Part shown: one piece after another, positions 1 to 64,000 of the stretch
Layout: each line of letters starts with the position of its first letter
Numbering within the stretch: position 1 is the stretch's first letter
Source: Arthrobacter sp. zg-Y20
GTDB taxonomy: Bacteria > Actinomycetota > Actinomycetes > Actinomycetales > Micrococcaceae
Reading direction: 5' to 3'
Assembly (NCBI RefSeq): GCF_030142075.1
Contig: NZ_CP126241.1
Location: 1,488,001 to 1,552,000 of the forward strand
DNA: 64,000 nucleotides
Position numbers and translations under genes: made by a program
The notes under the pieces: model-generated
The model's input: only the letters and a program-made list of their open reading frames with translations
The model's database searches: none
What the model was told of the DNA's origin: nothing

Positions 1-123
1 CGGCTGAACGGGTCCCGCACCGTGGAAGTCATGAAGCTTGGCGTGGACATGCGGGTGAACCCCACGCCGTCGTTGTTCGGCGACCTGAAGGTGCTGCTGG
101 GTCCGGCCTGCCTGGACGCCTAG
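1..123 (+). CDS. C-terminal end of an unidentified protein (partial)
   Basis: An open frame runs in from the left edge and ends at a TAG at 121-123, giving the last 40 residues of a protein that starts outside the window. The visible tail contains the stretch NPTPSLFGDLKVLLGPA and ends ACLDA. I do not recognise the family from so short a piece. It is convergent with the CutC-ROK gene, whose stop lies about 30 bases away. The short gap holds a GC-rich stretch but no clear T-tailed terminator. Confidence 0.5.
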   Translation, partial: RLNGSRTVEVMKLGVDMRVNPTPSLFGDLKVLLGPACLDA

Positions 124-153
124 GCGTTTAGGCAGGCCGGCCGGGCCGACGCC

Positions 154-1905
154 CTAGCTGGCGCTGGACACGGGCATCAGGACGTCCTCCGTGGTCCAGC
201 GGGACACCACGTTATCCATTCCGGCGGCCCTGAACGCCAGGACTGCTGCTCCAATCCGGCTGCCGGAGGTCCCGAGCATGGAGAGACGGAGATCGGGGGC
301 ATCCCGCCATGCGAGTGAGCCGGACAACTCCCGGAGCAGCGGGTCCAGTAAGGCTGACCCGGCGCGGGACACGCCGCCGGTCAGGACGATGACGGCAGGA
401 TCGGTCAGCAGGGTCAGCGTCTTGAGTCCCAGCGCAAGGGCCGTGATGCCCTCGCTCCACACGCGGTCGGCCAGCGGATCGATACCCAGCCGGGCAACAA
501 TGCCCGACACGTCCAACCCTGCCTCGCCCCCGGAGGCGGCGAAACGCCGGGCCACCCCTGCGCCGGAGAAGTAGGCCTCCAAGCAGCCGAACTGGCCGCA
601 GGTACAGCGTTCCCCGTCCGGTATGACCGGGATATGGCCCAACTCACCGGCTGTGGCAGACGCGCCGGAAATACGATGGCCCCCGCTTTGGATTGACGCG
701 GCAACACCTGTTCCCACAGCAACCAGCACGGAGTCGCCGGAACCGTGTGAAGCTCCGAAAAGGTCTTCGGCCAGGCCACTGGTTCGGACGTCATGGTCTA
801 TGTGGACGGGGACACCGAGCCTCTCCGTGAGGAGGCGCTTCAGCGGAACGTTGGACCAGCCGAGGGAAGAGGCATACCGGATGATTCCCTTTTGGGAGTC
901 CACCATTCCCGGCGTGACGACGCCTGCCCCTGCGACAACGCAGCCGTCATCCTCCGCATAGTCGCGGAGGTCCTCCGCGAGCGCCAGTATCCGCTCAATG
1001 GATTCGTCGCCCGTAACACCTGCCGGGACGGTACGGGAGAGCAGGGTCCGGCCGGATGCCGCCACCAGCGCTCCCTTGATGTTGGTGCCGCCTACATCCA
1101 CGGCGAGAACCACTGCGTCGTGACGGGGAGCAGAGGGTGGGTCGTCTGCTGCTGCGGACTCCAGTGCCGCGAAGAGGCTGCGGACCATGTCCGGGTCTGT
1201 CTGCAGCGTTCCGTCCATGCGCGGCGACGGAGTCTGGGCCCGCAGGTGGATTTCGCCTGCACCGGTCGCTGCGACAATTTCCCTCACGTTGGCAGGGCGG
1301 ACCGATCCACCCACCAGGACCGACGGCGCGGACGGAGCGGCCTTGGAGAGGCGGACCAGCTCAGCCAGCATTCCGATGCCCTCGGCTGCCGGGTGCGGGC
1401 CGCCCGAGGTGAGGACACGCTGGACACCCAGCTGCGTGAGCTCCTGGTACGCCTTAAGTGGATCCCGTGCCAGATCGAAGGCTTTGTGGAAAGTCACGGG
1501 GAGGGTGCCTGCGGCCGCCATTAGCCGGCGCATGGCGCTTACATCCACCTCGCCGTCGCTGGTGAGCACGCCCGTCACGACTCCTACCGGGGTGCCGGCC
1601 CCGGACGCCGCGGCTTCGATTGCTTCCAGGTCCCGGCACATTGTCTCGAGTTCAGCGTCGCTGTAGACAAAATCGCCGCCGCGCGGCCGTACTATGACTT
1701 GGACGCCTACCCGGTTCACCGCCCGCAGCACGGCCAGAACCGCACCCATACTCGGCGTGGTGCCGCCTTCGCCCAGGTTTGCGCACAACTCGATCCGGTC
1801 CGCACCTGAACGGTCCGCCACCAGGGCCCCGTCGACGTCATCGACGCAGAGTTCCACGGCTATGCGCCGCACTGCAGGCGTACACCCGTTTGCTGACCTC
1901 ACCAC
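154..1905 (-). CDS. CutC-family domain fused to a ROK-family sugar kinase
   Basis: A 583-residue two-domain protein. Residues about 13-235 match the CutC TIM-barrel family (PF03932): an N-terminal strand with VELCVDD, then GADRIELCANLGEGGTTPS, VIVRPRGGDFVYSD and a TFHKAFD strand. After a linker of about 25 residues, residues about 263-570 are a ROK kinase. It has the phosphate loop AVDVGGTNIKG, a catalytic-loop HD in place of the usual ND, an ELGH motif and the zinc motif CTCGQFGCLE, so the kinase looks active. CutC was named for copper homeostasis, but in E. coli that phenotype was later traced to the sRNA MicL in the 3' part of cutC, so the domain's biochemical role is unsettled. The gene is last in a leftward operon and overlaps the asparaginase gene by 7 bp. 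Fusion to a sugar kinase suggests (inference) that CutC acts on a sugar derivative before or after phosphorylation. Confidence 0.88.
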   Translation of the reverse strand: MVRSANGCTPAVRRIAVELCVDDVDGALVADRSGADRIELCANLGEGGTTPSMGAVLAVLRAVNRVGVQVIVRPRGGDFVYSDAELETMCRDLEAIEAAASGAGTPVGVVTGVLTSDGEVDVSAMRRLMAAAGTLPVTFHKAFDLARDPLKAYQELTQLGVQRVLTSGGPHPAAEGIGMLAELVRLSKAAPSAPSVLVGGSVRPANVREIVAATGAGEIHLRAQTPSPRMDGTLQTDPDMVRSLFAALESAAADDPPSAPRHDAVVLAVDVGGTNIKGALVAASGRTLLSRTVPAGVTGDESIERILALAEDLRDYAEDDGCVVAGAGVVTPGMVDSQKGIIRYASSLGWSNVPLKRLLTERLGVPVHIDHDVRTSGLAEDLFGASHGSGDSVLVAVGTGVAASIQSGGHRISGASATAGELGHIPVIPDGERCTCGQFGCLEAYFSGAGVARRFAASGGEAGLDVSGIVARLGIDPLADRVWSEGITALALGLKTLTLLTDPAVIVLTGGVSRAGSALLDPLLRELSGSLAWRDAPDLRLSMLGTSGSRIGAAVLAFRAAGMDNVVSRWTTEDVLMPVSSAS

Positions 1906-2933
1906 CGGGGCACCGGGTTTTCGGCCCAGGCAGCAACGTCCGAACCAATCGATATCCGGCCAACCCGTTCCGAGCCGCCGTTGATCGGCAGGTCCATCAG
2001 TGCTCCGGCACCGGAAGTGTCGACTCCGAGGGCCTCCAGGACCTTAAGGGCTATCAGCGTGGTTGCCCGCGGGTTGCCGTCGACAATCTTCATGGCTACT
2101 GCCTGGCCGGTCGACGCGGACATGCCGATAACCCCTTCCGCCCCGCCCTTGGCAAGGACGCCGGGTACAAGGGTCATGGCGCTGCTGTTTGCATGCCCTG
2201 TTCCGCCGACGTGGAAAGGGTTGGCACGCATGGCATCGGCTACCAGGCGCTCCGGAGTCCCGGGGGACGCGGTGACGAGGGTGCGGAACGCCTGCGCAAG
2301 CCCAAGGACCGTGGTGCTAAACAACGGCGCTCCGCATCCATCGACGGCCGCGTGCTCAACCGGAACGCCGGTAGCGCGTTCCACGGTGTCCCGGACCATG
2401 AGCTGCAAAGGATGGGCCGGGTCCAGGTAGCCTGCGGTGTCCCAGCCGTTTGCGGTGCAGGCCAGCAGCATGGCGGCGTGCTTACCCGAGCAGTTCATGT
2501 GGACCCGGGAGCGCGACTTGCCGGCTCTTATCAGGCGCTCACGGCTTGCTTCGTCCTCGGGCCAATCGGCCGGACAGGCAAGGGCGGAATCATCCAATCC
2601 CGCCCGCTCCAGGATGCTGCGCACCGCCTCTACGTGGGCGTCCTCCCCGGTATGGCTTCCGGCGGCGATCGCCAGTTCCGGGCCGGACAGGTCGGCGCCG
2701 GCGCGCAGGCAGGCAAGAGCCTGCAGCGGCTTGGTGGTCGAACGCGGCAGCACCTGCCCTGAGCCGGCACCGAGGCTGGCGGCGACGTTTCCATCTGCGT
2801 CAAGTGCCGCCAACCAGCCGAAATGGCGGCTTTCAGTGACACCGGACCTTATGACGACGGCGAGTTCCGCGAGCTGTTCGGCTGCGTTGGATATGCGGGC
2901 GCTGGCCGTGCCAGGCGCGGCGGGGGATACCAC
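1899..2933 (-). CDS. Asparaginase II family protein (PF06089)
   Basis: 344 residues, normal length for the family. It carries the family block NCSGKHAAMLLAC and a late glycine-rich block around VDGCGAPLF. Members hydrolyse L-asparagine to aspartate and ammonia. They differ from the classical type I/II enzymes and from the Ntn-type glycosylasparaginases. The start is GTG, chosen because AAAGGAG lies 8 nt upstream; that Shine-Dalgarno overlaps the TAA of the preceding permease gene, so the two are translationally coupled. The partners (amino-acid importer, sugar kinase, CutC) make me suspect that the true substrate is an asparagine conjugate rather than free asparagine. The sequence alone cannot show this. 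Confidence 0.85.
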   Translation of the reverse strand: MVSPAAPGTASARISNAAEQLAELAVVIRSGVTESRHFGWLAALDADGNVAASLGAGSGQVLPRSTTKPLQALACLRAGADLSGPELAIAAGSHTGEDAHVEAVRSILERAGLDDSALACPADWPEDEASRERLIRAGKSRSRVHMNCSGKHAAMLLACTANGWDTAGYLDPAHPLQLMVRDTVERATGVPVEHAAVDGCGAPLFSTTVLGLAQAFRTLVTASPGTPERLVADAMRANPFHVGGTGHANSSAMTLVPGVLAKGGAEGVIGMSASTGQAVAMKIVDGNPRATTLIALKVLEALGVDTSGAGALMDLPINGGSERVGRISIGSDVAAWAENPVPRW

Positions 2934-2945
2934 GGGGGTGCTCCT

Positions 2946-3866
2946 TTACTGGGGGCGGGGGAGGTCGGAAAAGGGTGCGCCGGCCACAGGTACCGGTCCT
3001 GCAGCGGCCCTGCGCGGGCTTCGTTTGGGAGAGCGTGTCCGCAGGCGGGCGGCGAGGGCGGAAAGGATGCCGTTGAAGACGAGATAAACGAGGGTCACCA
3101 CGAGGAATGTCTGGATGAGCAGCCCGTTGAAGGCGGAGAGCACCTGACCGCGGTACAACAGCTCCGTGAAGGCGACTATGTATCCGAGCGAGGTGTCCTT
3201 GATGAGGCTTACCAACTGCGTCACGAGGGACGGCGTGGCAAAACGCAGTGCCTGCGGCAGGACAACAAGACGGCTTGCCTGCCCCTCCGACATGCCGAGG
3301 CTGAGTGCAGCCTCCCGCTGGCCGCGGGGGAGGCCGAGGATCCCGGCACGGATAATCTCCGCAAAGGCAGCCGAGTTGGCGACGGTGAGCGGGATGACCA
3401 GCTTCCAGATCAGGGGGAAGTTGAGGCCCAGCTGCGGAAGGCCGAACAGCATCAGGTAGATGAGCAACAGCACGGGTATTGTCCGGGCGGTTTCGATGTA
3501 GCCTGCGCAGATCCATCGCACGGGTGCGAAGCGGCTCAGGCGGCCGAGGGCAAGGAGGAGTCCCAGCGTCCCGCCCAGGACGGCAACGAGGGCTCCGGCC
3601 TGCAGAGTTCCCCACAGTCCAACGAACAGGTACTGCCAGATGGGCCAGGAGAGGAACGGCGTCCACTTGTCCGGGTGGAGCTGGCCTTTGGAACCGAACT
3701 GGATCAGCCCGCTGATAATCACGCCCAGAAGCGCGAAGATTGTGATCACGGACCATATACGTATGTTCCGCCTGGCCTTCGGGCCCGGCTCGTCATAGAG
3801 GGACAGGGTCGCCTGCGCCTGCACGCGGGTACGGGCAGCGGACTTGGCAGGTACGGCGGTAGTCAT
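2946..3866 (-). CDS. Polar amino-acid ABC transporter permease (HisM/GluD-like)
   Basis: 306 residues with an extended cytoplasmic N-terminus of about 35 residues, a first membrane helix near 38-58, and then the core BPD_transp_1 permease with about five helices. The EAA loop that docks on the ATPase is visible as EAALSLGMSEGQASRLVVLPQAL. This is one half of a heterodimeric membrane channel for a family 3 binding protein. Its ATG overlaps the TGA of the partner permease by 4 bp (ATGA), so both are made in step. The C-terminal tail is Arg/Pro-rich and low in complexity. Substrate is not predictable beyond a polar amino acid or a conjugate of one. Confidence 0.9.
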   Translation of the reverse strand: MTTAVPAKSAARTRVQAQATLSLYDEPGPKARRNIRIWSVITIFALLGVIISGLIQFGSKGQLHPDKWTPFLSWPIWQYLFVGLWGTLQAGALVAVLGGTLGLLLALGRLSRFAPVRWICAGYIETARTIPVLLLIYLMLFGLPQLGLNFPLIWKLVIPLTVANSAAFAEIIRAGILGLPRGQREAALSLGMSEGQASRLVVLPQALRFATPSLVTQLVSLIKDTSLGYIVAFTELLYRGQVLSAFNGLLIQTFLVVTLVYLVFNGILSALAARLRTRSPKRSPRRAAAGPVPVAGAPFSDLPRPQ

Positions 3867-4507
3867 CGGAGAACAGCCACCTTTCGCTCGATACGGCCGG
3901 CGCTGAGTCCGATGCAGAGGGCAAGAAGCATGTAGGTCAACCCCGCGGCGGAAAAGATCAGGATGGGCTGTGCCTCAACTAGGTTCAGCTTGTTGGCTGC
4001 GGACGTCAGTTCCACCACACCTACGGCAGCGGCCAGCGCTGTGTTCATGGTCAAAGCGATCATCACGTTGCCGATGGGTTGCACGGCCGCCCGCAGTGCC
4101 TGCGGCAGGACGACGAGGCCAAGTGTTTGCCGGAGGGTGAAACCCAGGGCGCGGCTGGCCTCTATCTGTCCGTGGCCCACGGTGTTGACTCCGCTTCTGA
4201 TGGCTTCGGAAACGTATGCAGCTTCATAGGCCGTGAGGACAAGGACGGCCGTTGGGGTGAGCGGCAGGATGAAACCGGCATCCGGCAGCGCGAAGACGGC
4301 AAGGATCAGGAGGGCAAGCAGGGGAACATTGACGAAGAACTGCACGTAGGCAAAGGCAGCAGCCCGCAGGGGCGGAATGGGGCTGATCCGGGCGGCGGCC
4401 ACGAGTGTGCCGAGGATCAGTGCTCCAGCCCCGGCGATGATTGCCATAACAACCGTTGTTCCAAGGGCATGGAGGAAGGCGTCGGCACTGTCGGCAAAGA
4501 TGTCCAT
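3863..4507 (-). CDS. Polar amino-acid ABC transporter permease (GluC-like)
   Basis: 214 residues, a compact His/Glu/Gln/Arg-type permease with about five hydrophobic helices. The coupling loop reads EASRALGFTLRQTLGLVVLPQAL. It pairs with the next permease, which it overlaps by 4 bp. A strong hairpin separates it from the upstream binding-protein gene, a common arrangement when binding protein is needed in excess over membrane subunits. The start ATG follows the weak purine stretch CAAAGGAAATAG. Confidence 0.9.
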   Translation of the reverse strand: MDIFADSADAFLHALGTTVVMAIIAGAGALILGTLVAAARISPIPPLRAAAFAYVQFFVNVPLLALLILAVFALPDAGFILPLTPTAVLVLTAYEAAYVSEAIRSGVNTVGHGQIEASRALGFTLRQTLGLVVLPQALRAAVQPIGNVMIALTMNTALAAAVGVVELTSAANKLNLVEAQPILIFSAAGLTYMLLALCIGLSAGRIERKVAVLR

Positions 4508-4567
4508 CTATTTCCTTTGAGTATGCGGCGGGCGAATGCCCGGTACGGCGCCCGGCGGCGCTGCCGC

Positions 4568-4597
4568 GGCGCCCGGCGTGCAGTGACACCGGGCGCC
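4568..4597 (-). other. Intra-operon hairpin between binding-protein and permease genes
   Basis: A perfect 9-bp stem (GGCGCCCGG at 4568-4576 pairing with CCGGGCGCC at 4589-4597) with a 12-nt loop lies in the 101-bp gap downstream of the binding-protein gene. There is no T-run, so it is more likely an mRNA-stabilising or attenuating element than a full terminator. Such hairpins are known to protect the binding-protein part of ABC transporter messages. Confidence 0.6.
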
Positions 4598-4608
4598 GGG
4601 CAGGCGGA

Positions 4609-5559
4609 CTAACTGCCGGGAACGGAACCGATTTCGGGGGCGCTGGGTGCCTCTGCCTCCACGGCTTCGCCGAGCGTGGCATCCCACACCTTGCCCCAGG
4701 TCCCGTCGGCCTGGATCTTCTGGAGCCATTCGTTGATGAATGCCTTGAATTCCTCATCGTCGTGCTTCAGGCCGATGCCGTAGGACTCCGTAGTGAAGGG
4801 CTGGCCCACCACCTTAATGGAGGTGTCATCTGCACTGTGTGAGGCCAGGAGCGTGAAGTCCTGCACATAGGCGTCCCCGCGGCCCTGCTTGAGTGCCTGC
4901 AGTGCCTGCGGATCGGTGCCGAAGGACACCAGGGTGGCCGTCGGCTGCTTTTCGGGTACGGCAGTCACTGCAGGTGTGTTTGCGCCGACAATAACGGTTT
5001 TTCCGCCGAGGTCATCGATGCCGTTGATGTCCTTGTTGTCGCCTTTCACGGCAACGGCCAACCCTGATTCCAGATACGGTCCTGCGAAGGAGATCTGCTC
5101 GGCACGCTCCTCGGTGATCGTGTAGGTATTGAACACTACGTCGACCGTTCCGTTTTGGAGCAGGGCTTCACGCGTCTCGGACGCCGGCGGGACGATCTTG
5201 ATATTCGGTTCGCCCAGGATGTAGATAGCCAGCAGTTTCGCGAGATCGGCATCAAATCCTTCGATGCTTTCGGGGTTTGCGGGGTCCTGCTGAGACAGCA
5301 GCGGTGCGTCGAGCGCGGCCCCGACGATCAGCGTTCCGCGTTCCTTGATCCGGGCCATGGTGGACTCGGGCAGTATGGCTGCGGCGTCGGCCACGACCGC
5401 GTTTGCGTAAACCTCCTCAAGGTTGGAGGGCTGGGTCGAACTGCCGGCTTCGGCTCCGGGGACGGCGGTATCGCCGCCACCGCAAGCCGAAACGCTCAGC
5501 AGTGCAGTCAGTGCAAGTACGGCAGGTAGGAGCCGCCGGAAGGGGGATGTGCTGCGCAA
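4609..5559 (-). CDS. Family 3 extracellular amino-acid-binding lipoprotein
   Basis: 316 residues. The N-terminus is a lipoprotein signal: Arg residues, a hydrophobic stretch and the lipobox VSAC with Cys26 followed by GGGD, so it should be anchored outside the membrane. The mature part is a SBP_bac_3 domain (about residues 75-305). It includes GTLIVGAALDAPLLS, the ligand-site strand FDADLAKLLA, and the hinge-region blocks VDVVFNTYTITEERAEQISFAGPY and YGIGLKHDDEEFKAFIN. It is first after the ATPase gene in the operon. The family typically binds Glu, Gln, His, Arg or opine-like ligands. Confidence 0.92.
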   Translation of the reverse strand: MRSTSPFRRLLPAVLALTALLSVSACGGGDTAVPGAEAGSSTQPSNLEEVYANAVVADAAAILPESTMARIKERGTLIVGAALDAPLLSQQDPANPESIEGFDADLAKLLAIYILGEPNIKIVPPASETREALLQNGTVDVVFNTYTITEERAEQISFAGPYLESGLAVAVKGDNKDINGIDDLGGKTVIVGANTPAVTAVPEKQPTATLVSFGTDPQALQALKQGRGDAYVQDFTLLASHSADDTSIKVVGQPFTTESYGIGLKHDDEEFKAFINEWLQKIQADGTWGKVWDATLGEAVEAEAPSAPEIGSVPGS

Positions 5560-5607
5560 GGTGTGGCCTTTCTTCTGATGTGGACGGCAGGCGCCGCTGA
5601 TAGTTGG

Positions 5608-6399
5608 TCAGTGAGTAAGGATTCTGGAGAGGAATGCCCGGGCCCGTTCAGAATCCGGACGGGCGAAAAACCGTTCCGGTGAGCCGTGCTCGACGATGCG
5701 GCCCTCGTCCATAAAAACAACACGGTCGGCGGCCCGCCGGGCGAAACCCATTTCGTGGGTGACTACCACCATGGTCATTCCTTCTTGGGCGAGGGAGACC
5801 ATAACGTCCAGCACCTCAGTCACCATTTCGGGGTCCAGGGCCGAGGTTGGTTCGTCGAAAAGCAGAACCTTGGGGCGCATTGCCAGCGCGCGGGCAATAG
5901 CTGCGCGCTGTTGCTGTCCGCCCGAAAGCTGGGCCGGATAACTGTCGGCCTTGTCGGCGATGCCAACACGTTCAAGCAGTTCCATTCCGTCTGCCCGGGC
6001 CGTCTTCTGGGCAACGCGCCGCACTTTGACAGGTGCGAGCGTGACGTTCTCGAGGATGGTGCGGTGCGCGAACAGATTGAAGGACTGGAAAACCATGCCA
6101 ACGTCACAGCGGAGCGTCGCAAGCGCCCTGCCCTCTGCCGGCAGGTCCCTGCCGTCCACGAGGATCTGCCCGCTGGTTACCGTCTCCAGCCGGTTGATGC
6201 ACCGGCAGAGGGTGGACTTGCCGGATCCTGACGGGCCAACCACCACTACCACCTCACCGGTGGCCACGCTCAGGTTTATGTCCTTCAAGACGTGGTGCTC
6301 ACCGAAGTGTTTCTGCACATCCCTCAGTACCACCATGGCACCCGGCTTATCCGGAGCAACGGGTCCGGGGAGGCCGGAGGAATCATTAACCAGTGCCAT
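5608..6399 (-). CDS. Polar amino-acid ABC transporter ATPase
   Basis: 263 residues from the ATG at 6399. I preferred this to the upstream in-frame ATG at 6528 because the purine-rich AGGAAAAGGCAG lies just before it and the extra 43 residues have no family match. Motifs: Walker [11 protein letters not shown]-loop [13 protein letters not shown], signature LSGGQQQR, Walker B VLLFDEP and the H-loop [12 protein letters not shown], all typical of the HisP/GlnQ class. It is the first gene of the leftward operon and is followed by the binding protein, two permeases, the asparaginase and the CutC-ROK fusion. Expression is probably controlled by the divergent ROK repressor. Confidence 0.92.
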
Positions 6400-6598
6400 C
6401 GAGCTGCCTTTTCCTGAACCCGGACCTGCAGCTTTAGCCGGCCGCGGCGCCGTGTTCTGTCGTTGGTGTGACTCACCACACACTATCCGAGGTTTTCCAA
6501 AAATAAACCTAAGCGGTAAAAGTTTCACAGATATTTCGATTAACTTTCTATAAACTTGGACTAAGTTAAGAGGGAGCTATCGAAGAGATTGGGAAAAC
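6400..6598. promoter_or_regulatory. Divergent control region with candidate ROK operator
   Basis: This 199-bp region between the divergent importer operon and the ROK regulator is notably AT-rich from about 6487 to 6570. Toward the regulator a possible promoter is TTCACA (6524-6529), a 19-bp spacer and TATAAA (6549-6554). Overlapping the start-site region is an inverted repeat AACTT-N5-AAGTT (6553-6567). A third AACTT half-site at 6542-6546 is spaced 11 bp from the second. Half-sites on one face of the helix across a promoter fit a repressor operator. The assignment to the neighbouring ROK protein is inferred from position. Confidence 0.45.
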
Positions 6599-7780
6599 AT
6601 GGCTGAACGATTGAGCGGAAATGCTGCTGGCCCCTCCCGCACTGTGGACCTGATCGGACTTATCCGAACGGGCCGCGCGGGATCCCGCGCGGAACTGGCA
6701 AAAGCCACGGGACTCTCTCCCTCCACGGTGGCAACGCGGATCGACGCTTTGATCGCGCGGGGGCACGTTGCAGAGGTTGGCGAGGGGGAATCACGCGGCG
6801 GGCGCCGCCCGCGGCGCCTGGAAATCAGGGCGGATGCCGGGCTGGTGGGTTGTATTGACCTTGGCGTTGACCGCACCTCGTTCGGGGTGGCCGATTTCGC
6901 TGGTAACCTCCTCGCTGAACACCATGCGGCCATCGATCTTGCAGCTGGTCCGGAGATTATCCTGACTTCCGCAACGGCCCGGCTCAAAGACATGGTCGCG
7001 CAGGCCGAGGCAACGGGATCCGGCCGGCTAAGGGGTGTTTCGGTGGGAGTGCCCGGACCGGTGTCGAGCGCTGATTCCCGCATTGTTGCCCCGTCCCGCA
7101 TGCCCGGCTGGAACGGGACGAACGCAGCGGAGATTATTCAGCGGGAGCTGGGGGTGCCCGTCATCGTTAATAACGACGCCAATCTCATGGCTGCCGGGGA
7201 ACTGCTCAACGGCACTGACCCGGTCACCTATCCGCACCAGATTTTCGTCAAAGCCGGCACCGGTATCGGCTGCGGGATCATTGCCGGCGGTGAACTGTAC
7301 AAGGGCAGTAACGGGTGGGCAGGGGACATCAGCCATGCGGCGGTGCAGGGTGCTCCTGCGGTGCCTTGCTCCTGCGGCCGGACGGGATGCCTGGACGTGC
7401 TCGCTTCCGGCACCGCGCTTGTCCGCGAGATGCAGCTGCAGGGCCATGATGTGCAGACGGTGGAGGCGATGATCGACCTCGCCCGCGACGCCCATCCCGC
7501 TGCAACCGGACTGCTGCGCGGCGCCGGAGTGATGACCGGCGGTGTCCTCGCAACCAGCATTAATTTCTTTAATCCGAACCGGCTGGTCCTTGGCGGCGTC
7601 TTGGCGGGTTCAGCGGTTTTCGTTGCCGCGGTGCGCTCGACCCTCTACTCGGATTGTCCGCCCATGGCCACTGCGGAACTTGTTGTGGAGGTCGCCCGGC
7701 ATCCCCAAACCGGTGGCCTGCGCGGCGCCGCCCGCGTGATGCTTGATGACATCTTCTCCGGGGAGGAGTTCCGGGCCTGA
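6599..7780 (+). CDS. ROK-family transcriptional repressor (NagC/XylR type)
   Basis: 393 residues. Residues about 13-65 form a winged helix-turn-helix ([27 protein letters not shown]). Residues about 80-390 form the ROK effector domain with [11 protein letters not shown], the structural zinc motif, and NNDAN at the ligand site. The usual ExGH motif is altered to GDISH, as expected for a sugar-sensing regulator rather than an active kinase. It is transcribed divergently from the importer/asparaginase/CutC-ROK operon and probably represses that operon and itself. The likely effector is a sugar or amino sugar released or phosphorylated by the pathway. Confidence 0.9.
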
Positions 7781-7831
7781 CGCCCGGCGACGCACAGCGG
7801 AACTGGTAGGGGCCCCGGAGGCCTGGCTGGG

Positions 7832-7837
7832 TAGAAT
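7832..7837 (+). promoter_or_regulatory. -10 element for leaderless hisD transcript
   Basis: TAGAAT lies exactly 7 nt before the GTG at 7845, placing the transcription start at or next to the start codon. No Shine-Dalgarno sequence is present. No convincing -35 is visible. Confidence 0.55.
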
Positions 7838-7844
7838 GAAATGC

Positions 7845-9194
7845 GTGAATCCAACCAGTCCCGAAGCAGCCTTTGACTCCTTCCGCACCATCGACCTGCG
7901 CGACCGGCACCTGCGCCCCGCGGAGCTCAAGGGTGCCATGCCGCGCGCCGAAACGACGTTCGACGCCGCGTCCGACGCCGTCTCAGCCATCATCACCGAC
8001 GTCCGTACCCGCGGATTCGCCGCGCTGACGGAACTGGCAGAGCGTTTCGACGGCGTTCAGCAGCACACGGTGCGGGTGCCCGAAACCGCGCTGGACTCAG
8101 CGCTGGAGCAGCTGGACCCGGCGGTCCGTACGGCACTGGAAACGGCCATTGAGCGGACCCGGATTTTCGCTGCCGCCCAGCGTCCCGCCGACGCCGAAGT
8201 GGAAATCCGCCCCGGTGCCCTCCTGGCCCACAAATGGGTGCCGGTCTCCCGGGTGGGACTGTATGTTCCGGGCGGGCTTGCGGTGTATCCCTCCTCGGTA
8301 ATCATGAACGTTGTGCCGGCGCAGGCCGCAGGAGTTTCCTCCCTGGCACTGGCCTCGCCGCCGCAGAAGGAATTCGGCGGGCTGCCGCACCCCACCATCC
8401 TCGCTGCGGCCAAGCTGCTGGGCATCACCGAGGTCTATGCCGTGGGCGGCGCCCAGGCCATTGCCGCCTTCGCCTACGGGGTGCGGGAGGATGAAAATAA
8501 TGCCGCCATCCTGCCGGTGGATGTTGTCACCGGCCCGGGCAACGTCTTTGTGGCCACCGCCAAGCGGCTGGTCAAGGGCGTAGTGGGAATCGACTCCGAA
8601 GCGGGACCCACGGAAATCATGGTTCTCGCCGACGAAACCGCTGACCCGCGGCTCGTGGCCGCCGACCTGATCAGCCAGGCCGAACACGATCCCAATGCCG
8701 GGTCGGTCCTCGTCACGGCGTCCGAATCCCTCGCTGAAAAGGTCCGGGCTGAACTGGACGCCCAGGTCCGGGCCACCAAGCACAGCGACCGTGTGCGCAC
8801 GGCCCTGTCCGGCCCCCAGTCCGGCGTTATCCTCGTGGACGGGCTGGAGCAGGGCATTGCGGTATGTGACGCCTACGCTGCCGAACACCTGGAAATCCAG
8901 ACGGCCGATGCCGAAGCCGTGGCCGGCCGAATCCGCAGTGCCGGTGCCATCTTCGTGGGCAACTACAGTCCCGTGAGCCTGGGTGACTACTGCGCCGGGT
9001 CCAATCACGTGCTGCCCACCGGCGGCACCGCAGCCTTTTCCTCGGGGCTGAACGTCACCACCTTTATGCGCGCCATCCAGATGATCAACTACAACCGTGA
9101 GGCGCTGCAGGAAGTCAGCGGCGACATTGTTGCCCTTTCCCTCGCCGAGGATCTGCCGGCGCACGGGGACGCGGTCACGGTCCGTTTCGAATAA
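7845..9194 (+). CDS. hisD: Histidinol dehydrogenase
   Basis: 449 residues from the GTG at 7845. It catalyses the last two steps of histidine synthesis, histidinol to histidinal to histidine, with two NAD and a zinc ion. Family blocks are clear: [14 protein letters not shown] near the nucleotide site, [65 protein letters not shown] with zinc ligand and catalytic residues, and YAAEHLEI. I preferred the GTG to the ATG at 7836, which lies inside the -10 element. Standing alone here, hisD is followed at 134 bp by nrdR on the same strand. Confidence 0.95.
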
Positions 9195-9217
9195 CCGCTA
9201 ACCCTTCGGGATACCCG

Positions 9218-9249
9218 CAACATGTAGTAGGAGCACCTACTACATGTTG
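9218..9249. promoter_or_regulatory. Twin NrdR-box palindrome upstream of nrdR
   Basis: Two inverted 14-nt arms (CAACATGTAGTAGG and its exact complement at 9236-9249) are separated by only 4 nt. Each arm is itself a near-palindrome around CATG and resembles the NrdR box (acaCwAtATaTwGtgt). The CATG centres are 22 bp apart, about two helical turns, as for cooperative NrdR binding. It lies directly upstream of the nrdR promoter, so autoregulation is likely. It could also form a hairpin at the end of the hisD message, but no T-run follows. Confidence 0.6.
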
Positions 9250-9260
9250 TGGTCCTCCAC

Positions 9261-9290
9261 TTGGTGCTCAGGCAAAGTGCGCCCTATAGT
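9261..9290 (+). promoter_or_regulatory. nrdR promoter
   Basis: A -35 like TTGGTG (9261-9266), an 18-bp spacer and the good -10 TATAGT (9285-9290) precede nrdR by 37 bp. The ribosome-binding site GAAAGGA (9315-9321) lies 6 nt before the ATG. Confidence 0.6.
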
Positions 9291-9327
9291 GGGAGCACCA
9301 TAAGGCGCCTTCCCGAAAGGACGGGAC

Positions 9328-9828
9328 ATGTACTGTCCGTTTTGCCGCAACGCCGACTCCCGCGTCGTGGACAGCCGCCTGGCCGACGACGGGTCGGCCA
9401 TCCGCCGCCGGCGGCAGTGCCCGCAGTGCGGCCGCCGTTTCTCCACGGTGGAAACCACCAGCCTCAGCGTGATCAAGCGTTCCGGCGTAGCCGAACCCTT
9501 CAGCCGCAGCAAGGTCATCAACGGCGTGCGCAAAGCCTGCCAGGGCCGTCCGGTCAGCGAGGATGACCTGGCCATGCTGGCCCAGGAAGTGGAGGAATCC
9601 ATCCGGGCCAGCGGTGTGGCTGAAATCGACGCGAACGGCGTGGGGCTGGCCATCCTCACCCCGCTGCAGAAACTGGACCAGGTGGCGTACCTGCGCTTTG
9701 CCAGCGTCTACCAGTCCTTCGACTCGCTGGAAGACTTCGAGACGGCCATTGAAAAACTACGGGCCGAAGCGCAGCAAAACCGCGGGCGGGTCCCGTCCGG
9801 CGCGCAGCGCCCGCTGGGCGCCCAGTAG
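9328..9828 (+). CDS. nrdR: Transcriptional repressor NrdR
   Basis: 166 residues, full length. The N-terminal zinc ribbon uses Cys3, Cys6, Cys31 and Cys34 in MYCPFC and CPQCG. An ATP-cone follows (about residues 49-139) with the typical [14 protein letters not shown] start, the nucleotide-sensing module that reads ATP/dATP. NrdR represses ribonucleotide reductase genes. No nrd structural gene is in this window, but a palindrome with NrdR-box features sits upstream of nrdR itself. The last 25 or so residues are a low-complexity tail. The gene ends at a strong bidirectional terminator facing ppgK. Confidence 0.97.
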
Positions 9829-9874
9829 GTCCCGGGCCGGATCCGGCCAGGGGACCCAATAGCTTTAGATGCGA

Positions 9875-9911
9875 AAAAGCGGCGGAAGGGAGAATCCCTT
9901 CCGCCGCTTTT
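9875..9911. terminator. Bidirectional terminator nrdR / ppgK
   Basis: A perfect 16-bp stem (AAAAGCGGCGGAAGGG at 9875-9890 with its complement at 9896-9911) with a 5-nt loop. A-runs and T-runs at the two ends make it work on both strands for these convergent genes. Confidence 0.9.
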
Positions 9912-9943
9912 GCGCGCCGTTTTTGTGCGGTGCTGCCGTCCGG

Positions 9944-10747
9944 CTACTTGATGTACTTGAAGTGCAGGGCCGCCTGCAGGGCGCCGCCCACAATGCCGGC
10001 GTTGTTCTTCAGGTTGGCGGTGACCAGCGGGGTGCGCAGGTCCAGCATCGGCAGGAAGTCCTCGCTGCGCTTGGAGATGCCGCCGCCGATCACGAACAGG
10101 TCGGGGGAGAAGAGGAACTCCACGTGGGAGAAGTAGCGCTGCAGCCGCTTGGAGTATTCTTCCCAGCTGATGCCGTCCCGTTCGCGGGCGGACGCGGAAG
10201 CCTTCGTCTCGGCGTCGTGGCCGTCAATCTCCAGGTGGCCCAGTTCCGCATTGGGGACCAGCACGCCCTTGTAGATCAGCGCCGAGCCGATACCGGTGCC
10301 CAGGGTGATCACCAGTACGGTGCCGTCCACTTCGCGGCCGGCACCGTAACGTGCCTCGGCGAGGCCGGCGGCATCGGCGTCGTTCATGACCTGGACATCG
10401 CGCCCGAGCGCCTTGGTCAGCAGCGCGTCGACGTCGGTGTCCACCCAGCTCTTGTCGACGTTGGCCGCGGAGCGGGCGATGCCGTGGGAGATGATGGCCG
10501 GGAACGTAACGCCCACCGGAACATCGGGGCCGGGTCCCTCCGGGCGGGAGGAGAGCTCGGCGACGATCTGCCCCACAACCCCGGCTACGGCTTCGGGGGT
10601 GGCCGGCTGCGGGGTGGGAATGCGGTAGCGTTCGCCAATCAGCTTGCCCTTGGACAGGTCGACAATGCCGCCCTTGATGCCGGTACCGCCGATATCAATT
10701 CCGATGACGGCGTCGACGTGCTTGTCGGACTTATGCTTCTTGGCCAT
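9944..10747 (-). CDS. ppgK: Polyphosphate glucokinase
   Basis: 267 residues of the ROK-like polyphosphate/ATP glucokinase family, which makes glucose-6-phosphate using polyphosphate as well as ATP. Visible are the phosphate loop IGIDIGGTGIKGG, the catalytic block MNDADAAGLAEARYG, VLVITLGTGIGSALIY and ELGHLEIDG. It lacks the CxCGxxGC zinc motif of ordinary ROK proteins, as expected for PpgK. GGAG upstream of the ATG gives a conventional ribosome-binding site. The gene lies 36 bp downstream of map on the same strand and may be cotranscribed with it. Confidence 0.95.
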   Translation of the reverse strand: MAKKHKSDKHVDAVIGIDIGGTGIKGGIVDLSKGKLIGERYRIPTPQPATPEAVAGVVGQIVAELSSRPEGPGPDVPVGVTFPAIISHGIARSAANVDKSWVDTDVDALLTKALGRDVQVMNDADAAGLAEARYGAGREVDGTVLVITLGTGIGSALIYKGVLVPNAELGHLEIDGHDAETKASASARERDGISWEEYSKRLQRYFSHVEFLFSPDLFVIGGGISKRSEDFLPMLDLRTPLVTANLKNNAGIVGGALQAALHFKYIK

Positions 10748-10783
10748 GGTTCTCCAGTAGTAGTTCTGAGCTCGGTCTGCGGA

Positions 10784-11662
10784 TTAGGGAAGGGTCAGAA
10801 CTTCGGCGCCGTCCTCAGTCACGAGCAGGGTGTGCTCGAACTGCGCCGTACGCTTGCGATCCTTGGTCGTAACTGTCCAGTTGTCATCCCACATGTCCCA
10901 CTCAATGGTTCCGAGCGTGAGCATTGGTTCAATGGTAAACACCATTCCCGGCTCAATCAGCCTGCTGTACGCCGGTGCGGCGTCGTAGTGCGGGATGATC
11001 AGGCCGGTGTGGAAGGCTTCGCCGACGCCGTGGCCGGTGAAATCACGGACCACGCCGTAGCCGAAACGCTTGGCATAGGACTCGATGGTACGGCCGATGA
11101 CATTGATTTCCCGTCCCGGCGCAACGGCCTTGATGGCCCGGCGCAGCGATTCCTGAGTGCGCTCCACCAGCAGGCGGGATTCCTCGTCCACATCGCCCAC
11201 CAGGAAGGTCCAGTTCGTGTCGCCGTGCACGCCGTCCATGTACGCGGTGATGTCGATGTTGATGATGTCGCCGTCGGCCAGTTCCGTGGTGTCCGGGATG
11301 CCGTGGCAGATGACCTCGTTGATGGAGGAGCACAGCGACTTCGGGAACCCCCGGTAACCCAGCGTGGAGGGGTAGGCATGGTGGTCGAGGAGGAATTCGT
11401 GCCCCACCCGGTCCAGCTCGTCGGTGGTGACGCCGGGGGCAATGTGCTTGCCGACCTCCACAATGGCCTGCGCCGCCACCTTGGAAGCAATTCGGATCTT
11501 CTCGATGGTCTCGGCTGACTTGACCTCGGAACCGGTGAAGGGGGCGGGTGCTTCCTTGTCCACGTATTCGGGACGCGGGATTGACGCGGGAACGCGCAGC
11601 CGGGGGCTCACGCTCCCGGGCGACAGGTGTCCAACGGGTGCTGCGGCAAGTTTTTGGGGCAT
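10784..11662 (-). CDS. map: Methionine aminopeptidase, type I
   Basis: 292 residues from the ATG at 11662. It removes the initiator methionine from new proteins. Metal ligands are visible: Asp in [16 protein letters not shown], His in [13 protein letters not shown], and Glu in FTIEPML and QFEHTLLV. An N-terminal extension of about 40 residues with [15 protein letters not shown] resembles the proline-rich extension of actinobacterial MetAP1c enzymes. A longer upstream in-frame ATG exists, but the -10 element TAAGAT sits 7 nt before the chosen start, which implies a leaderless message. Confidence 0.95.
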
Positions 11663-11669
11663 ACCATCG

Positions 11670-11675
11670 ATCTTA
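11670..11675 (-). promoter_or_regulatory. -10 element for leaderless map transcript
   Basis: On the minus strand TAAGAT is followed by 7 nt and then the map ATG, with no Shine-Dalgarno. Confidence 0.5.
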
Positions 11676-11731
11676 TCGCCAGCGGCTGCGGCCGGGGGAC
11701 GAGCACACACCAAGCAACAGGAGGACAGCTG

Positions 11732-11896
11732 ATGGCCGATTACTGGTTCAACGTCGTAACGCACGAGGTGGAGGAAGGCCCGCAGTCGGACTGGACGAAG
11801 CTGCTGGGGCCCTACCCTACCCGCGAAGAGGCCGAACTGGCGCTCCAGAAGGTCCAGGCCCGGAACAAGGCCTGGGACTCGGACGAGGACAACTAG
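11732..11896 (+). CDS. Small conserved actinobacterial protein (SPOR-like annotation)
   Basis: 54 residues from the ATG at 11732, chosen because AGGAGGA lies 7 nt upstream. The protein reads [16 protein letters not shown] at its start and has an [14 protein letters not shown] helix and an acidic end. It is acidic and soluble, with no signal peptide. Similar short proteins in Actinobacteria are often labelled SPOR-domain proteins, but the function is unknown to me. Its TAG abuts the panB stop codon without any gap, so the two convergent genes have no space for a separate terminator. Confidence 0.8.
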
Positions 11897-12763
11897 CTAG
11901 AAGCTGTGCTCCGGGCCGGGGAAGGAACCGCTGCGTACTTCGTCGGCGTATTCCTTCGCCGCCCGGGACAGCTCGCTGCGCAGGTCGGCAAAGGCCTTGA
12001 CGAACCGCGGCTGCTTTCCGCCGCGCAGCCCGGCCATGTCCTGCCAGACCAGCACCTGCCCGGTGGTGGCATTGCCCGCCCCGATGCCGATGGTCGGCAC
12101 GCGCACCGCGGCGTCGACCTCGGCGGCCACATCCGCGGGCACCATCTCCATCAGCACGCAGAACGCGCCGGCCTCTGCCAGGGCCACGGCGTCCTGCACG
12201 ACGGCGGCACCGGCTTCTCCGCGTCCCTGCACCTTGTAGCCGCCAAGGGCATGCTCGGCCTGCGGCGTGAAGCCGACATGGGCCATCACGGGGATGCCGG
12301 CGGCGGTCATGGCGCGCACATGGTCAACGTAGTGCCGGCCGCCTTCCATCTTGACGGCGTGCACCAGCCCCTCCTTCATCAGCCGCACGGAGGACTCGAT
12401 GGCCTGTGCGGGGGAGACTTCGTAGGAGCCGAAAGGCAGGTCGCAGACCACCAGGGAGTGCTTGGCGCCGGCGGTGACGGAGCGGGCGAAAACAATCATC
12501 TCGTCCAAGGTGATGGGCAGGGTGGTGGCGTGTCCCATCACGTTGTTCGCAGCGGAGTCGCCCACCAGCAGGACTTCGATGCCGGCTTCATCGAAGATGC
12601 CTGCGGCGTACTGGTCATAGGCGGTCAGCATGGCGAACCTGCCGCCGTTGTCCTTGAGCTGCTGCAGGTGGGAGATGCGGATCTTCTTCAGCGGCGGTGC
12701 CGCGGGAGCTGAAGGGTCCGCGGGTGCGGCGGCGTACGGGGAAGGCTGTTCGGCACTGGTCAT
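11897..12763 (-). CDS. panB: 3-methyl-2-oxobutanoate hydroxymethyltransferase
   Basis: 288 residues. The first committed enzyme of pantothenate (coenzyme A) synthesis, transferring a hydroxymethyl group from methylenetetrahydrofolate to ketoisovalerate. Visible blocks: MLTAYDQYAAGIFDEAGIE with a magnesium ligand, VGDSAANNVMGH, GLVHAVKMEGG, IPVMAHVGFTPQ and the catalytic region VPADVAAEVDAAVRVPTIGIGAG. A Pro/Ala-rich N-terminal extension of about 25 residues precedes the core. The -10 element TAGGCT is 6 nt from the ATG, again without a Shine-Dalgarno. Confidence 0.96.
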   Translation of the reverse strand: MTSAEQPSPYAAAPADPSAPAAPPLKKIRISHLQQLKDNGGRFAMLTAYDQYAAGIFDEAGIEVLLVGDSAANNVMGHATTLPITLDEMIVFARSVTAGAKHSLVVCDLPFGSYEVSPAQAIESSVRLMKEGLVHAVKMEGGRHYVDHVRAMTAAGIPVMAHVGFTPQAEHALGGYKVQGRGEAGAAVVQDAVALAEAGAFCVLMEMVPADVAAEVDAAVRVPTIGIGAGNATTGQVLVWQDMAGLRGGKQPRFVKAFADLRSELSRAAKEYADEVRSGSFPGPEHSF

Positions 12764-12769
12764 TACTTG

Positions 12770-12775
12770 AGCCTA
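12770..12775 (-). promoter_or_regulatory. -10 element for leaderless panB transcript
   Basis: TAGGCT, then 6 nt, then the panB ATG on the minus strand, with no ribosome-binding site. Confidence 0.5.
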
Positions 12776-12926
12776 CTAAAGAACGGCCGCCGCGAACCGG
12801 CCCGCGGGTATCCGCCCGGCGTAACGCAACGGCCGCATACGCACCGCTGCGGCCCAAACCGCGCGCACGTAGGTAGAGTGAAGAAAGTTTCACATGCCCC
12901 TGAGCAGGTACAGAAAGAAGGTAAGG

Positions 12927-14267
12927 ATGAACCGCCAGCAGGAATTCGTTCTGCGCACCATTGAAGAGCGCGATGTCCGGTTTGTGCGGTTGTGGTTTAC
13001 CGACGTCGTGGGCTCGCTGAAGTCCGTGGCGCTGGCGCCTGCGGAAGTGGAAGGCGCCTTCGAGGAAGGCCTGGGCTTCGACGGCTCCTCGATCGAGGGC
13101 CTGGCACGCATCTTCGAGTCCGACATGCTGGCCCAGCCGGACCCTTCCACCTTCCAGATCCTGCCCTGGCGCGGCGACGAGGAGCAGACATCGCGGATGT
13201 TCTGCGACATCCTGACGCCGGACGGCCAGCCCTCCGCCGCGGATCCGCGCAACGTCCTGAAGCGCCAGCTCGCCAAAGCCGCCGACATGGGCTTCACCTG
13301 CTACACCCATCCGGAAATCGAGTTCTACCTGCTCAAGTCGGACCAGCTGGATGAAAACGGCGAGCCGGTTCCCGTGGACCGGGCCGGCTACTTCGACCAC
13401 GTGCCCGGCGGCGTTGCCCAGGACTTCCGCCGCACCGCTGTGTCCATGCTCGAAGCCGTGGGCATCTCGGTGGAATTCAGCCACCACGAAGCCGGCCCCG
13501 GCCAGAATGAGATCGACCTGCGCTACGCCGATGCCCTGCAGACCGCGGACAACATCATGACCTTCCGCACGGTCGTCAAGGAAGTGGCGCTGATGACCGA
13601 CTGCTACGCCAGCTTCATGCCCAAGCCCTTCTCGCACCACCCGGGCTCCGGCATGCACACGCACTTCTCGCTCTTCGAAGGCGATTCCAACGCCTTCTTC
13701 GAAGCCGGCGCCGAGTTCCAGCTGTCCAAGACTGCCCGCCAGTTCATGGCCGGTATCCTGCGCCATGCTCCGGAATTCACTGCGGTCACCAACCAGTTCG
13801 TAAATTCCTACAAGCGGCTCTGGGGCGGCGGGGAAGCACCCAGCTACCTTTCCTGGGGCCACAACAACCGCTCGGCGCTGCTGCGCGTGCCCCTCTACAA
13901 GCCGAACAAGGGGCAGTCCGCCCGCATCGAATACCGCGGCATCGACTCCGCCGCCAACCCGTACCTGTCCTACGCCGTGCTGCTTGGTGCCGGCCTGAAG
14001 GGCATCGAAGAGGGCTACGAGCTGCCGCCGGGCGCCGAAGACGACATTGAGAGCCTGAGCGCCGCGGAACGGCGCGCCATGGGCCACGACCCGCTGCCGG
14101 CGTCGCTGCATGATGCCGTGCGCGTTATGGAGGAATCCGAACTGGTAGCGGACATTCTCGGCGAGCAGGTCTTCGAGAATTTCCTGCGCAACAAGCGGGC
14201 GGACTGGAACGAGTACCGCCAGCACGTGACCCGGTTCGAGCTGCAGAAAAACCTGGGCATCCTTTAG
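12927..14267 (+). CDS. glnA2: Glutamine synthetase, second class I-type paralogue (GlnA2-like)
   Basis: 446 residues from the ATG at 12927 (GAAGGTAAGG just upstream; the ORF's earlier ATG adds 11 unconserved residues). Glutamine-synthetase blocks: GLGFDGSSIEG, EIEFYLL, HHEAGPGQNEIDL with metal ligands, GSGMHTHFSLF, and RIEYRGIDSAANPYLSYA. At the position of the adenylylation loop the sequence is EGYELPPGAEDD, against [12 protein letters not shown] in the main GlnA here, so the regulatory tyrosine context differs. Its place directly before glnE matches mycobacterial glnA2-glnE. In some Actinobacteria such paralogues are dispensable or act on polyamines; I cannot settle the substrate. TAGAGT near 12872 is a candidate -10. 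Confidence 0.9.
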   Translation: MNRQQEFVLRTIEERDVRFVRLWFTDVVGSLKSVALAPAEVEGAFEEGLGFDGSSIEGLARIFESDMLAQPDPSTFQILPWRGDEEQTSRMFCDILTPDGQPSAADPRNVLKRQLAKAADMGFTCYTHPEIEFYLLKSDQLDENGEPVPVDRAGYFDHVPGGVAQDFRRTAVSMLEAVGISVEFSHHEAGPGQNEIDLRYADALQTADNIMTFRTVVKEVALMTDCYASFMPKPFSHHPGSGMHTHFSLFEGDSNAFFEAGAEFQLSKTARQFMAGILRHAPEFTAVTNQFVNSYKRLWGGGEAPSYLSWGHNNRSALLRVPLYKPNKGQSARIEYRGIDSAANPYLSYAVLLGAGLKGIEEGYELPPGAEDDIESLSAAERRAMGHDPLPASLHDAVRVMEESELVADILGEQVFENFLRNKRADWNEYRQHVTRFELQKNLGIL

Positions 14268-14287
14268 GCGAAGGCACGGTACTACCC

Positions 14288-17200
14288 ATGAGCCTGTCCC
14301 GGCGGATGATCGCCACGGGGTTCCACGACCTGGAGAAGAGCACCCGTTTCCTGGCCGCGCCCGAACTTGCCCCGGTGGATGAGGACGCACTGTTTGCCGG
14401 GTTCAACTTCTCGGCGGACCCGGACCTGGCGCTGCAGTCGCTGGTGCGGCTGATTGGCCGTGCACCGGAACTGGTGGACCTGGTCAACGCCGGTGCCGAA
14501 GAGAGCGAAGCGCTGTTCCGCCTGCTCGGCGCGTCCGAGGCCCTGGCGGAGTTCCTGATGCGCCATCCCGGTGACGTCGGGGTGCTGCAGCGCCAGCTGC
14601 GTGCCGAGCCCGGCAGTACCGACGGGGCGGCGCTGCGCGCCTCGCTGCTGGACGCCGTACACGCCGGCAGCGGAGCAGCCCCCGTGGCCGGGGTTACGGG
14701 CGCCGATGCCTACGTGGAGCTGCGCGCCCGGTACCGCCGGCACGTGCTGGACCTGGCCGTCCGCGACCTCGGGGCGGCGTCGCCCACGGACTACCTCCCG
14801 GCGGCCGGCCGCGAACTGGCCGACCTCGCCGGTGCGGCACTGGAAGCTGCCTTAGCTGTCTCCCGCGCGGAACTTGCGGCCAGCTACCCGGCCGAGGATA
14901 TTGCTGCCGTAAAGCTGGCGGTGATCGGCATGGGCAAAGCGGGAGCACGGGAGCTGAACTACATCTCCGACGTGGACGTGATCTACGTGATCGACGGCGA
15001 CAGGCTGGACGAGCAGCGCGCCTCGGCCATCGGCACGGCACTGGCCGCCGGCATCTCCCGGGCCATTAATGCCTCCGCACCTGAGCCGCCGCTCTGGGAA
15101 GTGGACACGAACCTGCGGCCCGAGGGGAAGGACGGGCCCCTGGTCCGAACCCTGGATTCGCACTTGAACTACTACCAGCGGTGGGCGCACAGCTGGGAGT
15201 TCCAGGCCCTGCTGAAGGCCCGTGCCATGGCCGGGGATGGGGAGCTGGGACGCCGCTATGAGGAAGCGGTTGCACCCCTGATCTGGAGCAGCTCCGAACG
15301 GGACGGGTTTGTGGAATCGGTCCAGGCCATGCGCCGCCGGGTCACCCAGAACATTCCAGCCCACGAGGAGTCCCGGCAGCTGAAGCTGGGCAGCGGCGGG
15401 CTGCGCGACGTCGAATTCACCGTCCAGCTGCTGCAGTTGGTGCACGGACGCGTCGACGAGTCGCTGCGGGTGCGCGGTACTACGGCGGCCATTGCCGCCC
15501 TGAGCGACGCCGGGTACATCGGCCGCACCGACGCCCGGGCACTGGACGAGTCCTACCGCTACCTGCGGGTACTCGAACACCGGATCCAGATGGTGCATAT
15601 GCGCCGCACGCACCTGATGCCCGAAAGCGACACCGCCCTGCGCGCCCTGGCGAAGGCCAGCGCCGGATCGCTGACTGCGGAGCGCCCCAGCGCAGACCGC
15701 CTGCGTGAGCAGTGGATGCGCACCAAACGGCTGGTCCGGCAGCTGCATGAGAGCATCTTCTACCGTCCGCTGCTGAGCACCGCAGCGAACCTCAGCGCCG
15801 ATGAGGTCCGGCTAAGCCCCGAAGCCGCGCAGGCCCGCCTGGCCGCGCTCGGATATGCCGATCCCCGCGGAGCCATGCGCCACATTGAAGCCCTGACCGT
15901 GGGGGTAAGCCGCCGCGCAGCCCTCCAGCGGCAGCTGCTGCCGGTGCTGCTGGCCTGGCTGGCCGACGGCGTGGATCCCGACGCCGGGCTGCTGGGGTTC
16001 CGGCGGCTCAGCGAGAACCTGGGGGACACCCACTGGTACCTGGGCATGCTGCGGGACTCCTCGGCGGCGGGGGAGCGGTTGTGCTCCATCCTGTCCTCCA
16101 GCCGGTTCATCACGGACCTGCTGGAAGTTTCCCCCGAGGCCACCGCCTGGCTCGGCTCCGACAAGGACCTGGTCCCCGTCCCCTTCGACACGCAGTGGCA
16201 GGAAATCCAGTCCAAAATGTCCCGCCATCCCCGGCCGGCGGAGGCCATGCGGCTGATCCGGCTGATCCGCCGCCGGGAAATGCTGCGCATTGCGGTGGCC
16301 GACAGCGCCGGACTGCTCAGCCAGCAGGAGGTGGGACAGGCGCTGGCCGACGCCGACCGGGCTGCTGTCCTCGGCGCCCTAAACGTTGCGGAGGGGGAAG
16401 TCTTCGGCAGCAGCGGCAAACTTACGGACATGCTGGTGGTGGCAATGGGCCGGCAGGGCGGCCGCGAAATCGGCTACGGCTCGGATGCGGACGTCATGTA
16501 CGTGCACCGGCCCCTGGCCGGGGCTGATCCGGCGGCGGCGCAGGCCCAGGCCGAAAAAATCGTGTCCTCCATTTCGACCTTCCTGCAGCAGCCCTGCACC
16601 CCGGCCATCCTGGCCGAACGCACCCTGGTGCTGGATGCCGGGCTGCGGCCCGAAGGGCGGCAGGGTCCGCTGGTGCGCAGCCTGGAATCCTACCGCGGCT
16701 ACTACGAGCGGTGGTCCCTGGCCTGGGAAGCGCAGGCCCTGCTGCGGGCCCGTCCCATGGCCGGCAGCGACGCCCTCGCCGAAGATTTCATGGCGCTGAT
16801 TGACCCGGTGCGCTACCCCGGCGAGGTTACCGACAAGGATGTGCGCGAGATCCGGCGCATCAAGGCCCGGGTCGAGGCAGAACGGCTGCCCCGCGGTGCC
16901 GACCCCTCCCGGCAGCTCAAGCTGGGCCGGGGCGGGCTGAGCGACGTGGAGTGGCTGGTGCAGCTGCTGCAGCTCCAGCACGCCCACCGGATCCCGGAAC
17001 TGCGCGTCACGGCGACCATACCGGCACTGGACGCGATCGAGGCCGCGAAGCTGCTTCCTGCTGCCGACGTCGAGACACTGCGGCACGCCTGGCTGCTCGC
17101 CAGCCGGATCCGAAGCGCAAACGTTATCCGAGGCGGCCGCAACGCCGATGTCCTGCCTTCGTCCCGCCGGGAACTGGATGCCGTGGCCCGCTGGTGCGGC

Positions 17201-17302
17201 TACGGCGCAGGTCAGGGCGGGGTCCTGGAGGAGGATTACCTGCGCGACACCCGGCATGCGCGGGCCGTTTTCGAACGGTATTTCTACGGCTACGGGACGT
17301 AG
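14288..17302 (+). CDS. glnE: Bifunctional glutamine synthetase adenylyltransferase/deadenylase
   Basis: 1004 residues, full length. Two homologous halves are clear. The N-terminal adenylyl-removing half has the nucleotidyltransferase motif NYISDVDVIYV (about residue 225) and RQLKLGSGGLRDVEFTVQLLQL. The C-terminal adenylylating half has IGYGSDADVMYV (about residue 728) and RQLKLGRGGLSDVEWLVQLLQL. The enzyme attaches or removes AMP on the conserved tyrosine of glutamine synthetase in response to nitrogen status. It starts 20 bp after glnA2 and is probably cotranscribed, although its main target is likely the GlnA encoded 8 kb downstream. Confidence 0.97.
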   Translation: MSLSRRMIATGFHDLEKSTRFLAAPELAPVDEDALFAGFNFSADPDLALQSLVRLIGRAPELVDLVNAGAEESEALFRLLGASEALAEFLMRHPGDVGVLQRQLRAEPGSTDGAALRASLLDAVHAGSGAAPVAGVTGADAYVELRARYRRHVLDLAVRDLGAASPTDYLPAAGRELADLAGAALEAALAVSRAELAASYPAEDIAAVKLAVIGMGKAGARELNYISDVDVIYVIDGDRLDEQRASAIGTALAAGISRAINASAPEPPLWEVDTNLRPEGKDGPLVRTLDSHLNYYQRWAHSWEFQALLKARAMAGDGELGRRYEEAVAPLIWSSSERDGFVESVQAMRRRVTQNIPAHEESRQLKLGSGGLRDVEFTVQLLQLVHGRVDESLRVRGTTAAIAALSDAGYIGRTDARALDESYRYLRVLEHRIQMVHMRRTHLMPESDTALRALAKASAGSLTAERPSADRLREQWMRTKRLVRQLHESIFYRPLLSTAANLSADEVRLSPEAAQARLAALGYADPRGAMRHIEALTVGVSRRAALQRQLLPVLLAWLADGVDPDAGLLGFRRLSENLGDTHWYLGMLRDSSAAGERLCSILSSSRFITDLLEVSPEATAWLGSDKDLVPVPFDTQWQEIQSKMSRHPRPAEAMRLIRLIRRREMLRIAVADSAGLLSQQEVGQALADADRAAVLGALNVAEGEVFGSSGKLTDMLVVAMGRQGGREIGYGSDADVMYVHRPLAGADPAAAQAQAEKIVSSISTFLQQPCTPAILAERTLVLDAGLRPEGRQGPLVRSLESYRGYYERWSLAWEAQALLRARPMAGSDALAEDFMALIDPVRYPGEVTDKDVREIRRIKARVEAERLPRGADPSRQLKLGRGGLSDVEWLVQLLQLQHAHRIPELRVTATIPALDAIEAAKLLPAADVETLRHAWLLASRIRSANVIRGGRNADVLPSSRRELDAVARWCGYGAGQGGVLEEDYLRDTRHARAVFERYFYGYGT

Positions 17303-17412
17303 CTCACGTTTCTACGGGCCGTTCCGGTTCGTTGCATTGCCACTGCTCTAGGTAGTCTCTATGGGGGCATTTGCGGCGCCAGCCGCAGTGAAAGAGCTAG
17401 GAGACGTTAACT

Positions 17413-18873
17413 TTGCTTAGTGGCAAACGGGCCTTTAAGGGCCCGGCTAAACTGGCCGTACCGCTGACCGCATTCCTCGCAACCCTGGCTTTGCTGCTGG
17501 GTGTACCTGCGGCCGGGGCTTTCGCAGCGGACGGCGTGGAGGATAAATCCTTCATCGTCGGCACCGACACCACCTTCGCGCCGTTCGAGTTCCGCCAGGA
17601 CGGCGAACTCGTGGGCATCGACATGGACCTTATGAACGCCATCGCCGAGGAAGAGGGTTTCGGCGTCGAAATCCAGTCCCTGGGCTTTGACGCTGCACTG
17701 CAGTCACTGCAGTCCAACCAGGTGGACGGCGTCATTGCGGGCATGTCCATCACCGACGAACGCCGCAAGGTCTTCGACTTCTCGGACCCGTATTTTGAGT
17801 CCGGCATCCAGATGGCTGTTGCCGAGAACAATGATGACGTCAAGGGCTATGAGGATCTGCGCGGCAAGCGTGTTGCCGTTAAGACCGGCACCGAGGGCCA
17901 GACGTTCGCAGAGTCCATTAAGGGCAAATACGGCTTCGAAGTGGTTGCCTTTGCGCAGTCCGCGCAGATGTACGACGACGTCAAAGCCGGCGGTTCCGTT
18001 GCCGTGTTCGATGACTACCCGGTGCTTGCCTACGGCGTGAAGTCCGGCAACGGGCTGAAAACCGTCACGGAGAAGGAAGCCGGCAGCTCCTACGGCTTTG
18101 CCGTTAACAAGGGCACCAACGCCGAACTCCTTGCGGCCTTCAACGAGGGCCTCGCCGAGCTGAAGGCGAGCGGGGAGTACCAGGAAATCCTGGACACCTA
18201 TCTTGAGGCAGGCGCCGCGGATTCCAGCTTCTGGGCCCTGGTCACGGACAACGCTCCGGCCTTCGCCAAGGGGCTGGGCCTGACCCTGCTGGCCACCGCA
18301 CTGTCCCTGTTCTTCGCGCTGATCCTGGGTGTCTTTTTCGGCTTCCTGAAGGTCGGCAACTACAAGGTCCTGCGCGGCATCGCCACCATCTACGTGAGCA
18401 TCTTCCGAGGCACTCCCGTTCTGGTCCAGGCGTTCTTCTTCTACTTCGGCCTGCCGCAGATCATCGACCGTCCCGTGGATGTCCTGACTGCCGGCGTGTT
18501 GACGCTGAGCCTGAACGCCGGTGCCTACATGACGGAGATTGTGCGTGGCGGCATCCAGTCCGTGGACCCGGGCCAGATGGAAGCGGCCCGCAGCCTGGGG
18601 CTGGGCTACGTGAAGACCATGCAGAAGGTCATCATTCCGCAGGCCATCAAGATCATGACGCCGTCCTTCATCAACCAGTTCGTCATCACGCTGAAGGACA
18701 CGTCGCTGCTGGCCGTCATCGGCTTCGCGGAGTTGACCTACCAGGGCCAGCAGGTTTACGCCGTGAACTTCCGCACCGCGGAGGTCCTCCTCATTGTGGC
18801 TGCGCTGTACTTCATCGTCATTACGGCGCTGACCAAGCTGGCTGACGTCTTGGATAAGAGGTTTAACAAGTGA
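17413..18873 (+). CDS. Amino-acid ABC transporter: binding protein fused to permease (GlnP-like)
   Basis: 486 residues from a TTG start, supported by TAGGAGA 8 nt upstream. A signal sequence or anchor (about 12-38, ending AGAFAADG) is followed by a family 3 binding domain (about 45-265) with [28 protein letters not shown] and [16 protein letters not shown]. The C-terminal part (about 275-480) is a five-helix permease with the EAA loop [23 protein letters not shown]. Such fusions (GlnP of lactic acid bacteria) form homodimers with bound receptor domains. The gene overlaps the ATPase gene by 4 bp. Its position after glnE suggests glutamine or another nitrogen-rich amino acid. Confidence 0.92.
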
Positions 18874-19598
18874 GCAAGATCGAAACCATCGGGCTGCGGA
18901 AGTCCTACGGCTCCAACGAGGTGCTCAAGGGCCTGGACGTGGCTGTGGCCGAGGGCGAAGTAGTATGCGTCATCGGTCCCTCCGGCTCCGGCAAGTCCAC
19001 GTTCCTGCGCTGCCTGAACAAGCTGGAAGACATCACCGGCGGCACGGTCTCGGTCAACGGCGTCAACCTGACCGATCCGAAGGTGGACCTGAACTCGGTC
19101 CGCCAGCACATCGGCATGGTTTTCCAGCACTTCAACCTGTTCCCGCACATGACCGTGCTGGAAAACATCATGCTGGCCCCGGTGCAGCTGAAGAAGGCAT
19201 CCAAGGCCGAGGTCCGCAAGACCGCCCTTGCCCTGCTGGACCGGGTGGGCCTGGCAGACAAGGCCAACGCCCGCCCCGCACAGCTTTCCGGCGGCCAGAA
19301 GCAGCGCGTGGCCATTGCCCGTGCGCTGGCCATGAAGCCGGACATCATGCTCTTCGACGAGGCCACCTCGGCCCTTGACCCGGAGATGGTGGGCGAGGTG
19401 CTGCAGGTTATCCGTGACCTGGCCAAGCAGGGCATGACCATGGTGGTGGTCACCCACGAAATGGGCTTTGCCCGCGAAGTGGCGGACCGCGTGATCTTTA
19501 TGGCCGACGGGCACATCGTGGAGGAAAACGTCCCCGACCAGCTCTTCGGCAGCCCGCAGGCACCCCGCCTGCAGGACTTCCTGGCAAAGGTGCTCTAG
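18870..19598 (+). CDS. Amino-acid ABC transporter ATPase (GlnQ-like)
   Basis: 242 residues starting at a GTG that overlaps the stop of the fused permease gene (GTGA). Walker [11 protein letters not shown]-loop [13 protein letters not shown], signature LSGGQKQR, Walker [16 protein letters not shown] and switch His in VVVTHEMGF identify the polar amino-acid importer class. It forms a two-gene importer with the fused binding protein/permease; no separate binding-protein gene is needed or present. Confidence 0.95.
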
Positions 19599-19642
19599 CC
19601 CGAGCCCAGCTGTGCCCGCAGTGGCCGCCTGCCGTTGTTCGT

Positions 19643-19648
19643 TATGCT
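19643..19648 (+). promoter_or_regulatory. -10 element for leaderless Nudix gene transcript
   Basis: TATGCT lies 7 nt before the ATG at 19656; no Shine-Dalgarno is present. Confidence 0.45.
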
Positions 19649-19655
19649 TCTGGGC

Positions 19656-20345
19656 ATGACTGAACTAACCGGTACGGCGGCCACTGTCGTTTTGCTGCGG
19701 GACTCCGGCGCCGGGCCCGAGGTGCTCCTGCTGGAGCGCCCGACGGCGGGTTCCTTCGGCGGCGCCTGGGTTTTTCCCGGCGGCCGGGTGGACCCCGGGG
19801 ACCGTCGCAGCGGTGAACCCGAAGCCGCGGCCGCCCGTCGGGCCGGGACCCGCGAGACCGGTGAAGAGACCGGCCTGCTGCTGCATCCGGAAGACCTGGT
19901 GCCGTTGTCATGCTGGTATCCGCCGGAGAACATCCCGCGCCGGTACCAGACCTGGTTTTTCGCGGTAAAGGCACCAGCAGGCGATATCCGGCTCAACCCG
20001 GGAGAGCTGCTGAACCATTTGTGGCTCGCCCCCGCTGAAGCCTTGGACCGGCACCGCAACGGCCTGATGCAGCTGGTACCGCCCACATGGGTCACCCTGT
20101 ACGGCCTGCAGCAGGACAGCGGCGCCGATGCCGCCCTGGCCCGCATCTCCGCCGCGGAACCGGAAACCTTCCGGACCCGCCCGCTTGCCGGGTACGGCAC
20201 AGTCAAGGTGGTCGGCTGGGAAGGGGACGCAGAGTACGACGGCGCGGCGTCCCCGGTGGATGGAACGTCGGCAGTGCCGGGATCACCGGCGCCCCGGCAC
20301 CGCCTGGTGATGGACGGTACGAACTGGCGGTACGAACGCAGTTAG
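19656..20345 (+). CDS. Nudix hydrolase
   Basis: 229 residues. The Nudix signature is seen as WVFPGGRVD followed, after an insertion rich in Arg/Ala, by RETGEETGLLL, which carries the metal-binding glutamates. The longer than usual spacing between GG and REXXEE resembles NUDT7/NUDT19-type CoA diphosphatases, but substrate prediction within Nudix enzymes is unreliable. The ATG at 19656 was preferred over an ATG 21 nt upstream because it matches the family start and follows a -10 element at 7 nt. The C-terminal third (ARISAAEPETFRTRPL onward) is a less conserved extension. Confidence 0.85.
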   Translation: MTELTGTAATVVLLRDSGAGPEVLLLERPTAGSFGGAWVFPGGRVDPGDRRSGEPEAAAARRAGTRETGEETGLLLHPEDLVPLSCWYPPENIPRRYQTWFFAVKAPAGDIRLNPGELLNHLWLAPAEALDRHRNGLMQLVPPTWVTLYGLQQDSGADAALARISAAEPETFRTRPLAGYGTVKVVGWEGDAEYDGAASPVDGTSAVPGSPAPRHRLVMDGTNWRYERS

Positions 20346-20401
20346 CTGCACCGGGGACGGCCGGCGGCGGGTGTTGTTCCGTGGGCATGCGTTCCGGCGG
20401 G

Positions 20402-20407
20402 TACACT
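20402..20407 (+). promoter_or_regulatory. -10 element for leaderless SdpI-like gene transcript
   Basis: TACACT is followed by 6 nt and the ATG at 20414, with no ribosome-binding site. Confidence 0.45.
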
Positions 20408-20413
20408 CCCTGC

Positions 20414-20821
20414 ATGGGGTTTACCGGGGTTTTGATGATTGGATGCGGTGCTGTGCTTTCGTGGGCGGCGGAGGCCACCGCCAGGGGCCGGATGGGGATC
20501 AACTCCCTGGTTGGCATCCGGGTGGGTTACGTGACCGCTTCCGATGCGGCGTGGCTCGCCGGCCACCGTGCAGCCCGGGTCCCGACCCATGCGGCGGCCG
20601 CTGTTTTCGCCGTACTTGGCGTGTTCGCGCTTGTCTTCCGCGGCTCGGAAGACGTGGCCGGTTTTGCGGTGATCGCCGGATCAGCGGCGGTACTGGGGCT
20701 GGTCCTGTGGGCCGCGGTTCGAGCCAACCGGGCCGCTTACCGGGTTGTGGCTCAGGAACGGGCGGTCCCGGGCGTTCCGGTCCCGCACGGTAGCAAGCCA
20801 GGGCAGTCTGCCCCTGAGTAG
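20414..20821 (+). CDS. SdpI-family membrane protein
   Basis: 135 residues from the ATG at 20414 (a longer open frame upstream overlaps the Nudix gene and has no family match). The protein has a hydrophobic first helix, then the SdpI signature GINSLVGIRVGYVTASDAAWLAGHRAA, and two further membrane helices (about 60-80 and 85-105). In Bacillus, SdpI protects against the SdpC toxin and signals to SdpR. Stand-alone actinobacterial members have no known toxin partner, and none is encoded nearby. Confidence 0.8.
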   Translation: MGFTGVLMIGCGAVLSWAAEATARGRMGINSLVGIRVGYVTASDAAWLAGHRAARVPTHAAAAVFAVLGVFALVFRGSEDVAGFAVIAGSAAVLGLVLWAAVRANRAAYRVVAQERAVPGVPVPHGSKPGQSAPE

Positions 20822-20830
20822 GGCCGGATC

Positions 20831-21844
20831 GTGACGCCGGAACCGTTGCGTGCATCCGTCCCTGAAGGCGGCTACGAGCTCGCGCTGGCCCGGCCGGTGG
20901 ACCGGCTCCCCGGTCCCGGTGCGCTGCCGGGCGGATGCCTGTATGAACCCAAATGGGACGGTTTCCGGGTTGCCGTCATAGTCACCGGCGCCGGTGCGCG
21001 GGTTCAGTCGCGCAACGGGAAGGACCTCACCGCAGTGTTTGCGGAGCTGGCCGCCGCCGCGGCGGACCAGGTGCCGCCCGGGTACGTGCTGGACGGCGAA
21101 GCCGTGGTCTTTTCCGGCGACCGGCTGGACTTTGATGCCCTGCAGAAACGCCTGGTGGCAGGACGGGAAATCGCCGCCCTGGTACGTGCAAAACCGGCGT
21201 CGTTGGCAGTGTTTGACCTGCTGGCCGTAGACGGACAGGACATCCGGAGCATACCCCTGCGGGACCGCCGCGCGCTGCTGACGGAACTGGCCCGGAGTTG
21301 GCAGGCCCCGCTGAACCTTTCGCCGGTAACATCCGATCCGGACACGGCTGAGCAGTGGCTGCGGGACCTGCCTGCCACGGGCGTCGAGGGCCTGGTGATC
21401 AAGGGGGCCGGGCAGGCCTACGCGGGCGGGCAGCGTCAGTGGCTGAAGCTGCGGCACCGGGACACGGTGGAGGTCCTCTGCGGGGCGGTCACCGGTTCGC
21501 TGGCGCGTCCGCAGGAGGTGGTGGCCGGGCTGGTCATTGACGGCGAGCTGCGGATAGTCGGGCGCAGTGCCCCGTTGAAGCCTGCTGCTGCCCGAATGCT
21601 GGCGGCACATCTGAACGCTTCCGGCGACGGCCACCCCTGGCCGGAATTGATCAAGTCCGCTGCCATGGACCGGTTCAACGCTGGAGCGGAGCCCACCCGG
21701 ATCATCCGCGTGGAGCCTGTGGTGGTTGAGGTGTCGGCGGACACCGCGTTTACGGGGACCTCGTTCCGGCATGCCTTGCGCTTCCTGCGGCCGCGTCCGG
21801 ACATGGATCCCGGGGATATTGAGCTGCCTGCCGCGCTGCGCTGA
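20831..21844 (+). CDS. ligC: ATP-dependent DNA ligase (LigC-like)
   Basis: 337 residues from GTG. Motif I with the adenylated lysine is EPKWDGFR, followed by SRNGKDLT, LDGEAVVF (motif III), EGLVIKG (motif IV) and QWLKLRHRDT (motif V). The adenylation domain spans about 30-215 and a short OB-fold domain fills the rest. It has no polymerase or nuclease domain, so it resembles the stand-alone LigC enzymes of mycobacteria that act in repair of short gaps or backup end joining. No Ku or primase-polymerase gene is adjacent. It is convergent with the HSL-type hydrolase 22 bp downstream. Confidence 0.88.
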   Translation: MTPEPLRASVPEGGYELALARPVDRLPGPGALPGGCLYEPKWDGFRVAVIVTGAGARVQSRNGKDLTAVFAELAAAAADQVPPGYVLDGEAVVFSGDRLDFDALQKRLVAGREIAALVRAKPASLAVFDLLAVDGQDIRSIPLRDRRALLTELARSWQAPLNLSPVTSDPDTAEQWLRDLPATGVEGLVIKGAGQAYAGGQRQWLKLRHRDTVEVLCGAVTGSLARPQEVVAGLVIDGELRIVGRSAPLKPAAARMLAAHLNASGDGHPWPELIKSAAMDRFNAGAEPTRIIRVEPVVVEVSADTAFTGTSFRHALRFLRPRPDMDPGDIELPAALR

Positions 21845-21866
21845 GGGGTCCGGCACCGGTGGCGGA

Positions 21867-22763
21867 TCAGGCTTCTTCCAGAAACCCCAGAACCTGTTTC
21901 CGCGCCTTCCTGCCCTCCGGGACGGGCAGAAGCGGATAGACGTGGACGCCGCCGTCGGCCACCTGCAGGGACACTTGGCCGCCTGCAGCCCGCATGCGGG
22001 TTTCCAGCTTGCGGATGTCGGGGTACGGCAGGTCCCGGGTCCCGGCAAACAGCAGTGTGGGCGGCAGCCCGGCAAGGCCGCCGTAGAGCGGGCTGACGCG
22101 CGGATCCGTCAGCGGGGTTCCTGATGCCCAGGCGCGGGCGGACACGCGGAGCCCGGTGCGGCTGAGCCACGGATCATGCTTTTCCACCTCGTCCAGTTCC
22201 GGGTTCTCCATCGCCAGATCCACCCAGGGGGACAGCAGGACCATGCGGCCCGGGGCCGGCAGTGACAGGGCCGGCAGCTGCTGGGCGAAGGCCAAAGCCA
22301 GTCCGCCGCCGGCCGAATCGCCCGCCAAGGCCACCCGCTCCGGCGGGATATCGGCCAGGATCGATTGGTAGAGCGGTGCCAGCAGTGCAGTCGTGTCCCG
22401 GTGGCTGTACCGCGGCGCCAGGCCGTACAGGGGGACTTCAACGCGGTGGCCGGCGGCGGCCAGCCCGGCGATAAAGCGCCAGTGCCAGCCGGCGATGGGG
22501 CTGGTGTAGGCGCCGCCGTGCAGATACATCACCGCGGAGGCGGAGGCGGAGGCAGGGCGCGGGTCGCGGGGCTGCACGCTGTAACAGGTGAAGCCGTTGA
22601 GGGTGCGTTCGTCCACCCGGAAACCGCCCCGGAGCCGGCGGGGCGGAGGCGACGGGCGCTTGGGCGCTGTGAGCCGTTTCTCCGCCCGCCCCGCGGTTGC
22701 CGTCAGGGGTTTCCGGGTCAGCCGCAGGTATGGCGTCAATAGCCTCAGCGGCATACTCGCCAT
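21867..22763 (-). CDS. Alpha/beta hydrolase of the hormone-sensitive lipase family
   Basis: 298 residues from the ATG at 22763, supported by GGTGAAGGGG 7 nt upstream; an ATG further upstream adds 12 residues. It shows the HGG oxyanion motif (YLHGGAYTSP), the nucleophile elbow GDSAGGGLAL, a late Asp near DLPYPDIRKLE and the His in DGGVHVYPL. Members are esterases or lipases of small acyl substrates. The N-terminus is a basic, hydrophobic segment (MPLRLLTPYLRLTRK) that could associate with the membrane. The physiological substrate is unknown. Confidence 0.85.
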   Translation of the reverse strand: MASMPLRLLTPYLRLTRKPLTATAGRAEKRLTAPKRPSPPPRRLRGGFRVDERTLNGFTCYSVQPRDPRPASASASAVMYLHGGAYTSPIAGWHWRFIAGLAAAGHRVEVPLYGLAPRYSHRDTTALLAPLYQSILADIPPERVALAGDSAGGGLALAFAQQLPALSLPAPGRMVLLSPWVDLAMENPELDEVEKHDPWLSRTGLRVSARAWASGTPLTDPRVSPLYGGLAGLPPTLLFAGTRDLPYPDIRKLETRMRAAGGQVSLQVADGGVHVYPLLPVPEGRKARKQVLGFLEEA

Positions 22764-22820
22764 CGAACACCCCTTCACCCTGCTCAGAACAAGACGCAAA
22801 CCTGCCGGAAGACTACACGG

Positions 22821-22849
22821 TTGACACGCACCACCTGAGCCCGGAACGT
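22821..22849 (+). promoter_or_regulatory. Promoter for RibD-like reductase gene
   Basis: A consensus -35 TTGACA (22821-22826) and a 17-bp spacer end at a poor -10 (GAACGT, 22844-22849) that is 7 nt from the ATG. The -35 is convincing and the -10 is weak. Confidence 0.4.
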
Positions 22850-22856
22850 TTCTGCC

Positions 22857-23408
22857 ATGCGCAAAGTGACCTCGTCCCTGTTCAGCTCCGTTGACGGCGT
22901 GGTGGAATCACCCAACCTCTGGCAGTTCGACCACTTCGATGAGGACATGGGCCCGGCCATGGAAGCCGCTTTGGCCGATATGGACACGGTGCTAATGGGC
23001 CGCAAAACCTACGAGCAGTGGGCCAGCTACTGGCCGGACCCCGCCCGCGACGACGGGTTCGGAGACTTCATCAACCCGGTTCGGAAATACGTGGCGTCCC
23101 GGACCCTGGACGGACCGCTGGAATGGGAAAACTCCTCGCTCATCGAGGGCGGGCTGGAAGACTTCGTCACAGCCCTGCGCGGGAGCGAAGGCGGCACCAT
23201 CGGCATCCAGGGCAGCATCTCCGTGGTCCGGCAACTGCTCTTCGCCGGGCTGTTGGACGAACTGACCCTGATGGTCCACCCCGTCGTCGCCGGCGGAGGT
23301 GAGCGGCTCTTCCGGCCGGAAGACCCCACTACCCGGCTCGAACTGAAAAGCTCCCGGATCACGTCCTCCGGCAATGCCCTGCTCACCTACGCACGGCGTG
23401 CGGACTGA
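22857..23408 (+). CDS. Dihydrofolate reductase / RibD C-terminal family protein
   Basis: 183 residues with the RibD_C fold: SLFSSVDGVVESP at the N-terminus, DTVLMGRKTYEQWASYWP at the nucleotide site, GTIGIQGSISVVRQLL and DELTLMVHPVVAGGGERLF. Members reduce pyrimidine, pterin or other heterocycles with NADPH. Stand-alone proteins like this one (YyaP/YwjB type) are common in Actinobacteria and rarely characterised. The stop codon directly abuts the stop of the convergent hydrolase. Confidence 0.88.
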   Translation: MRKVTSSLFSSVDGVVESPNLWQFDHFDEDMGPAMEAALADMDTVLMGRKTYEQWASYWPDPARDDGFGDFINPVRKYVASRTLDGPLEWENSSLIEGGLEDFVTALRGSEGGTIGIQGSISVVRQLLFAGLLDELTLMVHPVVAGGGERLFRPEDPTTRLELKSSRITSSGNALLTYARRAD

Positions 23409-24092
23409 TCAGCCGTTGGGCTGATGACCTACCGGCAAGTGCGCCCGGACGAAGTCTGCCACCGGCCCTGCCATTCCAGCTCCGATGACGTCCGCCGGCC
23501 GCTTCTGCCCGCGGACCTCGAACGAATGGTTCCCGCCCTCAACACGCTGGATCACGGCATTGGGACCGATCCGTTCGGCGACAGGTTCGAGTTCGCCCGG
23601 CAGGGCAAACGGATCCCTTGTGCCCTGCAGGAACAGCATCGGCAGGGGAAGTCCGTACAGGTGGGCATCGCGCAGCTTCTCGGGCTTCCCCGGCGGATGC
23701 AGCGGATAACCCAGATACACCAGCCCGGCGGCAGGCATTCCCTCTGCTACGGCCATGGACGCCATCCGCCCGCCGAAGGACTTCCCGCACGCCCACACCG
23801 GCAGATCGCCGCCGCGCGAAAGCGCTGCGTCCATGGCCGCCTTCCACGTCCCGACGGCTACCGGCGCCTTGTCCGGAAACTTCCTGCCCGCCTCCCGGTA
23901 GGGAAAGTTGAAGCGCAGCGTGGCCAGGCCGGCGTCGTTCAGCGCATCGGTGAATCCCGTCAGGAAGGGGTGCTCCATTCCGGCTCCGGCACCGTGCGCC
24001 ACAACGACGACGGCGGCGGACTCTGCAGGCCGGGCGAAAACCGCTGAAGTAACTGCTTCGCCCATGGAGAGGGAAAACGGTTCGGACTGCAT
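23409..24092 (-). CDS. KANL3/Tex30-type alpha/beta hydrolase
   Basis: 227 residues. It has the early VVVAHGAGAGMEHPFL loop typical of the KANL3/Tex30 group, the nucleophile elbow GKSFGGRM, an Asp in FLQGTRDPFALP and the catalytic His in EGGNHSFEV. This group is related to dienelactone hydrolases and has no assigned substrate in bacteria. A -10 element TAGATT ends 7 nt before the ATG. Confidence 0.85.
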   Translation of the reverse strand: MQSEPFSLSMGEAVTSAVFARPAESAAVVVVAHGAGAGMEHPFLTGFTDALNDAGLATLRFNFPYREAGRKFPDKAPVAVGTWKAAMDAALSRGGDLPVWACGKSFGGRMASMAVAEGMPAAGLVYLGYPLHPPGKPEKLRDAHLYGLPLPMLFLQGTRDPFALPGELEPVAERIGPNAVIQRVEGGNHSFEVRGQKRPADVIGAGMAGPVADFVRAHLPVGHQPNG

Positions 24093-24099
24093 GTGTCCT

Positions 24100-24105
24100 A
24101 ATCTA
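24100..24105 (-). promoter_or_regulatory. -10 element for leaderless KANL3-type hydrolase gene
   Basis: On the minus strand TAGATT, then 7 nt, then ATG; no Shine-Dalgarno. Confidence 0.45.
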
Positions 24106-24388
24106 CTGCAGTCCCGGGGGTCTCCTCCTTGAGAGCGGGAGCCAATGCCTCTAGACTGGATAACGGACAGGATTTGAAGGCCAAGGCGCGCTTACCGGCG
24201 CCAGCGCACGTATAGATCGCATATGTAGATCGTATGTACACAGCGCAGCCTCTCCTGAAACCCCGCGGTCCGCCTTGGGCGACGAACCGCAGTCACCACT
24301 CCGGCGCTGAAGCCACACCAGAAGGAACCCGCCGGTGTTCGGCGTGCCCGGAGTTCCAATACATGCCTCTGAAGGGAGCATCAACTAT
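24106..24388 (+). other. Long leader region before a small secreted-peptide gene
   Basis: About 280 bp with no credible gene. TAGACT near 24151 could be a -10 for the rightward strand. Downstream are two imperfect direct repeats beginning TAGATCG (about 24212-24238) in an AT-richer patch. A nested stem follows (GCGGT pairing with ACCGC, inner CGCC with GGCG, about 24264-24291), then a CGCCG/CGGCG hairpin near 24331-24345. The layout suggests a structured 5' leader. I could not match it to a known riboswitch class. Confidence 0.3.
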
Positions 24389-24565
24389 ATGTTGAAGCAC
24401 GTCGCCGTGACGCGCACCAGGACCACCACTTCACGATTCACCGCACAGATCGCCGCTATTTCGGCCGCCTGCGCGCTGGTTGCCGGGGGAGTATCCGCAG
24501 CCGAAATCGGTATGCTGACCGCGGAACCGGCCCCGAGCCCGGTCATCGCCGAGGCATCCGCCTAG
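24389..24565 (+). CDS. Small predicted secreted or membrane peptide
   Basis: 58 residues from the ATG at 24389, with AAGGGAG about 10 nt upstream. The N-terminus is basic with many Thr/Arg residues, then a hydrophobic Ala/Val-rich stretch (about 19-36) ending VSAAE, and a short Pro-rich tail ending EASA. This is the profile of a signal peptide or single membrane helix with almost no mature domain. No homologue is known to me. Coding bias supports a real gene, but at this size a non-functional frame cannot be excluded. Confidence 0.5.
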   Translation: MLKHVAVTRTRTTTSRFTAQIAAISAACALVAGGVSAAEIGMLTAEPAPSPVIAEASA

Positions 24566-24732
24566 GACACAAGCAGCACACTGTGCAGCGCCTGCAATAC
24601 ACGGGGCGCAACGAAGTCTCCGCCGTCGTTCCCGTACCGGGAATGGCGGCGTTCTATTTTGGGCTTTCCGGTCCGTCGGCGGGCGCTCCTAGAATGGAGG
24701 GCACACAACCACTACATTCGCGCAGGAGCACC

Positions 24733-25386
24733 GTGCCCAGAGGCAAACACCATCCGCCGCGTCCCAAGCCGGCCAACAGCGAGGGACTGCTCATCGCCAA
24801 CGACCTGAAAAAGGAGCGCGGCTGGACGGACGGACAGATTAAGACTTTCCTGCCGGAACCGGATCAGACGGCGGGCAACCCGTTCTCCCGCAAGGCCGCG
24901 CCGATGAAGCTCTACGCGCTCGAGCGCGTAGAGGCCATCGAGGCTACCCCGGAGTACCGGAAGGCCCGCGAAGCCTCCCGCAACCGCCAGCTGGCCGCCC
25001 GGGAACGTGCCCTGGTGAAGAAGAAGGCCGCCGTCGCCGTCGCGCAGTCACTGGACCTGCGCATCGTCCCGGAGCCGTGGGAGAGCGTGCAGCGCAAGGC
25101 GATTGAACACTTCAACGGCCGGCTGCGCGGCAAGCAGTCCCCGGCGAGCATGTCCACTGCCCCGTCGCGGCTGAACCGCCTGACGGTGAACTACCTGCGG
25201 CACCAGCAGACGTCTTACGAGGCGGAACTGAAGGAGTTCAAAGGAGTGGTGGGCGTTGGCGAGGCGTACCTGGTGGTGCGCAACCGGATCCTGGACCTGA
25301 TCGCGGCTACCTATCCGCAGCTGGCCGCGGAGTGTGAACGGCAGAAGTTCGACGCGCCCGAACTGCCGGACGGCGTCACGTTGTAG
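24733..25386 (+). CDS. Conserved hypothetical protein, basic and helical
   Basis: 217 residues from the GTG at 24733 (AGGAG just upstream; a -10-like TAGAAT at 24690-24695 rules out earlier starts). It begins with a basic Pro/His-rich stretch. A block LLIANDLKKERGWTDGQIKTFLPEPD follows, then NPFSRKAAPMKLYALERVEAIE, a long Arg/Lys/Ala-rich helix (REASRNRQLAARERALVKKK, about 90-110) and a C-terminal helical region. I recognise the WTDGQIKTFL/YALERVEAIE segments as recurring in actinobacterial hypothetical proteins, but not a function. It has no signal peptide or membrane helix. Its terminator is shared with glnA. Confidence 0.75.
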   Translation: MPRGKHHPPRPKPANSEGLLIANDLKKERGWTDGQIKTFLPEPDQTAGNPFSRKAAPMKLYALERVEAIEATPEYRKAREASRNRQLAARERALVKKKAAVAVAQSLDLRIVPEPWESVQRKAIEHFNGRLRGKQSPASMSTAPSRLNRLTVNYLRHQQTSYEAELKEFKGVVGVGEAYLVVRNRILDLIAATYPQLAAECERQKFDAPELPDGVTL

Positions 25387-25424
25387 GCGCCGGGCGCTCG
25401 GGAACGTCCGGGGGACAACCCCGG

Positions 25425-25468
25425 ATACGAAGCAGGGCCGCACCGGTTGGTGCGGCCCTGCTTCGTAT
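25425..25468. terminator. Bidirectional terminator, hypothetical gene / glnA
   Basis: A perfect 20-bp stem (arms 25425-25444 and 25449-25468) with a GGTT loop lies between the two convergent genes. It is one of the strongest hairpins in the window. Confidence 0.9.
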
Positions 25469-25487
25469 AAGGAGCGGTGCTTAGTGC

Positions 25488-26912
25488 CTACACGCCGTAG
25501 TAGAGCTCGAACTCGAACGGGTTCGGGCGCATGGCCAGGGGCAGGATCTCGTATTCGCGCTTGTACTCGATCCAGCTGTCGATCATGTCCTGGGTGAACA
25601 CGCCGCCGGCCTGCAGGAACTCGTTGTCGTTCTCCAAGGCGACCAGTGCCTCTTCGAGGGAACCCGGAGCCTTCTGGATGTGCTTGGCCTCTTCGGGCGG
25701 CAGCTCGTAGAGGTCCTTGTCAATCGGGTCCGCCGGCTCAATGCGGTTCTTGATGCCGTCCAGGCCTGCCATCAGCTGGGCCGAGAAAGCAAGGTACGGG
25801 TTGGAGGAGGGATCCGGTGCGCGGAACTCGAGGCGCTTGGCCTTCGGGTTGGAGCCGGTGATCGGGATGCGGATGGCGGCGGAACGGTTACCCTGCGAGT
25901 AGACCATGTTCACCGGTGCTTCGAAGCCCTTGACCAGGCGGCGGTAGGAGTTGACCGTCGGGTTGGTGAAGGCCAGCACAGCCGAAGCGTGCTTGAGCAG
26001 GCCGCCGATGTACCAGCGGGCCAGGTCCGAAAGGCCGGCGTAGCCCTTTTCGTCGTAGAACAGCGGCTCGCCGCCGTTCCACAGCGACTGGTGGCAGTGC
26101 ATGCCCGAACCGTTGTCACCGAAAATCGGCTTCGGCATAAAGGTGGCGGACTTGCCCCAGGCATCGGCGACGTTCTTGACGATGTACTTGAACTTCTGCA
26201 GGTCGTCGGCGGCGTGCGTCAGCGTGGTGAACTTGTAGTTGATTTCGGCCTGGCCGGCGCCGCCGACCTCGTGGTGGGCCCGTTCGACGGCGAGGCCCAC
26301 GTTGTCCAGCTCCACGCTGATGGCGTCGCGCAGGTCGGCCTGCTTATCAACCGGAGCCACCGGGAAGTAGCCACCCTTGTACGGGGTCTTGTTGCCCAAG
26401 TTGCCGCCGTCTTCCTCGCGGCCGCTGTTCCAGGGCGCTTCGATGGAATCCACCTTGTAGAAGCTGCCCTTCGGGGCGGATTCGTACTGGACGTTGTCGA
26501 AGATGTAGAACTCGGCCTCGGAACCGAAGAACGCCGTGTCGGCAATGCCGGTGGACGCGAGGTAGGCCTCGGCACGCTCGGCCACGCCGCGCGGATCCCG
26601 GTGGTACGGCTCACCGGTGCGGGGGTTCACGATGGAGAAGTTCAGTGCCAGCGTCTTCTCGATGCGGAACGGATCCAGGAACGCCGTGGTGACGTCCGGG
26701 ATGAGCTGCATATCGGATTCGGCGATGCCCTGGAAGCCGCGGATGGATGAGCCGTCGAACAGCTGACCGTTGACGAAGAAATCGGCATCTACGGTTTTGG
26801 CCGGCACGTTGAAGTGCTGCTGCACTCCGGGAACGTCGGTGAATCGGATGTCGACGAACTTCACTTGCTCGTCAGCGATGAACTTGAGGACTTCGTCCGC
26901 GTTCTTGAACAT
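25488..26912 (-). CDS. glnA: Glutamine synthetase, main class I enzyme
   Basis: 474 residues from the ATG at 26912 (AGGAGC upstream; the open frame extends 31 unconserved residues further). It assimilates ammonia into glutamine. Blocks: [52 protein letters not shown] and [18 protein letters not shown]. The adenylylation loop [13 protein letters not shown] is intact, so this is the expected target of GlnE. The enzyme is transcribed away from the RDD gene. A four-element GlnR operator lies upstream. Confidence 0.98.
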
Positions 26913-27009
26913 CGTTTCTGTGCTCCTATACAACTGTTTGGATGGAGGACCTCGGGCTGCAAGACCAAAGCTGGCGCCCGGTCCTTTGACCGTCCGGCGC
27001 AACACCTTG

Positions 27010-27015
27010 ACCTTA
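27010..27015 (-). promoter_or_regulatory. Candidate glnA -10 element
   Basis: On the minus strand TAAGGT lies 11 bp downstream of the GlnR box edge, so a bound activator would cover the -35 region. A leader of about 90 nt would follow. A second possible -10 (GTATAG) is nearer the gene. Confidence 0.35.
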
Positions 27016-27025
27016 GAAGGACCCG

Positions 27026-27063
27026 GTTTCCCGGCGGTGACACGTGTGTTTCCGGCACGTTAC
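27026..27063 (-). promoter_or_regulatory. GlnR operator upstream of glnA
   Basis: Read on the minus strand the site is GTAAC-N6-GAAAC-N6-GTCAC-N6-GAAAC. It fits the actinobacterial GlnR consensus (gTnAc-n6-GaAAc, repeated) at every position, with exact 6-bp spacers. It indicates control of glnA by the OmpR-type nitrogen regulator GlnR, encoded elsewhere. Confidence 0.85.
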
Positions 27064-27148
27064 GCAGTCGGTGGTCTCCCTTCCACCCTATCCGCAACTG
27101 TGCGGGGCAGTGATAATAGGGGGTTTATTTACGTCCCGGCCACCCGGG

Positions 27149-27154
27149 TAGTCT
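27149..27154 (+). promoter_or_regulatory. -10 element for leaderless RDD gene transcript
   Basis: TAGTCT, 6 nt, then the GTG at 27161; no ribosome-binding site. Confidence 0.5.
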
Positions 27155-27160
27155 TTAACC

Positions 27161-27601
27161 GTGGTCGATAGAAGCGATATAGGTTCCTGGCTGGAAGGCC
27201 CTCCCTCCGATGAGAGCACCTGGCCGGGCAAGGGCCTTGGCCGGCCCCGGACGGGTCCGGGTTCAATAGCCCGCGTAGGGCCACGCCTGGGAGCGCTGGT
27301 CATTGACTGGGCCATCGCTTCGCTGATTGCCTACTGGCTTTTCGGCGGTGACGACTTCGCGATCCTCGGCATCTTCGCCGTCGAACAGATCGTCCTGGTC
27401 AGCCTGCTCGGCTACAGCATCGGCCACCGTGTGTTCAGCCTGCAGGTGCAGAAAATGGACGGCCGGGCCGCGGGTATTCCGGCCGGCATTGTCCGCACCC
27501 TGCTGCTGTGCCTGGTGCTCCCGGCTGTTGTATTCGACGCCGACCAGCGCGGACTGCACGACCGTGCCATGGGAACCGTCCTGGTGAAGGTTAAACACTA
27601 A
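27161..27601 (+). CDS. RDD-family membrane protein
   Basis: 146 residues from GTG. An N-terminal cytoplasmic stretch of about 35 residues is followed by an RDD domain: GPRLGALVIDWAIASLIAYWLF as the first helix with the family Arg and Asp, further helices near 68-88 and 108-125, and the C-terminal DQRGLHDRAMGTVLV. The function of the family is unclear; some act in ion transport or stress. The gene is divergent from glnA, a neighbourhood that I recall being conserved in mycobacteria. Confidence 0.9.
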   Translation: MVDRSDIGSWLEGPPSDESTWPGKGLGRPRTGPGSIARVGPRLGALVIDWAIASLIAYWLFGGDDFAILGIFAVEQIVLVSLLGYSIGHRVFSLQVQKMDGRAAGIPAGIVRTLLLCLVLPAVVFDADQRGLHDRAMGTVLVKVKH

Positions 27602-27638
27602 GCTTTCCTTTTCCGCCTGCCTGCGGCAGGCTCGGGGC

Positions 27639-28745
27639 ATGAAGCTCCTTATTCTCGGCGGCACCGCCTGGCTTGGACACCGCACCGCACTGGCGGCCGC
27701 CGCGGAAGGACATCAGGTCACCTGCGCAGCGCGCGGCATCTCCGGCGCCCCGCCGTCCGGGGCCGCGTTCCTGTCAATTGACCGCGACGCCGACGGCGGC
27801 CTGGCGGAAGCGGCAGGGCAGCAGTGGGACGCGGTCATCGACGTGTCCCGGCAGCCCGGGCAGGTCCGGCGGGCCGTGCGGGACTTGGCCGATGCGGCGG
27901 ACTTCTACGTATTTGTGTCCACCGGGAACGTCTATGCCAGCCAGAAGGAGTGCGGGCAGGACGAAGATGCACCGCTGCTGCCACCGCTGACATCCGACGT
28001 CATGGAGTCCATGGAGAGCTACGGCCCGGCCAAGGTGGCCTGCGAGCAGGCCGTGACGTCCGGGTTCGGCCCGTCGCGCCGGGCGATCGTGCGGGCGGGG
28101 CTGATCGGCGGTCCCGGCGACACCTCCGGGCGCAGCGGATACTGGCCGATGCGCTTCGCGCATCCCGCCGACGCCGGCGGCAGGGTCCTGGTGCCCGAGG
28201 CCGGCGCGCAGCCCACACAGCTCATCGATGTGCGCGACCTCGCCCAGTGGCTGGTGGACCTGGCCCGGGAACGCACCGCGGGGATTTTCAACGCCGTGGG
28301 GGATACCGTTCCCCTGGCGCAGCACTTGGCCGCCGCCGCCGCCGCCTCCGCGGCCGCAGGGCCCGGAACACTGCTGCCGGAGCACGAACCGGCAAGCACC
28401 GGTGCGGCCGGGGAGGAACGGGGCAGCGCCGTCGCCGTCGCCCAGCAGTGGCTGCGTGAGCAGGGTGTGGGGGAATGGTCCGGTCCCCGCTCGCTCCCGC
28501 TGTGGCTGGAAGATCAGGACTGGCAAGGCATGAATGCCCGCTCGAATGCGCGGGCGCGCCGGGCAGGGCTGACGCTCCGGCCCCTGGAGCAGACCCTTGC
28601 GGACACACTGGCCTGGGAAGAGAACGAAGGCATCGACCGGCCCCGCGGCGCCGGTCTGTCCGGCAACGAAGAGCGGGAACTGCTGGCGCGCCTTGATGCT
28701 GGCCCAGGCGCGGTCACGGCTGGACGGGGAAAGGCCGAGTCCTAG
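27639..28745 (+). CDS. NAD-dependent epimerase/dehydratase family protein
   Basis: 368 residues. The N-terminal Rossmann motif is LLILGGTAWLG. Later blocks are DAVIDVSRQPGQVRRAVRDL, YVFVSTGNVYA and a SYGPAKVACEQAV segment with the catalytic Tyr and Lys of an extended short-chain dehydrogenase. The C-terminal half binds an unknown substrate. Such proteins act on nucleotide sugars or isoprenoid and RNA-related ligands, and I cannot choose among these. A GCCTGCC/GGCAGGC hairpin in the 37-bp gap before the ATG may end RDD transcription. Confidence 0.8.
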   Translation: MKLLILGGTAWLGHRTALAAAAEGHQVTCAARGISGAPPSGAAFLSIDRDADGGLAEAAGQQWDAVIDVSRQPGQVRRAVRDLADAADFYVFVSTGNVYASQKECGQDEDAPLLPPLTSDVMESMESYGPAKVACEQAVTSGFGPSRRAIVRAGLIGGPGDTSGRSGYWPMRFAHPADAGGRVLVPEAGAQPTQLIDVRDLAQWLVDLARERTAGIFNAVGDTVPLAQHLAAAAAASAAAGPGTLLPEHEPASTGAAGEERGSAVAVAQQWLREQGVGEWSGPRSLPLWLEDQDWQGMNARSNARARRAGLTLRPLEQTLADTLAWEENEGIDRPRGAGLSGNEERELLARLDAGPGAVTAGRGKAES

Positions 28746-28758
28746 GCCGGATACAACA

Positions 28759-28786
28759 AAAGGGCCCCTCGAGAGGGGCCCTTTTG
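28759..28786. terminator. Bidirectional terminator, SDR gene / DUF4191 gene
   Basis: A 13-bp stem (AAAAGGGCCCCTC at 28759-28771 with its complement at 28774-28786) has a very tight loop. A-runs and T-runs flank it on both sides, serving both convergent genes. Confidence 0.9.
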
Positions 28787-28796
28787 GTAGGAACGG

Positions 28797-29549
28797 CTAG
28801 CGTCCGCGGGTAGCCTTGCGGTCCGGGCGGGCACGGTAGGGGTCAATGCCCTTGGGGATCGGCAGCCGGGTTCCCAGTGCGGAGAGACGCTGGTTGACGG
28901 CGGCGACTTCCTGCTTGGTCAACTGCTTGGGCAGCTTCTTGGCCGTGGGGGCCACCTTGGCCAGGGGGACCTGCCCTTCACCGTTTCCGGTCTGGATGAC
29001 GGTGACCGGAACCTTGGGGGCGATGCGGTTCATGCGCCGGCGTTCGCCGTCGGCCAGTGCACGGGCGCGGGTCGGGGAGCCTTCGGTGACCAGGACAATG
29101 CCGGGACGGCCAATGGCGCGGAACACCGCTTCCTGGGTGCGCGGGTTGACCGCAACGGGCTGCTCTTCGAGGATCCAGCCGCGGCGGAGCACACTCAGGG
29201 CTGCACCGGAGGCACCGGGCTGTCCTTCGATCTGCGAGAACGCCGCCCGCTCTGCGCGCCGGGACAGGATGAACACCGCGGCGAGCAGGCCAAGCGGGAT
29301 GGCGATGATCAGCAGTGTGATCCAGTTGTCGATGAGCAGGCCGATCAGCAGGCCCACGGCGATGATGCCGAAGAAGGCACCAAGCATCAGCCATACAACG
29401 TTCGGGTCATTCCGGCGGGTCATCTTGAAGATGTCCACCATCTGCTTCATGCGCCCCTGCTTCTTGGGCTTCTTTTCCCCCTTCGGCTTGCGGGAAAAGG
29501 CGCCCTTGCGGGGGGTCTGGGATGCGTCGGAATCAGTGCTTTTGGCCAT
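28797..29549 (-). CDS. DUF4191 membrane protein
   Basis: 250 residues. The N-terminus (about 1-35) is very Lys-rich, then a MKQMVDIFKMTRRNDPNV segment, two membrane helices (about 52-74 and 76-94), and a cytoplasmic domain with GWILEEQPVAVNPRTQEAVFRAIGRPGIVLVTEG. The family sits next to lipA across Actinobacteria; I recall Rv2219 as the mycobacterial member. Function is unknown. Conserved linkage with lipA/lipB hints at a role tied to lipoylation or the membrane, but this is only association. Confidence 0.88.
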   Translation of the reverse strand: MAKSTDSDASQTPRKGAFSRKPKGEKKPKKQGRMKQMVDIFKMTRRNDPNVVWLMLGAFFGIIAVGLLIGLLIDNWITLLIIAIPLGLLAAVFILSRRAERAAFSQIEGQPGASGAALSVLRRGWILEEQPVAVNPRTQEAVFRAIGRPGIVLVTEGSPTRARALADGERRRMNRIAPKVPVTVIQTGNGEGQVPLAKVAPTAKKLPKQLTKQEVAAVNQRLSALGTRLPIPKGIDPYRARPDRKATRGR

Positions 29550-29642
29550 AATAAGTCAATTCTACGTGATGCGGGCGTGCTGTATTGAAGGGCGTGCGGA
29601 TGTGACACGCGCCGTGGTGCAACGGTATGCGGGGCGGGTGCC

Positions 29643-30647
29643 TCAGCTGCGGGCGAGGATGGAGGAGGCTTCCTGCAGGGTGGTGCCGGAATCCTCGATG
29701 TGTGCCAGCTGCGGGGGCAGTTCCCGGCCCTTGCGGCGCATTGCTCCGGCCCACAGCCGGCCGGCGCGGTAGGAGGAACGGACCAGCGGACCGCTCATCA
29801 CGCCCAGGAAGCCCAGTTCCTCTGCTTCGGTACTGATGTCCACGAATTCCTGCGGCTTGACCCAGCGGTCCACCGGGAGGTGGCGTTCGCTGGGGCGCAG
29901 GTACTGGGTGATGGTGAGCAGGTCGCAGCCGGCATCGCGCAGGTCCTTCAAGGCACCGGAGACCTCTTCGCGGGTCTCGCCCATGCCCAGGATGAGGTTG
30001 GACTTGGTCACCATGCCCATGTTCTGGCCCTGGGTGATCACGTCCAGGGACCGCTCGTACCGGAATGCGGGCCGGATGCGCTTGAACAGGCGCGGCACCG
30101 TTTCGACGTTGTGGGCGAAGACTTCCGGCTTCGCCTCGCAGATATCGATGATGTGCTCCACCTTGCCGGAGAAGTCGGGAATGAGGATTTCGACGCCGGT
30201 GCCCGGGTTGAGTTCGTGGATCTTGCGGATCGTCTCGGCGTAAAGCCAGACACCTTCGTCTTCCAGGTCATCCCGGGCCACGCCCGTCACCGTGGCGTAG
30301 CGCAGGTTCATCTGCTGCACCGAGCGTGCCACCTTGAGCGGTTCCATCCGGTCCAGGGCGGAGGGCTTGCCGGTGTCGATCTGGCAGAAGTCGCAGCGCC
30401 TTGTGCATTCGGACCCGCCGATGAGGAAGGTGGCCTCGCGGTCCTCCCAGCACTCGAAGATGTTCGGGCACCCGGCCTCCTCGCAGACGGTGTGCAGGCC
30501 TTCCTTCTTCACCTGCTTCTTCAGCTCCACGAATTCCGGGCCCATGTTCACTTTGGCCTTGATCCATTCGGGCTTGCGTTCCACCGGGACGGCGGCGTTG
30601 CGCTGTTCGATGCGCAGCAGGCGGCGTCCTTCAGGGGCGAGGGTCAC
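29643..30647 (-). CDS. lipA: Lipoyl synthase
   Basis: 334 residues. A radical-SAM enzyme that inserts two sulfurs into octanoyl groups bound to lipoyl domains. The auxiliary cluster motif is [13 protein letters not shown] and the radical-SAM motif is CTRRCDFC. Further blocks are [21 protein letters not shown] and [16 protein letters not shown]. Its ATG overlaps the lipB stop (4 bp), so LipB and LipA are made together. The products modify the E2 protein encoded at 47-49 kb in this window. Confidence 0.97.
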
Positions 30648-31369
30648 AGCAGGGCTCCTTTCGGCCGGCCGTCGGCAGGGATGGCGCCGCGGCCGGGGAG
30701 TTCTGTCGGGGTGGTGCCGGTCAGTTCCGCCATGCGGGCGGCAAGCTCGGACTCGATCCGGTCAACGACGTCGGCCGGGGACACGGTCCTGCCGGTTTCG
30801 GCGCTGATGGAGGTGGTGCCGGCGTCGGTAATGCCGCAGGCAATGATCTGGCTGTACGGAGCAAGGTCGTTACTGCAGTTCAGGGAGAAGCCGTGCATGG
30901 TTACGCCTTGGTGGACGCGGATGCCGACGGCGGCGATTTTGCGGTCCGGGGTGCCGAAGGGCTGCCCGTCTCCGCGCAGCCACACTCCCGAGCGGCCCTC
31001 GATCCGGGTGCCGGTAATGCCGTATTCCTGCAGGACGGCGATGACGGCGGCCTCCAGGGCTGCTACGTATGCCTTCACATGGGCCGGGTCGGCCAGGCGC
31101 AGGATCGGATAGCCCACCAGCTGGCCGGGGCCGTGCCAGGTGAGTTTTCCGCCGCGGTCCACGTTGATCACGGCAGTTCCGTCAAACGGGCGCTCATGCG
31201 GTTCGGTACGGCGTCCCGCCGTGTATACCGGGGTGTGCTCAAGGAGCAGGACCGTATCGGGGGAAGAACCCTCAAGGACCTGCCGGTGCAGTTGCTGCTG
31301 GAGATCCCAGCCTGCTGAATAATCCACGTAGTGCGGAGCCAGGCCTACGCGGGTGAACTCCAAAGCCAT
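30644..31369 (-). CDS. lipB: Octanoyl-[acyl-carrier protein]:protein octanoyltransferase
   Basis: 241 residues from the ATG at 31369. It transfers octanoate from ACP to lipoyl domains before LipA acts. Blocks: [15 protein letters not shown], the [19 protein letters not shown] core, [25 protein letters not shown] with the catalytic Lys, and GFSLNCSND with the catalytic Cys region. An in-frame ATG 42 nt upstream was rejected because the -10 element TAGGCT sits 7 nt before the chosen ATG. Confidence 0.96.
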
Positions 31370-31376
31370 GGGGCCT

Positions 31377-31382
31377 AGCCTA
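31377..31382 (-). promoter_or_regulatory. -10 element for leaderless lipB-lipA transcript
   Basis: TAGGCT on the minus strand, then 7 nt, then the lipB ATG. Confidence 0.5.
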
Positions 31383-31531
31383 GACCCCCGCAGACGTAAT
31401 GTGGACCACATCCCCGACGGCGACGCAGACGGGGTTCCGCGCGGCTGCGGCAGGCCCCGGCCCGGCCCCGGCGGCGACTACCTTGTGGATAACGGGCGTG
31501 CCCGTCCGGGGCAGGTTGACACTTGGGTGCC

Positions 31532-33343
31532 ATGGACACCACGCCCAATGACGGACGCCCAGGCGTACCGCCGTATCAGACCTTTTCCCCGGAGGCCGGC
31601 ACCGATGCCCCCGGCCGCACCGCTCCTGCTGTACGGGGGTTCTCCGTGGACCGGCTGCTTGGAACGGGCGGCAGCGGTGCCGTGTGGCTGGTGCGCGACG
31701 CCGCCGGCTCGGCCTTTGCCCTTAAGGTCCCGGCCGGCGCGGGACACCACGGGTTTGAAGCCCGGCGGGAAGTGAACGTGCTGGCCCGGATGGAGCATCC
31801 GCATCTGGTCCAGCTGCACGGGGTGGCTGAGACCGACCAGGGTGAGGGGCTGCTGGTGGGGTATGCCGCCGGAGGCAGCGCCGCAGCCCTGGTCGCTGCC
31901 AGGGGACCGGTTCAACCCGGTGAAGCGGTCAGTGTGCTGGTTGGCATTGCCGGGGCGCTGGGCTACCTCCATGCGCGCGGGGCAGCGCACGGAGATGTTT
32001 CTCCGGCCAACATCCTGTTCACGGCCGAGGGCAAGCCGCAGCTTGCCGACTTCGGCCAGGCGCGCCTGCTGGGGGAGCCGGGAACCTCGGCGCCGGCCAC
32101 CCCGGGGTTCGAAGCGCCGGAGGTTGGCGGCAGCCGCCAGAGGCAGCGCTCCCGGCAAAGTACCCTCGGGGCAGCCGCCGATGTTTATGCGCTCGCCGCC
32201 GTGGGCTGGTTCCTGCTCACCGGCAAGCCTCCTCCGCCTGTTCGGGACCGCCCGCCGCTGTCGATTCTGGTTCCCGGGGTGGGGCGGGAGCTGCCCGCCT
32301 TGCTGGAGGCGGGACTCTCGGAGGACCCGGGCGTGCGTCCCGGGGCAGACGAGATGGCGGCATGGGCCTACCGCGGCGCCCGCCCGCTGCCGGTGGACCT
32401 GGTGGCTTCCGCCCACCCCGAGGTGCGCCCGGACCTGCTGACCCGGCGGACAGGTTCGGCTGCCCGTGCAGGCGGAACGAAGAAGGGCCGGGGAAGGCGC
32501 CCCCAGAAGGAGCCCAACAGGGAGGGGGAGCGGAACAGGGGAAGGGGCCGCATCAGCGGGAGGGGTACGCGGCAGTTCCGGCGGCCGCTTCCTCCGCACC
32601 GGCGCAGGCCGGCGGGCACCTTTGTCCGCGTTGCTGCCACTGTCCTGGTGGCTGCAGTGCTTCTGCTGGCCGGAGTGGCGCTCGCAGCGCCCGACCTTCT
32701 CCAGGTAGAAACCAACCGGTCCGCCGGGCCGGCCAAGGATGCTCCCGTGGAACCGCGGCCGGACGGCGGCAGCGGCGAGGGCGCGGAAACCCGTACAGAG
32801 GATGTTGGGCACGGCAATCCGGACGGAGCCTCCGGCGATGACACGGGTTACGGTGCGGCCGGGCAGGGGAGGGGAGAGGCGCAGCGGATGCAGGGGGAGC
32901 AAACGCCGGCTGTGGAGGTCCTGCTGGCCACGGCTGCTGCCGCCGATCCGGCTGAGGCGGTCCCGGCGCTCGCCGAGCTGCGCGCCCGGGCGTTCCGTAC
33001 AGGCGACCCGCGCCTGCTGGCCCATGTGGACGCACCGGAATCGCCGGCTTTGTCCGCAGATGAGGAACAGGTGGGCAGGCTGGTCCGGGACGGACAGGCC
33101 CTGCGGGGTCTGGAGATGCAGGCAAGTGTGCTGGCTCCGGACACCCCCGCTGCCGGCGGATCCGCCGCACCGGCTGATGTCACGGTGCAGTTGCGGGTCA
33201 GGTTGGAGGTTTCTGCCTACCAGCGCGTGGGCAGCGACGGTTTGGTCCTGGAAGACGCATCCGCCCGGCAGCAGGAAGTGATGCTGGTGCTCGTGCAAAG
33301 CGGCGGCACCTGGAAGATCAGCACGGTCCTCGGCACGGATTAG
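31532..33343 (+). CDS. Receptor-type serine/threonine protein kinase
   Basis: 603 residues from the ATG at 31532 (a TTG 9 nt upstream is an alternative; no clear Shine-Dalgarno). The kinase domain spans about 35-290: glycine loop GTGGSGAVWL, ATP-binding Lys65 in FALKV, and a catalytic loop HGDVSPANILF in which HRD is changed to HGD (153-155) with the Asp kept. The metal motif DFG is at 173-175. A basic, low-complexity linker (about 310-360) leads to one membrane helix (about 363-386) and an external domain of about 215 residues with an acidic spacer. It resembles PknB-class receptors in layout but lacks PASTA repeats. The external domain is unfamiliar to me. Confidence 0.88.
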   Translation: MDTTPNDGRPGVPPYQTFSPEAGTDAPGRTAPAVRGFSVDRLLGTGGSGAVWLVRDAAGSAFALKVPAGAGHHGFEARREVNVLARMEHPHLVQLHGVAETDQGEGLLVGYAAGGSAAALVAARGPVQPGEAVSVLVGIAGALGYLHARGAAHGDVSPANILFTAEGKPQLADFGQARLLGEPGTSAPATPGFEAPEVGGSRQRQRSRQSTLGAAADVYALAAVGWFLLTGKPPPPVRDRPPLSILVPGVGRELPALLEAGLSEDPGVRPGADEMAAWAYRGARPLPVDLVASAHPEVRPDLLTRRTGSAARAGGTKKGRGRRPQKEPNREGERNRGRGRISGRGTRQFRRPLPPHRRRPAGTFVRVAATVLVAAVLLLAGVALAAPDLLQVETNRSAGPAKDAPVEPRPDGGSGEGAETRTEDVGHGNPDGASGDDTGYGAAGQGRGEAQRMQGEQTPAVEVLLATAAAADPAEAVPALAELRARAFRTGDPRLLAHVDAPESPALSADEEQVGRLVRDGQALRGLEMQASVLAPDTPAAGGSAAPADVTVQLRVRLEVSAYQRVGSDGLVLEDASARQQEVMLVLVQSGGTWKISTVLGTD

Positions 33344-33378
33344 GCAGGTTGCTGCCGGATCTAGCGTGAGCTGAAAGA

Positions 33379-33384
33379 TAGGAT
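33379..33384 (+). promoter_or_regulatory. -10 element for leaderless tricorn-protease transcript
   Basis: TAGGAT, 6 nt, then the ATG at 33391; no ribosome-binding site. Confidence 0.5.
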
Positions 33385-33390
33385 CGGTCT

Positions 33391-36300
33391 ATGAGTCCAA
33401 CTGCTTACCTTCGTTACCCAGACCTGCACAACGACTTGGTCACCTTTGTGGCGGAAGACGATGTATGGATGGCTCCCGTCGCCGGCGGCCGGGCCTGGCG
33501 GGTGTCCGCCATGGGGCTGCCGGCCCGCAGCCCCAAGTTCTCCCCGGACGGCACCCGGCTGGCCTGGCAGGCAGTGCAGGGCGGCGCGCCGGAAATCGTT
33601 ACGGCCAATACCGACGGCGGAGACTTCCGCCAGCTGACCTACTGGGGCAGTCAGAGCACGCGCCTGAAGGGGTTTAATTCCGCCGGACGGGTCATCGCGA
33701 CCACGTCCGTGGAGCAGGAGGACAACCGGCTCCGCTGGGCCTTCGAAGTTCCATTGGACGGTGCGGCGCCCGTCAAACTGCCCTACGGTCCGGTGGAAAC
33801 GCTGGCCGAGGGCCCCGCCGTCGGTGATGAACGCCCGCTGGTGATCGGCAGCATGCTCACCCGCGAGCAGGCCTGGTGGAAGCGCTACCGCGGCGGCACC
33901 GCAGGCAAGCTCTGGATTGATGCCGACGGCAACGGGGAGTTCGAGCGCCTGGTGCCTGAACTGGACGGCAACCTTTCGGACCCCATGTGGATCGACGGCC
34001 GCGTTGTCTTCCTCTCGGACCACGAGGGCTACGGCAACCTCTACTCCGTGACGCCGCAGGGAACGGACCTCCGCCGCCACACTGACTTTGAAGGTTTCTA
34101 CGTCCGGCACGCGTCCTCGGACGGCAGCCGCATCGTGTTCGAATCCGCCGGCCGCATCTGGCTCCTGCCGTCGCTGGATGCCGAAGCGCAGCCGCTGGAC
34201 ATTGTCCTTGGTTCGGCAGGCACCGCACGGCGCCCCCGGCCGCTCGACGTTGCCAAGCACCTCGCCGAAGCCGTGCCGGATGCCGCAGGCAACGCGAGCG
34301 TGGTGGAAACCCATGGCACACTGCATTGGCTCGCCCACCGGGACGGACCCTCCCGTGTTATCGAAGCGGACTCCTCGGTGCGTGCCCGGCTCGGCCGGCC
34401 GCTGGGGGATTCCCGTGCGGTGTACGTCAGCGACCGTGACGGCGAAGACGCCGTCTACATTCGAAACGTTTTCGAGGACCTTCCGGCTGCCGGGACAGCG
34501 GGCCGCAAGGGAACCGAATCGGTGCCGGCGGCGGACACGGCCAGCGGGCTTGTCTTGCCCCGCCCGGTTTCCGCAGCGGGAACGGGCCGCACGGCAGCCG
34601 CCACGCCGGTCGCCTCACCGGTTGACGATCACCAGGGTGAGACGCCCGAGCCCGGCGATTCCGGCCATGCTGATTCGCCGGCCGGAACGGTACGCATCGG
34701 GTTTGACCGCCCCACCCGCGTCAGCCAGCTGGCGGCCAGCCCGGACGGCAACAGCGTGGGCGTTGCCACCGAATACGGCGAAGTCTTCCTCCTGGACGTC
34801 CGGACCGGGGAACTGCACCCGGTAGCCTCCTCTGATTTCGGCGCAGTGGATCACCTGGCATTCTCCCCGGACTCGCAGTGGCTCGCGTGGGCGGAGCCGG
34901 CCAGTGCCGGCGGCGGGCGGTCCCGGATCCGGCTGCGGTCTGTCAGCAGCAGCGAAGCGGGGATCATCGACGTCACGGACGGCCGCTTCAGCGATCATGA
35001 CCCGGCCTTCACCCAAGACGGCAAGTACCTGGCCTTCCTGTCCGAACGCAGCTTTGACCCGGTATATGACACGCACCGGTTCGATCTGAGCTTCCCGTCC
35101 TCCACCAAGCCCTTTATGGTCGCCCTGGCCGCCGGCACGCCGTCGCCGTTCGGTCCGGCGGTGTCCGGCGGAACACCCGCAGCAGAGGAAACCAGCGGCA
35201 GCGAAGAGGAGAACCAGCCGGTCCCTGAAGTCCGGGTTGACGCTGAACGCATCGCCGACCGCATCATTGCCGTACCGGTGCCGCAAGGCCGCTACGAAAA
35301 GCTCCGCACTGCCGGGAATGCCCTCCTGTGGCAGGCCACGGACATCTTCGGCGTCACAGGTGACGGCCGGGCTACGTCTGCAGACAGGGAACCGGCATCA
35401 CGGCTGGAACGGTTCGACCTTGCCAAGAAGGACGTGTCTGTCCTGGTACCCGCACTGGATACCTACGAAGTCAGCGCTGACGGTTCGCGGCTCGTGCTGC
35501 AGCACGAGGGGAACCTCCGCGTGGTCCCGACCGCTTCCCGCGTGGAGGAAGACTCAGCAGACAACGTCCGGGTAGACCTGGGCCGGATCCGGGTACGCAT
35601 TGACCCGGTCAAGATGTGGGGCCAGGCCTTTGACGAGGCATGGCGGCTGCAACGCGACTTCTTCTGGGCCCCGGATATGGCCGGGATTGACTGGGAAGGC
35701 GTCCGGGACCGCTACCGCCCGCTGGTGCAGAACCTCGGCAGCCACGATGACTTGGTTGACCTGCTCTGGGAAATGCACGGTGAACTTGGTACCTCCCACG
35801 CCTATGTCACCCCCGCTCCTGCAGCGGAGCCCGGCTCCGGCGCCCAGGGCTTCCTGGGTGCGGATCTGCGCCCGGCAGCCGGAGGCTGGGAAGTGGTACG
35901 GATCCTGGCCGCCGAGTCTTCCGACCCGCAGGCGGTCTCGCCGCTGAGCGCCCCGGGTGCCGATGTCCACCCCGGAGACATCATCGCCGCAGTGGACGGC
36001 GTTCCGGTTCCGGCGGACCAGGGACCGGCTGCCCTGCTGGCCGGTGCTGCCGGCCGCGCTGTGGAGCTGACAATCGTCTCTGCGTCCGCGGACGGCGAGG
36101 CACCCGGACAGCGGCGCATCGCCGTCGTTCCCCTGGCCTCGGAAGAGAGGCTGCGTTACCAAAACTGGGTCAGCGCCAACCGGCATACTGTCCGGGAGGC
36201 CTCCAACGGCGAGTTCGGCTACCTGCATATCCCGGACATGGTGGCCAACGGCTGGTCCCAGCTGCACCGTGACCTTGATGAGGAAGCCTCCCGCAAGGCG

Positions 36301-36945
36301 CTGGTGATCGACGTCCGCCGCAACCGCGGCGGCCACACTTCCCAACTGGTTGCCGAGCAGATCGGACGGAAGGTCACGGCATGGGAAAACCCGCGCGGCG
36401 GCCAGCCTTCCACTTATCCGGCGCACGCACCGCGCGGACCTGTAGTGATCCTGACAGATGAGTTCGCGGGTTCCGATGGCGACATCATCACCCAGACCTC
36501 GAAACTTCGGGGGATCGGTCCGGTTGTCGGCACCCGAACCTGGGGCGGTGTGGTCGGCATCGACGGCCGGTTCAAACTGGTGGACGGAACCGCAGTGAAC
36601 CAGCCGCGTTACGCCTACTGGTTTACCGGCGGGGTGGGCTGGGGAGTGGAGAACCGCGGCGTGGAACCGGACATCGAGGTGGCCTTCCCTCCGCACGCCT
36701 ACGTTGCAGGCGACGATCCCCAGCTTGAGCACGGCGTGGGAATCCTGCGGGAAATGCTCACTGAACTGCCCACGGACCAGCCTCCGGCCCGGGAAGGCTA
36801 TCCCGTCCTCCAGCCCGCACCCCTGCCGCCCCGGCCGCAGGGCCGGCAGGGGGAGCGGCCGCAGGACGACGGCGGCCTGTCCATTCCGGCACCGGTGTCC
36901 GCAGGCGCGGCAGGTAATGACGGTGCCAAGGACAACCGGCACTAA
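33391..36945 (+). CDS. Tricorn-type S41 protease
   Basis: 1184 residues. The N-terminal half contains two WD/TolB-like beta-propellers (repeats such as SPKFSPDGTRLAW and HLAFSPDSQWLAW). A tricorn C1 domain follows, carrying GTSHAYV with His803, then a PDZ domain (about 825-915) and an S41 catalytic domain with DEFAGSDGD, in which Ser1028 is the nucleophile followed by Asp1029. Tricorn cleaves peptides released by the proteasome into small fragments. Low-complexity acidic inserts occur near residues 385-430 and 590-610. There is no signal peptide, so it is cytoplasmic. A PAC2 protein and the aminopeptidase PepA in this window could be functional neighbours. Confidence 0.93.
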   Translation: MSPTAYLRYPDLHNDLVTFVAEDDVWMAPVAGGRAWRVSAMGLPARSPKFSPDGTRLAWQAVQGGAPEIVTANTDGGDFRQLTYWGSQSTRLKGFNSAGRVIATTSVEQEDNRLRWAFEVPLDGAAPVKLPYGPVETLAEGPAVGDERPLVIGSMLTREQAWWKRYRGGTAGKLWIDADGNGEFERLVPELDGNLSDPMWIDGRVVFLSDHEGYGNLYSVTPQGTDLRRHTDFEGFYVRHASSDGSRIVFESAGRIWLLPSLDAEAQPLDIVLGSAGTARRPRPLDVAKHLAEAVPDAAGNASVVETHGTLHWLAHRDGPSRVIEADSSVRARLGRPLGDSRAVYVSDRDGEDAVYIRNVFEDLPAAGTAGRKGTESVPAADTASGLVLPRPVSAAGTGRTAAATPVASPVDDHQGETPEPGDSGHADSPAGTVRIGFDRPTRVSQLAASPDGNSVGVATEYGEVFLLDVRTGELHPVASSDFGAVDHLAFSPDSQWLAWAEPASAGGGRSRIRLRSVSSSEAGIIDVTDGRFSDHDPAFTQDGKYLAFLSERSFDPVYDTHRFDLSFPSSTKPFMVALAAGTPSPFGPAVSGGTPAAEETSGSEEENQPVPEVRVDAERIADRIIAVPVPQGRYEKLRTAGNALLWQATDIFGVTGDGRATSADREPASRLERFDLAKKDVSVLVPALDTYEVSADGSRLVLQHEGNLRVVPTASRVEEDSADNVRVDLGRIRVRIDPVKMWGQAFDEAWRLQRDFFWAPDMAGIDWEGVRDRYRPLVQNLGSHDDLVDLLWEMHGELGTSHAYVTPAPAAEPGSGAQGFLGADLRPAAGGWEVVRILAAESSDPQAVSPLSAPGADVHPGDIIAAVDGVPVPADQGPAALLAGAAGRAVELTIVSASADGEAPGQRRIAVVPLASEERLRYQNWVSANRHTVREASNGEFGYLHIPDMVANGWSQLHRDLDEEASRKALVIDVRRNRGGHTSQLVAEQIGRKVTAWENPRGGQPSTYPAHAPRGPVVILTDEFAGSDGDIITQTSKLRGIGPVVGTRTWGGVVGIDGRFKLVDGTAVNQPRYAYWFTGGVGWGVENRGVEPDIEVAFPPHAYVAGDDPQLEHGVGILREMLTELPTDQPPAREGYPVLQPAPLPPRPQGRQGERPQDDGGLSIPAPVSAGAAGNDGAKDNRH

Positions 36946-36952
36946 CGGCGTC

Positions 36953-36989
36953 GAAGGGTCTGGACTTCAATACGCAGTCCGGGCCCTTC
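36953..36989 (+). terminator. Hairpin after the tricorn-protease gene
   Basis: A 14-bp stem (GAAGGG/CCCTTC plus eight more pairs, two of them G-U; arms 36953-36966 and 36976-36989) has a 9-nt loop and starts 8 bp after the stop codon. It lacks a T-run but is a likely transcript end. Confidence 0.6.
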
Positions 36990-37098
36990 CGGCGTTGAAG
37001 GCGTGGGGGCGCAGGAGTAGCCTCGCAAAGATGGGCATTTCCCGCGATTTCCCCAAGCAACCAGCCGTCGCTGGCACCGCTCAAGATGGGAGCAAGGA

Positions 37099-37557
37099 AT
37101 GAGTACCGGAATCCGCCCTTCGTATCTGCGCTGGGGGCCCATAGGGCTTGTTGCCCTCGGCGGCGCAGCGGGTGCCGCGAGCCGCGAGGGTCTGAGTCTG
37201 GCGATCCCGAATCTCGGCTCGGTGCCGGTGGCGATCCCGATCATTAACGTGGTGGGTGCGTTTCTGCTCGGCTACCTCTACGAGGCGGTCACCCGTCTCG
37301 ACAAGGCGCGTCCGACCGGTGCGAACCTCAAGCTGCTGCTGGGCACCGGTTTCTGCGGTGGCTTCACCACCTACAGTTCGCTGGCCACTGACACCGCTGT
37401 GCTCTTTCGCGACGGGTTACCCTGGCCGGCGGTGATCTACGCCCTCGGCACAGTGCTGGTGGGCGCCTGCGCCACCTGGGCGGGCATCGCCATTGCGACT
37501 GCTGTCAATAACCGCTCCGGCCAACACCGCAAAGATGAGCAGGAGGACGCTACATGA
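37099..37557 (+). CDS. crcB: Fluoride channel subunit CrcB/Fluc, first copy
   Basis: 152 residues with four membrane helices. It has the family blocks GGAAGAASREGLSLAI, IINVVGAFLLGYLYE with the pore Asn, and GTGFCGGFTTYSSLATDT with the Phe/Thr-rich break in helix 3. CrcB forms dual-topology dimers that export fluoride. A second crcB overlaps by 4 bp, the arrangement seen for heterodimeric Fluc pairs. GGGAG precedes the ATG. I see no fluoride riboswitch upstream. Confidence 0.93.
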   Translation: MSTGIRPSYLRWGPIGLVALGGAAGAASREGLSLAIPNLGSVPVAIPIINVVGAFLLGYLYEAVTRLDKARPTGANLKLLLGTGFCGGFTTYSSLATDTAVLFRDGLPWPAVIYALGTVLVGACATWAGIAIATAVNNRSGQHRKDEQEDAT

Positions 37558-37931
37558 CTCCCGGAATTTTCCTGCTGCTGGCGCTTGCCGGCGGGGTTGG
37601 GGCCACGGTGCGGTTCGTCGTGGACGGACTTATCCGCGCCCACTCCAATACGCGGTTTGCGTGGGCGACGACGATCATCAACGTCTCAGGTTCCCTCGTG
37701 CTGGGCTTCCTCACCGGCCTGACCATCGCGCGCTTTGTGTCTACCGACTTCAGCATCGTGATCGGAACCGGGTTCCTCGGCGGCTACACCACCTTCAGCA
37801 CGGCGAGCTACGAGACTGTGCAGCTGATCAAAAAGGGCCGGTACGGGGCGTCCTTCATCAGCGGCGTGGTGATGCTCGTGCTCTCCGTTGCGGCCGCGGC
37901 GATTGGACTCTGGATCGGCGCTGCCCTGTAG
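37554..37931 (+). CDS. crcB: Fluoride channel subunit CrcB/Fluc, second copy
   Basis: 125 residues, four membrane helices. It has GGVGATVRFVVDGLI, TTIINVSGSLVLGFLTG and GTGFLGGYTTFSTASYETV, matching the same family positions as its partner. The start overlaps the first crcB stop (ATGA). The two copies probably assemble as an antiparallel heterodimer that lets fluoride leak out of the cell. Confidence 0.93.
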   Translation: MTPGIFLLLALAGGVGATVRFVVDGLIRAHSNTRFAWATTIINVSGSLVLGFLTGLTIARFVSTDFSIVIGTGFLGGYTTFSTASYETVQLIKKGRYGASFISGVVMLVLSVAAAAIGLWIGAAL

Positions 37932-37978
37932 CACCCGTCCTGGATCCGGCCCTATGGTGGGCCGTCATACTAAGCTCC

Positions 37979-38031
37979 TGTACAGAAGATGCTGCCTGGC
38001 GGGGCCGCAACCCGCATCGGGTGTACAGAAG
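37979..38031. repeat. Pair of 10-bp direct repeats between crcB and urea-channel genes
   Basis: TGTACAGAAG occurs at 37979-37988 and 38022-38031 in the 144-bp gap between the convergent crcB and urea-channel genes. No strong terminator hairpin is visible there. The significance is unknown. Confidence 0.4.
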
Positions 38032-38075
38032 GCAATAAGGCCACAGCCAGTCCGGGGCACCCTGCACGGGACGGC

Positions 38076-39005
38076 CTAGGGGCGTTTGGCTGCGGGGATG
38101 TAGTGGGCAATCACCAGGAACACCCAGGTGGTGAGGATGTACGGCCAGGTGTAGGTGGGAGCATTCAGGTCATGCATGAACACCGTGACCACCGCGGTCA
38201 CCACGGTTCCGATGACGGCCAGGACCCATGAGACCGTGTTGCTCTTCAGGAAAACGACGGCGAGGGCAATGGCGGTCAATACACCGGAATAGCCGGCCAG
38301 GCCGTTTGCCGTTTCGGTGAGGGCCTCTCCCATCGCCAAGGCGCACAGGCTGCCCACCACGCTGCCCAACAACCCGGCGAGCCCCACTTTCCAGCCCGCT
38401 ACGAAGAGGCCTAGCAGGATCAGGGCCCCTGACCACACGTTGTTGATCAGTACTACCTCAGACACATTCGTCAGCAACGAGCGCGCGAAGGCAAGGGGAG
38501 CCGAGTCGATGGTTTGTGACGGTCCCGAACTCACATGCAGCGCCTCGGTGCTGAGCAGTATTCCTGTCGCAACAATGCAGAACGGTGCCGTCGTCGACGG
38601 CAGCCCATAGACTCTCAGCGGCGTTTTCGTGAACAGTGCGACCACCAGCCACGTGACCGGGGCGCAGAGCGCACCGCCGATGAGCGCGATCGGATACGCC
38701 GCCCACTGGCCGCCAATGGCCGAATACGTTGCAGCACCGGCCAGGGCGCCGCAGAAGCCCTGCAAGCCTGCGGTAACGGACGAGGGATCGGCCCGAAGCA
38801 GGCGCCCTGCCGCTGTGTTTCCCGCGCAGCCAATCAGCACGAGCAGGGCCATGCGCCAGTCGGCCACGACGAAGGCGGCCAGGATCAGCAGCGCCGTCCA
38901 GATGTTGCTCTGGAAGAAGATCTGGGACAGGCCCTGTCCCCACCCCTTCAGCCAGCCTGAACCCGAGATAGCCGAATCCGGGTCGGCCGCGCCTGCATTG
39001 CTCAC
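38076..39005 (-). CDS. Urea channel/transporter of the UT family
   Basis: 309 residues, about ten membrane helices in two inverted repeats. The UT signature is seen as YGLPSTTAPF, with the first-repeat counterpart near SNIWTALLIL and a second-repeat partner NVWSGALILLGL. It admits urea by facilitated diffusion. It is the last gene of the urease operon and overlaps the nickel permease by 4 bp, so urea entry is coordinated with urease production. Confidence 0.9.
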   Translation of the reverse strand: MSNAGAADPDSAISGSGWLKGWGQGLSQIFFQSNIWTALLILAAFVVADWRMALLVLIGCAGNTAAGRLLRADPSSVTAGLQGFCGALAGAATYSAIGGQWAAYPIALIGGALCAPVTWLVVALFTKTPLRVYGLPSTTAPFCIVATGILLSTEALHVSSGPSQTIDSAPLAFARSLLTNVSEVVLINNVWSGALILLGLFVAGWKVGLAGLLGSVVGSLCALAMGEALTETANGLAGYSGVLTAIALAVVFLKSNTVSWVLAVIGTVVTAVVTVFMHDLNAPTYTWPYILTTWVFLVIAHYIPAAKRP

Positions 39006-40126
39006 GTCGTGTCCTTTCCCGGGGCGCCGTCAGGCGGCGCTTGGGCGGGTCGCGGTCCGGCCCACCGTTCCTCCACCCGGCCGAACCTCCAGTACGCCGT
39101 CGAGACGAGCCAGACGAGCACGAGGGTTCCTACGACGATGTAGCCCACGTTCTCCAGGTCAATGCCGGCCACCCACCCCGTGAGCGGGTCGCGCAGCCCG
39201 AGCTTCTCATTCAGCAGGCCAACCAGTTCGATGCCGCCGATCATCACGGCGATCATCACGGAGAGGCCGGTGATGGTGAGGTTGTAATAGAGCTTGCGGA
39301 TCGCGTTGACGCTCGCCCAGCCGTAGGCTTTGACCATTGCGGCCGAGTCGAGCGTGTCGAACAGGCTCATGCCGGCCGCGAAGATCAGCGGCAGGCAGAG
39401 GATGGCGTACCAGGGGAGCCCGGTTGCCGCACCCGTTCCGGCCAGCACGAGCAGCGCTATCTCGCTGGCGGTATCGAAGCCGAGCCCGAACAGGAAACCG
39501 ACCGCGTACATTTTGCCCGGCCGGTCGATTGACCGCATCATGGGCCGGATCAGGCGGCTGATGAAACCGCGGCCCTGCAGATGCCGCTCCAGTTCCAACT
39601 CATCCAGATCTCCGTCGCGCGACGCCCGCCAGACCTTGAGGATCCCCATAAACGCGACGGCGTTGATGAGTCCGATCAGCAGCAGGAATACTCCGGAGAT
39701 AACCGTGCCGAACACGCCGAGGCCGTTCCGGACGGCGTTCCCGTCATCGCTCAGCCCCACGGCCCAGCTGACCCCGAGCGCCAGCAAGGCCGCCATCAGG
39801 AACACGATGGTGGAGTGGCCGAGGGAGAAGAACAGGCCGACGCCGGCAGCCGGCTTGCGCAGGTCAACGAGCTTGCGGGTGGTGTTGTCTATGGCGGCGA
39901 TGTGGTCGGCGTCGAAGGCGTGCCTGACGCCGAGGACATAGGCCACCACGGCAATGCCCACACCGAAGACGGATGAGCCGAGCTGGAGATGCAGCGGCTC
40001 GACCAGGACGAAGAACAGACCGAAGCCTGCAATGTGCAGGAGCACGACTGGAATGAAAGCACGTACCACCTGCGCCCGGTAGGAGCGCCCCTGCGTCGCG
40101 GCTTCCGCTTGCGTGTTGTCTCGCAC
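39002..40126 (-). CDS. Nickel/cobalt permease (NiCoT, HoxN/NixA family)
   Basis: 374 residues from the GTG at 40126, supported by GAGGGG about 8 nt upstream (the open frame continues 44 residues upstream into ureD). The defining helix-2 motif is RHAFDADHIAAIDNTTRK, followed by GLFFSLGHSTIVF and a LGFDTASEIALL segment, all characteristic NiCoT signatures. It imports nickel for the urease active site. The gene is 14 bp after ureD in the operon. Confidence 0.95.
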   Translation of the reverse strand: MRDNTQAEAATQGRSYRAQVVRAFIPVVLLHIAGFGLFFVLVEPLHLQLGSSVFGVGIAVVAYVLGVRHAFDADHIAAIDNTTRKLVDLRKPAAGVGLFFSLGHSTIVFLMAALLALGVSWAVGLSDDGNAVRNGLGVFGTVISGVFLLLIGLINAVAFMGILKVWRASRDGDLDELELERHLQGRGFISRLIRPMMRSIDRPGKMYAVGFLFGLGFDTASEIALLVLAGTGAATGLPWYAILCLPLIFAAGMSLFDTLDSAAMVKAYGWASVNAIRKLYYNLTITGLSVMIAVMIGGIELVGLLNEKLGLRDPLTGWVAGIDLENVGYIVVGTLVLVWLVSTAYWRFGRVEERWAGPRPAQAPPDGAPGKDTT

Positions 40127-40140
40127 CGTTCCACCCCTCT

Positions 40141-41226
40141 CTAGCTCTTGCGGATCACGGGTGCCCGTTTCCCGGTCAGCAACTCGTGCACGGCGGCCGC
40201 GGCGGCCGTGTTCGCTGCGGCCACGGCCACGGTGTCGTTGCCTACCAGCCGCATCCACACACCGGCTTCACCGGGTAACGTGCTCACCCCGAAGATCAGG
40301 TCGCCGCCGCTCTCTGCGACTGCCCGGTGCATGGTATCGGCGAGCTGAGCCGGCGGTACGAGGGGCGTGAAGACGTAAAGCATCGCAAGCACGTCATGGT
40401 TCGCGAGCACGCCGAGCCCGTTCACGCCGTCGGACCCTCCCGGCTCTCCTGCCCCGGGGCGCAGCCTCACCCGGTCCAGGGCAACGAGCCGGCCGTCCGG
40501 ACGCCGCACCTCGAGGTCGGAGGCGTACACGTCATAGGCATGGCGTTCGCCGCGGGCGAGCCTGCCGGCGTACAGGGTCTCGCCGAGCAGCAGGGTGGCC
40601 GACGCGTCGACCACCGCCGATGTCTGCTGGTAGAAGCGCGAACCGGCGAAGGGGACCACGGCCTCGGGCAGGTACTCCGCGTAGGCGCCTTCTTCGACAG
40701 CGATGTTCATAATCGCGGAGGCGTAGTCGTGCTCCATCCGGTAGACCCGTGTCTGGGTCTGGGTGGTCACATGCGCCGACGTGCCCGGCCCGAAACGCAG
40801 ATCGGTGCGCAGCCTGTCTCCATGCAGGATGCCTCCGCCTGCCGACATCAGGTAGGTGTAGGCCATATCCGGGCGCAGCTCGTTGTAGTAGAGCGGATGC
40901 ATTATCTGCAGCGGTGACTTCTGGTAGTGCTGCACCAGCTCGGTGCGGCCCCGGTTGCGGTCGAACCCCAGCTGCAGAATGCCCACCTTACCCGGGCTGC
41001 CAACGGGCAAACCCCGCCAGATTTGAGCCTGGTGCAGCACTTCTGCCGGAACCCGGGCCGGCTCATAGAACGCCGGTTCGAGCCGGTAGCCGCCCCTGCT
41101 CGGTTCCCGGCCGCCCGCCGGCGCGGGGCGGGGCAGTGCACTCACGCTGGCGAGCCGGGCTGCACCGGCAGCGGTGTTTCCGGCCGGTTCCGCCATAGTT
41201 GCTGGGTCCGTCGCCTTCAGCCTCAT
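40141..41226 (-). CDS. ureD: Urease accessory protein UreD
   Basis: 361 residues from the ATG at 41226, which overlaps the ureG stop as ATGA. An ATG 27 nt upstream would lie inside ureG. Family blocks: GKVGILQLGFDRNRGRTELVQHYQKSPLQIMHPLYY, AGGGILHGDRL and TTQTQTRVYRM. UreD binds apo-urease and, with UreF and UreG, forms the tunnel that delivers nickel. The N-terminus (about 1-45) is Ala/Pro-rich and variable. Confidence 0.95.
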   Translation of the reverse strand: MRLKATDPATMAEPAGNTAAGAARLASVSALPRPAPAGGREPSRGGYRLEPAFYEPARVPAEVLHQAQIWRGLPVGSPGKVGILQLGFDRNRGRTELVQHYQKSPLQIMHPLYYNELRPDMAYTYLMSAGGGILHGDRLRTDLRFGPGTSAHVTTQTQTRVYRMEHDYASAIMNIAVEEGAYAEYLPEAVVPFAGSRFYQQTSAVVDASATLLLGETLYAGRLARGERHAYDVYASDLEVRRPDGRLVALDRVRLRPGAGEPGGSDGVNGLGVLANHDVLAMLYVFTPLVPPAQLADTMHRAVAESGGDLIFGVSTLPGEAGVWMRLVGNDTVAVAAANTAAAAAVHELLTGKRAPVIRKS

Positions 41227-41855
41227 CCGATCAGCTCGGTTCTGGCACCCCACTGGGACATGATCTCCCGCTGGAGTTCGTCAACCCCGAACCCGGTGAG
41301 TGAGTTCGTCAGAACTACGGGCCTGTCTTCACGCACCCGGTGCGCGTCCGACTCCATCACCCCGAGATCCGTGCGGACATATTGTGCAATGTCGATCTTG
41401 TTGATGACCAGGATGTCGCTGTCGGTGATGCCGGGACCCCGCTTGCGCGGCATCTTCTCGCCCTCTGCGGTGTCCAGCACGAACACAAACACGTCCGCCA
41501 GTGCAGGCGAGAACGTCAGCGTCAGATTGTCGCCGCCGGATTCGTAAATCAGTGTGTCGATCTCGGGAAACCGTTCCAGCATTTCGGCCCCTACGGCCAG
41601 GTTCATGGTCGGGTCGTCGCGGACGGCAGTATGCGGGCACGACCCGGTCTCGACGCCCATCACGCGCTCGGGATCGAGGATACCGGCCAACTCACGGCGC
41701 ACGTGGTGGGCATCCTCCTGGGTGTAGATGTCGTTTGTGATGACGCCGGGGGTGCGGCCGGCCTCGATCAGCAGCGGAACCAGCGCCTCCGTCAAAGCTG
41801 TCTTGCCGCTGCCAACGGGTCCGCCGATGCCGATCCTCAAAACGTTCTCGCTCAT
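41223..41855 (-). CDS. ureG: Urease accessory GTPase UreG
   Basis: 210 residues. P-loop GIGGPVGSGKTAL, the nickel-binding metal site in ETGSCPHTA, the switch LIYESGGDNLTLTFSP and the guanine-specificity motif VINKID are present. It hydrolyses GTP to drive nickel transfer into urease. AGAGGAACCC gives a ribosome-binding site. It follows ureF by 46 bp. Confidence 0.97.
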   Translation of the reverse strand: MSENVLRIGIGGPVGSGKTALTEALVPLLIEAGRTPGVITNDIYTQEDAHHVRRELAGILDPERVMGVETGSCPHTAVRDDPTMNLAVGAEMLERFPEIDTLIYESGGDNLTLTFSPALADVFVFVLDTAEGEKMPRKRGPGITDSDILVINKIDIAQYVRTDLGVMESDAHRVREDRPVVLTNSLTGFGVDELQREIMSQWGARTELIG

Positions 41856-41901
41856 GGGTTCCTCTTTTTCGGTGTAGATGTCGTTCTTCCGTATGCGCCA
41901 T

Positions 41902-42591
41902 TCAGCTGGAGAACAGCCGCGCCTCGGCCCTTTCGTGCCGGGCCGACATCACGTCCGCCATGGGCGCGCAGCCGCCGAGGTCAGCGAGATCGCGCTCAAG
42001 GGCGGCATCCGTCGCCTGCTCGATCACCCCGGACGTTTCCAGCAGGATGGCCTGCGCCTGCCGGTGGTCGGTCAGCCGAAGCCGGAGCGCGGCCCCGACG
42101 AAGCTCGCCGAAAAGGCGAACAGGTCCGCTGCAACAGCGTCCCTGGCGTCAACCCCGTTCGCCGCATACACCACAGCTGCGGCGACGGGCTGGCACCCGG
42201 GGGTGCTGCGCACCCGCACCCGCTCCCGGTATTCGGCTAGCAGCGCCTGAGAAGTCAGCTCGGCGCCCAGATCGATCAGCTGGTGCCCGCTGCGTACCGA
42301 AGCGGTGCGCATTTCGGCGTTCAGCTTTGAGGCGAAGAGCCGTTGGTCGATCTCCTGGACGAGTTCGACGTCGCCGTCCGCCGCCGCGCGGTGCGCGGCG
42401 GCGAGTGCGGTTGCGTCCGAAGGCCCGACGGCGTGCAGCAACAGCTCGCCCAGCAGCTGCTGCACGCCGTCCCGGCCCACCAGGCGGGCCTGGCTGTACC
42501 CTTCGAGACTGTGTGACATCGTGTAAAAGCCGCTGGGGAAAGCCGAGTCCGCGAACTGCAGGGCTGTCAGCAACTGGCGTACATCCGTCAT
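41902..42591 (-). CDS. ureF: Urease accessory protein UreF
   Basis: 229 residues, all-helical. It has the family start LQFADSAFPSGFYTMSHSLEGY and the C-terminal region with LRLRLTDHRQAQAILLETS. UreF couples UreG to the urease-UreD complex and checks GTPase timing. It starts 9 bp after ureC. Confidence 0.93.
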   Translation of the reverse strand: MTDVRQLLTALQFADSAFPSGFYTMSHSLEGYSQARLVGRDGVQQLLGELLLHAVGPSDATALAAAHRAAADGDVELVQEIDQRLFASKLNAEMRTASVRSGHQLIDLGAELTSQALLAEYRERVRVRSTPGCQPVAAAVVYAANGVDARDAVAADLFAFSASFVGAALRLRLTDHRQAQAILLETSGVIEQATDAALERDLADLGGCAPMADVMSARHERAEARLFSS

Positions 42592-42600
42592 TCGGTGCCC

Positions 42601-44325
42601 CTAGGCGAGGAAGAACAACTGGGTCAACGGCAGCGACTGGGCCGGAGGGATCGTGGCCAGCGTGCCGTTGTATGTCACGTTGTAGGTCTCCGGGTCCACC
42701 TCGATGTTCGGTGTGGCGCTGTTGCGCACCATGTGCTGCTTGCCGATGCCGCGGCAGCGGTGCACCGGGAGCACCTGGCTCTGAAGCCCGAGCTTCTCCG
42801 GCACACCCTTGTCGATGGCCGCCTGGGACATAAACGTTGCCCGCGTGCTCTGCAGCGCCTTGCCCTGCGCACCGAACATGGGCCGGTAGTACACCGGCTG
42901 AGGGGTCGGCAGTGAGGCGTTCGGATCGCCCATGAGTGCCCAGTTGATCAGTCCGCCTTTGACGATGAGCCGGGGTTTGGCGCCGAAGGATTGGATCGGC
43001 CAAAGCACGATATCGGCCATCTTGCCCTCTTCCAGTGAGCCGATGTAGTCGGACACGCCCTGGGTGATGGCCGGGTTGATCGTGATCTTGGCGAGGAAGC
43101 GCAGCACCCGGAAGTTGTCGTTGTCCGGGCTGTCCTCGGGCAGCTTGCCGCGCTGGTCCTTGCAGTGGTGGGCGATCTGGAAGGTGCGCATGAACGACTC
43201 GCCAATGCGCCCCATCGCCTGGGAGTCGGAGGAAACCATCGAAATGATGCCCTCGTCGTGGAAAACGGTTTCGGCGGAGATTGTCTCGGCCCGCACCCGG
43301 GAATCGGCGAAGGCGACGTCTTCCGGGATGTCGTGGGAAAGGTGGTGGCAGACCATCACCATGTCGAGCAGCTCATCGACCGAGTTGACGGTGTAGGGAA
43401 GGGTCGGGTTCGTCGACGACGGGAGGACGTTGGGGTGCCCGGCCACCTTGATGATGTCCGGGGCGTGTCCGCCGCCGGCACCTTCGGTGTGGAAGGTGTG
43501 GATGGTGCGCCCGTCGATCGCGTCCAGGGTGTTCTCCACGTAACCGGACTCGTTGAGGCTGTCGGTGTGCACCGAGACCTGCACATCGTAGTGATCTGCC
43601 ATGGAAAGTGCATTGCTGAGCGCTGCCGGGGTGGTGCCGTAGTCCTCATGTACTTTGAGTCCGGCCGCCCCGGCCTCGATCTGTTCCATCAGGGCCTCCG
43701 GCAGCGATCCGTTGCCCTTGGCGAGGAAACCCATGTTCACCGGCATTCCCTCGGCGGATTGGAGCATCCGGGCGAGGTTCCAAACACCGGGGGTGGTGGT
43801 GACGCCGTTGGTGCCGTCGGTTGGCCCGGTGCCGCCGCCGAAGATGGTCGTGATGCCGTTGGAGAGGGTCGCCAGCGCCTGTTCCGGCGAGATGTAGTGC
43901 ACGTGCGAATCGATGCCGCCGGCGGTGGCAATAAAGTGTTCGCCGGCCAGTAATTCAGTGCCCGGTCCAACCACCAGCCGCGGATCCACCCCGTCCTGGG
44001 TGTGCGGGTTGCCGGACTTGCCGACGCCGGCGATCTTGCCGTCGCGTACACCGATATCGCCCTTGACCACGCCAAGCACTGGATCCAGGATGATGGCGTT
44101 CGTGATCACCAGGTCGAGCACGCCTTCCGCGGCGGTCGCCTGCGGGTCGGCAGCCATGCCGTCACGGGCGGTCTTACCGCCGCCGTAGACAACCTCGTCG
44201 CCGTAGTGGCCTTCGTTGTAGTCCTTCTCAATCTCGATCACCAGGTTGGTATCGGCCAGGCGGACCCGGTCCCCGGTGGTCGGTCCAAAGAGATCGGTGT
44301 ACTGCTTGCGCGAGATCTTCGCCAT
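42601..44325 (-). CDS. ureC: Urease alpha subunit
   Basis: 574 residues from the ATG at 44325 (a GTG one codon upstream is also possible). Catalytic features: nickel ligands in IDSHVHYI, the carbamylated Lys224 in GLKVHEDYG, His residues in [11 protein letters not shown] and [13 protein letters not shown], the flap [12 protein letters not shown], and [12 protein letters not shown] with the ligand Asp. It hydrolyses urea to ammonia and carbamate. The ureB TGA and ureC ATG share one base (TGATG), so translation is coupled. Confidence 0.98.
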
Positions 44326-44771
44326 CACTTCTTCCCTTCTCCTGCGTTACCCGTTTTCGCCGGGTTGCCCGTGTTGCCGGCACTGGGTTTGGCATTCGGT
44401 TTGCCGTTCTGGAACTTGAGTTCGTTCATCCGGTCCATCGCCCGAATTTTCGTTGCCGCAGAATCGAGCCCGCCGTCTACGAGGTTGTTGAAGCCGATGA
44501 CCCGGCGGTTGCCGGCGTAAGCCGTCAGGGTTACCTCTTTGGTGTCGCCTGCCTCGATGCGGATACCGGTGCCTGCCGGCACGTCAAGGTGCATGCCGTA
44601 GGCGAGTTCGCGTTCAAACAGAAGCGCCTTGTTGGTTTCGAAGAAGTGAAAGTGGGAGCCGATCTGTATGGCCCGGTCACCTGTGTTGCTCACCAGCAGC
44701 TTGACGCTCGGCCTGCCGGCATTGATCTCGATCTCTTGTTCTCCGTGGTCATAAGTGGGGCTGCCCAGCAT
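44325..44771 (-). CDS. ureB: Urease beta subunit
   Basis: 148 residues from the ATG at 44771 (AAGGA upstream). Core blocks: [33 protein letters not shown], and [42 protein letters not shown]. The last 30 or so residues ([18 protein letters not shown] and beyond) are a Lys/Gly/Asn-rich low-complexity tail longer than in typical UreB. The gene is separated from ureA by a CbiX-like gene, which is unusual. Confidence 0.95.
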
Positions 44772-44832
44772 GGTGATTCCTTCCCTTGCGGCGCAGCGCG
44801 GCCGCACATGGTGTTTCAGTGGGGGATTCCGG

Positions 44833-45732
44833 TCAGCTCGAGCCGATCGGGGCGGGGTGGTGATGGGTGTGGCCGTCGCCCGCCCCGTTGCTGTGGATGT
44901 GGGAGTGGCCGTTAGCCTCCTCGAAGGCGTGCGAGTGGGCATAACCGTGACTGTGGTCAGCCTGAAGGCCTGCCTCAATGCCGGTACGGCCGTGCCCGAG
45001 GGCGTGCAGTGCGTCATGGACCCGTTCGCGGATGACGCGCAGAACCGCCTGTTCGCTCAGCAGGGCACCGTAGAAGCCGGTGTCGGCAAGTGCGCCTTCG
45101 CCGAAGGGGACAGCTTCGCCGTGCACGGCGGCCACCCGGCGGAACCCGGCCGGTACAACCACCGTTTCCGTACTCCCAAGCAGCCGCATCCGCCGGACAG
45201 CTTCCAGGAGTGCCTCCGTGTCCTCGACAGCAGCCGTTTCCACCGGGTTGCCGGCCCCGTGGGTCCGCACCAAATGCGCGATGCGGTGGAGTTCGGCGTC
45301 GTCGAAGGGGTTGGCTGCATCTGCAACTATCAACACGGCTGCGCGGGGTGTGCGCCGGCGCACCTCGACGGCGGCGGTCCGCAGCCACGCCGTGAGGTGG
45401 TCGGCCGTGCCGAAAGCGTCCGCCAAAGCCAGCGGCGCGGCGGCGCTGTCCCGGGCGCCTTGGGCACCGAGCCACTTGAGCGTTTTCGCCGTGTCGGCCA
45501 CGAGAGTCGGATTGCGCCCGAAAGTCATTGGTAGCACGACGATTGGTGCCGCCTCCGCGCCGGAGATGTTCCGCGCGCGCAGCCGGGTGAGGGTGTTGTG
45601 CAACGGCCGTCCGGGCGGGGTGACGAGAGCGTCGGGGATCATATCGGTGAGGAAGGAGAAGTCCGCACCGTTGCCGCTCTCGTGCCCTCCGACCAGGACC
45701 ACCGTTGCACGCGGCTCGGCGGGCCCGGTCAA
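44833..45732 (-). CDS. CbiX/SirB-like protein with a histidine-rich tail, candidate urease nickel chaperone
   Basis: About 299 residues from a TTG at 45732, one base after the ureA stop; another in-frame TTG 12 nt upstream is possible. The core (about 1-255) resembles the CbiX/SirB class of metal chelatases: an early [13 protein letters not shown] strand, [25 protein letters not shown], and [25 protein letters not shown]. The C-terminal 40 residues are packed with His ([27 protein letters not shown]), a metal-binding tail like that of UreE or CbiX. It lies between ureA and ureB, and the operon has no ureE, so a role as nickel store or donor is likely (inference). A literal sirohydrochlorin chelatase role is less likely here. 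Confidence 0.75.
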
Positions 45733-45733
45733 G

Positions 45734-46039
45734 TCACACCCCAATGGGATCGTGACAGGAGACCAGCTTGCTGCCGTCAACGAAGGTCGCCTCGACCTGC
45801 AGGAGAGGCAGCCGCTCACGCACGCCGTCCATGCATTCGGACTCGGAGACGATGGTCTTGCCGAGCTCCATCACCTCAGCAACGGTCCGTCCGTCGCGGG
45901 CGCCCTCCAGGATTGCCTCGCAGATGAGGGCGGTTGCTTCGCTGACACTCAGCTTGGTTCCCCGGTCGCGCCGCTTCCGGGCCAGATCAGCAACCTGGTA
46001 GATGTAAAGCTTGTCGATTTCTTTGGGAGTGAGGTTCAT
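45734..46039 (-). CDS. ureA: Urease gamma subunit
   Basis: 101 residues from the ATG at 46039, with GAAGGTGAAG upstream; the usual length for UreA. It begins MNLTPKEIDKLYIYQVADLA and contains LSVSEATALICEAILEGARDG, VAEVMELGK and VPLLQVEATF-like FVDGSKLVSCHDPI at the end. First gene of the leftward urease operon. The 223-bp region upstream, to osmC, must hold the operon promoter; I found no full GlnR box there. Confidence 0.96.
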   Translation of the reverse strand: MNLTPKEIDKLYIYQVADLARKRRDRGTKLSVSEATALICEAILEGARDGRTVAEVMELGKTIVSESECMDGVRERLPLLQVEATFVDGSKLVSCHDPIGV

Positions 46040-46209
46040 TTCTTCACCTTCAGCCGCAGTTGCGATGCTATCGAAACCGCTCCCTTGGCGTACGGGCCAA
46101 GCTCGCTTGCAAACCACGCTACGCGGACCCCGGCGGGGCCAACACCCCGTCCACCCGGATGCCGGAGCAAAACCCTGCATTGGGTTTGCCCGGGCTCGAA
46201 AGACGAAAA

Positions 46210-46238
46210 GCCCGGACCGCAGCAATCGCGGTCCGGGC
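46210..46238 (-). terminator. Terminator after osmC
   Basis: An 11-bp stem GCCCGGACCGC (46210-46220) with its complement at 46228-46238 and a 7-nt loop is followed on the minus strand by a T-rich run. It lies 25 bp beyond the osmC stop, so it isolates osmC from the urease operon. Confidence 0.85.
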
Positions 46239-46262
46239 CTTGATGCCTGGGATGTGGGAGGC

Positions 46263-46691
46263 CTAGGACTCCAGGGTGGCGTCCATGGTGATGTCGATTC
46301 CTGCCAGGGCCTGCGAGACGGGACAGCCGGTCTTTGCGGATTCGGCGAGGTCATCGAACTGCTCGGCGGTCAGACCGGGGACCACGGCGGTGACCGTCAG
46401 GTGGCTGCCGGTGATGCCGGTGCCCGGGACGAAGGTGACATCGGCGGAAGTCGAGATCCGCTCGGCGGTCTTGCCCGCCTCGGCCAGCGCATTGCTGAAG
46501 GCCATGGAGAAGCAGGCCGAATGGGCCGCGGCAATGAGTTCCTCCGGGCTGGTTTTTCCGTTGGCCTCCTCGGCACGGGCCTTCCACGTGACGTCGTAGG
46601 TACCCAAACCGGAGCTGTCGAGGGTTACATCGCCCTTGCCGTTGAAGAGGTCGCCGTTCCAAACGGTGTGGGCTGAGCGGACTGTAGCCAT
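46263..46691 (-). CDS. osmC: OsmC-family peroxiredoxin
   Basis: 142 residues from the ATG at 46691 (AAGGAG upstream). The two redox cysteines are in HSACFSMAF and KTGCPVSQ. The TVWNGDLFNGKGDVTLDSSGLG start and GKTSPEELIAAAHSACF place it in the OsmC rather than Ohr branch. It reduces organic hydroperoxides with lipoylated or thiol partners; note that the lipoyl E2 and Lpd genes are nearby, and lipoyl proteins reduce Ohr/OsmC enzymes in some bacteria. Confidence 0.93.
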   Translation of the reverse strand: MATVRSAHTVWNGDLFNGKGDVTLDSSGLGTYDVTWKARAEEANGKTSPEELIAAAHSACFSMAFSNALAEAGKTAERISTSADVTFVPGTGITGSHLTVTAVVPGLTAEQFDDLAESAKTGCPVSQALAGIDITMDATLES

Positions 46692-46769
46692 GGGGGGCTC
46701 CTTAAGCAGTGATGGGATGGGGCCGGTGGAAACCGGCGCCATCCCATCCTATTTCCGCTGGTGTGCGGA

Positions 46770-47117
46770 CTACCACATGGTGGCGAGGGCGATGTTGACG
46801 ATCGTGAGGATGCCGACGCTGTTGGCCAGGCCGGCGGAGACGGGCTCATCCTTCTTGTAGCGGCGCTGGCCGATGAACGCGAGCACGGCAATGACCAGGG
46901 CGATCAGGAGCTTGATGCCGATCTTCAGGTGGTTGACGTCGCCGTCGCCCGCCTCGGCGATGGCCACCAGGGCCAGTCCGGTGACCAGCTGGAGCAGTGC
47001 GCCGTGGAACTGGCCCGGCAGCACCGTCGGGTTCTTGATCCGCGCGAACCACAGGCCAACGATGATGGCCGCACCGAGGATGTGCAGGAAAACAAGGAAG
47101 CTTTGAAGGATATCCAT
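46770..47117 (-). CDS. Small conserved membrane protein
   Basis: 115 residues with four hydrophobic segments (about 5-25, 40-58, 66-82, 93-113). The N-terminus is FLVFLHILGAAIIVGLWFAR, with a Gly/His pattern reminiscent of small haem or quinone membrane proteins such as the CopD/DUF2269 type. No catalytic motif can be assigned. The -10 TAAACT lies 6 nt before the ATG, so the message is probably leaderless. A small CTGAC-N5-GTCAG palindrome lies just upstream of the -10. Confidence 0.75.
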   Translation of the reverse strand: MDILQSFLVFLHILGAAIIVGLWFARIKNPTVLPGQFHGALLQLVTGLALVAIAEAGDGDVNHLKIGIKLLIALVIAVLAFIGQRRYKKDEPVSAGLANSVGILTIVNIALATMW

Positions 47118-47123
47118 GCTTCC

Positions 47124-47129
47124 AGTTTA
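47124..47129 (-). promoter_or_regulatory. -10 element for leaderless small membrane-protein gene
   Basis: TAAACT on the minus strand, then 6 nt, then ATG. CTGAC-N5-GTCAG lies immediately upstream (about 47130-47144) and could be an operator. Confidence 0.5.
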
Positions 47130-47166
47130 CTGACGCACTGTCAGCACAACGGCCCGATCACGCAGC

Positions 47167-47209
47167 GCCGCCGTAACTTTTCTACAACATGTAGAGAAAG
47201 TGCGGCGGC
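47167..47209. promoter_or_regulatory. Extended palindrome with NrdR-box-like core
   Basis: A layered inverted repeat: outer GCCGCC/GGCGGC, inner ACTTT/AAAGT and core TCTACA/TGTAGA around ACA, with one bulged base. The core shares CAACATGTAG with the nrdR upstream element at 9218. It lies downstream of sucB and about 50 bp upstream of the -35 region of the small membrane-protein gene. It may therefore be a second sucB terminator or an operator. Confidence 0.45.
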
Positions 47210-47219
47210 CTTAACGACG

Positions 47220-47251
47220 CAGGGCGCCCTCCCGTACGGGAGAGCGCCCTG
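47220..47251 (-). terminator. Hairpin terminator after sucB
   Basis: Arms CAGGGCGC/GCGCCCTG (8 bp) and CTCCCG/CGGGAG (6 bp), with a one-base bulge on each side and a TA loop, lie 20 bp past the sucB stop. Confidence 0.75.
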
Positions 47252-47270
47252 CGGCCGTTCGGGCTGGAAC

Positions 47271-49043
47271 CTAGAGGCCCAGGTCGGCCTCGAAGTTGCC
47301 CTCTTCCAGGCGTGCCTTCAGCGTCTGCAGGAACCGGCCTGCGTCAGCGCCGTCCACCAGGCGGTGGTCGTAGGACAGGGACAGGTACATCATGGAGCGG
47401 ATGGCAATGGTGTCGTTGCCCTCGGCGTCGGTCAGGACAACGGGACGCTTCACGATGGCGCCGGTGCCCAGGATGCCTACCTGCGGCTGGTTGATGATCG
47501 GGGTGTCGAACAGGGCACCCACGGAACCGATGTTGGTGATGGTGAAGGTTCCGCCGGAAAGCTCATCCGGTCCGATCTTTCCGGCCTTGGTGCGCGATCC
47601 GACATCGCCGATGCGCTTGGCAAGGCCGGCAATGTTCAGGTCGCCGGCATCCGCGATGACGGGAACCAGCAGGCCCTTCTCGGTATCCACCGCAATCGCC
47701 AGGTGTTCGGCGTCGTGGTATGTGATCTGCTGGGCGTCAGAATCGTAGGACGCGTTCAGCTTCGGGTGCTGCTTCAGTGCCTCGGTAACAGCCTTGGCGA
47801 TGAAGGGCAGGAAGGTGAGCTTGGCGCCGTTCTGCTCCAGGAAGGAGTTCTTGGCCGAGGCGCGCAGCTTAGCGATGCGCGTCATGTCCACTTCCTGGAC
47901 CTGGGTCAGCTGGGCCGAGACCTGCAGGGATTCGACCATGCGGCGGGCGATGGTCTGGCGGATCCGCGGTGCCTTGACCGTGGTGCCGCGCAGCTTCGCG
48001 CTTTCGTCGCTGATCTTCGCCGGGGCTGCCTTGTCAGAAGCGGCGGAGGACGACGCCGGCGCTGCAGCGGGCTGCGGGGCGGCGGACTTCTTTGCTTCGG
48101 CGGCTTCGAGGACATCCTGCTTGCGGATGCGGCCGGCGACGCCGGAACCCTTCAGCGTGGACAGGTCCACGCCGTGCTCGTTGGCGAGCTTGCGCACCAG
48201 CGGAGTCACGTAGGTGCCGCCGTCGTTGGAAGCCTCAGCCTTGGGAGATTCCTGCTTCGGTGCTTCAGCCTTGGGGGCCTCCTGCTTGGGAGATTCCTGC
48301 TTCGGCGCTTCCTGCTTGGGAGCTTCCTGCTTCTCCGGCTCAACAGCCGGCGCTTCGCGCTCGTCCTTGGAAGCGGCCGCTACCGGCTCGGCTTCCTTCG
48401 GCTCGGCCTTGGCGGGAGCGCCCGCACCGGAACCGATAACGGCGAGTACGGCGCCAACCTCAGCGGTGTCATCTTCATTGACCCGGATCTCCAGCAGCTT
48501 TCCGGCCACGGGGGAGGGAATCTCAGTGTCGACCTTGTCGGTGGACACCTCAAGCAGCGGCTCGTCCATCTCGACGTCGTCGCCCACGGCCTTCAGCCAG
48601 CGGGTGACGGTGCCTTCGGTGACGGACTCGCCCAGTGCGGGCAGGGTGACCTCGGTGCCGTCGCCGGAGCCGGCGGAGGAACCTTCGTCGGCAGCGGGAA
48701 CCTCTTCGGCTGCGGGGGCAGGAGCCTCTTCAGCCGGGGCTTCCTGCGCGGGGGCTTCCTGGTTGGCGGCGCTGCCGCCGTCGTCCTGCTGGGAATCGGA
48801 GCCGGAACCGTCGCCGATGCGCACAAGCGCGGCGCCGACCTCTGCGGTCTCGTCTTCGGCAACGAGGATTTCCTCGATCACACCGGCCACGGGGGAGGGG
48901 ATCTCCGTGTCGACCTTATCGGTGGACACCTCGAGCAGGGGCTCGTCGACCTCAACGCGGTCGCCGACGTTCTTCAGCCAGCGGGTGACGGTGCCTTCGG
49001 TGACGCTTTCACCAAGGGCGGGTAAGTTCACGGTTTCAGACAT
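47271..49043 (-). CDS. sucB: 2-oxoglutarate dehydrogenase-type E2, dihydrolipoamide acyltransferase
   Basis: 590 residues. Two lipoyl domains (about 3-78 and 130-205) carry the modified lysine in [14 protein letters not shown] long Ala/Pro/Glu/Lys linker follows, with tandem PKQE/PKAE units and a peripheral-subunit-binding domain ([20 protein letters not shown]...[11 protein letters not shown]). The C-terminal catalytic domain ends in [18 protein letters not shown] with the HxxxDG active site. In Actinobacteria the protein annotated SucB can serve the pyruvate complex (DlaT in mycobacteria), so the exact oxoacid is open. It lies downstream of lpdA (E3) and is lipoylated by the LipA/LipB encoded here. 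Confidence 0.95.
48236..48340 (-). repeat. Tandem repeats in the E2 linker
   Basis: About eight imperfect 12-15 bp units coding for EAPKQE, ESPKQE and EAPKAE variants lie between the second lipoyl domain and the subunit-binding domain. Such Ala/Pro linkers keep lipoyl domains mobile. The near-identical DNA units could change copy number by slippage. Confidence 0.7.
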
Positions 49044-49159
49044 ATTGTCCCCGTTTCTCCTTATTAGATCTTTTGTGACCAGCCGTACCGCTGGTGCTGG
49101 TGATGAATTCCCCGGCGCATCCGGTGCTCCGTCTGCGCCGGGGGAGTGAATCTTAGGTA

Positions 49160-50542
49160 TTAACCGTGAAGGGGCTTGCCGGCCAAGGCCATGGCTGCCT
49201 CGCCCAACGCTTCGTTCTGCGTCGGGTGGGCGTGGATCAGGCTGGCAATATCCTCAGGGTACGCCTCCCAGTTAACGATCAGCTGGGCCTCGCCGATCTG
49301 CTCGCCGATGCGGCCGCCGATCATGTGGACGCCGACAATGGGGCCGTCCTTCTCGCGGACCATCTTGATCAGGCCGGAGGAGCCGAGGATGGAGGTCTTG
49401 CCGTTGCCGGCCAGGTTGTATTCCTGGACCTCGACGTTTTCGGCGCCGAACTTGTCCTTGGCCTTGGCTTCGGTCAGGCCGACGGAGGCGATTTCCGGCT
49501 CGCAGTAGGTGACCTTGGGGATGTTGACGTCTTCGACGACAACGGGCTTCAGGCCGGCGATCTCTTCGGCCACGAAGATGCCCTGCTGGAAGCCGCGGTG
49601 GGCCAGCTGCAGGCCGGGGACAATATCGCCCACGGCGTAGACGTTGCCGACGCCGGTGTGCAGGCGCTCGTTGGTGATGACGAAGCCCCGGTCCATGGTC
49701 AGGCCCGCTTCCTCGTAGCCCAGGTTGGCGGTAACCGGGCCTCGGCCCACGGCCACGAGCAGCAGATCCGCTTCGTACTTGGTGCCGTCGGCCAGCGTGA
49801 CGACGACGCCATCGTCGTTCTGCTGGACGTTGTCGAAGAAGATGCCGGTGCTGAACTTGATGCCACGCTTCTTGTAGGCACGTTCGAGCTGCTTGATGAT
49901 GGCTGCGTCTTCGTTGGGGACCAGGGAGGGCAGGCCCTCCACGATGGTGACGTCCACGCCGAAGGAGTTCCATACGGAGGCGAACTCGACGCCGATGACG
50001 CCGCCGCCAAGGATGACCGCGCGCTTGGGCACGGTGTCCATCTTCAGGGCCTGGTCGGAGGTGATGACCTTGCCGCCGATTTCCAGGCCCGGCAGTGAAC
50101 GGGAGTAGGAACCGGTGGCCAGGATGATGTTCTTGCCCGTGTAGGTCTGGCCGTTGACCTCAATGGTCTTTTCGCTGGTGAGCTTGCCTTCACCCTCAAT
50201 GACGGTGATGCCCTTGGACTTGATCAGGCCCTGCAGGCCGCGGAACTTGCCCGCAATGATGTTGTCCTTGTAGGAGTTCACCGCCGTCATGTCGATGGAG
50301 TCGAAGGTGGCGTTGATGCCGTACTTGGAGGCCGTCTTGGCGTTCTCGGCGATCTCCGCGGAGTGCAGGAGCGCCTTTGTGGGGATGCAGCCGTTGTGAA
50401 GGCAGGTCCCGCCCAGCTTCCCCTTTTCAATGAGACCTACGGAGAATCCCAGCTCCACGGAGCGCAGAGCTGCGGCGTAGCCGCCACTGCCTCCGCCGAG
50501 GATCAGGATGTCGAACTCTTGCGCAGCTGCCTTATCGGCCAC
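49160..50542 (-). CDS. lpdA: Dihydrolipoyl dehydrogenase (E3)
   Basis: 460 residues from the GTG at 50542 (GAGGGAG 7 nt upstream; an ATG 36 nt further is less conserved). FAD motif [16 protein letters not shown], redox disulfide [19 protein letters not shown] motif [24 protein letters not shown], and the catalytic [13 protein letters not shown] near the end. It reoxidises dihydrolipoamide on E2 proteins. It lies upstream of sucB in the same direction, 116 bp apart. Confidence 0.97.
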
Positions 50543-50624
50543 TTGGACGCTCCCTCGCGTAATCGTTGACGCGCCCATGCGCGCCGATGAGTATTTGGGC
50601 GTTTGTGATCAGGTCTCACCCTAT

Positions 50625-50670
50625 CGCCCCCTACCACCTGCATCCACTTGGGGACAGGCGGTAGGGGGCG
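50625..50670 (-). terminator. Hairpin between pepA and lpdA
   Basis: A 16-bp stem with one mismatch (CGCCCCCTACC and GGTAGGGGGCG at its base; arms 50625-50640 and 50655-50670) with a 14-nt loop, just after pepA on the minus strand. It has no T-run. It is either a terminator or a leader structure for lpdA. Confidence 0.55.
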
Positions 50671-50731
50671 AAGTGTAATGAGAAACACCAGCAACAAACG
50701 TCAGTTCCGTTTCACGGAACCGGATCGGATG

Positions 50732-52261
50732 CTATGAAGCGCGGGCGACCACGTCTTCCGCGTAGGCGACCAGGGTGCGGACGGCGACGCCGGTGCCCTC
50801 CTTCGGGACGTACCCGTACGGAGCGCCCTCGTTGAAGGCGGGGCCGGCAATGTCCAGGTGGGCCCAGGGGATCTTGGTGCCGTTGACTTCGCCCACGAAT
50901 TCGCGCAGGAACGTGGCGGCGGTCATCATGCCGCCGAAACGCTCGCCGTGGTTGGCAATGTCAGCCACCTGAGAATCCAGGCTGGCACGCAGTTCCTCCG
51001 GAATGGGCATCGGCCAGAACAGCTCGCCGGAGCGGTCCGCTGCAGCCTTGACGGCGTCGCGGACACCTTCTTCACCCATCACTGCCGAGACCCGGTTGCC
51101 CAGCGCGATCATCTGCGCACCGGTGAGGGTGGCGACGTCGATGATGACGTCGGGGCCTTCTTCGCTGGCGGCAACCAGGCCGTCGGCCATCACGAGCCGG
51201 CCTTCGGCGTCGGTGTTCAGGACCTCAACGGTGCGGCCGCCGTAGGTGGTCATCACATCGGAGGGCCGCTGGGCGGTGCCCGAGGGCATGTTCTCGGCAA
51301 TGCACAGCCAGGACGTGACCTTGACCGGCAGGCCGAGTTCGGCGATGGCCAGGAGGGCGTTGAGCACTACGGCCGCGCCGCCCATGTCCGACTTCATCGC
51401 CTGCATGCCGGCGGCCGGCTTCAGGGACAGTCCGCCGGAGTCAAAGGTGATGCCCTTGCCCACCAGGGCGAGCTTGGCCTTCGGGCGCAGCGGCGAGTAC
51501 TCGAGCTTGACCATGCGCGGCGGGCGGGCGGAGCCCTTGCCGACGCCCAGGATGCCGCCGAAGCCCTCGCGTTCAAGCTTCTTTTCATCGAACACGGTGA
51601 CCTTCACCGGCAGGGACTTCGCCAGGTCCTTGGCTGCGGCGGCGAAGGTTTCCGGGTAGAGGTGGCTGGGCGGCTGGTTGACCAGGGTGCGGGTGGCGTT
51701 CACGGCCTTGCCGAGGATACGGGCGCGCTCGAGGGCGGGTTTGAGTGCCTTGTCATCAGCGGCGGCCGTGATCACGGTGATCGCCGAAACCGGAGCGGAG
51801 ACCTTCTCGGCGGTGGCGGCGCTGCGGTGCTCGGTGAAGCTGTAGGCGCCGAACAGGGCGCCTTCGGCGACGGCGGCGGCGTCCGCCACCGTGCCGGCCG
51901 GAAGGGCCAGGGCTACTGAGGCGGTGCCGGCAATCTGGCGGACAGCCGAACCGGCAGCCCGGCGCAGGGTCTCTTCCGAGATGGCGACACCGGGGGACAC
52001 GGCACCCAGGCCGGTGAGGACGAGCATGTCCGCATCAACTTCGGGCAGTCCGGGCAGGCGGTGGACCTGGTCGGCGGCACCGGTGACGCCGAGCATGGGC
52101 AGCGAAGCAGCCAGGGCAGCGGTGGCCTTGGGGGAAAGCGGGCTCTCGATCAGGACGGGACCGTCGGGGGTCTGGCCAACGCCGACTACGAGGGCGTTGG
52201 CGGAGACTTTCCGCCCGTCCTTGGCTACTGCCGACAGGCTGGGCTCACTGGCTTTGTTCAC
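50732..52261 (-). CDS. pepA: Leucyl aminopeptidase (M17)
   Basis: 509 residues from a GTG with GAGGAAGC upstream. The C-terminal catalytic domain has LVGKGITFDSGGLSLKP with the metal Lys and Asp, MKSDMGGAA, and NTDAEGRLVMADGL with the metal ligands and catalytic Arg. The N-terminal domain (about 1-190) is the regulatory/hexamer domain. It cleaves N-terminal residues from peptides. Conserved linkage of pepA to the lipoyl E2/E3 genes is familiar from mycobacteria. Confidence 0.96.
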   Translation of the reverse strand: MNKASEPSLSAVAKDGRKVSANALVVGVGQTPDGPVLIESPLSPKATAALAASLPMLGVTGAADQVHRLPGLPEVDADMLVLTGLGAVSPGVAISEETLRRAAGSAVRQIAGTASVALALPAGTVADAAAVAEGALFGAYSFTEHRSAATAEKVSAPVSAITVITAAADDKALKPALERARILGKAVNATRTLVNQPPSHLYPETFAAAAKDLAKSLPVKVTVFDEKKLEREGFGGILGVGKGSARPPRMVKLEYSPLRPKAKLALVGKGITFDSGGLSLKPAAGMQAMKSDMGGAAVVLNALLAIAELGLPVKVTSWLCIAENMPSGTAQRPSDVMTTYGGRTVEVLNTDAEGRLVMADGLVAASEEGPDVIIDVATLTGAQMIALGNRVSAVMGEEGVRDAVKAAADRSGELFWPMPIPEELRASLDSQVADIANHGERFGGMMTAATFLREFVGEVNGTKIPWAHLDIAGPAFNEGAPYGYVPKEGTGVAVRTLVAYAEDVVARAS

Positions 52262-52329
52262 GAAGCTGCTTCCTCACGTTTCTGTGTTGCTTTGCCGTTA
52301 CCAGACCGATCGTAGTCTCTTGCCGTGTG

Positions 52330-52353
52330 CCGGCGCGCAACGTTGCGCGCCGG
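52330..52353. repeat. 24-bp perfect palindrome between pepA and PAC2 genes
   Basis: A perfect inverted repeat centred on AACGTT with arms CCGGCGCGCAAC and its complement, without a spacer, sits in the 267-bp divergent gap. With no loop it is more likely a protein-binding site than an RNA hairpin. The rest of the gap holds a candidate pepA -10 (TACGAT, minus strand, 52309-52314) and the PAC2 ribosome-binding site GGAGGGG. Confidence 0.5.
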
Positions 52354-52528
52354 AGCATGGTGTCCGGGCGTGCGCGCAGGGGCGCAGCGCCGGGGCGCGG
52401 TGCGGAATGAATCGGGTACCTGCGTGCGTTTACCCTTGAGTAAGGGGCGCAGCAGGGCTGATACCGCAGGATGCGGGCCGGCATGCTGGGCCAACCGCTT
52501 TGGAACGAGCCGCCGGGAGGGGTAAGAC

Positions 52529-53605
52529 ATGCTTGATCCGTTGACCCTGTTTAATTTGAATCCTGAGGTGGCGGACTCCGCGGACCTCCACGGACTGAAG
52601 CTTCTGGCCGGCTTTACCGGTTTCGCCGAGGCCGGTCATGTGGTCAGCCAGATCCGTGACGAACTCTTCGACGCCCTGGATTATGACCTGGTGGCTACCT
52701 TCGACGCCGACCAGCTGATCGACTACCGGAATCGCCGGCCGCAGATCTCCTTCATCGAAGACCACCTAAGCGACTATGAACCGCCGCGGCTTGAGCTGTA
52801 CCGGATGTACGACGGGCTGGGGGAGCCGTTCCTCTTCCTGACCGGGTTCGAGCCGGACCTGCAGTGGGAACGCTTCGCCGCCGCTGTGCTGCACCTGGTC
52901 GATCTCTTCGAGGTGGAACTGGTCTGCTGGGTCCACTCCATTCCGATGCCCGTCCCGCACACCCGCCCCATCGGGGTCACTACCCACGGGAACCGTCCCG
53001 ACCTGGTGGAGGGCATCAGTTCCTGGACCCCGATTGCCCAGATACAGGCCGCCGTCGGGCACGTGCTCGAAATCCGGCTCACCGACGCCGGCGTCGACGT
53101 CGTCGGCCAGGTGGTCCACGTACCGCATTACCTCGCCGAGGCCGAGTTCCCGCCCGCCGCCGTCGCCGGCCTGGAGTACCTGGGCGCTGCCGCCTCGCTG
53201 GTGCTGCCCACTGACCGGCTACGCGAAGCCGGGCGCGACGTCGAGCGCCAGATCACCGAGCAGGTGGAGGCCTCCGCCGAGGTCAAGGGCGTGGTGGCTA
53301 CCCTGGAGAAGCGCTACGACCAGTACACCGAAAGCATCGTCACGCGTTCCCTGCTGGTCAAGGACAACGATGAACTGGCCAACGCCGACGAAATCGGTGC
53401 CGCTGTGGAGGCCTACCTGGCCAGCCCGCAGGCCGAAGAGGAATCCGAAGCCCTGTGGCCGGAGACCCAGCACCCCGGCACGGACGGGGCGATGAACACC
53501 CAAGATGACCGACGCGCAGATCAGGAGAATGCACCGCATGCCACGGAGGGCACGGATCAGGGCCGGAGCGATAACGACGCCGAAGGGCACCGGGACCAGG
53601 CCTAG
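52529..53605 (+). CDS. PAC2-family protein
   Basis: 358 residues of the PAC2 (DUF75) fold, related to proteasome assembly chaperones. Blocks: LLAGFTGFAEAGHVVSQI, DYDLVATFDADQLIDYRNRRP, FLFLTGFEPDLQWERFAAAV, WVHSIPMPVPHTRPIGVTTHG and VVGQVVHVPHYLAEAEFPPAAVAGLEYL. The last 60 residues are an acidic disordered tail. Actinobacteria with and without a 20S proteasome carry it, and the role is not defined. GGAGGGG precedes the ATG. Confidence 0.9.
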   Translation: MLDPLTLFNLNPEVADSADLHGLKLLAGFTGFAEAGHVVSQIRDELFDALDYDLVATFDADQLIDYRNRRPQISFIEDHLSDYEPPRLELYRMYDGLGEPFLFLTGFEPDLQWERFAAAVLHLVDLFEVELVCWVHSIPMPVPHTRPIGVTTHGNRPDLVEGISSWTPIAQIQAAVGHVLEIRLTDAGVDVVGQVVHVPHYLAEAEFPPAAVAGLEYLGAAASLVLPTDRLREAGRDVERQITEQVEASAEVKGVVATLEKRYDQYTESIVTRSLLVKDNDELANADEIGAAVEAYLASPQAEEESEALWPETQHPGTDGAMNTQDDRRADQENAPHATEGTDQGRSDNDAEGHRDQA

Positions 53606-53638
53606 CCTGCGGCAGGCCTGCCCGAAGCGGGCCGGCCG

Positions 53639-54988
53639 ATGAACGGAAAACGGGCCTGGCTCGTCTGGGGAGTAGGCGTTTTCGCCTACATGGTGGCCGT
53701 CACCCAGCGCACCTCCTTCGGCGTCGCCGGGCTGGAAGCCACCGAGCGGTTCTCCGCCACAGCCTCCGTGCTGTCCGTTTTCACCGTGGTGCAGCTGCTG
53801 GTGTACGCCGGGCTGCAGATTCCGGTGGGCGTGCTGGTGGACCGCTTCGGTCCCCGGATGCTGATCGCGGCCGGTGCCGCCCTGATGTCGGCCGGGCAAT
53901 TCCAGCTTGCGGCCGCCGAGTCGGTAGGCGCGGGCATCCTCGGCCGCTCCCTGGTGGGAGCCGGGGACGCGCTGACCTTTATCTCGGTGCTGCGCCTGCT
54001 GCCGGCCTGGTTCTCCGGCCGAAAAATCCCGGTTCTCACCCAGTACACGGGCATCGTGGGGCAGCTGGGCCAAGTTGCCAGCGCCATTCCTTTTGCCTTT
54101 GTGCTGCACCGCTTCGGGTGGAGCACCGCCTTTGTATCCGCCGCTTCCCTGTCCCTGCTGGCGCTGGTGCTCACCTTGGCATGTGTGCGGAACCGGCCCG
54201 ACGGCGGTGAAGCGCCCGTACCGCTGCCGCTCCGCCAGACCGGCACGTCCCTGTCCGAAGCCTTCGCCCAGCCCGGCACCCGGCTCGGCATGTGGACCCA
54301 CTACACGGTGCAGTTCCCGGGCACCGTGTTCGTGATGATGTGGGGCTTCCCGTACCTGGTCAGCGCCGAAGGCGTGGCGCCTGCGGTCGCCTCGGGGCTG
54401 ATGACCTTCTTTGTGGTGGTGGCCATTGTCTGCGGCCCGTGGATGGGTTCCTGGGTCGGACGGCATCCCCTGCGCCGGTCCACCATGGTCCTGCTGATCG
54501 CCGGCGCCATGGCCCTGGGCTGGCTCGCCGTGCTGCTGTATCCGGGTCCGGCGCCGCTGTGGCTGCTGGCGCTCCTGGTCGCCCTGCTCGCCGTCGGCGG
54601 CCCCGGATCAATGATCGGTTTCGATTTTGCGCGGACCTACAACCCCAGCCACCGGCTCGGGACCGCCACCGGAATTGTGAACATCGGCGGCTTTATTGCC
54701 TCCCTGGTCAGCATGTACCTGATTGGCGTGGTGCTGGACGTGCTGAACAGCAACGGGTTCTCCGGCGGAGACCTGTACGCCCTGGGCTCGTTCCGGATCG
54801 CGCTGGCCGTCCAGTTCGCCGTGATGGCCGTGGGCGTGCTCGGCATCCTGCGCACGCGCGCAAAGATCCGCTCCCGGCTGGCCGACGCCGGCTCGCCGCT
54901 GCCGCCGCTGCGCGCAGCCCTGGCCCGGGAGCGCCAGCGCCGCCGGGAAGAACGCCGGGGGACTGCCGGCGGTGACGGCCGGCGCTAA
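53639..54988 (+). CDS. MFS transporter
   Basis: 449 residues with 12 predicted membrane helices. The loop 2-3 signature appears as VGVLVDRFGPRMLIAAGAALMSAG. No substrate-specific motif is evident; the pattern suggests a permease of the nitrate/oxalate-like or sugar-acid subtypes. The C-terminus is a basic Arg-rich tail. It follows the PAC2 gene by 33 bp and may be cotranscribed. Confidence 0.85.
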   Translation: MNGKRAWLVWGVGVFAYMVAVTQRTSFGVAGLEATERFSATASVLSVFTVVQLLVYAGLQIPVGVLVDRFGPRMLIAAGAALMSAGQFQLAAAESVGAGILGRSLVGAGDALTFISVLRLLPAWFSGRKIPVLTQYTGIVGQLGQVASAIPFAFVLHRFGWSTAFVSAASLSLLALVLTLACVRNRPDGGEAPVPLPLRQTGTSLSEAFAQPGTRLGMWTHYTVQFPGTVFVMMWGFPYLVSAEGVAPAVASGLMTFFVVVAIVCGPWMGSWVGRHPLRRSTMVLLIAGAMALGWLAVLLYPGPAPLWLLALLVALLAVGGPGSMIGFDFARTYNPSHRLGTATGIVNIGGFIASLVSMYLIGVVLDVLNSNGFSGGDLYALGSFRIALAVQFAVMAVGVLGILRTRAKIRSRLADAGSPLPPLRAALARERQRRREERRGTAGGDGRR

Positions 54989-55024
54989 CCGGCGCTTCGC
55001 CGTGCCGGCCTGCCCGCTGCACCC

Positions 55025-55053
55025 TTGACCCGGTGCTGGCCGGTGTCCACAAT
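55025..55053 (+). promoter_or_regulatory. Promoter of the ABC-2 exporter operon
   Basis: TTGACC (55025-55030), a 17-bp spacer and CACAAT (55048-55053), with the ATG 7 nt further: a full -35/-10 pair for a leaderless message. Confidence 0.6.
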
Positions 55054-55060
55054 GAGCGGC

Positions 55061-55831
55061 ATGACCGGTGCACAGGCCCTGGGCGGCACAGTGGCCGCTG
55101 CAGTAGTGGATGTCCGCGGACTGGCCAAGGGCTTCCGCGGAGTGACCGCTTTGGAGGACGTTACGTTCTCGGTAGCAGCCGGCGAAACGTTCGGAATCCT
55201 CGGACCCAACGGGGCCGGCAAGACAACCACAGTGGAGTGCGTTACGGGTGCGCTGCGGCCGGACGCCGGGCACATCAGCGTCCTGGGAGTGGATCCCGCC
55301 GCAGACCGGGCGGCAGTGCGGGAACGGGTGGGCTACCAGCTCCAGTCCGCGGCCCTGCCCCCTGCCCTGCGGGTAGAGGAAGCGCTGCGCCTGTTCGCCG
55401 CCTTTTATCCTGCTCCGGCGGACGTGACGGACCTGCTGCGCACGGTGGGGCTCGACAAACACCGGAAGCGTCCCTTCGCCAAGTTGTCCGGCGGACAGAA
55501 GCAGCGCCTCTCGATTGCCCTTGCCCTGATTGGCAATCCGGATGTGGTGGTTTTCGACGAGCTGACCACGGGACTGGACCCGCAGGGCCGGCGCGATGTC
55601 CGGCAGCTGATTCAACGGGTGAAGGACGGCGGCATCACGGTCCTGCTGGTCACCCACTACCTCGACGACGTCGAGCGTCTCTGCGACCGCCTCGCCATCA
55701 TCGATGCCGGCCGGACACGGTTCGTCGGGACGCCGCAGGAACTTCTTTCGGCGTCCGGCGGGAACGACGGCGGTGCCGGCTCCCTTGAGGACGCTTACCT
55801 GGCATTTATCGAACAGCCTGCAGGAGAGTGA
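55061..55831 (+). CDS. ABC-2-type exporter ATPase
   Basis: 256 residues from the ATG at 55061; this start fits the promoter at 7 nt and the family start. Walker A GPNGAGKTTT, signature [10 protein letters not shown], Walker B VVVFDELTTGLDPQGRRD and H-loop LLVTHYLDD mark the CcmA/drug-exporter class. It pairs with the permease that starts 10 bp downstream. Likely roles are export of a drug, lipid or polysaccharide; the substrate is unknown. Confidence 0.93.
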   Translation: MTGAQALGGTVAAAVVDVRGLAKGFRGVTALEDVTFSVAAGETFGILGPNGAGKTTTVECVTGALRPDAGHISVLGVDPAADRAAVRERVGYQLQSAALPPALRVEEALRLFAAFYPAPADVTDLLRTVGLDKHRKRPFAKLSGGQKQRLSIALALIGNPDVVVFDELTTGLDPQGRRDVRQLIQRVKDGGITVLLVTHYLDDVERLCDRLAIIDAGRTRFVGTPQELLSASGGNDGGAGSLEDAYLAFIEQPAGE

Positions 55832-55841
55832 AGGCACGGCC

Positions 55842-56597
55842 ATGCGCACGCTCGGAGCCCTGACATCCGCTGAAGCGAAGCTTTACCTGCGCAATCCGGT
55901 GAGCATTTTCATGGCTTTGATCCTTCCCTCGGCCATCCTGCTGCTGCAGGGGTTCGTAATGCCCGGGACGACGGCGCCGATGGGTGGAAGCGATCCCCTC
56001 TATGCCAGCCTCCGCCCCATCGACCTGCTGGTTCCCCTGGCCCTTGCGGTGGCACTGTCCAGTGTGGCGGTGACCAACTATCCCTCCGCCATCAGCGGTT
56101 ACCGTGAGACCGGAGTGCTGCGCCGGCTGGGGGTGACGCCCGTGGGTGCACACCGGATCCTGTTTTCCCAGTGGATCATCAGCGCCGCTTCGCTGGCGGT
56201 GGCAGTGACCCTGGCCATGCTGCTTGCCCGGGTGGCTTTTGACAGCCTGATGCCGAGCAGCATCCCGCTGGTTGTCCTGATCCTTGCCTTCGGAACCGCC
56301 GCCATGATGGCGGTGGGATCTCTCATCGCTGCCCTCGCCGGGACCTCGCAGACGGCCTACGGTATCGGGTTCCTGGTCTTCATGGCGTGTATGTTCACTG
56401 CCGGACTGTGGACGCCCGGACCGTTGATGCCGGAGGGTATCCGCCAGATAGCGGCCTTTACCCCGCTCGGTGCCATGACCCAGGCGCTTACCGCTGCCTG
56501 GTACGGCGGGTCGGTTACGGCCTTTCCCTTCCTGGTGATGCTCGGCTGGACCGTTCCATCTGCCGTGGTGGCCGCGAAGGTTTTCCGCTGGAACTGA
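55842..56597 (+). CDS. ABC-2-type exporter permease
   Basis: 251 residues from the ATG at 55842 (GAAGG upstream). Six hydrophobic helices, with the ABC-2 start SAEAKLYLRNPVSIFMALILPS and a YRETGVLRRLGVTPVGAHRIL coupling segment. It forms the membrane part of the exporter with the preceding ATPase. Confidence 0.92.
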   Translation: MRTLGALTSAEAKLYLRNPVSIFMALILPSAILLLQGFVMPGTTAPMGGSDPLYASLRPIDLLVPLALAVALSSVAVTNYPSAISGYRETGVLRRLGVTPVGAHRILFSQWIISAASLAVAVTLAMLLARVAFDSLMPSSIPLVVLILAFGTAAMMAVGSLIAALAGTSQTAYGIGFLVFMACMFTAGLWTPGPLMPEGIRQIAAFTPLGAMTQALTAAWYGGSVTAFPFLVMLGWTVPSAVVAAKVFRWN

Positions 56598-56723
56598 CCG
56601 GGCACCTTCGGCTGCGGATCACTCTTCCTCCACCGGCGGGACTGAAGGCGGCCTGCCGGCCGTGTGTACACAGCCGCCGGGCAGGCGCTGTTACGGATTT
56701 GTGCACGCAGGAAGCCTTGCGGC

Positions 56724-58136
56724 ATGAGCACAGAACCGGCCGCCGGCACCCCGCAGAACCCATACCGCGTCTGCGCCCCGGCAGACATCCTTAGCCTGAT
56801 TCCGCACACCTTGGGCTTCGAACCACGGAACTCACTGGTGCTGCTCGCGCTATGCGGCAACCGGCTCGGCGCAACCCTGCGCCTCGACCTGCCGCCTGCG
56901 CGGGGCCTCAAGCCCGGCACCAGCGCCGCATATGCGCTCAATGCCTGCCGGTTCATGGCTTCGGACCCGCGTGCCGACGGGGTCCTGCTGGCCATGTATA
57001 CCGATGAGCCCTGGATCCAGCCCGCGCACGCACCATACCGGTCCCTGATCCGGCGCATGGCGAAGGAATTCGGTGCCGCCGGCATCCCGCTGCAGGACGG
57101 GTGGCTGGTGGGGCCGGACACCTGGCGCAACTATTTCTGTGTCCGGCCCCACTGCTGTCCCTGGCCCGGGACACCTCGGCAACAAATCGCCGACAGCATG
57201 CTCAACACCGAACTCGTGTACCGCGGGAGTGCGTACGCCTCCTCCTTGGAGAACGCGGTAGGGGAGTCCTTTCCGCCGCCGTGGGGCAACCACGAGCAGG
57301 TGGCCGAGGCCCAGGAGCGTTTCACGGCACTGGTCGGCGGGCAATGGAACGGAAAGGCGCAGTTCCGCGGAACACTGCTGCTCTGGGCAAAGGCCACCGA
57401 AACCGACGGCGCCGGATCGGGCAGTGCAGACCCGGGCAGTGCTGACCCGGGTCTTGCGGGCTCCGGAGACCCGGCCCCTGCCGGAGACTCCGCCCCTGCC
57501 GTCGCAACCCGGCTGCGGGAGGACCCGGAACTGGCTGGTTTCCTGCTGGCAAGCCTGCAGGACCGCTCCGTCCGGGACACGCTGCTGGTTTTGGGCGCGG
57601 CCGGCGCCCAGGCTGCCCTGGCCGGGGCGGAAGCCAACGGCCTCACCTCCCGGCAGGCGCAGCCGCCGGTATTCCCGGCGCCTGCACTGCCTTCGGAGCC
57701 GCTGCATTCGGAGCCTTTGCCTTCCGAGCCGCTGCGGGGAACACGGGCCCACGGGACGCTTGCACCCGTGCCCTTTGCCGGGCAGGACATGGGCCGGGCA
57801 GAGGGGCGACCAACGGCAGCAGCGGATTTTCGGAACATCCTGGTGGGCACGAGCCCGACGGTCCCGGATTGGAACCTGCTGGACCGAACCTACGCGGTGT
57901 TCAGGGACCTTGTTCCGGTGGCCGCAGGAGACCCAAAAGCGGCGCTGCTCTGTCTCTTGGCGTGGATCGAATGGGCCCGCGGACGCGGATCCCGCTCTGA
58001 TGTTTTCCTGCAGCACGCTTTGGACGAGTCGCCGGGCTACCGGCTGGCGCTGCTGCTGCGGGAACTACTGGGAACCGGTGTCCTGCCGGACTGGGCCCGC
58101 TCCCGGGCCGGCTCATGGCCGGGGGAACCGGGGTAA
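56724..58136 (+). CDS. DUF4192 protein
   Basis: 470 residues from the ATG at 56724. The DUF4192 domain shows ADILSLIPHTLGFEPRNSLVLLALCGNRLGATLRLDLP, LLAMYTDEPW and GWLVGPDTWRNYFC, with the last part (about 380-450) typical of the family. Between these lies a low-complexity insert (GSADPGSADPGLAGSGD and repeats of ALPSEPL, about 235-345). The domain is restricted to Actinobacteria and has no known function; it lies next to sigA here. Confidence 0.85.
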   Translation: MSTEPAAGTPQNPYRVCAPADILSLIPHTLGFEPRNSLVLLALCGNRLGATLRLDLPPARGLKPGTSAAYALNACRFMASDPRADGVLLAMYTDEPWIQPAHAPYRSLIRRMAKEFGAAGIPLQDGWLVGPDTWRNYFCVRPHCCPWPGTPRQQIADSMLNTELVYRGSAYASSLENAVGESFPPPWGNHEQVAEAQERFTALVGGQWNGKAQFRGTLLLWAKATETDGAGSGSADPGSADPGLAGSGDPAPAGDSAPAVATRLREDPELAGFLLASLQDRSVRDTLLVLGAAGAQAALAGAEANGLTSRQAQPPVFPAPALPSEPLHSEPLPSEPLRGTRAHGTLAPVPFAGQDMGRAEGRPTAAADFRNILVGTSPTVPDWNLLDRTYAVFRDLVPVAAGDPKAALLCLLAWIEWARGRGSRSDVFLQHALDESPGYRLALLLRELLGTGVLPDWARSRAGSWPGEPG

Positions 58137-58542
58137 CAGGGGTAGCCGGGGGAGTGTTGAGAGCAGTGGAGCATGCAAATGTGACGGCTCCGGGAGCGGG
58201 GGACGGCGGCGAACGGGAGTCCGGGCTGCGGATGGAGAAGGGCCGCGCCGGAACGGGACTGCATGATGCGCAAGCCCCGTGCCGTAGCTGCGGATGCCCG
58301 CACCGGTGCTGTGGCAGGACGGAAAACGTGCGACAATGGGAACCGAGACCCGGTCGGGTTCGTGTATCAAGTGTCCTTTGAACTGCCAGCCCATGTGGCG
58401 GACGGAACAAAACACCGGCGCTGCGTGTTCTACCAAGAACATGCCGAGCTGACATCACTTGGATTGAAGCACGGACTTGACAGGGTCATAGTGGTGTTGC
58501 CCCCAATGGCGGTGCCACAACCCGCCGTATGAAAGGTTTTCT
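58137..58542 (+). promoter_or_regulatory. sigA upstream region (406 bp)
   Basis: No credible gene lies here. The best promoter is TTGAAG (58464-58469), a 17-bp spacer and CATAGT (58487-58492), giving a leader of about 45 nt. A consensus -35 TTGACA lies inside the spacer (58477-58482) but has no matching -10. A further -10-like GACAAT is near 58332. GAAAGG (58531-58536) is the ribosome-binding site for the GTG start. Confidence 0.55.
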
Positions 58543-59868
58543 GTGTCGCCGAGAAAGACAACTGCAGTCGAAGAGACTGACACTGCACAAAAGCGCACTG
58601 CCGCAGCTGACGCCCCCTCCGTGACGGCCGTCAAGGAGCCCGCTTCCGGCGAAAAGACCGCTGCCAAGACGGCCCGCAAGCCTGCTGCCAAGAAGGCACC
58701 GGCAAAGGCCGGCACAGCGGCCGCAGGTCGAAAGACCTCCACCAAAACGGCAAAGCCGGCCAAGGGTGCCAAGTCGGAAGCCGAGGACGAGCTGCACGAC
58801 GAGCCGGCCGACGTCGAACCCGACGCTGACGCCGTCGAAGCTGCCGATCCCGCAGCCGATGCCGCACCCACAGGGTCCGGTTTTGTGTACTCCGACGCCG
58901 ACGACGACGATGCCCCTGCACAGCAGGTTGTGTCCGCCGGTGCCACTGCCGATCCGGTCAAGGACTACCTGAAGCAGATCGGCAAGGTTGCCCTGCTGAA
59001 CGCCGAGCAGGAAGTTGACCTCGCACTGCGGATCGAAGCCGGCCTGTTTGCTGACGAAAAGCTTGCCGCCGATGAGCTTCTGCCGGCTGAGAAGCAGATG
59101 GACCCCAAGCTCAAGCGTGAGCTGCAGTGGGTGTCCCACGACGGAAAGCGTGCCAAGAACCACCTCCTCGAAGCCAACCTCCGCCTGGTGGTCTCCCTGG
59201 CCAAGCGGTACACCGGCCGCGGCATGCTCTTCCTTGACCTGATCCAGGAAGGCAACCTGGGCCTGATCCGTGCGGTCGAGAAGTTCGACTACACCAAGGG
59301 CTTCAAGTTCTCCACGTACGCCACCTGGTGGATCCGCCAGGCCATCACCCGTGCCATGGCCGACCAGGCCCGCACCATCCGTATTCCGGTGCACATGGTG
59401 GAGGTCATCAACAAGCTGGCCCGCGTGCAGCGCCAGATGCTCCAGGACCTGGGCCGCGAGCCCGCTCCGGAAGAACTGGCCCTGGAACTGGACATGACCC
59501 CTGAAAAGGTTGTGGAAGTGCAGAAGTACGGCCGCGAGCCGATCTCCCTGCACACCCCGCTGGGTGAAGACGGCGACTCCGAGTTCGGTGACCTCATTGA
59601 GGATTCCGAAGCTGTTGTCCCCGCCGACGCCGTGAGCTTCACGCTCCTGCAGGAGCAGCTGCACTCGGTTCTGGACACGCTCTCCGAGCGTGAAGCCGGC
59701 GTAGTTGCCATGCGTTTCGGCCTGACCGACGGCCAGCCCAAGACCCTGGACGAAATCGGCAAGGTGTACGGGGTTACCCGCGAACGCATCCGCCAGATCG
59801 AATCCAAGACCATGTCCAAGCTGCGCCACCCGTCGCGGTCCCAGGTCCTGCGGGATTACCTGGACTAA
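58543..59868 (+). CDS. sigA: Principal RNA polymerase sigma factor (SigA/HrdB)
   Basis: 441 residues from GTG. The first 125 residues are an Ala/Lys-rich then acidic region, typical of actinobacterial SigA. The core follows: region 1.2 [21 protein letters not shown], region 2 with [37 protein letters not shown], 2.4 [23 protein letters not shown], region 3, and region 4 with [21 protein letters not shown]. It directs transcription from most housekeeping promoters, including the -35/-10 elements noted in this window. Confidence 0.98.
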
Positions 59869-59966
59869 AAGACACTGCGGGCTCGTCCCGGCAGCCGGCA
59901 CTCCGTTACGCTCCGGCGGACGGGGTGCCGCTGTGTTTAAGCCCGGGGCACATGTGCACATAGCAA

Positions 59967-60000
59967 AAGAAGTCCCCTTCCGGTTGGAAGGGGACTTCTT
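59967..60000. terminator. Bidirectional terminator sigA / DUF7455 gene
   Basis: A perfect 15-bp stem (AAGAAGTCCCCTTCC at 59967-59981 and its complement at 59986-60000) with a GGTT loop. A- and T-runs flank it on both strands. Confidence 0.9.
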
Positions 60001-60060
60001 CAAGCTTGGTACGCGCTGCCCGCACCTGCGCGGACGCTGCAGCGGTGGTTCTGCCGGTAA

Positions 60061-60282
60061 TTACTCCGCAGGAACCGGCGCCTTCTCGTTCAGGCGAGCG
60101 GTTTCATCCTGCCATTCCGAAGTGAGCGGGCGAAGGTTTGCCTCGACCGCCCGTGCGTGGTGTCCGCAGAAAAGCAGTTCCCCACCGGAGGATTCCAGTA
60201 CGGCACGTACGTATGCCTGTGCGCCGCAACGATCGCAGCGGTCCAGGCTGTTCAGCTCACGGGTTGCTACTGCTGCTGTCAT
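60061..60282 (-). CDS. DUF7455 small zinc-ribbon-like protein
   Basis: 73 residues from the ATG at 60282 (GAGGAGG upstream). It carries CDRCGAQAYVRA and LLFCGHHAR, a compact CxxC...CxHH-type metal site. The family is found next to sigA/sigB throughout Actinobacteria (I recall Rv2708c). A role is not established; a nucleic-acid or RNA polymerase partner is possible. Confidence 0.88.
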   Translation of the reverse strand: MTAAVATRELNSLDRCDRCGAQAYVRAVLESSGGELLFCGHHARAVEANLRPLTSEWQDETARLNEKAPVPAE

Positions 60283-60474
60283 GAGTTGCCTCCTCAAGGG
60301 TGTTGATACTTCATATAACCATCTTTGCCGGCCCAGCCATGGCAGGTTCGGCCGCCTTTCGCTCTGCGCGTACCATTTGGCCGGGGCGGTGTGGGCAGTC
60401 TCACTGCTGCTGAGTCGCTGACAGGTTCTGTCACCGCCGGGGATTAACCTTGTAGGAGTCCGGGTTGTTCCCGG

Positions 60475-60518
60475 ACATTGATCCGTTTGACACTGATCCG
60501 TCTACATTGATCCGTTTG
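60475..60518 (+). repeat. Direct repeats overlapping the ParE/GyrB-like gene promoter
   Basis: ACATTGATCCGTTTG occurs twice (60475-60489 and 60504-60518), with a third shorter copy ACTGATCCGT between (60492-60501). The TGATCCGT cores are spaced 15 and 14 bp. The array includes the best -35-like TTGACA (60487-60492) and TTGATC, so it overlaps the promoter of the topoisomerase gene. Confidence 0.6.
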
Positions 60519-60554
60519 TTGGCCAGCGGCCGATACCAAGGAGTTTCATCGCAC

Positions 60555-62666
60555 GTGGCGCCCCCAAGTTCGAACTACACAGCCCGGCACCTCTCCGTCT
60601 TGGAAGGGCTCGAAGCTGTCCGCAAGCGTCCGGGTATGTACATCGGTTCCACGGATTCCCGCGGCCTTATGCACTGCCTCTGGGAAATCATCGACAACTC
60701 CGTGGATGAGGCACTGGCCGGGTTTGGCCAAAGCATCAAAGTGATCCTGCACCCGGACGGCTCCGTGGAGATCCACGACGACGGACGCGGCATCCCGGTG
60801 GACATTGAACCGAAAACCGGGCTCTCCGGCGTCGAAGTGGTATTCACCAAGCTCCATGCCGGCGGCAAGTTCGGCGGCGGCTCCTACGCTGCCTCCGGCG
60901 GCCTGCACGGCGTCGGCGCCAGCGTGGTCAACGCCCTGTCCTCGCGGTTGGACGTCCAGGTGGACCGTGCCGGCAAGACCTACCAGATGGCTTTCCGCCG
61001 CGGCGAGCCCGGGCACTTTGCCGACACCGGCAAGAACCCCGCACCGGAGGCGAAATTCACCCCGTCCCCGGAAAGTTCGCCCCTGGAAGTGGTGGGCAAG
61101 GCCAAACGCGGCGTCACCGGCACGCGGATCCGGTACTGGGCGGACCGGCAGATCTTCACCCCGGACGCCAAGTTCTCCTACACCGAGCTGCAGTCCCGTG
61201 CCCGCCAGACCTCCTTCCTGGTGCCCGGTCTGCGCATCACCCTCCGCGACGAGCGCCGGCTGCCCGGTACCCCGGGCGAGAACGGTCCGGTGGAAGAGGT
61301 CTTCCACCACGACGGCGGCATTGCGGAATTTGTCGACTACCTGGCGGCCGACGCCGCCGTGACGGACATCTGGCGCCTCCACGGCACGGGCAAGTTCAAG
61401 GAATCAGTGCCTGTGCTGGACGACAGCGGGCACAGCAGGATCACCGAGATCGAGCGCGAGTGCGAAGTGGACATTGCCCTGCGGTGGGGCATCGGATACG
61501 AAACCAACATCCGGTCCTTCGTCAACATCATTGCCACGCCCAAGGGCGGCACCCACCAGACCGGCTTTGAGCAGGGCCTGCTCAAGACCTTCCGCAAGGT
61601 CATCGAAGCCAATGCCCGCAAGCTGAAGGCGGGCAACGACAAGATCGAAAAGGACGATGTCTTCGCCGGACTGACCGCGGTGCTGACGGTCCGGCTGGCC
61701 GAACCGCAGTTCGAGGGCCAGACAAAGGAAATCCTGGGCACCTCCGCGGTCCGTGCCATCGTCACCAAGGTGGTGGAGAAGGAAATCACCGCCCGGCTGA
61801 ACTCCACGGCGCGTGCGGACAAGACCCAGTCCGCGCAGCTGCTGGAAAAGGTGGTGGCGGAGATGAAGTCGAGAATCTCTGCCCGCGTGCACAAGGAAAC
61901 CCAGCGCCGCAAGAACGCGCTGGAGACCTCCACCATGCCCGCCAAACTGGCGGACTGCCGGATCGATGACCAGGAGCGCTCCGAACTCTTCATCGTCGAG
62001 GGCGACAGCGCCCTGGGCACCGCCAAGCTGGCGCGGTCCTCGGACTACCAGGCGCTGCTGCCCATCCGCGGCAAGATCCTGAACGTGCAGAAGGCGTCCG
62101 TGGCGGACATGCTCTCCAACGCCGAGTGCGCCGCCCTGATCCAGGTAGTGGGCGCCGGCTCCGGCCGCAGCTTCCAGTTGGACGCGGCACGGTACGGCAA
62201 AGTCATTTTCATGACGGACGCCGACGTCGACGGCGCGCACATCCGTACGCTGCTGCTGACCCTGTTCTTCCGCTACATGCGTCCGCTGGTCGAAGCCGGA
62301 CGTGTGTACGCGGCGGTTCCGCCGCTGCACCGGGTGGAGGTCATCAACGCGGGTTCCAAGAGCAACGAGATGGTCTACACCTACAGCGAGAAGGAACTGC
62401 ACCAGGTCCTGGCAAGCCTTGAAAAGGAGGGCAAGCGGTACAAGGAGCCCATCCAGCGGTACAAGGGACTGGGCGAAATGGATGCCGGCCAGCTGGCGGA
62501 AACCACCATGGACCCCCGGCACCGTACCCTGCGCCGGGTACGGATCTCGGAGGCTGCAGCAGCGGAGCACGCCTTCGAACTGCTGATGGGAAGCGACGTT
62601 GCCCCGCGCAAGGACTTCATCATTGCAGGCGCAGCCATGCTGGACCGGGACCGCATCGACGCCTAG
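60555..62666 (+). CDS. parE: Type IIA topoisomerase subunit B (ParE/GyrB-like)
   Basis: 703 residues from the GTG at 60555 (AAGGAG 11 nt upstream; the frame extends 30 residues further without conservation). GHKL ATPase: EIIDNSVDEALAG, DDGRGIPVD and GGLHGVGASVVNALS. Transducer QTS-like GGTHQTGFEQG. TOPRIM: LFIVEGDSALGTAKLARS and TDADVDGAHIRTLLL. EGDSALG instead of the usual EGDSAGG is the form I associate with the actinobacterial ParE-like copy near sigA. A partner A subunit is outside the window. Confidence 0.92.
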   Translation: MAPPSSNYTARHLSVLEGLEAVRKRPGMYIGSTDSRGLMHCLWEIIDNSVDEALAGFGQSIKVILHPDGSVEIHDDGRGIPVDIEPKTGLSGVEVVFTKLHAGGKFGGGSYAASGGLHGVGASVVNALSSRLDVQVDRAGKTYQMAFRRGEPGHFADTGKNPAPEAKFTPSPESSPLEVVGKAKRGVTGTRIRYWADRQIFTPDAKFSYTELQSRARQTSFLVPGLRITLRDERRLPGTPGENGPVEEVFHHDGGIAEFVDYLAADAAVTDIWRLHGTGKFKESVPVLDDSGHSRITEIERECEVDIALRWGIGYETNIRSFVNIIATPKGGTHQTGFEQGLLKTFRKVIEANARKLKAGNDKIEKDDVFAGLTAVLTVRLAEPQFEGQTKEILGTSAVRAIVTKVVEKEITARLNSTARADKTQSAQLLEKVVAEMKSRISARVHKETQRRKNALETSTMPAKLADCRIDDQERSELFIVEGDSALGTAKLARSSDYQALLPIRGKILNVQKASVADMLSNAECAALIQVVGAGSGRSFQLDAARYGKVIFMTDADVDGAHIRTLLLTLFFRYMRPLVEAGRVYAAVPPLHRVEVINAGSKSNEMVYTYSEKELHQVLASLEKEGKRYKEPIQRYKGLGEMDAGQLAETTMDPRHRTLRRVRISEAAAAEHAFELLMGSDVAPRKDFIIAGAAMLDRDRIDA

Positions 62667-62691
62667 CGGTGCGCCGGGTCGGGGCAGGGAC

Positions 62692-63666
62692 TTAGTCCAG
62701 CAGGCCCGGAGCGATCAGCAGTGTGGTCGGGACGGCCAGCAGCAGGACCGAGAGGCACAGCACGCACACCTGCTGCCAGCGCGGGAGCGGCGGCTGCGGC
62801 GTCAGCAGCCGGCTGAGCCTGCCGGCTGTGCCCAGCGGTTCCTGGAAGTCCGGGCCGCCCAGGGCAGCCGGAGAGTTGGACGCCGGCGCTGCCGGCGTCT
62901 CCCGGCCAGGTGCGGGGCTGCCGGAACCCACTATGGCAACCGAACGCACCAGGGTTAGCCGGTCCACCTTCCGCAGCGCCTCATCATCTGCGAGCATTTC
63001 GATCAGTTCGTTGACCGACCGCTGCGCCATCAGTGAGGTCGGCAGCCACGGCAGCGCCGCGCGCCAGGCCGCGAACGCCCACAGCAGCAGGTGGTGGTGC
63101 TGAGCCAGATGCGCCCGCTCATGGGTCAGGACGGCGGAAAGCTCATCCTCGGAGAGCATGTTCAGCAGCCCGTCGGACAGGACGGTGACCGAGCGTGCGC
63201 CGCCGGGCAGGCAGTAGGCCACCGGCGTGGGGTGCTGGATCACCAAGGTGGCCGGTGCGTCCGAGGAGGGGGAGCTGAGCAGGTTCAGCATGTCCCGGTG
63301 CCGCCGCCGGCCGCGGAGAATGCGGTACCAGGTCAGCAGCAGGGTAAAGACCAAATGGGCGCTCAACAAAGATGCGGCGCTGAGGGCGAACACGTGGACC
63401 AAGCCGAGTTCGCTCGCCGGGGCGCCGGCCACCAGGATGGCCCAGAGGCCCTGCAGCCCGTCCAGCAAGTTGTTGCCCAGCGGTTCCAGGCCCCAGGTCA
63501 GCATGGCGCCGATCATCGACAGTCCGCCGGCGAGGGCTATGGCCTGCCACAGGACCATGGCCGTGAAGGGGGAGCGCGCGGGCCACTTTGCCCGCGAGAG
63601 GAGAATGGGCACGGGCCACGCCAGGATAATCGCCAGCGCGGCCAGTGCGTAGGAAGCCCAGAACAC
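62692..63666 (-). CDS. M56-family membrane metallopeptidase (BlaR1-like)
   Basis: 324 residues. N-terminal membrane helices (about 3-22, 32-58, 88-112) precede the zinc site LTHERAHLAQHHH (HExxH), followed by an AWRAALPWLP membrane-associated segment, DDEALRKVDRL and a last helix (about 298-320). It lacks the C-terminal penicillin-sensor domain of BlaR1, as do many actinobacterial members. It probably cleaves the adjacent BlaI-type repressor or another target in response to a cell-envelope signal. Start 17 bp after the repressor gene. Confidence 0.9.
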   Translation of the reverse strand: MFWASYALAALAIILAWPVPILLSRAKWPARSPFTAMVLWQAIALAGGLSMIGAMLTWGLEPLGNNLLDGLQGLWAILVAGAPASELGLVHVFALSAASLLSAHLVFTLLLTWYRILRGRRRHRDMLNLLSSPSSDAPATLVIQHPTPVAYCLPGGARSVTVLSDGLLNMLSEDELSAVLTHERAHLAQHHHLLLWAFAAWRAALPWLPTSLMAQRSVNELIEMLADDEALRKVDRLTLVRSVAIVGSGSPAPGRETPAAPASNSPAALGGPDFQEPLGTAGRLSRLLTPQPPLPRWQQVCVLCLSVLLLAVPTTLLIAPGLLD

Positions 63667-63683
63667 TCTGTTGGTGCCGCTGC

Positions 63684-64000
63684 CTAGGCGCCGAGCAACC
63701 TGCGGAGCATCTCGGCTTCGGTGTCGGAGACCGAGCCGACAAACCGGGCCAGGACGGCTTCACGGTCGTTGGCGGTACCCAGGGCCTCGTGCATCAGTTC
63801 GGCGGTGTGTTCTGCACGCGTGGTCACTGCCCGGTAGCGGTGCGGCCGGATGTCCCGCTCGCGGCGTACCAGGGATTTTTTCTCCAAGCGCGAAAGGACG
63901 GTCAGCACAGTAGTCACTGCCAGGCCCCTGCCGTCGGCGGATTCCTCGCGCTGCGCCAGTTTTTCCCGCAGCTCGTTGGCCGTGGCTGCTTCGGGCGACT
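63684..64000 (-). CDS. BlaI/MecI/CopY-family repressor (5' end outside window)
   Basis: The frame stays open from 63684 through the right edge, giving 105 C-terminal residues. A winged-helix part shows VTTVLTVLSRLEKKSLVRRERD (recognition helix and wing), then helices for dimerisation ending LGA. The in-frame GTG at 63917 is not the real start, since the family sequence (ANELREKLAQR) continues upstream. It pairs with the M56 peptidase as in BlaR1/BlaI systems. Confidence 0.88.
   Translation of the reverse strand, partial: SPEAATANELREKLAQREESADGRGLAVTTVLTVLSRLEKKSLVRRERDIRPHRYRAVTTRAEHTAELMHEALGTANDREAVLARFVGSVSDTEAEMLRRLLGA

Follow-up and report, generated by a model that had tools for sequence, protein, structure and literature searches.

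A class-II-chelatase-fold protein as a probable substitute for UreE in an actinobacterial urease lineage

UreE is widely regarded as the nickel donor of bacterial urease. In one urease lineage found in Actinomycetes, its place appears to have been taken by a protein of different descent: from sequence comparisons, it is quite probable that the product of a gene at positions 44833-45732 (minus strand), here designated X, is a nickel metallochaperone, both store and donor, for urease maturation, and that it replaced UreE. The gene lies in a 64-kb window (the whole stretch of DNA analysed) within the complete 3.53-Mb genome of Arthrobacter sp. zg-Y20. By membership criteria X is neither a UreE nor a working CbiX, and it probably works like UreE. 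In a fuller account, which we favor with somewhat less assurance, a chelatase from the B12/siroheme superfamily, now dead, was turned into a dedicated nickel metallochaperone; it would dock on UreG and stand in functionally for UreE, a third way of loading urease with nickel that has not been described before. A literature search, in which subscription journals were thinly covered, found no report that connects urease operons with a CbiX-type protein. If X does have this role, it shows that a tetrapyrrole chelatase can be recruited as a protein metallochaperone, and it offers a clean system for testing what a nickel donor must do.

The urease genes all lie on the minus strand, and their Pfam and NCBIfam assignments reproduce the order given in a preliminary description of this DNA, from ureA to the urea channel with no ureE:

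45734..46039, minus strand: ureA, urease gamma (PF00547, E 6e-39)
44833..45732, minus strand: X, class-II-chelatase-fold urease accessory protein, 299 aa (from the ORF, sequence, fold and HHalign)
44836..44958, minus strand: His-rich tail of X (from His count, low pLDDT and alignment)
44325..44771, minus strand: ureB, urease beta (PF00699, E 7e-39)
42601..44328, minus strand: ureC, urease alpha (PF00449/PF01979)
41902..42591, minus strand: ureF (PF01730, E 5e-35)
41223..41855, minus strand: ureG (TIGR00101, E 5e-71)
40141..41253, minus strand: ureD, given as the ORF, whose true start may be internal (PF01774, E 4e-50)
39002..40258, minus strand: NicT nickel permease (NF052500 equivalog, 450.1 bits; PF03824, E 2e-87)
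38076..39005, minus strand: urea channel/transporter, UT (PF03253, E 1e-59)

The X ORF runs from a TTG start at 45732 to a stop at 44833, exactly the span first assigned to it, and a single base separates the ureA stop from this TTG. The gap between ureC and ureF is 9 bases, leaving no room for ureE at its usual site. The preliminary description had raised the case of a ureE elsewhere in the genome; a search of the complete 3.53-Mb sequence with UreE_N (PF02814) gave no match. The UreG of the window starts MSENVLRIGIGG and keeps the CPH site, and comparison of UreG termini across operons showed that neither its N- nor its C-terminus bears a His-rich extension.

X scores 14.1 bits against Pfam CbiX, under the curated cut-off of 22 bits, and the best of four relatives scanned reaches 20.9 bits, also under the cut-off. 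A PDB sequence search with X returned no match even at E 10, UreE_N (PF02814) likewise matched nothing in X with E values up to 1 allowed, and a low-scoring NCBIfam match, PRK08263, was put down to noise. A profile of the X family retrieves CbiX-L proteins from other Actinomycetes, two of them confirmed as PF01903, and HHalign profile-profile comparison of the family with five actinobacterial CbiX-L proteins gave 97.6% probability (E 3e-12) over residues 9-243. The AlphaFold (AF2) model of X is bilobal, with a mean pLDDT of 83, mostly above 90 in the core and below 50 at residues 265-299; against known structures it gave Z scores of 13.4 for SirB (6jv6), 13.4 for ferrochelatase, 13.2 for CbiK (2xvz) and 13.1 for CbiK (1qgo). 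The label "CbiX-like" originally attached to the protein is thus borne out by profile-profile comparison and fold, but not at the Pfam cut-off. Together these results show that X descends from class II chelatases, with actinobacterial CbiX-L as its nearest kin. The core is under clear purifying selection, with a dN/dS of about 0.15-0.18 relative to five Arthrobacter relatives.

The residues on which chelation depends are only partly kept. Catalysis relies on His14 and His79 in CbiX-L of B. megaterium (PMC7689651) and on His10 and His76 in SirB (PMC11301274). In an alignment of 22 X proteins, 21 retain the first catalytic His, as H17, and the second is absent from all 22, its position being occupied by T, V, E and the like; X has GRNPT or GRDPV where CbiX-L has GHxKGDIP. 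No conserved His pair was found in the C-terminal half of X in this alignment, and the MxCxxC Fe-S motif (MxCDxC) of the C-terminal region, present in actinobacterial CbiX-L, is missing. Invariant positions are G72-R73, H112 and R118, with H17 and H112 the best-conserved core histidines. X therefore shares the bilobal class II fold and a His-rich C-terminal region with CbiX-L, the sirohydrochlorin cobaltochelatase of anaerobic B12 synthesis (L054, L049, L055, L065, L068), and differs from it in lacking the second catalytic His of GHxKGDIP and the Fe-S motif, in its sub-cut-off Pfam score and in its location in urease operons. X cannot be taken for an ordinary CbiX, given the loss of a catalytic His, its Pfam score and the presence of a true CbiX beside it in some genomes, described below. 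The preliminary description had also likened X to the nickel chelatase CfbA; an analogy with an active nickel chelatase finds no support, as no member of the X family has the second catalytic His. CfbA/CbiX-S and SirB share superfamily and fold with X; CfbA, however, is a small homodimeric single-domain protein, whereas X is a bilobal fused double domain of 299 residues that lacks a pair of the His9/His75 type, and its gene is found in no F430 or siroheme pathway context.

The His-dense tail of about 40 residues noted at the outset is well outside the local composition: the last 40 residues contain 11 His (P = 3e-10, with the 2.0% His content of the neighbouring proteins as background). It consists of a conserved 13-residue motif followed by HxH repeats and is predicted to be disordered. 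Each of the 21 aligned X proteins other than a remnant in genome G602 has a His-rich tail. The motif is kept across Arthrobacter and Microbacterium, and in looser form in Streptomyces, while most tail spacers vary. The His-rich region of CbiX-L has been proposed to serve metal storage or delivery and is dispensable for chelation (PMC7689651); since CbiX-L has such a region of its own, the tail of X may have been inherited from there. Four CbiX-L proteins from other Actinomycetes (L054, L055, L068, L069) were also seen to carry His-rich tails, in these cases after a CDTC-type motif. In K. aerogenes, UreE holds most of its nickel on the His tail, and deletion of the tail does not stop delivery (PMC7055735), so a His tail alone is no proof of donor function.

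X is a conserved, urease-only family that extends from Arthrobacter and Microbacterium to Streptomyces. Full-length X was present in 5 other genomes of a 245-genome family sample, all of the same genus (five further matches were short and weak), in five further genomes of the order sample and in four more of the class sample; Streptomyces and Embleya plasmid records also encode it. Wherever a complete operon was recovered, X is encoded between ureA and ureB, and these operons come from no fewer than six families of the class. The preliminary description had read such a position, between two structural subunit genes, as a sign of stoichiometric production, a suggestion that gained no support here. 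Within the genus sample, X occurs in 6/6 genomes with an X-type urease and in 0/11 others. Seven genomes have a true CbiX beside X (G733, G911, G901, G961, G302, G496, G602). Our own genome has no Pfam-level CbiX (PF01903), and PF01903 is absent from Arthrobacter genomes without X as well, which indicates that X does not fill this gap.

X was not seen outside a urease context, and even the G602 remnant (L035, 7347-8942), which has lost the tail motif, adjoins a ureG, one without the Cys of CPH. No urease alpha gene was found in the G602 draft genome. Loss of both the X tail motif and the UreG Cys is expected if both tracked nickel delivery, and this single case suggests that both metal sites decayed once urease was gone, the pair having either decayed or been reused. 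Two irregular loci were also observed. In an Embleya plasmid (L173), X is followed by a ureB-like gene, and ureC, ureF and ureG were not detected in the 14.7-kb stretch; in Arthrobacter sp. ATA002 (L002/L037), ureC (~10852) and ureG (~12348) are each split in two frames, reflecting sequencing error or pseudogenes.

The preliminary description had argued from the missing ureE to the role of X. As a sufficient argument this fails, since hardly any urease of the class comes with a UreE: of the 390 genomes in the class sample, about 177 encode urease alpha and 7 encode a UreE that scores above the curated cut-off, and in the genus sample UreE occurs in 0/29 genomes and urease in 24/29. Many genomes of the genus have another urease operon without X, and this second type lacks both UreE and X. 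With most actinobacterial ureases lacking UreE, its absence is weak evidence for what X does.

Stronger evidence comes from the complementarity of His-rich elements. UreG termini were compared across operons, using 80 further operon regions and a conservative start rule for scoring; the count leaves out eight stretches in which no UreG was detected (L120, L122, L123, L126, L128, L136, L137, L143). UreG has 0-1 terminal His in X operons (22/22 distinct UreG) and in UreE operons (8/8), whereas in operons with neither UreE nor X at least 3 are found in 55/61, with a median of 7 (P = 3e-10, a value that ignores the kinship of these related rows). Among the exceptions, L111, L119 and L145 have a His cluster just upstream of the rule-chosen UreG start, while L131, L132 and L139, with neither X nor UreE, have little His in UreG even with upstream starts, indicating that a His element is not strictly needed. 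Both operon types occur within one genome in G733, Arthrobacter G223 and G131. The pattern suggests a rule by which a separate donor, UreE or X, would pair with a plain UreG, and UreG would otherwise usually bear the His element itself. His-rich UreG extensions in fungi and plants have been proposed as a UreE stand-in (PMC10100864). Like X, His-extended UreG (in fungi, plants and most actinobacterial UreG here) goes with urease maturation without UreE; there the GTPase itself bears the His element, whereas in X operons a separate protein does.

A UreC tree of 72 rows, assessed by SH-aLRT support only and with the long-branch row L143 used for no claim, placed the X operons in one clade (SH-aLRT 100), to which the ureC of the window was assigned through close Arthrobacter relatives. 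Its sister (SH-aLRT 100) comprises four proteobacterial operons, from E. albertii, P. rettgeri, Microvirga and Roseomonas, and operons whose UreG is His-extended group apart in a clade of their own. In 4/4 sister operons a UreE with a His-rich tail (53-63 bits) is encoded between ureC and ureF, and in the three that are annotated a urea transporter follows ureD. Given this sister relationship, UreE was most likely lost and X gained on the branch leading to the X clade, with later transfer or loss among Actinomycetes. Since X is one clade, the complementarity with UreG reflects few independent events, effectively one evolutionary event. Along with the urease-only linkage and the His complementarity, the UreE-bearing sister clade gives good support to the proposal, made in the preliminary description, that X would replace UreE as nickel store or donor.

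The UreE (PF02814/PF05194) of these four proteobacteria resembles X in its proposed role, in its location in a urease operon beside a plain UreG, and in its His-rich C-terminal tail, a feature common but not universal in UreE and present in X. The two are unrelated in sequence and fold, and their genes lie at different sites, ureE between ureC and ureF and X between ureA and ureB. With X fixed in urease operons, UreE absent and UreG plain, X is proposed to fill the UreE role: nickel would enter through the adjacent NicT, be captured by the His-rich tail of X, pass to a site on the bilobal core, whose best-conserved histidines are H17 and H112, and then reach UreG at its CPH site; UreG, together with UreF and UreD, would load urease. 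Of these steps direct transfer to UreG, as opposed to buffering alone, is the least certain.

Such buffering is the alternative with the most in its favor, and we still consider it unlikely. X would then be only a nickel buffer or detoxifier, comparable to Hpn or the tail of SlyD, co-expressed with urease and making no contact with UreG, which would use the free nickel pool. The disordered tail is indeed the most recognisable metal-binding feature of X, and the UreE of K. aerogenes, with most of its nickel on a tail that it can deliver without, fits the same picture (PMC7055735). However, a 250-residue core under the purifying selection described above, with invariant G72-R73, H112 and R118, exceeds the needs of a tail carrier and argues that X is more than a passive one, and X operons have a plain UreG, the type that is elsewhere found beside a dedicated donor, UreE.

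It is less probable still that X has remained a tetrapyrrole chelatase, inserting Fe, Co or Ni into sirohydrochlorin and perhaps serving as the siroheme chelatase of the cell, with urease a chance neighbour. The SirB/CbiX fold, the retention of H17 and the lack of a PF01903 match in its own genome are consistent with this reading; the second catalytic His is nevertheless gone in 22/22 proteins, the C-terminal half has no conserved His pair, seven X-bearing genomes also have a true CbiX, and X has not been seen away from urease genes. Least probable of all is that X serves urease as a structural or assembly factor, holding for instance gamma and beta until alpha joins, with an incidental His tail. 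The constant position of the gene between ureA and ureB, and not among the accessory genes, would suit such a factor, but it leaves unexplained the complementarity with His elements elsewhere and the conservation of the tail motif from Arthrobacter to Microbacterium (looser in Streptomyces) while most spacers vary, and the sister-clade urease with UreE needs no such factor. A nickel metallochaperone remains the preferred reading of X.

Beside the urea channel, the window also contains two overlapping CrcB/FluC-type fluoride channel genes on the plus strand, at 37099-37557 (PF02537, E 1e-23) and 37554-37931. Relatives of these genes were found in none of the non-X operon loci examined; they adjoin most X-type urease operons and occur within the sister Roseomonas operon (L175). 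Fluoride is a urease inhibitor, and the two systems may therefore be functionally linked.
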